Source: Achatina immaculata (lineage: Eukaryota > Mollusca > Gastropoda > Stylommatophora > Achatinidae). Taken from it: 64,000 nucleotides of DNA. The stretch spans positions 54,669,762 to 54,733,761 of the forward strand of contig CM019692.1 of the NCBI GenBank assembly GCA_009760885.1, read 5' to 3'. Shown here one piece after another: positions 1 to 64,000 of this stretch (position 1 is the stretch's first letter; the number at the start of each line of letters is the position of its first letter). The translations under genes were made by a program, and so were the position numbers. The notes under the pieces were generated by a model. The model was given only the letters and a program-made list of their open reading frames with translations. It was not told the DNA's origin and searched no databases.

Positions 1-589
1 CTCAAATGTTTGCTCTTCATTGCATAATTTCTGCAGATTTGCTTGTGTAGTAGAAGAGGTGGGGGGGGGGGGAAGGTTGTAGGTGAGTGTTTGTAAGGGA
101 TAGTACCCACTGTGAGAGGCAGCCACCTCAGTTTTCTAAGGGGCATGGAACCTATCTGGTTAATATACACCTACCTAGCTCACGTACGGCTCCACGAGTC
201 TGCTTGTATACGGCGGCGCAAGGGCTTTGGCTAGCCGGCAAAACTACGTTGAGCAATAATATAATGGAATGTCCATCCTTAGTACACAAAGTCTGGGACG
301 GTGAGTGAGGCGGAGAAATAGCACATATCAACTGCTCACACGGCGAAACAGCAAAGTGTGTGGCACACATGAGCCATTTTTGGATACGTAAAGAACACTG
401 TGGAAAAGACAGGGACCTTACTATGCATAACCCAAAGACAGCAATTAATTTACCAGAAAAAGAAACAAGTTATGCAGAGCCTGCCGTAGATACAAATAGG
501 AAGGAGTTTACTTCCAAGGACTAGGGCAGCCCATAATTACATCTATAGCAGAGGGAGCATGCTTCAACTGTAGCTGCCTAAAAGCTAGA
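1..589. other. Intergenic sequence, no gene seen
   Basis: No coding region or recognisable element can be supported here. A 12-base G run lies at about 61-72. The right part, from about 360, may be the 5' untranslated part of the LINE whose endonuclease begins near 600, but this is inference from position only. Confidence 0.4.
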
Positions 590-744
590 AAGAAACATCT
601 ACGCTTAGGTACATGGAATGTCCAAGCCTACATCAAAGTGGAAAACTGACAAATCTAATTTTTGAAGTAGGCAGTATGGACTTAGACATTACTAGGAGTA
701 GCTGAAACTAGATGGAAGAACGCAGAGTATAAGAAAACCGCATA

Positions 745-1705
745 CGAGGTTAAGTCACTAAGTAACTGGTAAATGCCTGTTACAAACAAACAAACAAACT
801 AACTGCGACAGTAGTTTGAAAACTTTTAATTTTTGAACCTACATTATTCCCCTATTTCCCAACGTAATCGCCACCAACATTGATACATTTGTCCCATCGT
901 GTAATCAGTGAATCAACACCCATGGCGTAAAAATCGGGAGTCAGATTTCTCAAGCATTTTTTTACTTCAGTTTCCACCTCCTCGTCACTCGAGAATCTTC
1001 TCCCACCAAGGTGGTTTTTCAATGGACCAAACAGGTGAAAATCACTTGGAGCTAAGTCAGGAATATAGGGTGGATGTTCAAGAACTTCCCAACCCAAATG
1101 GCTAATTTTCTCTTGGGTTAACCGAGCCGTATGTGGTCTGGGATTGTCATGAAAGAGAAGCACACCTCTAGTCAGCAGACCAGGACGTTTTCTTCGAATT
1201 GCATCCCATAGCATCCCCAGAACTTCACAGTAAGATACAGAATTCACACTGTCACCATACTTCTGGAACTTGGTTAACAACACTCTTTGATAATCCCAGA
1301 ACACTGTCAGCATAACCTTCTTCGCAGACCAGGACTGCCAAGTCTGGCTTTGTCAACAATTTCGGTGCGTCCCTGAGAAAATTCTTTTACCCAGTTATAG
1401 ACCGCTTTACGTGATAAACACTTTTCAGCATAAACTGTAATCATTTCCTTACGAATTTCCTCAACTGAATGTCCTTTACCCCACAAAAATCGCAGTACAC
1501 GTATCTGTTCTTCTTTGGTACACACTAACAGTTGGGTAGTCATTTTGTTATTTTTTGCACATGCGCACGTAAATCCCAGCGCCCCCTACATAAAACTATT
1601 ATAAAGTTGGGTGATGGTACTATCCAAGGATATATTTAAATACTACCTGGTGAATACCACTGATAAATTATTTCAATTTGCGAGTTACTTAGTGACTTCC
1701 CCTCG
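745..1705 (-). mobile_element. Mariner element, internally deleted, with TIRs and TA duplication
   Basis: A 961-bp mariner copy inserted in the LINE endonuclease. Terminal inverted repeats are visible: the left end (745-768) and the reverse complement of the right end share CGAGG..AAGTCACTAAGTAACT, with two mismatches over about 24 bases. A TA dinucleotide flanks each side (743-744 and 1706-1707), the target duplication used by this superfamily. Removing the element restores the LINE reading frame, which confirms both boundaries. The element is about 320 bp shorter than a typical 1.28-kb mariner, matching the deletion in its transposase. Confidence 0.88.
852..1543 (-). pseudogene. Mariner transposase, central part deleted
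   Basis: The transposase would cut and rejoin DNA at the element's inverted repeats. Two reverse-strand segments remain. Bases 1307-1543 encode the N-terminal helix-turn-helix region (78 codons, containing LSRKAVYNWVKEFSQGRTEI). Bases 852-1313 encode the C-terminal catalytic part, which starts at MLTVFWD and keeps the second catalytic Asp in HDNPRPHTA and the third in PDLAPSDFHLFGPLK. The stretch between them, which normally carries the first Asp of the DD34D triad, is missing, and the two parts lie in different frames. About 230 of some 345 residues are left, so no active enzyme is possible. HTA followed by PYIPDLAPSDFHLF is typical of mariners from insects and other invertebrates. Confidence 0.9.
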
Positions 1706-2490
1706 TATTTATCTACTCAGGAGGAGAGTAACATCAAATAGGTGTAGGCATACTAAGAAGATCACCAGAAAAATCTCTTTGTGGATATTGGACCCACAGT
1801 GAGAGAAATATTTTATTAAAGCTAAGACCAAGATCCTTCAACATGCCATCTTACAGACGTATTCACCATCAAAAGAATATGGAGAAGAAAAGCTGGAGAC
1901 ATTCTATGAGGAACTGCAAGAGGTTTTAAAACACATCAAATCGACAGATATTCTAATAGTAATGGGGGACGTGAACTCAAATGTAGGATAAGGAAGTTAC
2001 AAGAACATCGTAGGAAAATATTGACTTGGTAAAAGAAATGAGAGTGGGGACAGACTGATACAGTTTTATGAGGAAACCCAACTAATTATCTGTAAGACAT
2101 TTTACAAACAAGAGAAGAGAAAACAACATACATGGAAAGCCATGGACATTTAAGAAGAAATCAGATCGATTTTGTAATGATCGAAGGCAGATTTAGAAAT
2201 AATGTAAAGTCAACAAAAACCTACCAGAGGCTCAAAATATTCAGACCAAAACTTATTAATGATGAAAATGAAAGTGAAATTAAGAACAATACGCAAAACA
2301 AGAAGTACAAGACATAAAAATAGACGTTACAGCCCTAAGAAAAACAGAAATATTCAGTGGAAGAGAAGAACACAACACATACAAATGCCTTCTATAAGAC
2401 AGTAATGAGCAACATAGACGACAAAATCAAGGAAAGAAAACAGATAACAAATGCGAATATTTAAAATCAAGTATGGAGATGGCAAAAATA

Positions 2491-2929
2491 TATGATTACG
2501 CATGATTCTCAATATTACCTTCTCTTTCATTCAAGTCTTACAAATTACTAGCAAAACGAGAAACGTCTCATAAAAATCAAGCCAGGATTTATCGTGTGAA
2601 AAGCAACGTGTTTATTTTATACAGAAGTTGAACTTTGACAAATTATTTCATGATGAACATACGTTAACTTCTGCACAAACGCCATTGCTTAATCTTCGTT
2701 CTTGTAGTCCGGTCACAGCCCTGTGAATATCAAGGATTAAAATATCGAAGGATAAACTAGAGGTTATATCACAAAAATGTCACAATGTCCCTGCAGAAAT
2801 AAATTCCTGAAATATTTGGTACAGATTCATTAGTTACATTGTCACATTGCTCCCAGAAAACTAGTTTATATGAGATTAAATCTTTTTTTTTTTACTTCTT
2901 CTACACCGTTCGATGACATATTTATTTTA
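2491..2929. other. AT-rich intergenic, nothing recognised
   Basis: No reading frame with family motifs, RNA gene or clear repeat could be recognised. A short T run lies near 2882-2893. Confidence 0.4.
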
Positions 2930-3190
2930 CTGATAAACTGTGCAGTCTTTAAGAGGTCATGCTTTGCGACAAGTCTCGTCTTCCAGTGCAGCCCCCACTG
3001 ACAAGAGCTGGGCTCTGGCTTCTTGGTCAAGGGGGTAGAGCTGCAGAATATGCTCTGGAGTTTGGAGATCTATTTGTCATGTCGGGTTGAGACGATACAA
3101 GTGTGCTCGCAATCGGCAGTCTCGTTTTTGTCTGAAGATAGTTGTTTGTTCTAGACATAGGAGATGTGTCACCTGGTCGATAGATTATGT
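2930..3190 (-). pseudogene. Jockey-like LINE ORF2 C-terminal fragment
   Basis: Reading the reverse strand gives RQKRDCRLRAHLYRLN followed by QTPEHILQLYP and a decayed tail. These are the conserved zinc-knuckle-like region and C-terminus found after the RNase H domain of Jockey-group LINEs. The same block, better preserved, lies at 43140-43415 (VLFRLRTGCCRLLSHLHRH, TPEHILQGC). The fragment has stops and no upstream reverse transcriptase, so it is a 5'-truncated relic. Confidence 0.7.
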
Positions 3191-3362
3191 AAGATGTTAC
3201 AAGTCATCTATTCACCAGCTTATGTTACAACCATCTAGTTATTAGATTACGTCAGATATTACAAATCATCTTGTGGTTAGAATATATCGAATGTTACAAA
3301 TCAGTTAATCGTTAGATTATATCAGACGTTACAAATCATCTAATGGTCAGATTATATGGCAG
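3178..3362. repeat. Degenerate ~40-bp minisatellite
   Basis: Four to five imperfect copies of a roughly 40-bp unit that contains GTTACAAATCATCTA and GGTTAGATTATATC. It sits between the Jockey-like fragment and the SINE. No function is suggested. Confidence 0.6.
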
Positions 3363-3610
3363 AATGACGAGGTAGTATTGTGTCACGTGTCTATCAATAT
3401 TAGTGATTGGGTCCTTGTGAGTTTACTGTTCAGGGATCATCGTTTCATTGTTGTCCGTGTTTATGATTGATCTTTCTCCTGTTTCGGCAAGACTTTTCTT
3501 AGACGTGCTTAGACTAATGTTATTATGACTTTTAGTGCGTCGCCTGAGTGTTGTAAAAATCAAAGTTATCGTAATCATTTAGTGATGTTTTATCTGCCCT
3601 TGGTATATAA

Positions 3611-3835
3611 AAGGCGACCTGGTTAGCTGAGTGATTAGGCCCTCGGTTTACAAATCTGGTAGTACCAGGTTCAATTCCCAGCGGCGGGATTTGTTTTTTC
3701 ATATTCGCACCAAAAAGGTCTATGGTTCACCCAGCCTGTAAAAATGGGTACCAGAGAAATCTGGGAAGGTAAATGCGGTCAGGCATGATTCTGACCACAT
3801 CATACTTTTATGTGCCGATGACATGGTATTACCAT
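3611..3835 (+). mobile_element. tRNA-derived SINE, copy 1
   Basis: The head looks like a tRNA with internal RNA polymerase III promoter boxes: an A-box-like TAGCTGAGTGATTAGG near 3625 and a B-box-like GGTTCAATTCC near 3669. Downstream is a body with CACCCAGCCTGTAAAAATGG and CAGGCATGATTCTGACCACA. The body matches that of a second SINE at 48691-48943 although the tRNA-like heads differ. A central core shared under different heads is typical of conserved-domain SINE superfamilies. No clear target duplication was found. Confidence 0.72.
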
Positions 3836-3879
3836 TGTTTGAAAGAGGAATATTTGCAGTTTCATACTGATCTTAAAAG

Positions 3880-4570
3880 CATTCGATGTGCGCACCACGT
3901 GTAGCACGGCGGATGTCCAGACATAACCCTCTCGAACATATTTTGTGTGACATTCCCGATGGTGGTATTTATGCGCCTTCGCAATTCCGGCAGTTCTTTG
4001 GAAGTGGAGGGATGTAAATTTTGTTCTTAACGAAACTCCACAGGAAGAAATCGCACACTGTCAGGTCCAGTGGCCGGGGTGTCCATGTTCAGAATATGTT
4101 GCCCAAGGTTGCCGCACAGCCAATCTATCGACCTGGTAGGTATCTATTTAGATAGCCCCAGACCTGCAAATGGCAGTATGATAGGACCCCGTCTTGTTTC
4201 TTCTCATCAGTGAGTTCTAGCATTTACCAGTTCTCTAGTATGTCCAGGAAAACTGTTCCTGTGACATGGTAGTCCGCGAAGAATGGGCTAGACACGCGTT
4301 TTTTTTTTTTTTTGGAAAGGGCACAAAACATGTTCACTTTGGGAGTGTTAAGCTCCATCTCGATCCAAGCGTGGTGATTGTGGGATCCCCATATCCTTAT
4401 ACTGTGACTTCTGACGTTTCCGGATAAATGAAAAGTCACTTCATCACTAAAAATGATCCGTTCCGACCGACCCTCGTTCCCCTCGTCGAGAACGTCATAC
4501 AAGACTTGCTCGAGAGGGTCTGGCGGGAATAGAAGTGCCACACGTGGGGTGCACATCAAATGCATTTAAG
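3880..4570 (-). pseudogene. Tc/mariner-type (IS630) transposase relic
   Basis: On the reverse strand, 4224-4565 reads RIIFSDEVTFHLSGNVRSHS, then IRIWGSHNHHAWIE and PKVNMFCALS. This is the pattern around the first catalytic Asp (SDEVTF) of a transposase family common in insect genomes. Further along, 3884-4140 reads DWLCGNLGQHILNMDTPATGPDSVRF and then KELPELRRRI. That corresponds to the third-Asp region and C-terminal tail, though the usual PRSPDL core is altered. Stops and indels separate the parts. The N-terminal DNA-binding domain is not visible and no inverted repeats were located. Confidence 0.7.
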
Positions 4571-6250
4571 GTCAGTATAAAATTCGACTATTTTTCTTTC
4601 AAGTAGTGGTAATAGCATGTATTTTATTTCTGTTCAGTGTTGGTGAAAATATGGTCTTATAAAATAGTGCAATAATTTGTGCACACACTGCATTATTCTG
4701 TAAATAGTAATCTGAGAATTGAAGTGGTTATATTTATAATGAAAATGAGATAACTGTATGAGTAACACTACTGTACGTTTGTTGTACATTTTTCATTTTA
4801 ACAGAAAGTGTTACCGCTTTAAATTGTGTGGCACATAAAGTACTTACCGCCTGCATTATTGTTTTGAAATACAGAGTAAAATGTAAATCACCATCCAGGT
4901 CATTGAAATTTTTTTATAAACTTAAGAACACAATTTTTTTATAAAAACGAAAAACATTTGTAGAAATAAAGCACTATTTCTCAGAAGTAGTTTTCAAAAA
5001 CAGTTTGTTTGCATACTGAAAATGTCTAAACCCTGTATTTTAGAAATATCACTCTTTACTGATTTTTAAACACAGTTTTTAAAATCACAATCTATATATC
5101 TGCCTGTCTGTCCCTCTATCTGTCTGTCCCTCTATCTGTCTGTCCCTCTATCTGTCTGTCCCTCTGTCTGTCTTCTTATTTATTTCTACATAGTTAAAAC
5201 CTTAGTTGTAGTCGAATTTTCGTACCGGCATATTACTAGTAATAAATCAGTAAAAATAGCATGTAACAAAAAGCATTTGAAATCACTTAATATTACCCAT
5301 TTCTGTACTGTTTTTAATTATTTTATTCATTGTATAAATATCTTTATGAAAAAATGTAAGATTTCTCTGATAAATAATTTTGAAAATTGTTTGAAGCGAA
5401 CATTCATTTCCTGTTGATGTGTTAAAATAATACACTCTTTATACTTACAAATTAGAAGATTCTTTCATTAAAAGATTAACAACATTTAACCATACATTTT
5501 CTAAAGAGAAATTAGTCCCATTTTGTATTACTCTGTAACTGATCATGTAAGTAGTGCAGTAGTTATATTTGTTCAAAAAAGTGTCTAATTGTACAGTATA
5601 ATAGGATGTTAATGAAACACGTTCTTTAAATAGAAATTGGATACATGTATATATATATCTGGTGAAATAAACAACTAAAACTCTGCAATAACGTTTTGAA
5701 ATATGATCAGAATAGGAGGACAAGTGAAATTATTTTCAATGTTCTTATAACCTGTTTTTTATTCTTCCTTTAGAAAACCAGAAACGTTTGTTTGTTTGTT
5801 TTTAACAAAACAGAAATTCTGAGAACTGGTATTGTAGAACCAAGTATTAGTACACTGAAAAAAAAACACATTTTATAATATGAAGACTACTAAATACGGA
5901 ATATTAAGTTTTGTTATTAATTAAACTGTCCGTGTTTGTGTGAATGCATGTGTGTATGTATGTTGTAGGTAACGCATATATTTATTTATGAAAGTCTGAC
6001 TGTCTATACATCTGTCTGTCTGTTTATCTATCTCTCTATCAACCTATCTGTCTATTGGTCTATCTGTCTATCAGTCTGTCTATCTATCAGGTTTATGGCG
6101 TGTATCTCTCTGTTATTTCTGTTTGTTTATAAAAATGTGCGAGAATGATCTTGTTTTCCTTCTGCAATGGTTTTTCTAGTATATTGCTCTTTCTTCTTTT
6201 TATGTATTTTCCTGGTAATCTATTTATGTACATTTATTGATTAAATTACA
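4571..6250. repeat. AT-rich microsatellite-carrying repeat family (two diverged units)
   Basis: Two diverged units (about 4600-5090 and 5175-5900) of a repeat seen at many other places in the window. Shared landmarks are a TTACYNNCTGYATTAATGTTTTGAAA-like box (near 4845; weaker near 5675), TTCTGAGAA near 5816, and CTACTAAATACGGAATATTAAG near 5887. A TCTG/TGTC-type tetranucleotide tract follows each unit (5095-5172 and 5994-6090). No coding potential is supported. Confidence 0.65.
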
Positions 6251-6957
6251 CAGCCCAGGAAAATAAAATTTGGTGCCTCGATTTTAGGCCTGTTTCTGGG
6301 GTTATTCCAGAAAACTGCATTGGACAGACCGCGTCAGTTCTAGTTTCTTAGAAATGGTTGAATTTTTTAAATTTTTAAATAAAAAAATTTTTTTTTAAAA
6401 TTTAGTCCGCTCTTTAACATATCTCTTCTGCAGAATTTAAGGAAGTATTAGTGTACTACCTGAACATGTAAACATGTGAACTGGGCCTAGTGTTGGCCTA
6501 TTCAGCTGTTAACATGAGTGTGGATGTGTGTCACACCAGCTAAAGAAGTATATGACTGAATATTTCACATCAGTTTAAGTCACAGTTGCAGAGCAGATTT
6601 AATTTACTGCTACACAGTTGACACAACAAGCGTTACATTGATATACACCATGCAACTACTAAAACCCAAGACAAACAACCACTACAGTCCTTACTCGGAC
6701 ATAACCAGTTTACATAAGTGCAACTCATTTCAACACCACAGTTGTGACACCCAACATAGATCTAAATAGCACAGGATTCCAGCAGTTACAAAAAAAGATA
6801 ACAAAGTTTACTGATGAACCCTCATTTTTAAGTGAGTATTGTAAAGGAATGTTGACTGAAAAACTGATAAACAATTACAATGAGTAAGGGAAAATTGTCC
6901 AGGCGATTAACATCGCCATGGGGCACACACAGTCAGACAACATTGAAACACATTTTA

Positions 6958-6960
<3 letters not shown>
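6251..6960. other. Intergenic, nothing recognised
   Basis: No gene, RNA or repeat landmark could be supported in this stretch. Confidence 0.35.

Positions 6961-7001
<41 letters not shown>
6961..7001. repeat. (TA)n microsatellite
   Basis: About 20 TA units that directly abut the truncated edge of composite block 1. The microsatellite marks the breakpoint where the hAT relic is cut off. Confidence 0.95.
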
Positions 7002-7008
<7 letters not shown>

Positions 7009-7496
7009 GGGCATTTCTGATATTCGTCTGCGGACAGTATCGTTCGAGATGGGAATGCTTTTCAGTTTTGTAGCGTATTCTGAGCCGAACAATACGTCAC
7101 AAATATCAACAGCGGCTGGCTTGATAAGATCTTCTCCAATCGTGTGCGGTTTCTTTGATTTTGCAATTCTCTAGGCAGTCAGGTACGATGTTTTAAGAGC
7201 ATTTTCGTTGAGAGTGCTCTTGTTTTTAACATTGTTTACTATATTCCTATGCTTTATGTTTGAAAAATTCTTTGGTTTTATTCTGTAGATCTGGATATCT
7301 TGTAGTTAGATTACGACGCAATTTCGTCGGCTTCATTAGAGAGGATTTGCAAACAAATAACAAGCTGCGGCAGATTTTGGTAATTTGTTGGTGGAATTAA
7401 ACCGTAATTAATACACTCCACATCATTTCTTCGAGCGTATTTAGTTTTCTTACAAGTATCAACGTTAACGTCGTCACGATCACATTGACTTTCGCT
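7002..7496 (-). pseudogene. hAT (BED-finger) transposase relic, block 1, truncated
   Basis: Reverse-strand remnant of the N-terminal part of a hAT transposase (ZBED5/FAM200-like by its motifs, see 31367-32857). It covers the BED zinc-finger region (PQLVICLQILSNEADEI at 7311-7511) and the start of the next region (RRRISEIPED). The catalytic half is absent because the copy stops at the TA microsatellite. Compared with block 2, about 150 bp are deleted where it meets the GAA-tailed element (TTTCGCT joined directly to GGACTGG). Confidence 0.75.
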
Positions 7497-7917
7497 GGAC
7501 TGGATGGGCAACCACCTCTCACCCGGCGGTGATACACGAGTATCTCAAAACACGTCGAGGTTTTCCGGTGAGAAGGTCCAATTCTGGTCTGGGTGGGCTA
7601 CCGCCTCTCACCCAGCGGGGATGCACTGATATCCTAAACACGTCGAGGTCTTCCGGTGAGAAAGTCCAACCCTAGACTAAACTGGTGCAATGAAAACCAC
7701 GGTGTCACGCAATCCCGCTTCTGAGACCCACCAAGAATACAGGCTAAAGCCCTGTGATACTCTGAACCCCTCGTGGTCCTCTCGTGGATCTCGTGTGGTC
7801 CTTTCGGATACCACACAGGAGACCACGGGACCTAACGAGGACCACAGGCGTAAATTCAGTAGGATCACAGTGCGGTTTTGGTGGTAGAAGCGAACGAAGA
7901 AGAAGAAGAAGAAGAAG
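7497..7917 (+). mobile_element. GAA-tailed retroelement, 5'-truncated (block 1)
   Basis: Matches the 3' part of the full element at 22531-24014: the roughly 88-bp internal repeats with CACCTCTCACC and TTCCGGTGAGAAAGTCCAA, then a conserved segment and a terminal (GAA)n tail. It lies next to the hAT N-terminus in blocks 1, 2, 3 and 5, so it inserted before the blocks were copied. Confidence 0.8.
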
Positions 7918-8159
7918 TCATTTTTATTGACTTTTTTCATGTTGTATTGTTTTTCTAACATCAAATTAATGTGAACATTTACTTTGTCTCAACTCTCTGA
8001 TTCTTCGTCCTGTTTGTTTTTGTTTGACAAAGGTTCGCGCCGAAACGTCACAAGTGTGTTATCATTAAATACTAAAACTGTTCCTACTTTTTTCCTAGTT
8101 TATACATTTTGGTATCACAGCTTTACTGCAGTGCTTTGTGTATAGCTGTATGCCTATAC
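7918..8159. other. Block segment with conserved GGTTCGCGCCGAAACG motif
   Basis: Non-coding segment present in blocks 1, 2, 3 and 5. It carries GGTTCGCGCCGAAACGTCAC near 8032. A related motif sits in each arm of the palindrome at 53 kb. The motif resembles the stem II/GAAA part of a degenerate hammerhead ribozyme as found in some Penelope-like elements, but the catalytic CUGANGA box is not intact. The identity is therefore unproven. Confidence 0.35.
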
Positions 8160-8456
8160 ACTAATTATTGTGTGCCTCCCTAACAGCACTCCTGTAGCCT
8201 ATCGGTTGTAAGCAAGATGCCCTGCTGCTGATACATTTTCAGATTATCAACGATGTCTTGCAACCATCTTCACCTTGGTCTCCATCTCTTTCTTTTTCCA
8301 ATTATGTACCCTTCAGAGTTGGTCTTATCTAGATTATCATGCCGTTTAATGTGTTCAAAATGTTTAAGTTTTCCCTCTTTAATCCTCTTAATAGCCAGCT
8401 TTCTTCAATATTAAGTTCTTGCAGTATGGATATATTTGTTATTTTATGTGTCCTGA
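8160..8456 (-). pseudogene. Antisense LINE 3' end (GAAT-tail family, block 1)
   Basis: The reverse strand encodes the C-terminal part of a LINE reverse transcriptase protein. It matches the better-preserved copy at 25513-25973 (GRPTRRWLQDIVDDL and AHNREAYRSAVWEAKF). The residues here are broken by stops. The family ends in (GAAT)n where the 3' end is intact. Confidence 0.75.
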
Positions 8457-8897
8457 TATTTATAAAGAGAAATTAGTCTCAAATCTTACACTGCACTTAT
8501 TAACTGATATGTGAATAATGTAGTAGTTACATTTGTTAAGAAAAAGTATGCAAATGTTCAATATTGGGAATATCATCTGACACATTTTTAAACAGAAAAT
8601 AGCTACATCTATATATTTTTTAAATAAAGCACTTACCAGCTGTAATAATATTCCGAATTATGGACAGAAAAAGTTTAATAGTGAAATTATTTTCACTGTT
8701 CTTTTTAGTTTAGAAAGCAGGATTCTTATTCTTTGGAAACAAACAGTAATTCTGAGAAATCCTTTTGTAGAAACATTTAGCTATACGTAATCAAAATATC
8801 TTAAGGATTATTTTATAACAACTCTTTTCTTCATGTGACTTGTCCTTTTCAGGACGTTGTTCTTATCACTGAATGCAGTGCGATTTTGAGCAAAATC
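8457..8897. repeat. AT-rich repeat family segment, block 1
   Basis: A segment of the AT-rich repeat family: AAAGAGAAATTAGTC near 8465, CACTTACCAGCTGTAATAAT near 8630 and AATTCTGAGAAATCC near 8750. It separates the two antisense LINE fragments. Confidence 0.6.
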
Positions 8898-9890
8898 TCT
8901 AGCGTCGCATTGACATATTTAGATTTCCCTTGGTGTCCCGAGACTGCATGTGGCGAAGTCGCCCCTTTTCCCTTTTGCCAGACTCTAAGCCTTCTACTAT
9001 CAGCCTCTCCACACCACTATGTCTCTGAGTTGGTTGAAGTATCTCAGCTTTCTAACTTTTATTGTGTTTACGAGCCAGTTTTCTGCCACACCTAATCCCA
9101 TCAGTATCTCTTTATTTGATTTTCTTTCTATCCATAATATTCTAGTGGGCTTCTATAATATTTCATTCTAAATACCGTTATTTTCTTTTCCAGCGATTTG
9201 ATGTCTCGCATCCGTATGTTGTCAATGGGAATATGTAAGCTTTTAGTAAACGCAGCTGTGTTTTCTTGTTTGTGCCTTGTCATATGCTCTTCATCTGCGT
9301 TCTTTTCTGTAAAGCAACCACAAGTCTTCTTTTGATTTTCACTGTGCAGTGGCCATTGGTAGTGATGACTGAACCTAGATATTCCACTTTGTTTTTGTTT
9401 GTGTTTAAAACGAGTCTCCGAGCTTCGTCGTGTCTTTTGGTGAAGCGAATCAACTGTTTCAGTCCTTCTGAGCTGTTTGACAGAAATACAGTATAATAGG
9501 TGTATCCAGTTTCTGGAATCTGGTGGCCCGCGATGTTGAAGGAGTGAAACCTAGTTTTCATTATGATGTTTTCGGCTTAGATGTCAAACAATTATGAAGA
9601 AAAGACGCATCACTGTCTTACTCTCTCTAGTACGTGAAACAAACCCGATGCTTCGCCATCTACTATCACTGCTGCTTGCAGATCTTGGTACATTTTCACC
9701 ATGAGATGTACCAGATGACTGAGAACACATGACACATGTTGTTCATAACAGACTAAAACTGTTGATGTTGTACACAGTCAAAAGCTTTAGAGTAGTCTAT
9801 AAAACAGGTGTATAGATCCACAATAAAATCTCCATACTTTTTATATGATATTCCTCGTGTGAAATATATGATCCCTGTTGCTTTAAAAAG
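8898..9890 (-). pseudogene. Antisense RTE-like LINE reverse transcriptase, block 1
   Basis: The reverse strand carries part of a LINE reverse transcriptase. The region 9280-9561 reads KTRFHSFNIAGHQIPETGYT, then RRLVLNTNKNKVEYLGSVIT, the segment after the catalytic YADD box. Near 9790 is the DYSKAFDCV motif that includes the first catalytic Asp (clearest in the block 3 copy). Nearer the 3' end, at 8900-9050, is a decayed version of the conserved GKRxxGR tail. Stops and frameshifts occur throughout. Five copies exist in the window; block 2 and the 20.7-26.8 kb element show an LTR inserted at its 3' end. Confidence 0.78.
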
Positions 9891-9959
9891 ACTACTAAAT
9901 ACGAAATACAAAGATCTGATATGAAGTTATAAGTATGTATGATTGTATGTATGATTTGC

Positions 9960-10138
<179 letters not shown>

Positions 10139-10149
10139 TTGTATTTGTG

Positions 10150-10380
<231 letters not shown>

Positions 10381-11532
10381 ATCGCTGGACAGTTCTCCTA
10401 ATTCGTTTTGTGCACGAATGGTTAATTTAGAGATTGCACACTAAAAAGGATTACGAATCAAGTTGTACGCTTTAATGCCTTCGGGCGTGAAGTACTTGTC
10501 AAAATATTCAGCAAGAGATGTCAGATGCTTTCTTATTACACCAATGACCCCTTCCAGAATCTCGCCTTTAATTTAATTGCACGCTATAAATTCACAATAC
10601 GAACACAGTCTTCAAGTACAGATCGCAGAGTTTCATTCAACTTCTTTGAAGTGAGTGCCTCACGATGGATCATGCAATAGATGTCTACAATCTCGGGTGA
10701 CACTTGCTTTATGCAAGTTACAACACCACTGTTGCGGCCAGTCATTGTGCCAGCACCGTCGATGCAAACACCGATGCAGTTCGACCACTGCAGTCCAAAA
10801 GGTGTGAAAAAATCGTTTAAAACACTAAATATTTCATCGGCCGTCGTTCTCGTGGCAGTGACTAGTAAAAAAGAAATTCATCTTGCGTAATATTTTGCCA
10901 ACAATAGTAGACATAAACAAACAGCTGTGACTCACCGGCGATGTCAGTTGACTCATCTAACTGAATAGCAAACGTAGTAGATTGTAATCGTTCAGTTAGC
11001 TGAGCGACAATGTCCTCGGGTATTTCTGATATTCGTCTGCGGACAGTATCGTTCGAGATGGGAATGCTTTTCAGTTTTGTAGCGTATTCTGAGCCGAACA
11101 ATACGTCACAAATACCAATAGCGGCTGGCTTGATAAGATCTTCTCCAATCGTGTGCGGTTTCTTTGATTTTGCAATTCTCTAGGCAGTCAGATACGATGT
11201 TTTAAGAGCATTTTCGTTGAGAGTGCTCTTGTTTTTAACATTGTTTGCTATATTCCTATGCTTTATGTTTGAAAAATTCTTTGGTTTTATTCTGTAGATC
11301 TGGATATCTTGTAGTTAGATTACGACGCAATTTCGTCGGCTTCATTAGAGAGGATTTGCAAACAAATAACAAGCTGTGGCAGATTTTGGTAATTTGTTGG
11401 TGGAACTAAACCGTAATTAATACACTCCACATCATTTTTTCGAGCGTATTTAGTTTTCTTACAAGTATCAACGTTAACGTCGTCACGATCACATTGACTT
11501 TCGCTACCACTATTATCAATTTGTTTGCGCAG
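10381..11532 (-). pseudogene. hAT (BED-finger) transposase relic, block 2
   Basis: Reverse-strand hAT transposase with its N-terminal BED-finger region at 11320-11510 and the FAIQLDESTD box at 10862-11101. Compared with block 3, about 440 bp of the catalytic core are missing near 10597. The junction shows ACA at both edges, suggesting microhomology-mediated loss. The remaining C-terminal part ends at the TATC tract. Confidence 0.8.
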
Positions 11533-12057
11533 AGTCGGAGACACTGGACCAGGGCAGTCTAGATAGGCAACCACCTCTCACCCAGCGGGGAGTTTGCGTA
11601 TCCTAATCACGCTGAGGTTTCCCGGTGAGAAAGTCCAACTCTGGACTGGATGGGCAACCACCTCTCACCCGGCGATGATACACGAGTATCTCAAAACACG
11701 TCGAGGTTTTCCGGTGAAAAGGTAAAACTCTGGCCTGGGTGGGCTACCGCCTCTCACCCAGCGGGGATGCACTGATATCCTAAGCACGTCGAGGTCTTCC
11801 GGTGAGAAAGTCCAACCCTAGACTAAACTGGTGCAATGAAAACCACGGTGTCACGCAATCCCGCTTCTGAGACCCACCAAGAATACAGGCTAAAGCCCTG
11901 TGATACTCTGAACCCCTCGTGGTCCTCTCGTGGATCTCGTGTGGTCCTTTCGGGGACCACACAGGAGACCACGGGACCTAACGAGGACCACAGGCGTAAA
12001 TTCAGTAGGATCACAGTGCGGTTTTGGTGGTAGAAGCGAACGAAGAAGAAGAAGAAG
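11533..12057 (+). mobile_element. GAA-tailed retroelement, 5'-truncated (block 2)
   Basis: Homologous to bases 23491-24014 of the full copy: it starts at AGTCGGAGACACTGGACC, has three ~88-bp internal repeats and ends in (GAA)n. Its position beside the hAT N-terminus is the same in blocks 3 and 5. Confidence 0.82.
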
Positions 12058-12299
12058 TCATTTTTATTAATTTTTTTCATGTTGTATTGTTTTTCTAACA
12101 TCAAATTAATGTGAACATTTACTTTGTCTCAACTCTCTGATTCTTCGTCCTGTTTGTTTTTGTTTGACAAAGGTTCGCGCCGAAACGTCACAAGTGTGTT
12201 ATCATTAAATACTAAAACTGTTCCTACTTTTTTCCTAGTTTATACATTTTGGTATCACAGCTTTACTGCAGTGCTTTGTGTATAGCTGTATGCCTATAC
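12058..12299. other. Block segment with GGTTCGCGCCGAAACG motif (block 2)
   Basis: Same non-coding segment as 7918-8159, nearly identical, with the motif near 12172. Confidence 0.35.
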
Positions 12300-12596
12300 A
12301 CTAATTATTGTGTGCCTCCCTAACAGCACTCCTGTAGCCTATCGGTTGTAAGCAAGATGCCCTGCTGCTGATACATTTTCAGATTATCAACGATGTCTTG
12401 CAACCATCTTCACCTTGGTCTCCATCTCTTTCTTTTTCCAATTATGTACCCTTCAGAGTTGGTCTTATCTAGATTATCATGCCGTTTAATGTGTTCAAAA
12501 TGTTTAAGTTTTCCCTCTTTAATCCCTTAATAGCCAGCTTTCTTCAATATTAAGTTCTTGCAGTATGGATATATTTGTTATTTTATGTGTCCTGAT
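12300..12596 (-). pseudogene. Antisense LINE 3' end (GAAT-tail family, block 2)
   Basis: Nearly identical to 8160-8456. It is a degenerate C-terminal fragment of the LINE reverse transcriptase on the reverse strand. Confidence 0.75.
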
Positions 12597-13039
12597 ATTT
12601 ATAAAGAGACATTAGTCTCAAATCTTACACTGCACTTATTAACTGATATGTGAATAATGTAGTAGTTACATTTGTTAAGAAAAAGTATGCAAATGTTCAA
12701 TATTGGGAATATCAATCTGACACATTTTTAAACAGAAAATAGCTACATCTATATATTTTTTAAATAAAGCACTTACCACCTGTAATAATATTCCGAATTA
12801 TGGACAGAAAAAGTTTAATAGTGAAATTATTTTCACTGTTCTTTTTAGTTTAGAAAGCAGGATTCTTATTCTTTGGAAACAAACAGTAATTCTGAGAAAT
12901 CCTTTTGTAGAAACATTTAGCTATACGTAATCAAAATATCTTAAGGATTAGTTTATAACAACTCTTTTCTTCATGTGACTTGTCCTTTTCAGGACGTTGT
13001 TCTTATCACTGAATGCAGTGCGATTTTGAGCAAAATCTC
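12597..13039. repeat. AT-rich repeat family segment, block 2
   Basis: Nearly identical to 8457-8897. It runs up to the CTCTAGC site into which the LTR was inserted. Confidence 0.6.
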
Positions 13040-13043
13040 TAGC

Positions 13044-13905
13044 TATAATAGTATGTATTATAGTTGTATGCTCTTGGCAAGGGGTTATAAGCAAGTTTGG
13101 TATTTAGGAAATAATTAATAGAGTGAGTACCCTTGTTTGAGAGGTAGGTTGGTTGAGACCATTGAGCGGGGGTCTTGGGAAAAGCGTGCAGCATGGAGAA
13201 AACTGAGTGGATAGGGATAGTATAAAAACCACTCACTATTAGTCAAAAGAGGAGAGCCTTACTTGTTTGTTGCAACAGGAGCCTTATTTGTTTGTGTTGT
13301 AGGAAGAACATTAGTAGTTTTGATGTAGATGGAATCTCGTTTAGGAAGAGTTTCTAGCAGTGGCAATTTGTTGGTATTTTTTTGGAGGAATTAGTTTTAC
13401 TTGATGGCTGAGGTTTTAGGTAGAATGTTGTGAGTATGATTTTATGTGTATAGGACATTGTTAGGTTTTTGCCCATATGGCGTAGATTTTTCTCACGCCG
13501 GGCATTTGTTACTGTGAATTTTGTTCAGCCTGATGGCTACATTTCCATCATCATGATTTCACCGCTCATTTTGTCCATTAATAAATGTGTGTTGTCTGAT
13601 GATAAACTACACCAATTGTCTTTGTTGGAATTCTCATTGTTGACCAGTTTGATTTGGTTGGAAGACTGCCAAGTTCTGTTAAGTTGTTGTATTTGTATTA
13701 TTCTGTGGAGTTGGAAGCCTGGGTGTCTTGATGTATTTTCTTAGTGTATAATATAGAAAATTATGTGATTGTTAGAACACCAACAACAAGAAGAAATTTA
13801 TAAGATGAACTGTACTCCACAAGTAAATCAATCAATCCAGTAGAAACTGTTTTAGTACGGCGCAACACCACTTTAGGTGGCGCCAGATAGAGAATTACTG
13901 TTACA
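13044..13905 (+). mobile_element. Solo LTR, 862 bp, with TAGC target duplication
   Basis: A single long terminal repeat that begins TATAATAGTATG and ends ACTGTTACA, flanked by TAGC at 13040-13043 and 13906-13909. Blocks 1, 3 and 5 have one TAGC or TAGC-like site with no insertion. The LTR carries a TATA box (TATAAAA at 13221-13227), consistent with its role as an RNA polymerase II promoter, and AATAAA near 13580 that could direct polyadenylation. The same LTR bounds the element at 20754-26829. A solo LTR normally arises by recombination between the two LTRs of a complete copy. Strand follows the TATA box and the primer-site end of the related copy. Confidence 0.85.
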
Positions 13906-13909
13906 TAGC

Positions 13910-14880
13910 GTCGCATTGACATATTTAGATTTCCCTTGGTGTACCGAGACTGCATGTGGCGAAGTCGCCCCTTTTCCCTTTTGCCAGACTCTAAGCCTTC
14001 TACTATCAGCCTCTCCACACCACTATGTCTCTGAGTTGGTTGAAGTATCTCAGCTTTCTAACTTTTATTGTGTTTACGAGCCAGTTTTCTGCCACACCTA
14101 ATCCCATCAGTATCTCTTTATTTGATTTTCTTTCTATCCATAATATTCTAGTGGGCTTCTATAATATTTCATTCTAAATACCGTTATTTTCTTTTCCAGT
14201 GATTTGATGTCTCGCATCCGTATGTTGCCAATGGGAATATGTAAGCTTTTAGTAAACGTAGCTGTTTTCTTGTTTGTGCCTTGTCATATGCTCTTCATCT
14301 GCGTTCTTTTCTGTAAAGCAACCACAAGTCTTCTTTTGATTTTCACTGTGCAGTGGCCATTGGTAGTGATGACTGAACCTAGATATTCCACTTTGTTTTT
14401 GTTTGTGTTTAAAACGAGTCTCCGAGCTTCGTCGTGTCTTTTGGTGAAGCGAATCAACTGTTTCAGTCCTTCTGAGCTGTTTGACAGAAATACAGTATAA
14501 TAGGTGTATCCAGTTTCTGGAATCTGGTGGCCCGCGATGTTGAAGGAGTGAAACCTTGTTTTCATTATGATGTTTTCGGCTTAGATGTCAAACAATTATG
14601 AAGAAAAGACGCATCACTGTCTTACTCTCTCTAGTACGTGAAACAAACCCGATGCTTCGCCATCTACTATCACTGCTGCTTGCAGATCTTGGTACATTTT
14701 CACCATGAGATGTACCAGATGACTGAGAACACATGACACATGTTGTTCATAACGACTAAAACTGTTGATGTTGTACACAGTCAAAAGCTTTAGAGTAGTC
14801 TATAAAACAGGTGTATAGATCCACAATAAAATCTCCATACTTTTTATATGATATTCCTCGTGTGTAATGTATGATCCCTG
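13910..14880 (-). pseudogene. Antisense RTE-like LINE reverse transcriptase, block 2
   Basis: Same relic as 8898-9890, displaced by the solo LTR that split its 3' end. The segment 14284-14565 carries NTNKNKVEYLGSVITTNG on the reverse strand. Stops and frameshifts remain. Confidence 0.78.
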
Positions 14881-14962
14881 TTGCTTCAAAAAGACTACTA
14901 AATACGAAATACAAAGATCTGATATGAAGTTATAAGTATGTATGGTTGTACGTATGATTTGC

Positions 14963-15141
<179 letters not shown>

Positions 15142-15164
15142 TTGTATTTTTGTACTAAATAAAG

Positions 15165-15416
<252 letters not shown>

Positions 15417-16967
15417 TCGCTGGACAGTTCCCCTAATTCTTCTTCTGCACGAATGGTTAATTTATAGATTGCACACTAAAAAGGATTACGAATCAAGTTG
15501 TACGCTTTAATGCCTTCGGGCGTGAAGTACTTGTCAAAATATTCAGCAAGAGATGTCAGATGCTTTCTTATTACACCAATGACCCCTTCCAGAATCTCGC
15601 CTTTAATTTAATTGCACGCTATAAATTCACAGAACAAGTGAAACATGTCTTGTGATTTGTTCTCGAGTCGCGTGCGCCAAAGTCGTAGTTTCTTCTTAAA
15701 GGCTGCAACTTTGCCGTTTGTCTTGAGTATACTGGTATCTTCATCCTGCAGTGATATGTTAAAACTGTTCAAAAGGCTAAAAATGTCAGCAGAGTATGCC
15801 AGCATGGCAAGCCACTCAGTATCAGCGACCTTACCTGCCATGTCGAGATTGTGTTCTGTCAAAAACTTCAACAATTCTAAACGAAGCTCAAACACCCTTG
15901 CAAGAACTTTTACCCTGGACAGCCAACGCACAGCCGAGTGCAATAGGAGATGCCTGTGTTCTGTATCTGACTCAATACAAAACTGAGCAAATAATCGACT
16001 GTTCATTGTTCTAGTTTTTATGACATTTACAATACGAACACAGTCTTCAAGTACAGATCGCAGAGTTTCATTCAACTTCTTTGAAGTGAGTGCCTCACGA
16101 TGGATCATGCAATAGATGTGTACAATCTCGGGTGACACTTGCTTTATGCAAGTTACAACACCACTGTTGCGGCCAGTCATTGTGCCAGCACCGTCGATGC
16201 AAACACCGATGCAGTTCGACCACTGCAGTCCAAAAGGTGTGAAAAAATCGTTTAAAACACTAAATATTTCATCGGCCGTCGTTCTCGTGGCAGTGACTAG
16301 TAAAAAAGAAATTCATCTTGCGTAATATTTTGCCAACAATAGTAGACATAAACAAACAGCTGTGACTCACCGGCGATGTCAGTTGACTCATCTAACTGAA
16401 TAGCAAACGTAGTAGATTGTAATCGTTCAGTTAGCTGAGCGACAATGTCCTCGGGTATTTCTGATATTCGTCTGCGGACAGTATCGTTCGAGATGGGAAT
16501 GCTTTTCAGTTTTGTAGCGTATTCTGAGCCGAACAATACGTCACAAATACCAATAGCGGCTGGCTTGATAAGATCTTCTCCAATCGTGTGCGGTTTCTTT
16601 GATTTTTCAATTCTCTAGGCAGTCAGGTACGATGTTTTAAGAGCATTTTCGTTGAGAGTGCTCTTGTTTTTAACATTGTTTACTATATTCCTATGCTTTA
16701 TGTTTGAAAAATTCTTTGGTTTTATTCTGTAGATCTGGATATCTTGTAGTTAGATTACGACGCAATTTCGTCGGCTTCATTAGAGAGGATTTGCAAACAA
16801 ATAACAAGCTGTGGCAGATTTTGGTAATTTGTTGGTGGAATTAAACCGTAATTAATACACTCCACATCATTTCTTCGAGCGTATTTAGTTTTCTTACAAG
16901 TATCAACGTTAACGTCGTCACGATCACATTGACTTTCGCTACCACTATTATCAATTTGTTTGCACAG
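15417..16967 (-). pseudogene. hAT (BED-finger) transposase relic, block 3
   Basis: Reverse-strand hAT transposase that keeps nearly the whole protein in pieces: BED-finger region (16755-16960), FAIQLDESTD with the first acidic residue (16297-16536), and a 190-codon catalytic segment (15608-16180). That segment starts at the MTGRNSGVV motif, then has CMIHREALTSKKL (Cys and His typical of hAT cores) and VRWLSRVKVLARVFEL. Stops and frameshifts separate the pieces. The family resembles domesticated ZBED5/FAM200 proteins of vertebrates, but here it is plainly a dead transposon. Confidence 0.85.
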
Positions 16968-17495
16968 AGTCGGAGACACTGGACCAGGGCAGTCTAGATA
17001 GGCAACCACCTCTCACCCAGCGGGGAGTTTGCGTATCCTAATCACGCTGAGGTTTTCCGGTGAGAAAGTCCAACTCTGGACTGGATGGGCAACCACCTCT
17101 CACCCGGTGGTGATACACGGGTATCTCAAAACACGTCGAGGTTTTCCGGTGAAAAGGTCCAACTCTGGCCTGGGTGGGCTACCGCCTCTCACCCAGCGGG
17201 GATGCACTGATATCCTAAACACGTCGAGGTCTTCCGGTGAGAAAGTCCAACCCTAGACTAAACTGGTGCAATGAAAACCACGGTGTCACGCAATCCCGCT
17301 TCTGAGACCCACCAAGAATACAGGCTAAAGCCCTGTGATACTCTGAACCCCTCGTGGTCCTCTCGTGGATCTCGTGTGGTCCTTTCGGGGACCACACAGG
17401 AGACCACGGGACCTAACGAGGACCACAGGCGTAAATTCAGTAGGATCACAGTGCGGTTTAGGTGGTAGAAGCGAACGAAGAAGAAGAAGAAGAAG
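16968..17495 (+). mobile_element. GAA-tailed retroelement, 5'-truncated (block 3)
   Basis: Same truncation point and repeat structure as block 2, ending in (GAA)n. The shared truncation point means that this is one ancestral insertion copied with the block. Confidence 0.82.
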
Positions 17496-17741
17496 TCATT
17501 TTTATTAAATTTTTTTCATTTTGTATTGTTTTTCTAACATCAAATTAATGTGAACATTTACTTTGTCTCAACTCTCTGATTCTTCATCCTGTCTGTTTTT
17601 GTTTGACAAAGGTTCGCGCCGAAACGTCACAAGTGTGTTATCATAAAATAATAAAACTGTTCCTACTTTTTTCCTAGTTTATACATTTTGGTATCACAGC
17701 TTTACTGCAGTGCTTTGTGTATAGCTGTATGCCTATACACT
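17496..17741. other. Block segment with GGTTCGCGCCGAAACG motif (block 3)
   Basis: Same non-coding segment as 7918-8159. The motif lies near 17611. Confidence 0.35.
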
Positions 17742-18039
17742 AATTATTGTGTGCCTCCCTAACAGCACTCCTGTAGCCTATCGGTTGTAAGCAAGATGCC
17801 CTGCTGCTGATGCATTTTCAGATTATCAACGATGTCTTGCAACCATCTTCACCTTGGTCTCCATCTCTTTCTTTTTCCAATTATGTACCCTTCAGAGTTG
17901 GTCTTATCTAGATTATCATGCCGTTTAATGTGTTCAAAATGTTTAAGTTTTCCCTCTTTAATCCTCTTAATAGCCAGCCTTCTTCAATATTAAGTTCTTG
18001 CAGTATGGATGTATTTGTTATTTTATGTGTCCTGATATT
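17742..18039 (-). pseudogene. Antisense LINE 3' end (GAAT-tail family, block 3)
   Basis: Nearly identical to 8160-8456 on the reverse strand, and equally degenerate. Confidence 0.75.
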
Positions 18040-18481
18040 AATAAAGAGAAATTAGTCTCAAATCTTACACTGCACTTATTAACTGATATGTGAATAATGT
18101 AGTAGTTACATTTGTTAAGAAAAAGTATGCAAATGTTCAATATTGGGAATATCAATCTGACACATTTTTAAACAGAAAATAGCTACATCTATATATTTTT
18201 TAAATAAAGCACTTACCAGCTGTAATAATATTCCGAATTATGGACAGAAAAAGTTTAATAGTGAAATTATTTTCACTGTTCTTTTTAGTTTAGAAAGCAG
18301 GATTCTTATTCTTTGGAAACAAGCAGTAATTCTGAGAAATCCTTTTGTAGAAACATTTAGCTATACATAATCAAAATATCTTAAGGATTATTTTATAACA
18401 ACTCTTTTCTTCATGTGACTTGTCCTTTTCATGACGTTGTTCTTACCACTGAATGCAGTGCGGTTTTGAGCAAAATCTCTA
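18040..18481. repeat. AT-rich repeat family segment, block 3
   Basis: Same as 8457-8897. It ends at the uninterrupted CTCTAGCGTCGC site, the empty state of the LTR insertion point. Confidence 0.6.
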
Positions 18482-19470
18482 GCGTCGCATTGACATATTT
18501 AGATTTCCCTTGGTGTCCCGAGACTGCATGTTGCGAAGTCGCCCCTTTTCTCTTTTGCCGGAGTCTAAGCCTTCTACTATCAGCCTCTCCACACCACTAT
18601 GTCTCTGAGTTGGTTGAAGTATCTCAGCTTTCTAACTTTTATTGTGTTTACGAGCCAGTTTTCTGCCACACCTAATCCCATCAGTATCTCTTTATTTGAT
18701 TTTCTTTCTATCCATAATATACTAGTGGGCTTCTATAATATTTCATTCTAAATACCGTTATTTTCTTTTCCAGTGATTTGATGTCTCGCATCCGTATGTT
18801 GCCAATGGGAATATGTAAGCTTTTAGTAAACGTAGCTGTGTTTTCTTGTTTGTGCCTTGTCATATGCTCTTCATCTGCGTTCTTTTCTGTAAAGCAACCA
18901 CAAGTCTTCTTTTGATTTTCACGGTGCAGTGGCCATTGGTAGTAATGACTGAACCTAGATATTCCACTTTGTTTTTGTTTGTGTTTAAAACGAGTCTCCG
19001 AGCTTCGTCGTGTCTTTTGGTGAAGCGAATCAACTGTTTCAGTCCTTCTGAGCTGTTTGACAGAAATGCAGTATAATAGGTGTATCCAGTTTCTGGAATC
19101 TGGTGGCCCGCGATGTTGAAGGAGTGAAACCTTGTTTTCATTATGATGTTTTCGGCTTAGATGTCAAACAATTATGAAGAAAAGACGCATCACTGTCTTA
19201 CTCTCTCTAGTACGTGAAACAAACCCGATGCTTCGCCATCTACTAACCCTGCTGCTTACAGATCTTGGTACATTTTCACCATGAGATGTACCAGATGACT
19301 GAGAACACATGACACATGTTGTTCATAACAGACTAAAACTGTTGATGTTGTACACAGTCAAAAGCTTTAGAGTAGTCTATAAAACAGGTGTATAGATCCA
19401 CAATAAAATCTCCATATTTTTTATATGATATTCCTCGTGTGTAATGTATGATCCCTGTTGCTTTAAAAAG
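18482..19470 (-). pseudogene. Antisense RTE-like LINE reverse transcriptase, block 3
   Basis: Third copy of the relic. It is the clearest for reverse transcriptase motif A, DYSKAFDCVQHQQF, on the reverse strand at 19333-19530. KNKVEYLGSVITTNG follows at 18860-19141. No long intact frame remains. Confidence 0.8.
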
Positions 19471-19539
19471 ACTACTAAATACGAAATACAAAGATCTGAT
19501 ATGAAGTAATAAGTATGTATGGTTGTACATATGATTTGC

Positions 19540-19985
<446 letters not shown>

Positions 19986-20753
19986 AATAAATTCTGCATA
20001 GTTAAGATTTTAATTGTAATGAACTTTTATTTTTCTAAATGTAACAACATTCGTAATAAAGTTGTAAAAATAGCATATTATAAAAGCAATTAAATAGGTA
20101 TAGAAAGGTATTTGTATTTTTCTGTGCTATTTGTTTTCTTAATTACGAATATCATTATATAGATATTAAAGTTTCTCTTAGAGATAATTTTTAAAAATGT
20201 GTACAACTAATATTTGTTTCGTGTTAAATTTCACATTTATTATGCTTAGTTATATTTATACATATTTATTACACTTAGACATTAGAAACTCTCACTGAAT
20301 GATTAAAGGAAGACTTCAAACCGTTACAAAGATTTATTTGTTATGAGAAATAAGTCAAATTTTGTTTTACACTTACTAAGTGTTATTTTAGGTAATATAG
20401 CAGTTATGTTTGTTCGTAAAAGTAAGTAAATGTTCAATACTGCGGAATGTTAATCTGACACATTCTTTAAATAGAAAATGGCTACATCAGGATAACTTAA
20501 CAACTTACTCTCTGCATTAATGTTTTGAAAAATGGTCAGAAAATGTGGATTAGTAAACTAAGTTTCCATATTCTTATAAAGCTTTTTTCTTTTTTTTATT
20601 TTGCTTTAGAAAGCATGAAGAAAATTTTTTGTCAAAAAGTCGTGTTAATGAGCAGTCATTCTGTAGAAAAATGTATTAGTTTGATGAAAATAACTTCAGA
20701 TTTATTTTATAAATCTACTAAATAGGAAATATAAAGCTCTTTTATTAATTGCG
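19986..20753. repeat. AT-rich repeat family unit, block 3 tail
   Basis: The fullest unit of the AT-rich family: TTCTGCATAGTTAAGATTTT just after the microsatellite, AACTTACTCTCTGCATTAAT near 20502, TTTGCTTTAGAAAGCATG near 20600 and CTACTAAATAGGAAATATAA near 20715. It stops abruptly at about 20753, where it is fused to the middle of an LTR. Confidence 0.65.
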
Positions 20754-21108
20754 TCATTATTTCACCCCTCATTTTGTCCATTAATAAATGTGTGTTGTCT
20801 GATGATAAACTACACCAATTGTCTTTGTTGGAATTCTCATTGTTGACCAGTTTGTTTTGGTTGGAAGACTGCCAAGTTCTGTTAAGTTGTTGTATTTGTA
20901 TTATTCTGTGGAGTTGGAAGCCTGGGTGTCTTGATGTATTTTCTTAGTGTATAATATAGATAATTGTGTGATTGTTAGAACACCAACAACAAGAAGAAAT
21001 TTATAAGATGAACTGTACTCCACAAGTAAATCAATCAATCCAGTAGAAACTGTTTTAGTACGGCGCAACACCACTTTAGTTGGCGCCAGATAGAGAATTA
21101 CTGTTACA
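20754..21108 (+). repeat. 5' LTR remnant
   Basis: Matches 13551-13905 of the solo LTR up to the ACTGTTACA end. The left edge is an illegitimate junction with the AT-rich repeat, not an LTR terminus. TTAATTGCGT of the repeat is joined to CATTATTTCACC of the LTR interior. Confidence 0.85.
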
Positions 21109-21130
21109 GTGGCGCCGTGACCAGCCCTTT
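21109..21130 (+). promoter_or_regulatory. Primer-binding-site-like sequence
   Basis: TGGCGCCGTGACCAGCC begins two bases after the end of the 5' LTR. A TGG start next to the LTR is the usual layout of a tRNA 3'-end-complementary primer site that starts minus-strand synthesis. The matching tRNA was not identified. Confidence 0.6.
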
Positions 21131-22517
21131 CTTTCACGGTCAGCAACAATTTGTTTTAGTTGTTGCTTGTGGCCGCTGGTTTCATGCACGGTCTATACTT
21201 CTAATTGTGAAGTCTTGGCAAGTCTCCAGTGGTGTAGTACACACAAGGTTGTGTCTATTGTTACCATGCCCTAGATTACGATTATCGATCGATGGCCTGT
21301 TTACTTAGCCTCGTTTTTGTCTCTCGTGACATGCGCAGACTAGTGTTTTGGTCATCAGAGAATGTGTTGCTAGAGTAAGGATAGCTAGCTTAATAGTTTT
21401 GGAAGTTGCCTGCAGATAGATTAGGAGTGGATAGGTTTGTAGTTAGTTAGGGAGTCAAGATTGGAGTCTAGTTAGCTAGCTAGCGTTCGAATGTCCGTTG
21501 GTAGTTATGTCAGCATTGGCTTCCCGACATCTTCTGCCGGAGAAGAAAAGGAGTCTAGATTAGGACAGAGTTGAGTTGCATTGGCGTCCTTTTTCTTCAT
21601 TCGAATTGGCGTCAGGGGTGTGTTGACGAGTCTTTGAGGCATCTACTCAAGGCGGCGACGATGTCCAGCTTGGTCAGAATCTTGGGGGGCACCTCTAGCT
21701 CCTGGGCCCTAGGCAGCATAGTGAATGAAGCCATACCAGTAGCTTGTATCCAGTCCAGTGAAGCTGATCCTGAACCAGTATCCTGCCAAGAACCAGCGCA
21801 GCTTGTACGGTACATTTCGCTGGTACTACGTAGAAAGGGACAGGTAACAATTTGTAACTTAACTGTGACCTCTGAAATTTCAGCAAGAAGTCAAGCCAGA
21901 TCGTGCAGACTGAACATTATTAATTATAGCTCAAATAGTGAATGTTGGATTTATTTACTGTCATTCTCTTTGGAAGTTTGTTGGACAATTGAGTAGTTCT
22001 GATTCATCCAGTCGCCAGACATTCATACGGAGGGATATAGTAACGTTTTGGACTACCTTCAACTGTGAAGAAAATTTGTTTTTGGAAATGAACATTCTGT
22101 TGATTTGAAGTTGCCAGATATGCTTCTTCTGGATAGATTATGTAGAAACTTCAGGAACATTATTGTGTTTATACATTATGGACAATTATTTTGTACTGCT
22201 GTGGAATTTTTTTTGGATTTCAATTAATTAGCATTTAGTTTACCATTTTATTGTGATTTTGCATTAGCAAGGATGATATTGATATTTGACATTAGTGTAT
22301 GTGTCATTAATTTGAGTTTCTTTACTCTGATAGGTGCTAGAAAACTGAGGATTCTTAGCTAAAAGTTTTTTTTGAAGATTGCCATTTGCTGTTGTTACTT
22401 ATTTAATTAAAAAGTACAGTAATTATTCTGGACTGTATTAGGTGAAACTATGGTTGGATTATTTTGGGTAGCTTTTATATTGCTAATATTGTGTTTTTTT
22501 GTTTTGTTATAGATATT
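21131..22517 (+). other. LTR element internal region, left part
   Basis: No retroviral-type domain is visible. A 141-codon forward frame (21571-21996) has no recognised motif, and its reverse frames overlap, so it is not called as a gene. Palindromic GCTAGCTAGC occurs near 21474. Confidence 0.5.
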
Positions 22518-22530
22518 GGTTACATGTCTG

Positions 22531-24014
22531 GTTCTAAGGTCTGCAAACGCGCCATAAACAGCCTCTGGCAGTCAAGTCCAGCTCCTGGCCTTCCCGTGGC
22601 AGAACTGTTTAAACTGACAGGAGAAGGGGCGAGGGCGAATATCTGGCGCCTGAAACCAGTTACTTAGGGTAGATGAGTGGCACGTTTGATAGCTCATCTG
22701 CCGCTGTTGGCGAGATCTTCAGCTGCCGTGCGTGGAGCGGTGCTCCTCCCGGCCAATGAAGAAATTTGCAAATGAGGTTGCCGCGCAGCATCACTGCAGA
22801 AAAGGTGGTAGAAATGATAAAGCGAAGCAAACAGTCAAATCACGGCACCTCTGGTCTGGAGGTCGGCCACGTCCTGAGTGCAGTCATATCGGGTGAAATG
22901 CATGAACCGGCTTGTCCCAGAGGTTAAGACACTGCTGGCGAGACTCTTCAAATGCCGCGTGTGGAGTGAAGCTCTTCCTGGTTAAGGAAGTAAATGCGGA
23001 AAAGAAATAAAGGTTGCTGTGCAGCGCCGATGGGAAAAGGTGGTGGAAAGTGAAGTTTAACCGGTATGTCCAGTAGTATCGCTACGAGAGCTATACCACG
23101 GCACCTCTGCTCTAGAGGCCGGCCACGTCTGAAATACACCTACACTGGTGAAATATGCCTAAACCGGCACACACCAGGTGTGGAACTCGATGGCTAGACA
23201 TGTCATGCCACCTTCGCTCTAGAGGTCGGTAACGCCTGATAAACACCCATACTGGTGAATTTTGCCTAAACCGGCTCATACCAGGGGTGAATCTTGAAGG
23301 CTATGCATTTCACAGTACCTCTGCCCTAGAGGTCAGTCCCGTCTCAAACACACCCATACTGGGAAATGCCTAAACCGGCTCAACCCAGGGGTAGAAGTCA
23401 TTAGTGGCGAGGATTCGTCCTCCTGGACAAAAGCTACATCCTGGTCACAACAAGGAAGGGTAGCGGCCACGACCGCAAAATGCTGAAGTCGGAGACACTG
23501 GACCAGGGAAGTCTAGATAGGCAACCACCTCTCACCCGGCGGGGATGTCTGCGTATCCTAATCACGCTGAGGTTTTCCGGTGAGAAAGTCCAACCCTGGA
23601 CTGGATGGGCAATCACCTCTCACCCGGCGGTGATACACGGGTATCTCAAAACACGTCGAGGTTTTCCGGTGAGAAAGTCCAACTCTGGCCTGGGTGGGCT
23701 ACCGCCTCTCACCCAGCGGGGATGCACTGATATCCTAAACACGTCGAGGTCTTCCGGTGAGAAAGTCCAACCCTAGACTAAACTGGTGCAATGAAAACCA
23801 CGGTGTCACGCAATCCCGCTTCCGAGACCCACCAAGAATACAGGCTAAAGCACTGTGATACTCTGAACCCCTTGTGGTCCTTTCGTGGATCTCGTGTGGT
23901 CTATTTTGGAGCACACTGGGGACCATGGGACCTAACGAGGACCACAGGCGTGAATTCAGTAGGATCACAGTGCGGTTTTTAGTGGTAGAAGTGAACGAAG
24001 AAGAAGAAGAAGAA
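22531..24014 (+). mobile_element. GAA-tailed non-autonomous retroelement, full copy
   Basis: A 1484-bp element flanked by the 13-bp direct repeat GGTTACATGTCTG (22518-22530 and 24015-24027) and ending in (GAA)n, so it was inserted by target-primed reverse transcription. The head (about 22550-22700) matches the 5' region of the LINE at 45640-45830. Next come two ~224-bp units (from about 22708 and 22932), then ~115-bp units with CTAGAGG and CCTAAACCGGC, then three ~88-bp units with CACCTCTCACCCGGCGG and TTCCGGTGAGAAAGTCC (23515-23775). A final unique segment has AACGAGGACCACAGGCG. No protein is encoded. It depends on another element's machinery. Confidence 0.85.
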
Positions 24015-24027
24015 GGTTACATGTCTG

Positions 24028-24201
24028 AGTTTTTCCAGAAACAGTCTTTGCACTATGGAAGAGGTTAGGCTTTGCCATGCAGTGCATTGGAAATGTACCA
24101 GAAGCCCTGGAAGTATTATTGCTACATATGGGATGTCCCTAGGAGATTAGGCTGCAGCTGGAGATTCTTTTAAGCATATTTATGGATTATATAGTTCTTG
24201 T
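24028..24201 (+). other. LTR element internal region, middle part
   Basis: Non-coding continuation of the LTR element between two nested insertions. Nothing else is recognised. Confidence 0.45.
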
Positions 24202-24210
24202 GCAGTAATT

Positions 24211-24580
24211 CTTATATCTTATATCTTATATCCTTCCCGTGCCGTTAAACGTCACATAGGGCTCGCAAAGTAGTTCGCCAATTTTTCCTGTCTTCAGCGA
24301 GTCTTTCAACCTCATCAAAGGATTCTATGCCTGTTAACTTGGCCTCTCTTAATAATGTCCTCTTCAGAGTTTCACGCGGTCTGCCTCTTTTTCTTCGGCC
24401 TGTTGTGTTCCACTTGATAGCTTGTTTTGGGATTCTCTGATCATTTCTTCTCATCAAGTGACCAACATATGTCCATCTCCTTTTCCTGATCACCCATGAG
24501 ACTGGTTGTTGTTCAGTCATCTGTCTTATCTCTGCATTGTTCTTGAATTCATTCCACTTGATGCCGAGTATTTTCCTTAG
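24211..24580 (-). pseudogene. 5'-truncated LINE fragment (ATATAAG tail) with target duplication
   Basis: The reverse strand encodes the LINE reverse transcriptase C-terminus: MTEQQPVSWVIRKRRW, GHLMRRNDQRIPKQ and RKRGRPRETLKRTLLREAKL (24245-24520, 91 codons). Next come a 3' untranslated end and a tail of ATATAAG units. It is flanked by GCAGTAATT at 24202-24210 and 24581-24589. The same family appears in sense at 59665-60408. A short, dead copy. Confidence 0.9.
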
Positions 24581-24589
24581 GCAGTAATT

Positions 24590-25494
24590 AGTGAATGTTT
24601 TTTTTCTCTCTCAGTTTATTTTTTGTATAATGGTTTTATTAGTAGTTAGTTATGATTGATGATAAATTAGGTAGCCTTGAATTAGATGACATTACTGATG
24701 ATGACTTATCAATAGCCAATTGTTATGGCATATACCATGTTCAAATTGGTTATTTATCTTTGATGTGACAGTATTGCCTCGGATGTAACATTATTACCTA
24801 GGATGTGATGTTATGAGGAGATTGCACAAACAGGTGTAGTTCTCTGATTGGGTACCTAGCCCGGAACATGGAGTTTCCATGTGACCGAGCTCAAGGTACA
24901 AATTACCAGAGTGGGGTCTTTTTTTTAAGGACCTAGATATTACATTGTTTTGTTGCGCGTACATGTGCTACGTGGCACAATCCCTTTGGGGATAAATGAA
25001 GGCGGATTAGCCTAATACCTAAGTTTTGCCCATTCTACACATGTGTAGCGTGTAGACTCGTATGTTAAGAATGGATGATTATATATGATACCTAAAGTTT
25101 TGCCTATTTTGCATATGTTTAATGGATATTTACATATGTTTAAGAATGGATGATTAATATTTGTAACCCAGATGAACCTATTCTGCGTATGTACAGCATA
25201 TAGCTGCATTTGTCAGTGATAGCAGATTATATATGGTACCAGAGTTTACCTATTCTATGTAAGTGTAATGAGGAAGCACACATAATAGAAATAGATGATT
25301 GTATATGAAGTGGACATGGGCTAAGTATAGCCGAATGTCACAGGAACAGTTTATGGGTATAGTCAGAGTATGAAGTTCTATGTTGAGAGTCGATTATTAT
25401 ATTTGAATTAGCCTTTAGTTATAATTTAGATAAATAGATTGGTTTTTTGAGAGTTTTGACAGGCAAAACTCTACCTTTTGGGAGGGGGGAATAT
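24590..25494 (+). other. LTR element internal region, right part
   Basis: AT-rich, with no protein motif. Recurrent GGATGATTATATATG and CCTATTCTGCGTATGT phrases at 25030-25260 look like a degenerate ~60-bp repeat. The region ends in the polypurine tract before the 3' LTR. Confidence 0.5.
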
Positions 25495-26829
25495 TATAAT
25501 AGTATGTATTATATAAATAAGATTAATAAGGGCATGCATCTTTTCCATAGCAAAATATGCCTGTGAGACCTGGACACTTAACAAAACAGCTGAGAAACAC
25601 ATAACTGCCTTTGAATAAATGCTACAGAAGAGTTCTCCAAATATCGTGGACACAAAAAGAACAAATATATCTATACTACAAGAGCTTAATATTGAAGAAG
25701 GCTGGCTAGTGAAGAGGATTAAAGAGAGAAAACTGAAATATTTTGGACACATTAAACGTCATGATAATTTAGAGAAGACCGTATTGGAAGGATACATAAT
25801 GGGAAAAAGAAAAAGAGGAAGACCAACACGAAGATGGCTCCAAGACATCGTTGACGATCTAGAAATGGACGCAACAGCAGCAGGCCATCTTGCTCACAAC
25901 CGAGAGGCCTATAGGAGTGCTGTTTGGGAGGCAAAGTTCCGCAAGGGACATGCAAATGAATGAATGAATGAATGTATGTATTATTGTAGTATGCTCTTAG
26001 CAAGGGGTTATAAGCAAGTTTGGTATTTAGGAAATAATTAATAGAGTGAGTACCCTTGTTTGAGAGGTAGGTTGGTTGAGACCATTGAGCGGGGGTCTTG
26101 GGAAAAGCGTGCAGCATGGAGAAAACTGAGTGGATAGGGATAGTATAAAAACTACTCACGATTAGTCAAAAGAGGAGAGCCTTACTTGTTTTTTTGTAGC
26201 AGGACCCTTACTTGTTTGTGTTGTAGGAAGAACATTTGTAGTTTTGATGTAGATGGAATCTCGTTTAGGAAGAGTTTCTAGCAGTGGCAATTTGTTGGTA
26301 GTTTTTTGGAGGAATTAGTTTTACTTGATGGCTGAGGTTTTAGGTGGAATGTTATGAGTATGATTTTATGTGTATAGGACATTGTAAGGTTTTTGCCCAT
26401 ATGGCGTAGATTTTTCTCACGCCGGGCATTTGTTACTGTGAATTTTGTTCAGCCTGATGGCTACATTTCCATCATCATGATTTCACACCTCATTTTGTCC
26501 ATTAATAAATGTGTGTTGTCTGATGATAAACTACACCAATTGTCTTTGTTGGAATTCTCATTGTTGACCAGTTTGTTTTGGTTGGAAGACTGCCAAGTTA
26601 TGTTAAGTTGTTGTATTTGTATTATTCTGTGGAGTTGGAAGCCTGGGTGTCTTGATGTATTTTCTTAGTGTATAATATAGAAAATTATGTGATTGTTAGA
26701 ACACCAACAACAAGAAGAAATTTATAATATGAACTGTACTCCACAAATAAATCAATCAGTCCAGTAGAAACTGTTTTAGTACGGCGCAACACCACTTTAG
26801 TTGGCGCCAGATAGAGAATTACTGTTACA
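25495..26829 (+). repeat. 3' LTR, interrupted by a LINE
   Basis: Matches the 862-bp solo LTR after removal of the LINE fragment at 25513-25973 and one copy of its 11-bp target duplication. The TATA box motif and the TTACA end are conserved. The right flank is TAGC, then the LINE relic. Confidence 0.85.
25513..25973 (+). pseudogene. 5'-truncated LINE fragment (GAAT tail) in the 3' LTR
   Basis: Encodes the end of a LINE reverse transcriptase protein: LKYFGHIKRHDNLEKTVLE, then RKRGRPTRRWLQDIVDDLEM and AAGHLAHNREAYRSAVWEAK, closing with a stop inside an (AATG)n tail (25619-25963, 114 codons). The 11-bp target duplication GTATGTATTAT lies at 25502-25512 and 25974-25984. It is the best-preserved 3' end of this family in the window. 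The solo LTR of block 2 lacks it, so it inserted after the LTR copies separated or in one of them only. Confidence 0.9.
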
Positions 26830-26833
26830 TAGC

Positions 26834-27810
26834 GTCGCATTGACATATTTAGATTTCCCTTGGTGTCCCGAGACTGCATGTGGCGAAGTCGCCCCTTTTC
26901 TCTTTTGCCGGACTCTAAGCCTTCTACTATCAGCCTCTCCACACCACTATGTCTCTGAGTTGGTTGAAGTATCTCAGCTTTCTAACTTTTATTGTGTTTA
27001 CGAGCCAGTTTTCTGCCACACCTAATCCCATCAGTATCTCTTTATTTGATTTTCTTTCTATCCATAATATTCTAGTGGGCTTCTATAATATTTCATTCTA
27101 AATACCGTTATTTTCTTTTCTAGTGATTTGATGTCTCGCATCCGTATGTTGCCAATGGGAATATGTAAGCTTTTAGGAAACGTAGCTGTGTTTTCTTGTT
27201 TGTGCCTTGTCATATGCTCTTCATCTGCGTTCTTTTCTGTAAAGCAACCACAAGTCTTCTTTTGATTTTCACGGTGCAGTGGCCATTGGTAGTGATGACT
27301 GAACCTAGATATTCCATTTTGTTTTTGTTTGTGTTTAAAATGAGTCTCCGAGCTTCGTCGTGTCTTTTGGTGAAGCGAATCAACTGTTTCAGTCCTTCTG
27401 AGGTGTTTGACAGAAATACAGTATAATAGGTGTATTCAGTTTCTGGAATCTGGTGGCCCGCGATGTTGAAGGAGTGAAACCTAGTTTTCGTTATGATGTT
27501 TTCGGCTTAGATGTCAAACAATTATGAAGAAAAGACGCATCACTGTCTTACTCTCTCTAGTACGTGAAACAAACCCGATGCTTCGCCATCTACTATCACT
27601 GCTGCTTGCAGATCTTGGTACATTTTCACCATGAGATGTACCAGATGACTGAGAACACATGACACATGTTGTTCATAACAGACTAAAACTGTTGATGTTG
27701 TACACAGTCAAAAGCTTTAGAGTAGTCTATAAAACAGGTGTATAGATCCACAATAAAATCTCCATACTTTTTATATGATATTCCTCGTGTGTAATGTATG
27801 ATCCCTGTTG
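26834..27810 (-). pseudogene. Antisense RTE-like LINE reverse transcriptase, block 4
   Basis: Fourth copy of the relic at 8898-9890, starting right after the TAGC at the LTR end. The reverse-strand frames are more broken than in the other copies. Confidence 0.75.
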
Positions 27811-27889
27811 CTTTAAAAAGACTACTAAATACGAAATACAAAGATCTGATATGAAGTTATAAGTATGTATTGTTGTACGTATGATTTGC

Positions 27890-28340
<451 letters not shown>

Positions 28341-28715
28341 TGTTATTTTAGGTAATATAGCAGTTATATTTGTTCGGAAAAGTAAGTAAATGTTCAATAC
28401 TGCGGAATGTTAATCTGACACATTCTTTAAATAGAAAATGGCTACATCAGGATAACTTAACAACTTACTCTCTGCATTAATGTTTTGAAAAATGATCAGA
28501 AAATGTGGATTAGTAAACTAAGTTTCCATATTCTTATAAAACTTTTTTCTTTTTTTATTTTGCTTTAGAAAGCATGAAGAAAATTTTTTGTCAAAAAGTC
28601 GTATTAATGAGCAGTCATTCTGTAGAAAAATGTATTAGTTTGATGAAAATAACTTCAGATTTATTTTATAAATCTACTAAATAGGAAATATAAAGTTCTT
28701 TTATTAATTGCGTTA
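28341..28715. repeat. AT-rich repeat family unit, block 4
   Basis: Matches 20383-20753 and 36270-36590, including AACTTACTCTCTGCATTAAT and TTTGCTTTAGAAAGCATG. Confidence 0.65.
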
Positions 28716-28990
28716 CGTAAGTACATGTGTATGTATATTTGTATGCATGTATGTATGTTTGTGTATGTATATATATGTGTATGTATACATGTTTGTATAT
28801 ATGTGTATACGTATGTATATATGTTTGTCTGTATATATGCATATAAGTGTATGCGTATTTATCGATGTGTGATCTGTCTGTCCCTCTGTCTATCTGTTTG
28901 TCTGTCTGACAGTCTCTCTGTCTGCCTATCTGTCTGTCCATATATGTATTTGTTTCTCTGTTTAGTCCGTCTGTCTTTATGTCTTTCTAC
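28716..28990. repeat. GTAT/TCTG degenerate microsatellite
   Basis: Irregular GTATGTAT, then TCTG units. It is shared with 36596-36870 and so is older than the block 4/block 5 split. Confidence 0.85.
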
Positions 28991-29530
28991 TATATGTCCC
29001 TTTATTTCACGTTTGCCGTTGTTGAATTACAGATTGAATACAAACACTTCTCTTATATGTTATAATGATAGTTTACCACTATCAATACTTTTTTTTGCAA
29101 TATATATATATATTGTACATAACAATTTAAGTATTGTATTAATGATACTTATAATGAAAATGATGAAATGTAAAAGTAACACTACGGGATGTTTATGATG
29201 TACGATTTTTAAACAGCGTTCATAACTTAAATTTTGTTGGGGGGGGGGATGAGGAAGGAGGTTGGGGGGGGGGGGAACAGAAACTTACCCACTGTATTAA
29301 TGTTTTGAAAAGCAGAAGAAAAATGTAAAAAGTTAAGGACGGCACTGAAATTATTTATAAAACTAATGGAAGAAGGAATTCTTTTACGAAAACAAAACGA
29401 ATTTGTAGAAATAAAACAGTATATCTCTGACATAACTTTCAAAAACAGTTTATTTCAACACTGAAAATATATTAAATTTTATTTTTGAAAACTACATAAT
29501 TATTCAGTATTAAATACTGCTTGTAATCTG
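28991..29530. repeat. AT-rich repeat family unit with two long G runs
   Basis: Another AT-rich unit (ACTTACCCACTGTATTAATG near 29282) that contains a 10-G run (29239-29248) and a 12-G run (29264-29275) only 15 bases apart. The paralogue at 37138-37179 has longer runs. Confidence 0.65.
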
Positions 29531-29539
29531 TCTATCAAA

Positions 29540-29868
<329 letters not shown>

Positions 29869-30150
29869 ACTTCCGTCCGTCCATCTGTCTGTCTGTCTAC
29901 TTGTTTGTCTATTCTTCCGTCTATCTTTCTGTTTGTCTGCTTTCTGTCTATTTCTTTCACCTTCCCTGTTGCTGAGTCACAGATATGATGCAACCATTTC
30001 ACTTCTGCTTTCTTAAAACATTTTACAAAGGATACTAGCAATTGTTGAGGATTTAATGGTTTGGAAATTAGATTATTATTTTGGAAAGTAATATATGTTC
30101 TCGTATGTGTTATTCTGTAAATAATATGAGTATTGAAGTAGTGATATTTA
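29869..30150. repeat. Block 4 right end
   Basis: Sequence shared with 37747-38028: TCTG-type units, then GATATGATGCAACCATTTCAC and AT-rich DNA. Homology to block 5 stops near 30148. No gene is supported. Confidence 0.6.
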
Positions 30151-30639
30151 TATTTCTGTGATCCTTTTTGATGCAATAAGTGTGTATTCTTACGTTGTAC
30201 TTACATTTTTGTATGCTTGTTGTATTATATAATGTGAAAGTTGGGTTATCTCACTTCCCATATGACAAACTAGTCCTTGCTGGAAAGCCAGAACATTTTA
30301 TAACGTTATCAGTTGCCTCTCACCCTCACCTATCATCACTCATTTTTTCCACTAATAAAGTGGGAGTTTATGTTATTCACACTGGACCTGTTCTTCATAC
30401 TGTTCAATGTGTATTGTCCCTGTTAGTATATTTCTGTAGAAGAAGTTTCAGGATAATAATACACATCTTTATAAGTATTGCAGTGTCTGTAACTAGCAGT
30501 CACGGCAATAATAGACCGGTGGACGATACATGTATAAATAGTGCACTTCTACACTTGATCTACATTCAGCCAGGAGACATGTTCCACACTCGGATCTTGT
30601 ACCATGTCCTTGAACTACCACAGCTCTCAGAGGATGAGT

Positions 30640-30796
30640 TTTGCATGTCTGATATCGCACAAGGCAAAGAAAGTGGGGGCAGTGACAGTGAATTCCAAAC
30701 AACGTCACATATTGATTGTTTTGATCAGAATGAATTGAGTGATCTGATCAGGGATTTAAACCTTTCCAGGGATTCTTATGAATTGCTTGTCTCCAG
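30640..30796 (+). pseudogene. Short coding remnant cut by the hAT element
   Basis: The end of a 219-codon open frame (30180-30836) looks truly coding: SDSEFQTTSHIDCFDQNELS, then DLIRDLNLSRDSYELL. This resembles a repeated, uncharacterised invertebrate protein that carries DLNLSKxxxELL motifs. The match breaks off at 30796-30799, where the terminal repeat of the hAT element begins, so the last 13 codons of the frame belong to the transposon. The earlier part of the frame has no recognisable motif. It may be an exon or a retrogene piece; the assignment rests on a remembered motif and is weak. Confidence 0.4.
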
Positions 30797-31054
30797 TCCA
30801 GCGGTTCTCAGACCCTTTTGCTGCACGGCACACATTTAAAAGTGAAACATTTTTACGGAACACTAATAAAGTGTTTTATATTTGCAAGGTAAACAACTAA
30901 TTTTATAAAGTATTATGTAATATTTTCTCTACATGTTTAACTGCATTTTGATTCCTACACAAAAGTTCTTTTTCATTTACCTTAAAGATGGCACTGTTTC
31001 CGGTTGGAATAGATATCCAGAGAGGGGTAGTTAAATTTGATTTGTAATGTGCGA

Positions 31055-31298
31055 ACTTAAATATTTTGGACACATTAAACGTCATGATAATTTAGAGAAG
31101 ACCGTACTGGAAGGATACATAATGGGAAAAAGAAAGAGAGGAAGACCAAAACGAAGATGGCTGCAAGACATCCTTGACGATCTGCAAATGGATGCAACAG
31201 CAGCAGGCCATCTTGCCCACAACCAAGAGGCCTACAGGAGTGCTGTTTGGGAGGCAGAGTTCCGCAAGGGACATGCAAATGAATGAATGAATGAATGA
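31055..31298 (+). pseudogene. 5'-truncated LINE fragment (GAAT tail) in hAT
   Basis: Encodes LKYFGHIKRHDNLEKTVLE, then KRKRGRPKRRWLQDILDDL and AAGHLAHNQEAYRSAVWEAE, ending in (GAAT)n. Flanks are AATGTGCGA (31046-31054) and AATGTGTGA (31299-31307), a 9-bp target duplication with one change. Same family as 25513-25973. Confidence 0.88.
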
Positions 31299-31309
31299 AA
31301 TGTGTGATC

Positions 31310-32857
31310 GCTGGACAGTTCCCCTAATTCTTCTTGTGCACGAATGGTTAATTTAGAGATTACACACTAAAAAGGATTACGAATCAAGTTGTACGCTTTA
31401 ATGCCTTCGGGCTTGAAGTACTTGTCAAAATATTCAGCAACAGATGTCAGATGCTTTTTTATTACACCAATGACCCCTTCCAGAATCTCGCCTTTAATTT
31501 CATTGCACGCTATAAATTCACAGAACAAGTGAAACATGTCTTGTGTTTTTTCTCGAGTCGCGTGCGCCAAAGTCGTAGTTTCTTCTTAAAGGCTGCAACT
31601 TTGCCGTTTGTCTTGAGTATACTGGTATCTTCATCCTGTAGTGATATGTTAAAACTGTTCAAAAGGCTAAAAATGTCATCAGAGTATGCCAACATGGCAA
31701 GCCACTCAGTATCAGCGACCTTACCTGCCATGTCGAGATTGTGTTCTGTCAAAAACTTCAACAATTCTAAACGAAGCTCAAACACCCTTGCAAGAACTTT
31801 TACCCTGGACAGCCAACGCACATCCGAGTGCAATAGGAGATGCCTATGTTCTGTATCTGACTCAATACAAAACTGAGCAAATAATCGACTGTTCATTGTT
31901 CTAGTTTTTATGACATTTACAATACGAACACAGTCTTCAAGTACAGATCGCAGAGTTTCATTCAACTTCTTTGAAGTGAGTGCCTCACGATGGATCATGC
32001 AATAGATGTCTACAATCTCGGGTGACACTTGCTTTATGCAAGTTACAACACCACTGTTGCGGCCAGTCATTGTGCCAGCACCGTCGATGCAAACACCGAT
32101 GGAGTTCGACCACTGCAGTCCAAAATGTGTGAAAAAATCGTTTAAAACACTAAATATTTCATCGGCCGTCGTTCTCGTGGCAGTGACTAGTAAAAACGAA
32201 ATTGGTCCTCCGTAATATTTTGCCAACAATAGTAGACATAAACAAACAGTTGTGACTCACCAGCGATGTCAGTTGACTTATCTAACTGAATAGCAAACGT
32301 AGTAGATTGTAATCGTTCAGTTAGCTGAGCGACAATGTCCTCGGGTATTTCTGATATTCGTCTGCGGACAGTATCGTTCGAGATGGGAATGCTTTTCAGT
32401 TTTGTAGCGTATTCTGAGCCGAACAATACGTCACAAATATCAACAGCGGCTGGCTTGATAAGATCTTCTCCAATCGTGTGCGGTTTCTTTGATTTTGCAA
32501 TTCTCTAGGCAGTCAGATACGATGTTTTAAGAGCATTTTCGTTGAGAGTGCTCTTGTTTTTAACATTGTTTACTATATTCCTATGCTTTATGTTTCAAAA
32601 ATTCTTTGGTTTTATTCTGTAGATCTGGATATCTTGTAGTTAGATTACGACGCAATTTCGTCGGCTTCATTAGAGAGGATTTGCAAACAAATAACAAGCT
32701 GTGGCAGATTTTGGTAATTTGTTGGTGGAATTAAACCGTAATTAATACACTCCACATCATTTCTTCGAGCGTATTTAGTTTTCTTACAAGTATCAACGTT
32801 AACGTCGTCACGATCACATTGACTTTCGCTACCACTATTATCAATTTGTTTGCGCAG
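31310..32857 (-). pseudogene. hAT transposase relic, block 5 (longest copy)
   Basis: The best copy for reading the protein. In order: BED-finger region with PQLVICLQILSNEADEI (32645-32850); first acidic box FAIQLDKSTD, Asp about residue 49 of the 32187-32426 frame (other copies have LDESTD); then a 239-codon frame (31510-32229). That frame has CIDGAGTMTG (second Asp near residue 49), CMIHREA (Cys77, His80) and DVRWLSR (Arg138-Trp139). A last piece reads VIKKHLTSVAEYFDKYF (31367-31570). The ends differ in frame, so frameshifts near 32210 and 31540 break it. The enzyme would have catalysed cut-and-paste transposition. Confidence 0.87.
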
Positions 32858-33385
32858 AGTCGGAGACACTGGACCAGGGCAGTCTAGATAGGCAACCACC
32901 TCTCACCCAGCGGGGAGTTTGCGTATCCTAATCACGCTGAGGTTTTCCGGTGAGAAAGTCCAACTCTGGACTGGATGGGCAATCACCTCTGACCCGGCGG
33001 TGATACACGAGTATCTCAAAACACGTCGAGGTTTTCCGGTGAAAAGGTCCAACTCTGGCATGGGTGGGCTACCGCCTCTCACCCAGCGGGGATGCACTGA
33101 TATCCTAAACACGTCGAGGTCTTCCGGTGAGAAAGTCCAACCCTGGACTAAACTGGTGCAATGAAAACCACGGTGTCACGCAATCCCGCTTCTGAGACCC
33201 ACCAAGAATACAGGCTAAAGCCCTGTGATACTCTGAACCCCTTGTGGTCCTCTCGTGGATCTCGTGTGGTCCTTTCGGGGACCACACAGGAGACCACGGG
33301 ACCTAACGAGTACCACAGGCGTAAATTCAGTAGGATCACAGTGCGGTTTTGGTGGTAGAAGCGAACGAAGAAGAAGAAGAAGAAG
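32858..33385 (+). mobile_element. GAA-tailed retroelement, 5'-truncated (block 5)
   Basis: Same truncation point, three ~88-bp units and GAA tail as blocks 2 and 3. Confidence 0.82.
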
Positions 33386-33631
33386 TCATTTTTATTAAAT
33401 TTTTTCATGTTGTATTGTTTTTCTAACATCAAATTAATGTGAAGATTTACTTTGTCTCCTCTCTCTGATACTTCGTCCTGTCTGTTTTTGTTTGACAAAG
33501 GTTCGCGCCGAAACGTCACAAATGTGTTATCATAAAATAATAAAACTGTTCCTTCTTTTTTCCTAGTTTATACATTTTGGTATCACAGCTTTACTGCAGT
33601 GCTTTGTGTATAGCTGTATGCCTCTACACTA
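33386..33631. other. Block segment with GGTTCGCGCCGAAACG motif (block 5)
   Basis: Same segment as 7918-8159, slightly diverged. The motif lies near 33500. Confidence 0.35.
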
Positions 33632-33930
33632 ATTATTGTTTGCCTCCCTAACAGCACTCCTGTAGCCTATCGGTTGTAAGCAAGATGCCCTGCTGCTGAT
33701 GCATTTTCAGATTATCAACGATGTCTTGCAACCATCTTCACTTTGGTCTCCATCTCTTTCTTTTTCCAATTATGTACCCTTCAGAGTTGGTCTTATCTAG
33801 ATTATCATGCCGTTTAATGTGTTCAAAATGTTTAAGTTTTCCCTCTTTAATCCATTTAATAGCCAGCCTTCTTCAATATTAAGTTCTTGCAGTATGGATA
33901 TATTTGTTATTTTATGTGTCCTGATAGGTC
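33632..33930 (-). pseudogene. Antisense LINE 3' end (GAAT-tail family, block 5)
   Basis: Reverse-strand C-terminal LINE fragment as in 8160-8456. To its right are about 30 extra bases (TCTAACAACAGCTAGAAAC) not present in the other blocks, probably the ancestral state. Confidence 0.72.
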
Positions 33931-33956
33931 TAACAACAGCTAGAAACATTAATTTT

Positions 33957-34399
33957 ATAAAGAGAAATTAGTCTCAAATCTTACACTGCACTTATTAACT
34001 GATATGTGAATAATGTAGTAGTTACATTTGTTAAGAAAAAGTATGCAAATGTTCAATATTGGGAACATCGATCTGACACATTTTTAAACAGAAAATAGCT
34101 ACATCTATAAATTTTTTAAATAAAGCACTTACAAGCTGTAATAATATTCCGAATTATGGACAGAAAAAGTTTAATAGTGAAATTATTTTCACTGTTCTTT
34201 TTAGTTTAGAAAGCAGGATTCTTATTCTTTGGAAACAAACAGTAATTCTGAGAAATCCTTTTGTAGAAACATTTAGCTATACATAATCAAAATATCTTAA
34301 GGATTATTTTATAACAACTCTTTTCTTCATGTGACTTGTCCTTTTCAGGACGTTGTTCTTACCACTGAATGCAGTACGATTTTGAGCAAAATCTCTAGC
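33957..34399. repeat. AT-rich repeat family segment, block 5
   Basis: Same as 8457-8897. It ends in CTCTAGCATCGC, an empty LTR site with one base change. Confidence 0.6.
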
Positions 34400-35390
34400 A
34401 TCGCATTGACATATTTAGATTTCCCTTGGTGTCCCGAGACTGCTTTTTGCGAAGTCGCCCCTTTTCTCTTTTGCCGGACTCTAAGCCTTCTACTATCAGC
34501 CTCTCCACACCACTATGTCTCTGAGTTGGTTGAAGTATCTCAGCTTTCTAACTTTTATTGTGTTTACGAGCCAGTTTTCTGCCACACCTAATCCCATCAG
34601 TATCTCTTTATTTGATTTTCTTTCTATCCATAATATTCTAGTGGGCTTCTATAATATTTCATTCTAAATACCGTTATTTTCTTTTCTAGTGATTTGATGT
34701 CTCGTATCCGTATGTTGCCAATGGGAATATGTAAGCTTTTAGTAAACGTAGCTGTGTTTTCTTGTTTGTGCCTTGTCATATGCTCTTCATCTGCGTTCTT
34801 TTCTGTAAAGCAACCACAAGTCTTTTTTTGATTTTCACTGTGCAGTGGCCATTGGTAGTGATGACTGAACCTAGATATTCCACTTTGTTTTTGTTTGTGT
34901 TTAAAACGAGTCTCCGAGCTTCGTCGTGTCTTTTGGTGAAGCGAATCAACTGTTTCAGTTCTTCTGAGCTGTTTGACAGAAATACAGTATAATAGGTGTA
35001 TCCAGTTTCTGGAATCTGGTGGCCCGCGATGTTGAAGGAGTGAAACCTAGTTTTCATTATGATGTTTTCGGCTTAGATGTCAAACAATTATGAAGAAAAG
35101 ACGCATCACTGTCTTACTCTCTCTAGTACGTGAAACAAACCCGATGCTTCGCCATCTACTATTACTGCTGCTTGCAGATCTTGGTACATTTTCACCATAA
35201 GATGTACCAGATGACTGAGAACACATGACACATGTTGTTCATAACAGACTAAAACTGTTGATGTTGTACACAGTCAAAAGCTTTAGAGTAGTCTATAAAA
35301 CTGATAATATAATATTCCTCGTGTGTAATGTATGATCCCTGTTGCTTCAAAAAGACTACTAAATACGAAATACAAAGATCTGATATGAAG
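34400..35390 (-). pseudogene. Antisense RTE-like LINE reverse transcriptase, block 5
   Basis: Fifth copy of the relic. NTNKNKVEYLGSVITTNG lies on the reverse strand at 34776-35057. Compared with the others, it lacks about 40 bp near 35300. Confidence 0.77.
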
Positions 35391-35423
35391 TTATAAGTAT
35401 GTATGGTTGTACGTATAATTTGC

Positions 35424-35513
<90 letters not shown>

Positions 35514-35872
35514 GTCTGTCTGTCTATCTGTCTGTCTGTCCGTCTGTCTGTCTATCTATCTGTCTGTCTGTGTCTGTCTGTCTATCCATTTATCTGTCTG
35601 TCTGCCTGCCTGCCTGCACGCCTGGCCAATTGCTTGCCTGTCTATCAGTCTGTCTCTCAGTCAGTCTGTCAATCTGTCTGCCTGCCTGCTTGACTGCCTG
35701 CCTGCCTGCCTGACTGCTTGCCTGTCTTACTGCCTGTCTCTCTGTCTGTCTGCATGCCTGCCTGCCTGCTTGCCTGTCTGTCTATCTGTCTATCTATCTG
35801 TCTATCTGGCTGTCTATCTGCCTGTCTCCGTCCGTCTGTCTGCCCGCCTGCCTGTCTGTCTGTGTGCTTAAT
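35424..35872. repeat. Compound TATC / TCTG / TGCC microsatellite
   Basis: Same order as 19540-19985 with a shorter TATC part. Confidence 0.95.
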
Positions 35873-36595
35873 AAATTCTGCATAGTTAAGATTTTAACTG
35901 TAATGGAACTTTTATTTTTCTTAATGTAACAACATTCGTAATAAATTTGTAAAAATAGCATATTATAAAAGCAATTAAATAGGTATAGAAAGGTATTTGT
36001 ATTTTTCTGTGCTATTTGTTTTCTTAATTACGAATATCATTATACAAATATTAAAGTTTCTCTTAGAGATAATGTTGAAAAATGTGTACAACTAATATTT
36101 GTTTCGTGTTAAATTTCACATTTATTATCGTTAGTTATATTTATACATATTTATTACACTTAGACATTAGAAACTCTCACTGAATGATTAAAGGAAGACT
36201 TCAAACCATTACAAAGATTTATTTGTTAATGAGAAATAAGTCAAATTTTGTTTTACAATTACTACGTGTTATTTTAGGTAATATAGCAGTTATGTTTGTT
36301 CGGAAAAGTAAGTAAATGTTCAATACTGCGGAATGTTAATCTGACACATTCTTTAAATAGAAAATGGCTACATCAGGATAACTTAACAACTTACTCTCTG
36401 CATTAATGTTTTGAAAAATGGTCAGAAAATGTGGATTAGTAAACTAAGTTTCCATATTCTTATAAAGCTTTTTTTCTTTTTTCTTTTGCTTTAGAAAGCA
36501 TGTAGAAAAATGTATTAGTTTGATGAAAATAACTTCAGATTTATTTTATAAATCTACTAAATAGGAAATATAAAGTTCTTTTATTAATTGCGTTA
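35873..36595. repeat. AT-rich repeat family unit, block 5
   Basis: Nearly the same as 19986-20753, but it continues into the GTAT tract where block 3 is fused to the LTR. Confidence 0.65.
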
Positions 36596-37445
36596 CGTAA
36601 GTACATGTGTATGTATATATGTATGCATGTATGTATGTTTGTGTATGTATATATATGTGTATGTATACATGTTTGTATATATGTGTATACGTATGTATAT
36701 ATGTTTGTCTGTATATATGCATATAAGTGTATGCGTATTTATCGATGTGTGATCTGTCTGTCCCTCTGTCTATATGTTGTCTGTCTGACAGTCTCTCTGT
36801 CTGCCTATCTGTCTGTCCATATATGTATTTGTTTCTCTGTTTAGTCCGTCTGTCTTTATGTCTTTCTACTATATGTCCCTTTATTTCACGTTTGCCGTTG
36901 TTTAATTACAGATTGAATACAAACACTTCTCTTATATGTTATAATGATAGTTTACCACTATCAAGACTTTTTTTGCTATATATATATATATTTGTTTTCC
37001 TACATATGTTTCCGTACATAACAATTTAAGTATTGTATTAGTGATACTTATAATGAAAATGATGAAATGTAAAAGTAACACTACGGGATGTTTATGATGT
37101 ACGATTTTTAAACAGCGTTCATAACTTAAATTTTGTTGGGGGGGGGGGGGATGAGGAAGGAGGTTGGGGGGGGGGGGGGAACAGAAACTTACCCACTGTA
37201 TTAATGTTTTGAAAAGCAGAAGAAAAATGTAAAAAGTTAAGGGCGGCACTGAAATTATTTATAAAACTAATGGAAGAAGGAATTCTTTTACGAAAACAAA
37301 ACGAATTTGTAGAAATAAAACAGTATATCTCTGACATAACTTTCAAAAACAGTTTATTTCAACACTGAAAATATATTAAATTTTATTTTTGAAAACTACA
37401 TAATTATTCAGTATTAAATACTGCTTGTAATCTGTCTATCAAACC
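36596..37445. repeat. GTAT/TCTG tract and AT-rich unit with G runs
   Basis: Paralogous to 28716-29530. The G runs are 13 (37138-37150) and 14 (37166-37179) bases long. The region carries no supported gene. Confidence 0.65.
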
Positions 37446-37746
<301 letters not shown>

Positions 37747-39540
37747 GTACTTCCGTCCGTCCATCTGTCTGTCTGTCTACTTGTTTGTCTATTCTTCCGT
37801 CTATCTTTCTGTTTGTCTGCTTTCTGTCTATTTCGTTCACCTTCCCTGTTTCTGAGTCACAGATATGATGCAACCATTTCACTTCTGCTTTCTTAAAACA
37901 TTTTACAAAGGATACTAGCAATTGTTGAGGATTTAATGGTTTGGAAATTAGATTATTATTTTGGAAAGTAATATATGTTCTCGTATGTGTTATTCTGTAA
38001 ATAATCTGAGTATTGAAGTAGTGATATTTGTAATGAAAATGAAGAAAAGTTACAAGTCGCACTACTGTCGAAAGAAATGGTTTAGCTGTCACTTTGAGAG
38101 TTCAGTGACAAAACTTGTTATGCTTGGTTGAGTATGTTGATCACGTTTCAGTGACTAATACGATCTTTGTCGAAGAACGGAAATTGTTAGTGTCAATAAG
38201 ACAGGTTTTAGCCTCGTTTTAGGGCTAAAAAATTCCGGGGGTTGGGGAATGGGGTTGCATATTATATAAGGTTTAAACAGACTAAGATTCTTAAGTCATG
38301 AGTCGACGCTGGAACTGAGTGGGAGACCCTAGTGTTGATGATGAAGGAGCTCTGTGGCATGACAGAATGTTTTCTTTCGTGCGACAGAGTTAACGTCCTT
38401 AGAGTAGTAAATAACGTGTGTGTGATTTGTTGTTTTGCTAAGACCTGTGATCTCATTTGACCCACTGATTCACGTGCTTAGATGTTGTAGTGTTTTATAT
38501 GCTGCAGTTTATATTTGTTACTAAAGAATTACTGAGTATATATTATCTTTTGTTGTACACGTGATTTGCAGCTTAGTGAGGCTAGAGTACATTTAGTATA
38601 CATAAACAGGAGAAGACATAAAGCCGAGAAAATATGCACAGCATTACAATTAAACTGAAGAGGACGAAAAGTATATACTCGTATATATATATACATACAC
38701 TTGTATATATACATACAAATATATATATCCGGAGGAAACTTAGAGAGTGGGGACCGGTTATGACTAATTGTTGGAAACCGGCTAGACAAAACAGGGCGTG
38801 AACCTAGTACGATGAGTACTGACTTTCTACTATGAGTCATGAATATGTTTACTGAACTTGACTAAAGAGCGTGAAGCAAATTATGCGTAATGAGTGGATA
38901 ACATGGTGTCCAAAAAAATGGATGCACCAGAGTAGGTGGAGATGTGTTAAACAACAGTTGTTACGTTTAGTAAATATCTTAATAACTTGGATTCATATTT
39001 TTTCACTGCTATATATGTTGTTGTCTATTATGCATGCACATTTTAAAACTATGTTTGCATGCTTGATGTAATGTTACTGATATTAATCATTTGATGTGAT
39101 ATCATATTCGCTGATGTTCATCACTTATTAAAAATATGATTTGATTTGTGTGTGTAATTACTTAGTGGAGTCGCTTATGTCGACTTAAGGGAGGGTATGA
39201 GAGTGGGAAGTGTTTAATGGACACAAAATAACCTGTGTTGACTGGAACATGAGATGGTATATGGAGTAATGGAGGAAAAGAATTGGAGGTGTCTCAAATA
39301 AGACACAGCTTCGGAAGAATAAGTTTCATTGATATAGAACGTATCGTACTACAGTACATTAAAATAAAACCAACAGGGGAAAAGAATAAGGACAATATGA
39401 CAGCACAATAAGATAACCCAGAAGCCCTACTGGGGGAAATAAACAAGGGAAGAGAGTGAGAGAAAGGGAAGGAGATACATTAAAGTGACATGGCCTTTCC
39501 AGAAGTTGTCCCTCTAACATAATATATACGGTCTTGCGCA
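37747..39540. other. Block 5 right end, then unrecognised sequence
   Basis: Homology to block 4 ends near 38028. After that nothing is recognised: short open frames have no motifs, and short TA and GTAT-like runs occur near 38690-38730. Confidence 0.4.
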
Positions 39541-39835
39541 GGCTGATTGGCGTCTTGCAGTGACACCTACAGACCTTTCGTGATGTCCCGAGGTCGTCCG
39601 TTTTCTCTTTTGACGGGCACTATGCCTTCTACTTTCAACATTTCCAAGCTCTTGTGTCTCTTGATGTGGTCGAAGTATCTCAGCTTTCTAATTTTTATGA
39701 TATTAAAGAGCCAATTTTCTGCGACACCTAATCCCTTCAACATCTGTTTATTTGATTTTCGTTCTCCGTATCCATGATATGCAAAGTGCACTTCTGTAAC
39801 ATTTCATTTCAAATGTAGTTATTCTCTTTTCTAGT
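39541..39835 (-). pseudogene. RTE-like LINE C-terminal fragment
   Basis: The reverse strand at 39567-39791 reads KIRKLRYFDHIKRHKSLEML and GIVPVKRENGRPRDITKGL, the conserved thumb/C-terminal region of the LINE protein. It is a distant relative of the antisense LINE in the blocks. Short and out of frame at its end. Confidence 0.75.
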
Positions 39836-40690
39836 GATTTGTTAAGTATTATTAAAGTAATAAATAACGCCAGACCCTTTCATATCCAGTTCACAGTACT
39901 ACCATTAATCTAAGAAGGGACCAAACTGTTATAAAGTATCAAAGCGTCGAAGTGAAAACACACCCCACCTCCCCAATTTAAGAAATACATCAGGAATCAT
40001 CTATTAAATGTAAAAGTTCAATAAATGTAAAACACACACAAATAGAGACAACATCAATTCTTATATATTTAAATAAATGAATGTTTGCGATATACTTTTT
40101 TTAAAAAAATAAAATATTATTGCTTTAAATTTTGTGAAAGAAAAACTACTTACCAACTGTATTAATGTTTCGAATTAAAGGAGAAAAATACTTATCAAAA
40201 CCAACATTACTGAACTGTTTATAAAGTTAAGGGAAAAACAAATTGCTTTTAGAAATCGTATAGAAATTGTGGAAGTAAAACATTATCACTCAGAAGTAAT
40301 TATGGAAAACAGTTTATTTGTCTACTAAAGATCTCTTAACCTTTTTTAAAAATAAAAGTCACGAATTATTGATTATTAAATACTGTTTGTTAAATTGCTA
40401 TCTGTCTGTCTGTCTGTTTGCCTACCTACATACCTACCTACCTACTTACTTCCTACATACCTACCTACCTACCTACCTACCTACTTACCTACTTACCTGC
40501 CTACATGTCTGTCTGTCCGTCTTCATATTTACGAGTATTTGTGAATAGATAAGATTTTAGCTGTAATGGAAAATCTAATTTTCTTAATGGTATATTATTG
40601 GTAATAAACTTGCACAAACAGCATATTACAAGAAGCATTCATAATACTTAGAAATGCTGCATATTCCTGTACTGTTGTTGCTTTTCTTTA
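39836..40690. repeat. AT-rich repeat family units with CTAC/TCTG microsatellite
   Basis: AT-rich family unit (ACTACTTACCAACTGTATTAA near 40145), a CTAC/TCTG microsatellite at 40395-40530, then the start of another unit (ATAAGATTTTAGCTGTAATGG near 40548). No gene is supported. Confidence 0.6.
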
Positions 40691-40699
40691 AATTCAATT

Positions 40700-43600
40700 T
40701 AGGAAATATACAAAAATATCCCAACAGAGAAGACAGCCAGTCATTATTCCCGGTAGGAAAAGGTGAAAAAAAAAGAAACACATACGGCTACAGACCTATC
40801 GGTCTCTTAAGCTGCTTAGGCAAAGTGATGGAAAGGACGGTCAACACTAGACTGATACAACACCTAGAAAAAAAATCAACTGATAAACAATGCACAGTCA
40901 GTATACAGGAAACATCACAGCACAGAAGATCAATTCATCTGCCTAAATCAAGAATGGAAGAAGGTCTCTTCCTGAAACTACTCAACAACAAGGTTGAATG
41001 AACAATGTTTTGGTGGATACAAGATTTCTTGAGATATAGAGCAGCCAGGGTCTAGATGAATGGAAAACTAAATCACAGAGTCCAAGCGTCCCTCAGGGAG
41101 GAGTCATTTCTCCCACTCTGTTCCTGATATACATTAATAACATCACAGACAGACTGCCCAGCTGCATTTCATGCTCCTTGCACGCTTTGCAAGCATATGA
41201 CTTCGCTTAGTGGAAAGTGCGGAAAAAAAAACAGCGGGCCATAGAATACATGAAACACTAAATACCATAGGAGACTGGGCCACAGAATACATGAAACACT
41301 AAATACCATAGGAGACTGGGCCACAAAATGGGAAGTGATGATAAACCCAATAACCACCTACTTCTTATTGTCCAACAAGACAGAAACCTTTAAACTAGAA
41401 ATACAAGGAAGGGAGCTTACACAGACAGAACAACCGACATACTTTTAAGTGAAACTGAACAAGAGGCTAACCTGGAAGCCACATCTGGTAAACACAGGAA
41501 ACAAAGGAATCAAAAAGTTAACTATGGTATAAAAAAGCTGGCAGGCGCAACCTGGGGAGCCAACAGTAACATACTAAAAAAAGCGTATGTCGGCACCATA
41601 AGGCCAACACTAGAATATGATTAGGCAGCTGGACCACAGCCTCCAACACAAACATCGCTCGCCTAACAAAAGTGTAGAACACAGGCCTGCGGCTGATCAC
41701 AGGAGGAATGAAGAGCACTGTGACAGTGAAGCTGGCGAAAGTACGCATGAATTGTACAGGATGAACCTATCAGACGGGAATCCCAAAGTGGACACGAATT
41801 AGTCAAATAGAATGTTGGAGGAATAGGTAGTGACGAAACAGAGGCTAGACAGAGATGAAAAGAGTGGGGGACGAAGGAACAGGACTCGAAGGGGGCGAGA
41901 CGTGAACGACAAAAACGACAATAAAAACAGACACGGACAGATAGAGGATGGAATGTAAAACTGATTTTTCTCATGTATTGGAAAGTGAAATGTGTTGATG
42001 ACAAAAGACAACATCAATGAATAAAAGTCACAAACTGTGAATCAAAAATAAAAAACGGGCTTAACTGAGAAGTGACTTATGAAATGTTTCTATCAGTTGG
42101 GCCTTTTAGTTCCTGAAGTGGCTTGAAGTGCGAATTGTGGTTACAACTATGATAACAAGAATTCGTTACAACGAATGCCACACACACGCAAACTCCACCC
42201 CCCCCCCCACCAATTCAGACGGTGACAAGCACTCCCATCACGGAGATGAAGAAATATACGCAAATTCAACCTCTTGAGGTCAGGGGTAAAAACAAAAACC
42301 TAATAAATCTACAAACAAAAGTTAATACGCCTGACAACCTACCCCGTGAACAAAAGAATTCAGGAGTTCACAAAACCCAGACTGAAAATAACCAGCTTCA
42401 ACCATCTGACAACACAGCTGCAACAACACTACAAAGACCTCCTTCCCACTTCTCATGAAGAAACTGAACCACTCCAAATTGTGGTGGAGCAGTCACTGTG
42501 AAAACATAACAGTCCTCACAGAGGTTCCTGGCACAAAGGACTGCATAAACAACTTTTCAGATGAAGACACTGACCCAGGAGCTGATTGACAGCAAATACA
42601 ACCCAGCTGAGTGGACTCATGTGTACACAGATGGGTCTGCATTAAAAAGTATTAAAAATGGAGGTGGGGGTGTTGACATAAGATACACAGATGGGAGACA
42701 AACCAAAAAGGCCTTCACAACGGGAAAGACTTCCTCCAACTACAGGGCAGAAACAACAGCCCTCCTCCAAGCCCTCAAGATACTTAAAACAGAAAACCAG
42801 CAGGCACCACACAAAATAGCCTTCTTCACAGACTGCAGGACACTTCTAGAATCATCAAAAAACAACAAACAATCCAAATGCAAACATACGGAAAATCACA
42901 ACAAAAATGAAGCGCTGTACACTATCAACAACTCTGGCCCTACAATGGGTATCATCCCACTGTGGAACTGCTGGAAGTGAAATACTTGACATTCTAGTCG
43001 AAGCTGGCAACAATAAAGATGAAACAAATCATCCAGTAAACCACCAAGAAGCGACAACTATAATCCGTAAACAGTACATATTTGACTGGAAGAAACAACT
43101 GAATTTCAGCAACGAACCAGATCCAATACAGCAACTACAAAGACATCAGCAAACCGTCCTCTTTCGCCTAAGGACAGGCTGCTGTAGACTACTGAGCCAC
43201 TTACATCGACACAACATGTCTCACACAGACGAGTGTCTATGCGGCAGTGGAGTCCTGACTCCAGAACATATCCTTCAAGGATGCCAAAACTATGCAGTCC
43301 TGAGGCTTGAGACCTGGCAGGAGGACACGAAGCTGGGGGAAGATCGTTGGGGCTACTATCAGGATCTAGGGAGGATTGTGGGCTTTGCCACGTCGACAGG
43401 GATCAGGATCTAGGGAGGATTGTGGGCTTTGCCACGTCGACAGGGATCAGGATCTAGGGAGGATTGTGGGCTTTGCCACGTCGACAGGGATCAGGATCTA
43501 GGGAGGATTGTGGGCTTTGCCACGTCGACAGGGATCAGGATCTAGGGAGGATTGTGGGCTTTGCCACGTCGACAGGGATCAGGATCTAGGGAGGATTGTG

Positions 43601-43830
43601 GGCTTTGCCACGTCGACAGGGATCAGGATCTAGGGAGGATTGTGGGCTTTGCCACGTCGACAGGGATCAGGATCTAGGGAGGATTGTGGGCTTTGCCACG
43701 TCGACAGGGATCAGGATCTAGGGAGGATTGTGGGCTTTGCCACGTCGACAGGGATCAGGATCTAGGGAGGATTGTGGGCTTTGCCACGTCGACAGGGATC
43801 AGGATCTGATGTAACCAACAACCTCGAAGG
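40700..43830 (+). pseudogene. Jockey-like LINE ORF2, degenerate
   Basis: Relic of a Jockey-group reverse transcriptase. It opens with YRPIGLLSCLGKVMERTVNT and RLIQHLEKKS (RT fingers, about 40785-40890), then decayed palm sequence. Next is KKLAGATWGANSNILKKAYV with GTIRPTLEY (about 41530-41620). From 42561 comes an RNase H domain: VYTDGSA (Asp), NYRAETTALLQALK (Glu) and FFTDCRTLLES (Asp). A frameshift near 42930 leads to ALQWVSSHCGTAGSEILDIL. The C-terminus has VLFRLRTGCCRLLSHLHRH and TPEHILQGC. About 400 bp of non-coding sequence (41810-42215) interrupt it. A 41-bp direct duplication lies at 41236-41317. Dead by many stops. Confidence 0.85.
43358..43807. repeat. 44-bp minisatellite, ten copies, at LINE 3' end
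   Basis: Ten nearly identical units of ATCAGGATCTAGGGAGGATT plus 24 more bases, covering the last codons (DLGRIVGFATSTGIRI) and stop of the Jockey-like ORF2. The 44-bp length is not a multiple of three, so only the first copy is in frame. Unit identity suggests recent expansion. A short unique 3' end follows. Confidence 0.96.
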
Positions 43831-43879
43831 CAGAAGAAATGGAGGAAATATCTTTATACAAAATATTGAAATTTTCTGA

Positions 43880-44235
43880 TAAATCTCTCTCTCTCTCTGA
43901 ACCTTAAGTGCCCAGGGCACATGGGGCTTCCGCAAGGGTTTTCCACAAATGCCTGTCCTTTGCCTTTTTTTCTGCTCTTGCCCAGGTGAGCCCTTATTGC
44001 TCAACATCCTCTCTATTGTTCTTCTCCATGTCTCTTTTGGTCTACCCTTACTTCTGTTCCCCTGTGGTGTCCATCTTAGTGCTGTTCTTGGTAGTGAGTT
44101 ATCAGTCATTCGGAGCACATGTCCCAACCATCGCTGGCGTCTTTCCTCAATAATTACTGTCAGTGGTCCTATTCTTTGCAGATCCCGGGTACCACACGGG
44201 TATTCTGATAAATATTTGCTGGAAATGATATAAAA
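43880..44235 (-). pseudogene. LINE reverse transcriptase C-terminal fragment
   Basis: The reverse strand reads RRQRWLGHVLRM-like sequence, then SLPRTALRWTPQGNRSKGRP and KETWRRTIE (43762-44127 frame), the usual end of an RTE/CR1-like LINE ORF2. It closes at an AG-rich (GA)n tail near 43886. Stops and a frameshift occur after the RRT motif. Confidence 0.8.
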
Positions 44236-44850
44236 CGAACATTCATTTCATAATGAGCTGTCTAAATAACACACTCATTATACTTAAAGATTAGGACAGG
44301 TTTCGTTATTAGGTCAACAGCAGTTAACATACATTTCTTAAAGAGAAATTAGTCCACTTTTGAATTACTCTGTATCTGGTATTTCATGTAGTGATTGATT
44401 GATTGATTGTTCTTTATTTCAAAAGGGTTAAGAATTGGGCACGCAGGCCCGTCTGACATTCTGCCCTTTATGAGTAGTTATATTCGTTCTGAAAAGTGTG
44501 TAAATGTATATTGCTACAGTATGACACTTAGACACTTTCTTTTAACAGAAACTGGCTACATCTACGTGTAAACATTCTGAAAATTAAACGGCTTACGGAC
44601 TGTGTTAATGTTTTGAAATATGGACGGGAAAAAAAGTTTATAAGTAAAGGTAATTTCATTACTTCATATAATATACCTTTCGCTTTAGAAAACGGATAAC
44701 GTTTTTTTGTGTGCGTGTGTGGAGAATGCATTAGCAGTTCTGAAGTCATTATACAGAACGATTTATCAGTATAATGAAAATATAGTTTTTTTTATATTTT
44801 AAAGATAACTCAATACGGAATATTAAGTTCTGTTATTAATTACCGCATGT
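44236..44850. repeat. AT-rich repeat family unit with inverted small repeat
   Basis: AT-rich unit (GGCTTACGGACTGTGTTAAT near 44588, CAATACGGAATATTAAGTTC near 44811). The small ATTC-tailed element is inserted in reverse at 44393-44470, with its TTGA-type tail to the left. Confidence 0.62.
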
Positions 44851-44904
44851 TTGAAAACAAGTATATGCTGTATTATGTATATATTTATTTACACATGTCT
44901 GATT

Positions 44905-44941
44905 ATCTACCTACCTACCTGTCTGTCTGTCTTTCTTTCTT

Positions 44942-44980
<39 letters not shown>

Positions 44981-45490
44981 GTTTGTCTATGTGCCTGCTT
45001 TCATGACTGTCTATTTCTGCAGGGTAACAGATATGATACGAGCATTTATTATTTTCGAAAATACCAGATTGGATAAATATCAACAGTTGGAAATCTAAAT
45101 GTGGTAAACGGTAGTTCTAATTTTGAATAATTACATAATAATCATTTTAATAGTGAAATTGTTATATTTGCTGTGAAAAGTTTTTTATTTAAGAGAAATT
45201 GCTGCATCTACATATTTTGTGAAATAAATTACTTACTCTCTGTAGCAGTATTTTCAAATATTGGAAGAAAAAGTTACTACAGATTTTAATGATATCATTT
45301 TCAGGATATTTATGACTTAATTTTCGTTATATATAAAACGGTTGAGAATTATTTAAAGACATAAAGTAATTCTAAGAATCATTTAGAAGAACAATTTATT
45401 TCTTTTACGAAAACATTGAAACCTTTATTCTTATAAAGTATGACATTTAAGGAATATTAAGTATTATAAACTGTAGCATAGTTTCTTGTA
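44905..45490. repeat. TCTG microsatellite and AT-rich unit
   Basis: CTAC/TCTG units at 44905-44990 followed by another AT-rich unit (ATTACTTACTCTCTGTAGCA near 45228). No gene. Confidence 0.6.
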
Positions 45491-46210
45491 AATTAGGATT
45501 GTATCATAATTATTGTTATTAATGTTCTTTTATTATTATTATTACTATTGACATATTTATTCTAGTTTAGTATTTTAATAAACTAAGGACTGTAATAGCT
45601 GGAGGTGGGGTGGAGGATACGCTATCCACTTCAATTAAATGCCTCCAAGGCGTGCGTCTCAAATAGCCTCTGACAGTCCAGGTCCAGCTCCTGGCCTTCT
45701 CGTGGCGGAATTGTTTAAACTGACAGGAGAAGGGGCGAAAGGCGAGTATCTGGCGCCTTATAACCGGACGCTTCGGGTAGATGAGACTCGTTAGTCTTGG
45801 TTGGTAGCTCATCTAGGAGAAGGAAGACTGATTTCAAACCCCCTGCTGCCTTGTAGGGTAGGGTCTGGCCAGAGTCAAAGGCTAGTGGAGCAAACTATAA
45901 AAAACCGGTGGAAGGCAAGGGGAAACCAACACTGTACATTCCCAAGAACAATCATGACAATCCACAATTCCTTGAATCATAACGACGTTAATGTGGGTTC
46001 CAGTGGAACCACCTCCACCGGTAGGGACTATCACGTGTGACAGGTGATACCAGATCGTCATCCAACTACTGTACGCAAAGAAAACAAAAGAAACACCACA
46101 GTAATTGTAACATGGAACATTAGAACATTAACAGAACTTGGAAAACTGGAAAACATCGAACAAGAAATGAAAAGAATGGAAATTAACATCCTTGGTTTAT
46201 GTGAAATGAG

Positions 46211-46696
46211 TCAGCCGCGCAGAGCTGCGCCGACCTGCACAGCGCGGGCGGTTGCTGTTGCGCAGGCCGACCGTTCTTTTGGCGAAAAAGCGCTCTCGAG
46301 TTCCGTGCGTGGGGAGACAGGCTTTCGCTCCCTTCCCGGACGGCGAGAGTTAAGGTGTTTCGATGCAGAAGCAAGTGGTTTGTCCGTCGAGCGAAGCATG
46401 TAAACGGCTAGCCAGCCAGGTTCGTGATAACGATGTAGTACGGTTTTGTCGACCGATGGTCTCGAAATTGGCCCATCTCTCGCAAAGAGTATCGGGTCTG
46501 CAGTATGTAACGTGTGTTGTTTGTGGGTGGCCAGGCTTTCTTTTCCGCTCGTTAGAGCAGAGAGAGCCGCCCCCGCCGGTTAAAGGAAATGAAACGCCGC
46601 CGGGGTCGAAAGGGATCCGCTCTGAGCAGAGCGCTGTCTCCCTTGCCCCGCGTCGGTCTGTCGGCAGATATCCGACAAAGGTTCGGTGAAGAAAGC
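46211..46696 (+). other. Probable rDNA 5' external transcribed spacer fragment
   Basis: About 486 bp of GC-rich sequence that directly precedes a perfect 18S 5' end and is unlike the AT-rich surroundings. By position it should be the 3' part of the 5' external transcribed spacer of pre-rRNA. The sequence itself is species-specific, so the call rests on adjacency. Open frames within it have no motif. Confidence 0.75.
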
Positions 46697-46721
46697 TATC
46701 TGGTTGATCCTGCCAGTAGTC
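46697..46721 (+). rRNA. 18S rRNA 5'-terminal fragment (25 nt)
   Basis: TATCTGGTTGATCCTGCCAG followed by TAGTC is the conserved first helix of eukaryotic small-subunit rRNA. Only the first 25 bases are present before the sequence switches to the retroelement. It is not a functional rRNA gene. Confidence 0.88.
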
Positions 46722-48690
46722 GCTGTTGGCGAGATCTTCAGCTGCCGTGCGTGGAGCGGTGCTCTTCCCGGCCAATGAAGAAATTTGCAAATGAGGTTGC
46801 CGCGCAGCATCACTGCGGAAAAGGTGGTTGAAAGAATAAAGCGAAGCACACAGTCAAATCACGGCACCTCTGGTCTGGAGGTTGGCCACGTCCCGAGTGC
46901 AGTCATATCGTGTGAAATGCATGAACCGGTTTGTCCCAGAGGTTAAGTCACTGCTGGCTTGACTTTTCAAATGCCGCGCGTGGAGTGAAGCTCCTCCCGG
47001 TTAAGGAAGTAAATGCGGAAATAAAGGTTGCTGTGCGGCGCCGATGGGAAAAGGTGGTGGAAAGTGAAGTTTAACCTGGTATGTCCAGTAGTATCGCTAC
47101 GAGAGCTATACCACGGCACCTCTGCTCTAGAGGCCGCCTACGTCCGAAATACACATACACTGGTGAAATATGCCTAAACCGGCACACACCAGGGGTGGAA
47201 CTCGATGGCTAGACATGTCATGCCACCTCCGCTCTAGAGGTCGGTAACGCCTGATAAACACCCATACTGGTGAATTTTGCCTAAACCGGCTCATACCAGG
47301 GGTGAATCTTGAAGGCTATGAATGTCACAGTACCTCTGCCCTAGAGGTCGGTCCCGTCCCAAACATGCCCATACTGGGAAATGCCTAAACCGGCTCAACC
47401 CAGGGGTAGAAGTCACTAGTGGCGAGGATTCATCCTCCTGGACAAAAGCTCCATCCTGGTCACAACTAGGAAGGGTAGCGGCCACGACCGCAAAATGCTG
47501 AAGTCGGAGACACTGGACCAGGGAAGTCTAGATAGGCAACCACCTCTCACCCGGCGGGGATGTCTACGTATCCTAATCACGCTGAGGTTTTCCGGTGAGA
47601 AAGTCCAACCCTGGACTGGATGGGCAACCACCTCTCACCCGGCGGTGATACACGGGTATCTCATAACACGTCGAGGTTTTCCGGTGAGAAAGTCCAACTC
47701 TGTCCTGGGTGGGCTAACGCCTCTCACCCAGCGGGGATGCACTGATATTCCAAACACGTCGAGGTCTTCCGGTGAGAAAGTCCAACCCTAGACCAAACTG
47801 GTGCAATGAAAACCACGGTGTCACGCAATCCCGCTTCCGAGACCCACCAAGAATACAGGCTAAAGCACTGTGATACTCTGAACCCCTTGTGGTCCTTCGT
47901 GGAACTCACGTGGTCTATTTTGGACCACACAGGGGACCACCGGACCTAACGAGGACCACATGTGTGAATTCAGTAGGTTCACAGTGCGGTTTTTGGTGGT
48001 AGAAGTGAACGAAGAAGAAGAAGAAGAAGATGTGAAATGAGATGGACTGGAGCAGGAAGCAGAGATCATAAAGACTTTAAAATAATATATTCCGGGGGAA
48101 ACCAGCTTAGAAATGGAGTTGGCATAATATTGGATAAGAAGACAGCAAGAATTGTGAAAGGCTTTTGGTGCATATCAGACAGAGTATTAATGGTTAAATT
48201 ACAGGGGCATCCAATAGATACAGATCTAATCCAAGTGTACGCACAAATGCAAAAAGGTTAAGGAGTAGTGGCTAAATAAGAAATGTAGTGAAATAGATAC
48301 ACACTGTCATGGAAACTCAAGAGATATGTACAAACAAATAAAAGAGTTAACAAACAAAAGGACATACCACAAAACTGGTTGCCTGAAGTCAAATAATGGG
48401 CAGAGATGAAATAATGGCAAGATGGACCGAATGCATTAGAGAACTCTATGAGGACAATAGAAACGAAATAGATATACGAAATAATAATGAAGGGCACCAC
48501 ATATTAAAAGCAGAAGTGGAAGAAGCGATCAAACACATGAAAAACAACAAATCACCAGACCAGATAAAATCATCAAGGAAGAATTGGAAGCATCAGGAGA
48601 GCTTGGAAATGATTACCAGATTGTTGAATGACATCTATAACAGTGATTATGTCCCATCAGACCTTTTGCAATCAGTTTTCATTGCTCTAC

Positions 48691-48943
48691 TGAGTGGCGA
48701 AGTGGTTAGTGCACTGGTCTCTCAAGGCGAAGGTCGGGGGTTCAAATTTGGGCCGAGGCACCCCAGTCACCCAGCTGTAGAAATGGGTACCCGATTTCTT
48801 CTGGAGTTGGGGAAGGAAAGGCGGCCAGGCGTGATACTGACCATATCACCCTCTAGTGTGCTGACAGGTGAAAGAAAATATGAACACTAACACCATATCC
48901 CTATGTGCCTCTAAAGCACGATAGGATTACCTTTACCCTTACT
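48691..48943 (+). mobile_element. tRNA-derived SINE, copy 2
   Basis: Inserted in the LINE RT between IALL and the continuation KEQGSVECEDHRT. A-box TGGCGAAGTGGTTAGTGC near 48695, B-box-like GGGTTCAAATTT near 48740. The body has CACCCAGCTGTAGAAATGGG and CCAGGCGTGATACTGACCAT, shared with the SINE at 3611. The tail is rich in CTTTACCC. Would be transcribed by RNA polymerase III. A second, identical copy (50757-51009) exists because of the tandem duplication. Confidence 0.82.
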
Positions 48944-50756
48944 TCTTGTACCAAAGAACAAGGTTCAGTCATATCGTGTGAAATGCATGAACCGGTTTGT
49001 CCCAGAGGTTAAGTCACTGCTGGCTTGACTTTTCAAATGCCGCGCGTGGAGTGAAGCTCCTCCCGGTTAAGGAAGTAAATGCGGAAATAAAGGTTGCTGT
49101 GCGGCGCCGATGGGAAAAGGTGGTGGAAAGTGAAGTTTAACCTGGTATGTCCAGTAGTATCGCTACGAGAGCTATACCACGGCACCTCTGCTCTAGAGGC
49201 CGCCTACGTCCGAAATACACATACACTGGTGAAATATGCCTAAACCGGCACACACCAGGGGTGGAACTCGATGGCTAGACATGTCATGCCACCTCCGCTC
49301 TAGAGGTCGGTAACGCCTGATAAACACCCATACTGGTGAATTTTGCCTAAACCGGCTCATACCAGGGGTGAATCTTGAAGGCTATGAATGTCACAGTACC
49401 TCTGCCCTAGAGGTCGGTCCCGTCCCAAACATGCCCATACTGGGAAATGCCTAAACCGGCTCAACCCAGGGGTAGAAGTCACTAGTGGCGAGGATTCATC
49501 CTCCTGGACAAAAGCTCCATCCTGGTCACAACTAGGAAGGGTAGCGGCCACGACCGCAAAATGCTGAAGTCGGAGACACTGGACCAGGGAAGTCTAGATA
49601 GGCAACCACCTCTCACCCGGCGGGGATGTCTACGTATCCTAATCACGCTGAGGTTTTCCGGTGAGAAAGTCCAACCCTGGACTGGATGGGCAACCACCTC
49701 TCACCCGGCGGTGATACACGGGTATCTCATAACACGTCGAGGTTTTCCGGTGAGAAAGTCCAACTCTGTCCTGGGTGGGCTAACGCCTCTCACCCAGCGG
49801 GGATGCACTGATATTCCAAACACGTCGAGGTCTTCCGGTGAGAAAGTCCAACCCTAGACCAAACTGGTGCAATGAAAACCACGGTGTCACGCAATCCCGC
49901 TTCCGAGACCCACCAAGAATACAGGCTAAAGCACTGTGATACTCTGAACCCCTTGTGGTCCTTCGTGGAACTCACGTGGTCTATTTTGGACCACACAGGG
50001 GACCACCGGACCTAACGAGGACCACATGTGTGAATTCAGTAGGTTCACAGTGCGGTTTTTGGTGGTAGAAGTGAACGAAGAAGAAGAAGAAGAAGATGTG
50101 AAATGAGATGGACTGGAGCAGGAAGCAGAGATCATAAAGACTTTAAAATAATATATTCCGGGGGAAACCAGCTTAGAAATGGAGTTGGCATAATATTGGA
50201 TAAGAAGACAGCAAGAATTGTGAAAGGCTTTTGGTGCATATCAGACAGAGTATTAATGGTTAAATTACAGGGGCATCCAATAGATACAGATCTAATCCAA
50301 GTGTACGCACAAATGCAAAAAGGTTAAGGAGTAGTGGCTAAATAAGAAATGTAGTGAAATAGATACACACTGTCATGGAAACTCAAGAGATATGTACAAA
50401 CAAATAAAAGAGTTAACAAACAAAAGGACATACCACAAAACTGGTTGCCTGAAGTCAAATAATGGGCAGAGATGAAATAATGGCAAGATGGACCGAATGC
50501 ATTAGAGAACTCTATGAGGACAATAGAAACGAAATAGATATACGAAATAATAATGAAGGGCACCACATATTAAAAGCAGAAGTGGAAGAAGCGATCAAAC
50601 ACATGAAAAACAACAAATCACCAGACCAGATAAAATCATCAAGGAAGAATTGGAAGCATCAGGAGAGCTTGGAAATGATTACCAGATTGTTGAATGACAT
50701 CTATAACAGTGATTATGTCCCATCAGACCTTTTGCAATCAGTTTTCATTGCTCTAC

Positions 50757-51009
50757 TGAGTGGCGAAGTGGTTAGTGCACTGGTCTCTCAAGGCGAAGGT
50801 CGGGGGTTCAAATTTGGGCCGAGGCACCCCAGTCACCCAGCTGTAGAAATGGGTACCCGATTTCTTCTGGAGTTGGGGAAGGAAAGGCGGCCAGGCGTGA
50901 TACTGACCATATCACCCTCTAGTGTGCTGACAGGTGAAAGAAAATATGAACACTAACACCATATCCCTATGTGCCTCTAAAGCACGATAGGATTACCTTT
51001 ACCCTTACT
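50757..51009 (+). mobile_element. tRNA-derived SINE, duplicated copy
   Basis: Same insertion as 48691-48943, carried along in the 2066-bp duplication. It is not an independent event. Confidence 0.82.
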
Positions 51010-51910
51010 TCTTGTACCAAAGAACAAGGTTCAGTTGAATGTGAAGACCATCGAACCATTAGTCGTATGAGCCATGTTACCAAAATCCTACCTCGTACTG
51101 TTATGAGAAAATTCAGGAGCAAAATAAAACGAGAAATCGCTGTAGAACAGTGCGGCTTCGTCAAAGGAAAAGGTACAAATGAACCCCATATATATAATTA
51201 GGTCTCAGCCTGAACGAAAAGAAGACAGAAGTGATCGTCATCTCAAAGAAAAGAATACCACCAAAGTGTAGCATTACCATCGATGGCACAAATCTGAAAC
51301 AAGTTGATAGATTCAAGTACTTAGGAACGAGTACAACAACTGATGGGAAATGTCACAACGAAATAAAAAGCAGACGTGCTCAGGCCAAGTCAGCATTCCA
51401 GAAAATGAAAAACATCTTGTGCAACAGATTTGTATCTATGGAAACAAGATTCCAAGTACTTAAATGCTACATCGAGCCAATTTTGTTTTATGGGTGTGAA
51501 GCATGATCTATGAATAAGAGAGTACACTGAGAACTGGATGCCATGGAGATGTGGTTTATAAGAAGGATGTTGAAGGTACCATGGACAGCCAAGAAAAACA
51601 ATGAAGAAGACTTAAGAGAGCCTGGAGTTAAAAAGTAAATTATAGCAAAGATCAGAGACAGACAAGCGAGATTTATAGGACATTTCCTGAGAAAAGGAAA
51701 ATTGGAACACACTGTGGCAACTGGAAATATTGAAGGAAGAAGAGACAGAGGAAGACAGAGAGTGAAGTTACTGGGTGGGCTGTCAGTGTGGCTAGGAATA
51801 AGTCACCGGTGGATCTCATAATCAAGTTTAAAGACAGGGAATTGTGGAGAGAAATGATCGCCTACGCCATGCGGCATGGCACTTGAAACTGAATTGAATT
51901 GTTATTACTG

Positions 51911-52085
51911 ATATTAAGAAAGTAGGTAAAAAGCAATGGAAAGTTTGAGAGAAACTTTATTAGTATCAGTTTTATGATAATGACAAGATAGACGCCGACA
52001 GAGTTCAAAGTTCAAAATTCAGACTGCATCACTGAAGTCGCAACATCCATTGAAGAATGTATTTGCTAATAGTTCCTGTCAAATG
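51911..52085. other. Intergenic, nothing recognised
   Basis: No motif or repeat could be supported. Confidence 0.35.
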
Positions 52086-52377
52086 TTAGTTGTTTACAGT
52101 GTTTTTTCTGCCACATAGTTCGGATTTCCTGCCAGCACCTTTAATTTGTCCTAGCTCCAACAGTTTCCTCACAGCTAAATTGTTCTTCCATTCCCGCTGC
52201 TCATTCTTCTGCAGTCTGTCCAATACAGCCTTAGCAATGTCCCTCTTGTCCATTGTCAGACTGACATTTATTTTTGTCTGTCCAGCAAGTCTATCTACCA
52301 CATCATTGACATGTACTCCCGCGTGCACTGGACAGTAAAGCCACGTTAGGCTTGTCACAGCTGACTGGCTTAACAGA
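52086..52377 (-). pseudogene. LINE RNase H C-terminal fragment
   Basis: The reverse strand reads TWLYCPVHAGVHVNDVVDRL AG, the final part of a LINE-encoded RNase H domain (the conserved HAGV.GN..AD..A box, here with the usual Gly and Ala changed to Val). A basic linker, VLDRLQKNEQREWKNNLAVR, follows. Only this end of the element is left. Confidence 0.7.
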
Positions 52378-52496
52378 TGAACTCATTCTTTTCGAAGCAA
52401 ATTCTTCTCGGTCTTCCGAAGCATACTCTGTGAATCCGTCTCTGAGATAGACGTCGACAATAAAGGCAGATTAAAAGAGATCCGTCAGTCATTTGC

Positions 52497-52617
52497 GTGT
52501 CCCTTCCGGAACTTTGTCTCCCTAACAGCTCTCATGTAGGCCTCTCGGTTGTAAGAAAGATGCCCTGTTGCTGATGCAGCAATTTGCAGATTATCAATGA
52601 TGTCCTGCAGCCATTAA
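52497..52617 (-). pseudogene. LINE 3' end fragment (GAAT-tail family)
   Basis: About 120 bp whose reverse strand encodes the AHNREAYMRAV-like C-terminus of the GAAT-tailed LINE family (compare 25830-25960). Confidence 0.75.
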
Positions 52618-52950
52618 AAGACATACGCCCAGATTATAATAGTTCTGACACCACTAAACTGAATGGTTTTATCAACAATGTGGAGACAGACAGATGGACA
52701 CTGTGTAAACAGATCTGGACTCCATAGGTACAGCAAACACCTGGTACGTGATGAGAAAATTGTATAGACGGATTTGACACAACAGACTGACACGGGACGC
52801 ATAATTGCTAATCTTAGGACGTTATTAGCACACAGTTTTGAAAAAAGAGAGTGGACTGACGTGACGAGGTAACCGATGGAAAGGTCTAAGGGTGTGTCCT
52901 ATTAGACAATTAAAGGGGATGGCGACTGCAGTAAAACTGGTTCAAATAAT
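52618..52950. other. Intergenic, nothing recognised
   Basis: No gene or repeat could be supported. Confidence 0.35.
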
Positions 52951-53745
52951 AAAGGTAGATAGAGGTGTATGTTGTACTTTTACAAGGCGGCAGAGGGAGT
53001 AAGTGAAAAATAAAACGAATAGAAAGTATGAGAGTAAGAGATGAGAATGTATAAATGAAAGACATACAACATCTAATATTTCAGCGTGAGCCTTTTTCGA
53101 GGATTACAAACACCACAAACAAGACAAAACATATAACTAAACAAAAAAAGAACTATCTTAGTGCCATCCTCCGGAAAGTAGGAAACAAGAATGCATGTCC
53201 CGTAGACGAGACATAGAGACAACCGGGGGGGGGGGGTGTCAGAAATAAAAATATTTGAAACCAATCGGAAAGAAGAGACGGAGAAAAACAGATTGTGGGG
53301 GGGGGGGAATTGTCCTATTCACCAGTTTCATATTATCTCTCTGCCTTTCCCCACAACCCCACCCCTTGACACCTGTTTCTCTAGCGGGTTGCGTGTGTCT
53401 ATTCCCCTTCCCTCCCCTCTTCCACCTGTTTTTCTCCTTCTCCTCTTTCCGACTGGTTTCGTATGCTTTCTTTTGTGGCCCACCCGTGGTCACTATGCCT
53501 CGTCTACGGGACACTCATTCTTGTTTCCTACTTTCTGGAGGATGCCACTAAGATACGTTTGTCTTTTAGTTATGTGTTTTGTCTTGTTTGTGTTTGTAAT
53601 CCTCGAATAAGGCTCACACCGAAATATTGGATATTGTATGTTTTTCATTTATACATTCTCATCTTACTCTCATACTTTCTGTTCCTTTTTTATCACTTGA
53701 CTAACTCCTTCCGCGCCTTGTAAAACTGCACCATACACCTCTATT
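52950..53745. repeat. Large imperfect palindrome
   Basis: Two inverted arms (about 52950-53300 and 53425-53745) around a short centre. Matching landmarks are GAGGTGTATG with its inverse CATACACCTC, AGAATGTATAAATGAAA with TTTCATTTATACATTCT, and CCCGTAGACGAG with CTCGTCTACGGG. Each arm carries a GGCTCRCR..GAAATATT motif related to the one in the 7.9-kb block segment. This suggests two copies of one element, inserted head to head or copied by inversion. Family unknown; Penelope-like is a guess. Confidence 0.75.
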
Positions 53746-54660
53746 GGACAATTGACTTACGACATGCATCATGCAGGCGGTTTTAGGAGGGACACACAAG
53801 AAGAAGGAGAAGATCAGAACATGAGGACAGGACGTAGAAAACAAGAAGAACAAAAAAGAGACACACACAGAGGACAAAAGAAATACTCAGGAAAAGCAGT
53901 TTAGAACGAGAAGCAGTTTTAGGACAGACTGAAGATGTGTTTCAAGTGATTATGAAGATTTGATACATTTGAAACTGTGTAAAGTGATTTGGATGAGGAA
54001 GGCCTTCGAAATTACTTGACCACGTTGTTGGGAGATCTAATATAGTACAGAGTTTGGAAGTGTTCTCGTATCACATGTAGAATATTTTGAATTTGATAAC
54101 ATTACTGAAGTGTTGCATCTAGAATATGGTAGATCATATATTGGGAAATATTGTTTAGATGATTATGTGATGAATCAAAGAGATGCATTTTCTAGACCAA
54201 GTGATGTTACTAACTATTATATCTGAACCATTATCTGGCCTAATTAAATGGAATCTTAACTTGCGCAGAGACTTGATTTATTGAAAACGATAGTATCTGT
54301 GAGAACATTTGTGATGTGTATGAAAATAACTTCTACAGTGTTGCTTCGAAATGAAGTGAATCTATACATGACATCAACTTGTAGTGAAATTGACAATAAA
54401 TAACATTTCTTGTCACTGCCACAACGATTATTCGTCATATACAGATAATGAAAATCAGTGATTAGTGCAACATGGTAGTATTCAGACAGAAAGAGTAACA
54501 TCACAGTTTTATCCAGTTCGAACCTCTCAACATTATAATGGACCGTATAATTCAGATCAGTCATCAATACATCGCCGTATAAATTCGAACTTCTTTTTTC
54601 AATCATAAATATATAATTCACAACTTGAAAGTGTTATAAACCTCCTAAATTGCAGTGCAT
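53746..54660. other. Intergenic, nothing recognised
   Basis: AT-rich single-copy-looking sequence with no convincing coding frame. A 121-codon reverse frame at 54256-54621 has no recognisable motif and is not called. Confidence 0.4.
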
Positions 54661-54675
54661 GTTTGTGTTTATGTA

Positions 54676-54896
54676 TATACGTATGCATGTATGTATGTAT
54701 GTATGTATGTATGTATGTATGTATGTATGTATGTATGTATGTATATATGAATGCATGTATGTATGTATGTATGCATGTATGTATGTATGTATGTATGTAT
54801 GTATGTATGTACGCACGCATGCATGTATGTATGTATGTGTGTATGTATGTATGTATGCATGTATGTATGTATGTATATATGTATGTGTGTGTGCGT
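54676..54896. repeat. (GTAT)n microsatellite
   Basis: About 50 GTAT units with scattered changes. Frames through it (MYVC or THTYI repeats) on both strands are artefacts. Confidence 0.97.
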
Positions 54897-54959
54897 GCTT
54901 GTGTATGCATAAAAGAATATTTCTGTGAGTGTATCTATGTATGATACGTATGTGTCTAT

Positions 54960-55350
54960 CCATCTGATTAGTCACCTATGTACCTACTTACTTACCTAGC
55001 TACCTATGTATCTACCTATCTGTCTGTCTATTTATTTGTCAGTCTTTTTGATGTATTTGTCTTTATATCTCTCTCTTTATTAATATATTTGTGTGTATGG
55101 TTTTGTGTTTTTTCCATATCAGTCATTCCATTATATTGTTTCTCTTATTTCCTTGTATTTGCATGGAATCCTATTTCCTTAATTTATTAATTGCTCATAA
55201 TTTCAGTAGTTACTGAATGTTGTTTTAAACATTTCCTAGTTGTGGAAAATAGTTTATATTTTTGTTTTATTATGAAACACAAAACTATAAATTTCTATTT
55301 AGGAAAGTTTTAAAGTCATATAGTACAATTTTTGCAATCAGTAATCCTAC
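54960..55350. repeat. CTAC/TCTG tract and AT-rich unit start
   Basis: Degenerate CTAC and TCTG units at 54975-55050 followed by AT-rich sequence resembling the dispersed family. No gene. Confidence 0.45.
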
Positions 55351-55355
55351 AACTG

Positions 55356-55775
55356 ACCTGGACACTTAACAAAACAGCTGAGAAACACATAAATGCCTTT
55401 GAATACAAATGCTACAGAAGAGTTTTTCAAATATCATGGACACAAAAATAACAAATATATCCATACTAAAGGAACTTAATATTGAAGAAGGCTGACTAGT
55501 AAAGAGGATTAAACAGAGCAAACTTAAATATTTTGGACGCATTAAACGTTATGAGAATTTAGAGAAGACCATCTTGGAAGAATACATAATAGGAAAAAGA
55601 AAGAGAGGAAGACCAAGGCGAAGATGGCTGCAAAACATCGTTGATGATCTGCAAATGAATGCATCAGCAGCAATCCATCTTGCTCACAACCGAGAGGCCT
55701 ACAGGAGAGCTGTTAGGGAGGCAAAGTTCCGCAAGGAACATGCAAATGACTTATTGATTGAATCCAACAATAACT
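55356..55775 (+). pseudogene. 5'-truncated LINE fragment (GAAT-tail family)
   Basis: Encodes a decayed version of the family C-terminus: WTLNKTAEKH, then GKRKRGRPRRRWLQNIVDDL (55574-55777) and HLAHNREAYRRAVREAKF. An in-frame stop precedes the GKRKRGR part. The 3' tail is only weakly GAAT-like (TTGATTGAATCC). Confidence 0.82.
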
Positions 55776-55779
55776 AGAT

Positions 55780-56615
55780 CATTTTCATACTGAGCTAAAG
55801 AAATATTTTAAAAAAAATTCTAGCTAATGATAATAACGGGACAATCACATTCACTATAGTTTGGAACGTAGGCGTTACAAAAAAATTCACTTCTCTGTGA
55901 TACAATTTTAAAGAGTACATCTATTCTGATATGTGTAAAGATGCGATTAAAACTACTGAATATTTCGTTTATTTTCCTTCAACAGAAATGACTGAGTCTT
56001 TATGTGTACTGAAATAAATACATACGGGCTACATTTATTGTTGTGGAAAATATATTAAAATTATTTCACGAGTTTAGAGAACCTTTCGACTTATTAACCA
56101 TACAGAACTCTTTGACACAAGTAGAAATTAGATAAAGTAATTTTGATTACTTGGTTAACCTGATAATGACAATCATTGTCCTTCTTTCAAAAGAATTAAG
56201 AACTACAAAAATAACAAGTATTTTTACATTGGTCTGATATTTATTTCCGTCTGTCCTTCCGTCTGCATGTCTGTCTGTGTATCTATTTTCTTATTTATTT
56301 GTGCAGAGTTACATTAACAATATTGATAATAAACGTATAAAAACAGCAATTTACAAAAGGAATTAAACTGGTAAAAAATGTTTTTTTCTGTTCTGTTGTT
56401 TTTTTCAATGTGGGAAATATCTTCATATTAAGATTCTTCTTATTAACTTTCTCGTTATTCACAGTTATATACAAATAAAACTGGTTTCGTGCTGAATTCC
56501 TAATATAATACATTTATTATACCTAGATATTATTGAAAAATTAACAGAATATTCGCAACGGTTAGTAACATGCAAGAAACTCTACTATAGAGAGCGGAAC
56601 AACAGCACAACTCCT
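55780..56615. repeat. AT-rich repeat family, diverged units
   Basis: Two weak units of the AT-rich family with a short TCTG microsatellite at about 56250-56290. Landmarks such as GTTACATTAACAATATTGATAATAAAC resemble other copies. No coding potential. Confidence 0.5.
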
Positions 56616-57584
56616 TCAGAACATCAAAGGAATTCGATCATTATTAGTTCATGTTTTGTTACAATGTCCGGTCGCATTTCTGTGTTCTTGATGGCAGTCA
56701 GATATTCTCTTCTTCCGGGTAGATCTGCTATCATATCCCAGTCGTTTCCACCATCTAGCAGTGACGGTAAGGGAATATCCCAGATTTCAATATTCGATGT
56801 CGTAGCAGCGCATATGAAGTATTTAGGTGGGACCTCAACTCTTTTGCTGTTGTTTACTTTATCCTTTGCCCTGTCTACAATGGCTACTAGTTCCTGCAGC
56901 ACTCTGTTGTGCCGGCACGTGTAGCTTCCTTGGGCTAATGATATACTCTGCGTGCTGACTGCTCGTGTTACAATGTTTGTCTTTCGTTGCAGAGGGAGCA
57001 CTTTGGGTCTTTTGATGCACCCCATTTGTATAGGTTGAAGCCTGTAGGCAGAAGGTCATAAATAGATCTGATGATGAAGCTGAGTTTCAAGGGTGCCCTT
57101 TTCCAGATGTCATTCCATGTTAGTGATCTCTGCAGGACTTCCTCCCTTGCTAGGCCTGCTGGACTGCTTTCTGGACCCGCTTATTAGCTTCTGTATTCCT
57201 TTCTTCACTGATTTTAATATCCCTTCTTTCCTCACAAAAGAGCTTTGGCCACTATTTGATTTCACAATGACCAAATCTCCTTCTGCTGGCCTGGGTGTAT
57301 CCTAGTACTTCTTTCAGCTCAAGCGCTTCCCTGGCTGCGGTCACTTTCTCGCTTACTTTCCATTTTCGACCAGTTTTAAGTGTTGGTTGCACTTCTCGTA
57401 CACTGGGTCTGTATATCCTTGCAGCATCATTGCAAGCCTTGTATTCTTCAACCACAGATTCTTCACTGGTTCTTCCCCTACAGTCGGGATTATTTGATTT
57501 GCCACCGTGTACGATCTTTCTATCACTTTCCCCTTTATGAGTGACAGGCTTCTTGACTTCTTTGGTTTGGATAACCTTACCAAA

Positions 57585-59664
57585 TGATATTTATTCATTT
57601 GCACATCACTTGCGGAACTTTGCCCCCCCTAACAGCACTCCTGTAGGCCTCTAGGTTGTGAGCAAGATGGCCTGATGCTGATGCATCCATTTGCAGATCA
57701 TCAACGATGTCTTGCAACCACCTTCACCTTGATCTTCATCTCTTTCTTTTTCCCATTATGTACCCTTCCAAGACGGTCTTCTCTAGATTATCATGACGTT
57801 TAATGTGTCCAAAATATTTACATTTTCTTTGTTTAGTCCTCTTTACTAACCAGCCTTATTCAGTATAAAGTTCTTGTAGTATGGATATATTTGCTCCTTT
57901 TTGTGTCCATGATATTTGAAGAACTCTTCTATAGCATTTGCATTCAAAGACATTTATGTGTTTCTCAGCTGTTTTGTTAAGTGTCCAGGTCTCATATTCA
58001 TATGTTGCAATGGGAAAGATGCATGCCTTTAAAAATCTTATTTTTGTAGTTCTGTCTGTTCCTCTTCACAGATTCTTTAGTTGCTTTACTTTCTGAAGAG
58101 AGATAGATGCCCTCCTTTTAATTTCCCTCATTGTATCTTCTTTATTAGTTAGTAGTGATTCAAGATATTCAAAACTCTCCATCTCTTCCAATTTTATACA
58201 TATTTCAGTTGCTTTATATATTTTGTCATTTGTCATCAATTTAGTTTTCTTCCCATTAAGATAGAAATTTTGCTCTTCGCTGTTCTTACGGACTGACATA
58301 ATTAGTTTTTTCATTCTTCTTGTGTTGTGGACAGTAATACTGTGTCATAAGCATGTCTAATCTCTGGTATTTCATAACCTCCAATTGCTATGGTATCATA
58401 ATATTCTTGTCTACATCTTTTCTAACATTCCTTGTTATATTTTCAGTATACAAATTAAATAAGTAATGCGACAGTATGCACCCCTGACAGACCCCTTGTT
58501 TTATCTCAAACCAAGTTGTTTCACCATTTATTCTTACTACTGGCTGTTGGTCTAGATACAGCAGTGATGTTAATTGTATCAAATGTGTTGGAAATCCCAT
58601 TTTTTCCATTATTTCCCGAAGTTTCTTGTGTTTTACACAACCAAATGCCTTTGAGTAGTCTGTAAAAAATAAATATAGATTCACATTAAACTCTCTGCAT
58701 TTCTCTATTATTAATCTTATATTGAATATATGATCTCTTGACCCTCTTCCCTTGCCTGAAACCAGCTTGGACCATATTGACTTCTTCTTCTATTTTCTTA
58801 CGAAGTCTACCCATTATGATTTTTAACAGAATTTTACTGGCATGACTAATCAGGGCAGAGTTCTGTAGTTTGTGCATAATTTCAGGTTACCATTTTTTGG
58901 CAGTGGTATAATATAGTTCTTTTCCATTCTTTTGGCCAAATACCTGAATGCCATATCTTTTTACATAGTGTATGATAGATTGTTGCACATTCCTTTCCTC
59001 CTGCTTTAATAAGTTCTGTTATCTCATCACATCTTGGTGATTTACCATTTTTCAGATTCTTTATTGCCCATAAAACTTCTTCTATTGTCGATTCGTGTTC
59101 TTTCTCCTCCAATAATAATTCACACTGTTGATTTCTGCTTTCTGAGTCGGTTGTTTCATACATTCCTCTGCAATATTCCTTCCATGTTTCTAGAATTGCC
59201 TCTTTCTCTGTCAAGGTATTCCCCATCTCGTCACAAATTACATTTAGCTTATATGTGACATTTGTCGTCAATGTCTTCATTTATTTACACATTTCACTAT
59301 CTCATGCACACTTCTGATGTCCTTCTTTCACAACAATCTTGTATATATTTTTTTTGTCTTTTCTTATGTTTTTTTTCGTACTTCTTTTGCTAATGATTTA
59401 TATTCCTATTTGGTTGTTGTTTGTCACTCTCCATTGCGTCTTCATTTCTCTACGTTGTTTTATTATTTTTAGTGTGCCTGCTTTAATCAATCCATTCTCT
59501 TGTGTTTGGAACCATGTCTTTTGTTGTTGTTATTAAGATAACTCTGGCCTGCGTAGCCAATTCATCTGGTGTCATTTCCTCCTGTACAGCCATCAGGATT
59601 TCGAAAAGGTTCTTCACTTCTATATCGTATTGTTCTGGTATTTTTTAAGACCAACGCGGAGTTA
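57585..59664 (-). pseudogene. RTE-like LINE reverse transcriptase (GAAT-tail family), long copy
   Basis: The longest copy of this family, on the reverse strand. From the 5' side: EEVLWAIKNLKNGKSPRCDE and HSGIWPKEWKRT (58882-59280), LISHASKILLKIIMGRLRKK and VQAGFRQGK (58686-58877), FTDYSKAFGCVKHKKLREI with motif A Asp, and QGVCQGCILSHYLFNLY (58388-58684). The YADD box near 58350 is changed to HAYD, so it cannot be active. KKTKLMTNDK follows (58066-58314), then the decayed C-terminus and an ATTC-like end at 57585. It interrupts the RLE-type LINE. Confidence 0.88.
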
Positions 59665-60408
59665 GCCTGTCTTCACTGGCTAACAAAATAGGACTTGAAA
59701 TTAACAAGGACAAAACAAAAATAATGAAAATTCCTCTCAATCAAAATGGAAAAATACACATAGAAGGGACAGATATTGAAGAAGTCAATCAATTTGCAAA
59801 CCATGGCAGCTACATAGACCAGGATGGTGACACTAGAAAGGAAGTTAGGATCAGAATTGCAAAAGCAGCATCAAACTTCAAGAGTCTTGAGAACATATGG
59901 AATTCAAAAGTTATAAGCACAAAAACCAAGTTAAGACTATTCAATTCAAATGTAATATCCACTCTCATTTATGCATGCGAAAACTGGAAAACAACTAAAG
60001 AAATAGAAAAGAAATTAGACTCTTTTGAAAACAAATGCCTAAGGAAAATACTCGGCATCAAGTGGAATGAATTCAAGAACAATGCAGAGATAAGACAGAT
60101 GACTGAACAACAACCAGTCTCATGGGTGATCAGGAAAAGGAGATGGACATATGTTGGTCACTTGATGAGAAGAAACGATCAGAGAATCCCAAAACAAGCT
60201 ATCAAGTGGAACACAACAGGCCGAAGAAAAAGAGGCAGACCGGTGAAACTCTGAAGAGGACATTATTAAGAGAGGCCAAATTAACAGGCATAAAATCCTT
60301 TGATGAGGTTGAAAGACTCGCCGAAGACAGGAAAAATTGGCGAACTACTTTGCGAGCCCTATGTGACGTTTAACGGCACGGGAAGGATATAAGATATAAG
60401 ATATAAGA
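59665..60408 (+). pseudogene. LINE reverse transcriptase C-terminal half (ATATAAG tail)
   Basis: A 5'-truncated LINE in sense, reading IGLEINKDKTKIMKIPLNQN, KTKLRLFNSNVISTLIYACE, KCLRKILGIKWNEFKNNAEI and MTEQQPVSWVIRKRRW (59724-60254). A one-base deletion near 60241 (ACCGGTG here, ACCGCGTG in the copy at 24.4 kb) shifts the frame before ETLKRTLLREAKL. The protein ends TLRALCDV. The tail is GATATAAGATATAAG. It abuts the antisense LINE on its left, so it inserted into or beside it. Confidence 0.88.
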
Positions 60409-62350
60409 AAGCGGAGTGGTCGTGGTCCCATAACTGTCTTTTCTATCTTTATCTTCATGTCCGCTATTAATAACTCATGGTCCGTGTCACAATCAGCACC
60501 TGGTACTGATAAGGCTGGCCAAACGCTTTGACATCCTTCATGCCTGTGCTTTACTGGCTGTTATTACTGTTGTGTCTTCCATGAATGCTTTCAGTGGTGA
60601 CACCTGACATCCATTTCTGAAGTTTGGGCCTTCTGCTGCTCCTTCTGCTGCACTCAGGATTACTTGCATGGCTAGTACTAACAGTATGGGGGATATTGTA
60701 CAACCCATTGCAATTCCTACCTTAAGCTCAGTCCGTCTTGTAATATATGTTCCAAATCTCAAGAGGAACCATGTGAAGCACATTTTCAGCATCTTCGTGA
60801 TTTCTTTTGGCGCATGATACATATCTAGTACTAGCCATCTCATCTTGTGAGGTAGTGAGCCATAAGCGTTGGCTAAATCAAGCTATATTATCTGTATGTT
60901 TTGCTTTCCAGATCTTGAAATGTTTCACACCTCACTGAAGCATCCTCGAGACATCCTGGAAAACCTGGAAAACCTGGAATTCCTCCCTTCTGCACCTACG
61001 GATGTATCAACGTAACCATTATCTCTGAGGTATGCTGTTAGTCTCCTTGCCATCACTGAGAAGAATATCTTTCCTTCTATATTCAGAAGTGAGATGTTCT
61101 GAATTGGCTGATCTCAGTGGAATTCTGCTCTTTTGGGATGTATACTCCGTTCGCCTTTTCCCATTCTTTACTTATGAATCCTTTGGTCCATGCTGTTCTT
61201 AGGATTCTATGGAACTTCTTTAGTACTTCGATGCATCTTTTGTATAGTATGTAAGGGACGCCATTTGGGCCTGTGCGGATTTGCCTTATCTTTTCTTACG
61301 ACGCTCTCTACTTCTTGTAAGGTTGGTGGGCTGCATTTGAATTTGTTGCCTGGTGCACAGGGTAACACTAGACCTTTCATATGTTCGAGAGGTGTACGCT
61401 GATTTTTATCAGAGCATATATTTGATCAGGTGCTAAATTAGCACCTCCTTACCTGCTTTCAGCGTACCTGCTTTTAGCTTTTCAAGTAACTGCTTGGCAA
61501 ACCCGAATGGATCTCTGTAGAACTTCTCTCTTGCGTATCTGGTCTCCCTCTTTCTCTTGCATAGTCTTTCTGCTCTGCAAAGGGCATTGTGCTGGGATTT
61601 TAGATGCTGCAAAACCTGTCTTAATCCTTCCTTTTCTGATTCATGTGCCTTCTTTACAATTTTCCTGGATGGTTCTTCTGTTGTCTTATTGCTTTTATTT
61701 TCTTCTGTCTTCTGGACTTTATTTTGTTGATACTTTTTTCTCTCTTTTTTTGTTGTTGCCTCTTTGGATCCAAACTCTTTCTGGCAGTGAAGATACATGA
61801 TGTTACCGAATGCTTCCAGTTTCTGCTCAAGTTTTTTCCCTCTCAGCTGCTTGTCTAGTTCTTCACATAATGCTGTGTCAAAGTTTTCCCATACGCTTTT
61901 GGCTCTTGCTGGCTAATTTTGTCTGGTCTCGTTGAAGTATGCGTTACTTCCCTGGTGCCTGACTCAACCTGAATATTATCTGCCGTGTGTTTTATGTCCT
62001 GACAGAGATCTTCTAATGTCTTATCTGAGAGTGCCGTCATAGTGTACTGTTGAGTATTGGGCACCAAGGAACTACCACGTCCCTTCTTCGTTCTGTGAAT
62101 CTTTATGCCACGTTGAGTGTTAAATTCCCTGCCACATGTGCATGGATACTCCATTATTCTCCCCCCCCCCCCGACCCCACCCCACCCCCTTCATTCCAGT
62201 GAATCTTGGGGGCATTTCTTCTTTCTGGACTTTGTAGCGATAGTATGACGGCTGGCAGGGTTGCTGGCCCGGACAGCACAGTTCAGGGACGCTTTCCCAG
62301 TGAGAACTCCAGTCTTTCCCAGTGTCTTTGCCGACTGTCAGTGACATAAC

Positions 62351-62802
62351 CATTTGTTAATGAAAAATAACTCCAGTTTTGTATTACACTTACGAACTGA
62401 TATTTTAAGTAATATAGTAGTTATATTAGTTTTGTATTAAGTATTAATTAAGTGTGTAAATGTTTAATTCTGCGTGTGCGGAATGTTAATTTGGCACATT
62501 CTGTTATATAGAAAATGGCTACATCTATATATTTTATGACATGAAAGACTTACTAGCTGTAATAATGTTTTGAAATATGGCCAGAAAATGTGGATTAGTG
62601 AAATTATTTTCCACTTTCATATAAAGTTCTTTTTTGCTTTTTAGAAAGCTGGGAATTTTTTTTCCTTAAAACAAACAGTAATTCTGAGAAGCCTTTTTGT
62701 GGAACCATTTATTAGTATGATGAAAGTGTCTGAAGGGTTATTTTACAAAGACTACTAAATACGTAACACTAAGCTCTGTTATTAATGTAAAGTTGTGTAT
62801 GT
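62351..62802. repeat. AT-rich repeat family unit
   Basis: Clear unit: GACTTACTAGCTGTAATAATG near 62547, AGTAATTCTGAGAAG near 62687, and CTACTAAATACGTAACACTAAG near 62752, followed at once by the GTAT microsatellite. Confidence 0.65.
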
Positions 62803-62890
62803 AAGTATGTATGTATGTATGTATGTATGTATGTATGTATGTATGTATATGTATATGTGTATGTGTATGTATGTGTGTATGTATGTATAT
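62803..62890. repeat. (GTAT)n microsatellite
   Basis: About 20 GTAT units, partly degenerate, in the position typical of the AT-rich family. Confidence 0.96.
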
Positions 62891-63215
62891 ATGAAAAAGC
62901 TAAAATCACGAAAAATAGATGAGAAATACAGACTTACCTTTTTGGTAGGTGGACGAAAGATGGACGTTGTGTTGGTTCTGTATTCTATGTTTGAAAAATG
63001 CTTCGTGCGAATTATTCGATTGCTGCATGTTCTTCATTTGTATGTGCTCTTCTTTCTTTGTCATTCTTGATTCTGCCTATTTTCTTCACTCTTTCCATCT
63101 CTTTGTAAAACTGAACCATACGTCTCCATCTGCTTTCAAGTTTCGCAATGCCATGTTTTTAATGTCATTTTGCTATACACATTACATAAGTTGATATTAT
63201 ATATGGTAGTATTAT
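62891..63215. other. Intergenic, nothing firm
   Basis: No supported gene. A phrase near 63105 (TGTAAAACTGAACCATACG) resembles the outer part of the palindrome arms at 53 kb, so a distant copy of that element may be present. Confidence 0.3.
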
Positions 63216-63239
63216 ATATGTAATATATAAAATACTTCG

Positions 63240-64000
63240 TTTCAACAACACCCAATGCGACTATGGACATGGGAAAGCCCAAATAATACCATACGTAACC
63301 AGATAGATTACATTATGATCAACAGAAGATTCAGGAACTCACTAATATCTGGGAAAACAAGACCAAGCACAGACTGCAACAGTGACCACACCCCAGTTGT
63401 AGGAAAAGTGAGAATCAGGCTAAAGAGGTTAAAAGTAGCAGCTAAAAATAAAGAACTAGACAGAGAGCTGTTACGGAAAGATAAAGCAATACAAGAACAA
63501 TATAGGACCATAGTACATAATAGATATAATGCTATAGAGAAGATAGAAACGATTGATGAACAACAGAATATGCTCAAAGACCCTATTCAGCAAACATCTA
63601 TCGAAATCCTACTTCCAGATAAAAGACGCTAAACAGCGGTGGATGACAGAAGAAATTTTGCAGCTAATGGATCGGAGAAGAAGTCTTAAGGAAGATAAAG
63701 ATGAATATGACAAAATAAATAAAGAAACAAGACACAAATGCAACAACGCTAAGGGGGAGTGGTTAAATAAGAAATCATGGAAACCCAAGAAACCATCATG
63801 GAAACGCAAGAGATATGTACAAACAAATAAAGGAGTTAACAAACAAAAGGACATACCACAAGAGTGGTTTTCTGAAGTCAAAGGAGGGGCATAAAATAAT
63901 GGACAGAGATGAAATGATGACAAGATGGTGCGAATACATTAGAGAACTCTATGAGGACAATAGAAGTGAAATAGATATACGAAATAATAATGAAGGGACT
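63240..64000 (+). pseudogene. RTE-like LINE endonuclease to RT linker, runs off window
   Basis: Same family as the LINE at 45.6 kb. The endonuclease C-terminus reads WTWESPNNTIRNQIDYIMIN, RRFRNSLISGKTR and DCNSDHTPVVGKV (catalytic SDH motif), 63255-63632. A frameshift near 63610 leads to KQRWMTEEILQLMDRRRSL and KDIPQEWFSEVKGG (63553-63894). The last 100 bases match 48400-48490, the start of the RT region. A ~20-bp phrase (CATCATGGAAACCCAAGA-like) is duplicated near 63774-63812. It fills in the section deleted from the 48-kb copy. Confidence 0.85.

Follow-up and report, generated by a model that had tools for sequence, protein, structure and literature searches.

The insertion at 46.2 kb raises the question of how the beginning of a ribosomal RNA precursor came to stand in front of a retroelement. 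It lies in the window, by which we mean the whole stretch of 64,000 nucleotides that was analysed. An exact 12-bp target duplication, ATGTGAAATGAG, brackets a single insert (46211-48029), the first base of which may be G 46210, since a G stands outside the duplication at other loci. Both parts of the insert, pre-rRNA and element, were found inside this one duplication, as the preliminary description had proposed (Table 1). The GC content was 58% over 46211-46696 and 38.5% in the window. The canonical copy of the element at 22.5 kb carries a head of about 172 nt at the place where the window copy has the 5' ETS. This copy is flanked by a 13-bp duplication, GGTTACATGTCTG (22518-22530 and 24015-24027, the end bases being ambiguous), to which the first G of its head may belong.

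Table 1. Window positions of the features of the 46.2-kb and 22.5-kb insertions and of their surroundings.
Feature	Position	Strand	Remarks
Usual head, HDV-like fold (putative ribozyme)	22530-22702	+	P1 GGTTCT/AGAACT at the 5' end; P2 CTCCTG/CAGGAG; P3 GCC/GGC; L3 TTCCCGT; J4/2 CTGA
Hairpin at the head/body border, 11 bp	22668-22702	+	-17.6 kcal/mol, z -4.0; most chimeras read have their donor breakpoint at its base
Body of the canonical copy	22703-24015	+	
Head-like 5' region of the interrupted LINE-like copy	45661-45785	+	86% over 125 bp against the head of the 22.5-kb copy
Left target-site duplication ATGTGAAATGAG	46199-46210	+	exact; last G may be insert base 1
Pre-rRNA 5' ETS, 486 bp, from its 5' end to the 18S start	46211-46696	+	contiguous with 18S in 12/12 loci L009-L020; same 5' end at 448 places
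18S rRNA nt 1-25 (TATCTGGTTGATCCTGCCAGTAGTC)	46697-46721	+	acceptor breakpoint C|A
GAA-tailed retroelement body, 1308 bp, apparently non-autonomous	46722-48029	+	without sense ORF of at least 150 aa (stop to stop)
GAA tail of the window body	48007-48029	+	
Right target-site duplication ATGTGAAATGAG	48030-48041	+	
Tandem duplication of 46897-48969	48963-51035	+	99.95% identical; period 2066; 7-bp overlap

The insertion interrupts the EN-like reading frame of an older copy, which we take to be a LINE from a sequence motif. The translation of this copy across the empty site reads LGLCEM|RWTGAG, and searches of the fragment against Pfam and PDB gave no hits. Inside the same copy, the segment 48690-48960 is tRNA-like, ends in CCTTTACC and looks like a SINE. 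The 2066-bp tandem duplication spans most of the body and the LINE-like flank, and it accounts for a third body copy at 49-50 kb. At three 5'-truncated body copies (11.5, 17.0, and 32.9 kb), target duplications were sought and not found. Elsewhere in the window, several segments of 7001-36593 are repeated 3-5 times at a spacing of about 4-16 kb and with about 95-99% identity, and four repeated segments hold a 5'-truncated copy of the last 420-530 bp of the body. A 44-bp unit occurs 10.2 times at 43358-43807 with 100% matches. Pfam named two of the nine window ORFs, a mariner-type transposase and DUF6451; the transposase fragment lies at 852-1352 on the minus strand (PF01359, E=6e-11).

Pre-rRNA leaders and their junctions across the genome

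The sequence CTGGTTGATCCTGCCAGTAG is widely used in print. An 18S beginning with TATCTGG would, together with the repeats, point to a lophotrochozoan. Rfam searches of the whole window at the gathering score gave no hits, the 25 nt of 18S being too short, and searches of the two element regions with E up to 10 gave 5 and 1 weak hits, which were judged to be chance. The 18S reading of these 25 nt was confirmed by other loci in the genome (145 assembled contigs totalling 1.65 Gb), where the same sequence continues into long 18S. Rfam model RF01960 matched at L041 (E=0) and L012 (E=1e-191), two loci where the ETS runs on into long 18S, amounting to about 1.66 kb at L041. At 12 loci (L009-L020, 12 of the 13 matches ending at the 18S nt-25 point), the same 486 bp was followed by normally continuing 18S of 169 to 894 nt. 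Among 34 other ETS pieces aligned with that of the window, 13 showed 100% identity to it (range 97-100%, the loci having been picked by similarity). The earlier identification of the left part as 5' ETS plus the start of 18S is thus borne out by the loci with long 18S.

The L009-L020 loci share a common 5' end, (G)TCAGCCGCGCAG, while their upstream DNA differs. A 21-mer of this 5' end occurred exactly 448 times genome-wide, and the control gave 0. The shared end would correspond to position +1 of the pre-rRNA, that is, to the Pol I start. The assembly is nearly without an rDNA array; the 18S 3' end has three exact matches in it, of which two belong to chimeras. It therefore offers no real rDNA unit on which the 5' end could be placed, and cannot exclude insertions inside rDNA.

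A set of 20 loci (L041-L060) was picked by the pre-rRNA 5' end alone, from 26 listed places on contig C1 after setting aside five matched by the earlier search and the last one. In 19 of the 20, the pre-rRNA leads into the same body. The remaining locus, L055, is an older copy in which an ETS of 86% identity leads into the start of a diverged relative of the body. Hundreds of genomic places carry the start of pre-rRNA via this element. A unique accident was thereby rejected, since 448 pre-rRNA 5' ends were counted and all 20 loci chosen by the 5' end were fused to the body or its relative.

Target duplications were present at all of the L009-L020 loci (11-14 bp) and enclosed the whole chimera at 16 of the 20 L041-L060 loci (10-14 bp), with L058 as a seventeenth; they were sought and not found at L049, L051, and L055, and L037 showed only a doubtful 8-mer. 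Two unrelated RNAs within one target duplication, the mark of a template-jump chimera, were thus seen in the window, at L009-L020, and at most of L041-L060. An rDNA-specific R element would insert at a fixed rDNA site; the chimeras read sit at dispersed sites with differing flanks, the rDNA array itself being absent from the assembly. An assembly artefact, for which one might point to the 2066-bp tandem duplication at the window locus, is scarcely conceivable, since the same architecture is found at dozens of loci with different flanks and target duplications.

The exact ETS-18S/body junction of the window matched only itself in the 1.65-Gb genome. Across 53 loci (L021-L026, L008 (repeating other loci), L055 (too diverged), and L103 being dropped), 58 pre-rRNA 3' junctions fell at 28 different acceptor positions. 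Several sites were recurrent, namely 18S nt 21 (9 loci), nt 38 (11 loci), nt 220-223 (12 loci), and nt 667-670 (4 loci). Within the L041-L060 set, 8 of the 17 usable breakpoints (L041, L045, and L055 being left out) lay inside one 4-nt window, which occurred in 0 of 20,000 random sets.

If the chimeras formed a stable subfamily whose head derives from rDNA, this would explain why head and body are common to many loci and why junctions are shared at nt 38 and nt 21, and a minority of the loci could stem from one chimera. This explanation is extremely unlikely for the loci as a whole. In a tree of the bodies (built without L055, and without L015, whose body was shortened by a tail-like insert), the four junction classes 21, 38, 222, and 668 were scattered over many clades, with 17 changes over 33 labelled rows and no shuffle control. 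The tree was poorly resolved, with 4 starred and 33 unresolved among 49 branches. Within one 15-row clade of highly similar bodies (SH-aLRT 98), 10 acceptor sites were represented, a number that rises to 11 when nt 707 is kept separate from 709/710. Similar bodies carry many different junctions, and so the chimeras were formed anew from the same masters and do not represent an inherited subfamily; such differing junctions between copies of one master are expected of LINE template-jump chimeras. The preliminary description had offered a choice between a one-off template switch and a stable chimeric family. The template switch from element RNA to unprocessed pre-rRNA remains the best-supported mechanism, while the choice itself did not hold, the event being recurrent and its junctions varying by locus without tracking body subfamilies.

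Donor and acceptor ends of the joints

The head of the 22.5-kb copy shows nested P1, P2, and P3 with a C-N-R-A joint and with P1 at the exact 5' end, and may fold as an HDV-like ribozyme. A descriptor composed after the sequence had been seen, from general rules for such ribozymes, had this head as its sole match on both strands of the window; the match covers P1 (6 bp with one G-U), P2, and P3. The related head at 45.6 kb failed the descriptor, and the HDV-type models of Rfam gave no match to 22400-24100 up to E=10. GGTTCT, the P1 strand of the fold, begins 21 of 21 printed head copies, and three further copies match only from head nt 27, 27, and 49. A SIDE-like element would combine a 5' ribozyme, a LINE-recognised 3' end, and the lack of an ORF; here the head is ribozyme-like and the body has no sense ORF of at least 150 aa, and the 3' end of the partner LINE was sought and not found. 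A 38-mer of the body had no matches in viral contigs.

The hairpin at the head/body border ends directly before body nt 1. Most junctions fall at body nt 1, after 0-4 bases that fit the end of the hairpin (C, CC, GCC, TGCC) or after a stray base. The head was correctly described as missing from the window insert. In a sample made up of the first 40 among 3,614 body starts, 24 are preceded by the head, 2 by pre-rRNA, one of them, L103, being the locus of L044, and 14 by neither. All 14 plain truncations at the hairpin base are preceded by C, as in the hairpin, and Rfam at the gathering score named no family in the 741-763 bases searched for each. These truncations indicate that the enzyme often stops at the hairpin base, whether or not a jump follows, and the 2 of 40 chimeric starts indicate that the jump to pre-rRNA is a minority outcome. 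At L020 the hairpin was read through and the joint lies inside the ribozyme-like head, of which the last ~107 nt were kept; the donor RNA was thus an element with head and body. As a separate observation on body starts, eight follow one another on the same strand at G000:C1:39568227-39588378 with a spacing of 2.6-2.9 kb, as if a body copy had been incorporated into a tandem array.

On the acceptor side, 12 of 27 distinct sites lie at pyrimidine|A (Y|A) under maximal extension, compared with a background of 10.6% (P=7.7e-6); this count is without the L041 junction, where the reference ends, and its background was taken from 18S though two of the sites are in the ETS. The other 15 sites are not Y|A. 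Counted by junction, Y|A was found at 38 of 57, and with sites clustered at 11 of 19, a value reached in 0 of 20,000 random placements. The acceptor at nt 709/710 occurs with four donor points, namely body nt 1, 129, and 455 and the 5' end of another pre-rRNA. A fixed acceptor with varied donors would be expected if the enzyme jumps end to end onto RNA fragments whose 3' ends are fixed. Microhomology was rejected as a rule for the joints, most of which share 0-2 nt, with 5 shared at L010 and about 10 at L016.

Two acceptors pass the 18S 3' end into ITS1, L106 by about 110 nt and L105 by 353 nt, which identifies them as precursor and not mature rRNA. The suggestion that reverse transcription had met unprocessed pre-rRNA gains strength from these two loci. 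Mature 18S was rejected as the acceptor, the ETS-18S boundary being uncut in the chimeras read (most of which were chosen by the ETS) and two of them reaching ITS1. At L105/L108, where only the ends were read, the pre-rRNA 5' end and the 18S 3' end are 2.3 kb apart. For L106, no pre-rRNA was found in L109, where its ETS would lie, and hence not every chimera reaches the pre-rRNA 5' end. L039 and L040 both start at pre-rRNA nt 64/65 and have different target duplications; this start is possibly a second RNA 5' end, processed or alternative. At a further place, L104 (G000:C6:37127200-37128000), an 18S 3' end is followed by ITS-like sequence and then by degenerate TTAGGG-like repeats; there was no body in its 801 bases and no pre-rRNA match in L107.

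Four loci carry more than one pre-rRNA leader inside a single target duplication. L030 has three before the body (1-1154, 1-1154, and 1-525; duplication of 11 bp), and two each are found at L058 (1-1381 and 1-163; 13 bp), L019 (1-710 and 1-525), and L016 (1-656 and 1-103). The joints of the two equal leaders of L030 have an extra T in common, and these leaders might reflect a DNA duplication. A simple duplication does not account for L058, L019, and L016, because their leaders end at different places.

Fixed acceptor nucleotides and serial leaders could also arise by read-through, if hairpin-truncated bodies had inserted into 18S genes and Pol I co-transcripts from the rDNA promoter had then been retrotransposed elsewhere. 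Because the rDNA array is missing from the assembly, this is the main rival. Chimeras made in this way would likewise share one 5' end, lie in sense orientation, and pass cleanly from 18S into the body. Repeated insertion at one rDNA target would also keep the 18S nucleotide constant while the body starts vary, and serial leaders are possible if a chimera inserts into rDNA. However, many independent 18S insertions at recurrent nucleotides would be required of a machinery that elsewhere uses dispersed targets, and this route offers no evident reason for the Y|A preference. An exact search of the assembly for 18S AAGATTAAGCC no more than 30 bases after an element tail gave no match, which is a weak test with the rDNA array lying outside the assembly. 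One-step template jumping needs fewer events, and we consider read-through improbable.

The Y|A preference also bears on RNA ligation, in which a ligase, perhaps one like RtcB, would join cleaved 5' fragments of pre-rRNA to element RNA and the joined molecule would be retrotransposed. Cuts at Y|A would leave ends that suit an RtcB-like ligase. However, the usual donor end coincides with the stop of the 14 plain truncations and is not a Y|A bond, and the leader-to-leader joints lie at the pre-rRNA 5' end, which should bear a triphosphate. Ligation thus appears very unlikely here, although it is one of the routes listed for LINE-1 chimeras in the available text of a published report (PMC13174262).

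Probable template jumping and its relation to known systems

Taken together, the sequences are best explained by template jumping, at a probability of roughly 0.8: a LINE reverse transcriptase probably stalls at the hairpin and jumps to a cleaved 5' fragment of unprocessed pre-rRNA. The element would be a non-autonomous parasite of a LINE, its non-coding body lying between an HDV-like ribozyme head and a GAA tail. Target-primed reverse transcription by the LINE enzyme would begin at the GAA tail and then copy the body, and on reaching the hairpin at the head/body border the enzyme would often stall within its first 1-2 base pairs. Mostly from this point, but less often from elsewhere in the body or head, it would jump to a 5' fragment of pre-rRNA, presumably one cut at Y|A, enter this fragment at the 3' end, and copy it to its own 5' terminus, which would be +1, the likely Pol I start, or +64/65 in two loci. 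Sometimes a second jump would follow, from +1 to a further pre-rRNA fragment. The second strand would then be made, leaving one target duplication around the whole insertion. The reaction would take place beside nascent pre-rRNA, and the nucleolus is a plausible location.

A wider reading joins these points. It places element reverse transcription beside transcribing rDNA and treats the chimeras as a genome-wide fossil record of an unseen pathway that would cut unprocessed, 5'-end-bearing pre-rRNA at exposed Y|A (18S nt 21, 38, 223, 670, 894, and others), the enzyme regularly completing stalled copies with one or several fragments end to end. We advance this joint reading tentatively, at somewhat less than even odds.

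The chimeras were similar to those of LINE-1 with U6, U3, 5S, tRNA, and 28S rRNA, of which 28S/LINE-1 accounts for 18 loci (PMC13174262). Both combine a 5' non-LINE RNA and a LINE in one insertion with target duplications, and the LINE-1 chimeras are mostly in sense orientation for several kinds of RNA, as far as the available text of that report goes (PMC13174262). In contrast, the acceptor here is precursor rRNA, running from the 5' end over the ETS into 18S and twice as far as ITS1, with recurrent Y|A acceptor sites and serial leaders; in the main text of the report, as available, the terms '18s' and 'external transcribed' have 0 occurrences (PMC13174262).

In Drosophila, template jumps of R2 to U12 and tRNA and the R2/R1 SIDEs have been described, as seen in the accessible part of that source (PMC3414825). 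These are similar to our loci in having a 5' HDV-like ribozyme on a short non-autonomous element, a jump to a second RNA, and extra bases at the joint; they are unlike them in that the targets of the chimeras read here are dispersed and not in rDNA, the jump occurs mostly at an internal hairpin, the acceptor is pre-rRNA, and many loci are involved (PMC3414825). Template jumping by the R2 enzyme is also known in vitro, according to the available portion of PMC8857657. The WEIRD/MGL/Mg-SINE chimeras of Magnaporthe grisea likewise show recurrent LINE switches at hairpins and one double jump, with a preferred GCC motif where our joints have CTGCC|GCTG (PMC2104539). In the part of that report available, however, the acceptor is an abundant RNA of unknown function and no preference for acceptor ends is described, whereas here the acceptor is pre-rRNA and Y|A is preferred (PMC2104539).

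No published chimeras with ETS or pre-rRNA were found among the titles and abstract beginnings of the best-ranked literature matches, a scope outside which most subscription papers lie. SINEs derived from rRNA (5S, 28S) are heritable families. They have ribosomal RNA in a retroposon in common with the present chimeras, but here the rRNA was captured anew.

Template jumping by LINE enzymes is already known, and what is new here is the pre-rRNA acceptor, the scale, and the regularity. The many independent insertions record, at the level of single nucleotides, the stalling points of the LINE enzyme, the RNA ends that it accepts, and the pre-rRNA fragments in its neighbourhood, all of which are difficult to observe in germ cells. 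With the serial leaders, the genome provides evidence of repeated end-to-end jumping. Pre-rRNA is short-lived and mainly nucleolar, and thus the nuclear place of retrotransposition becomes testable.
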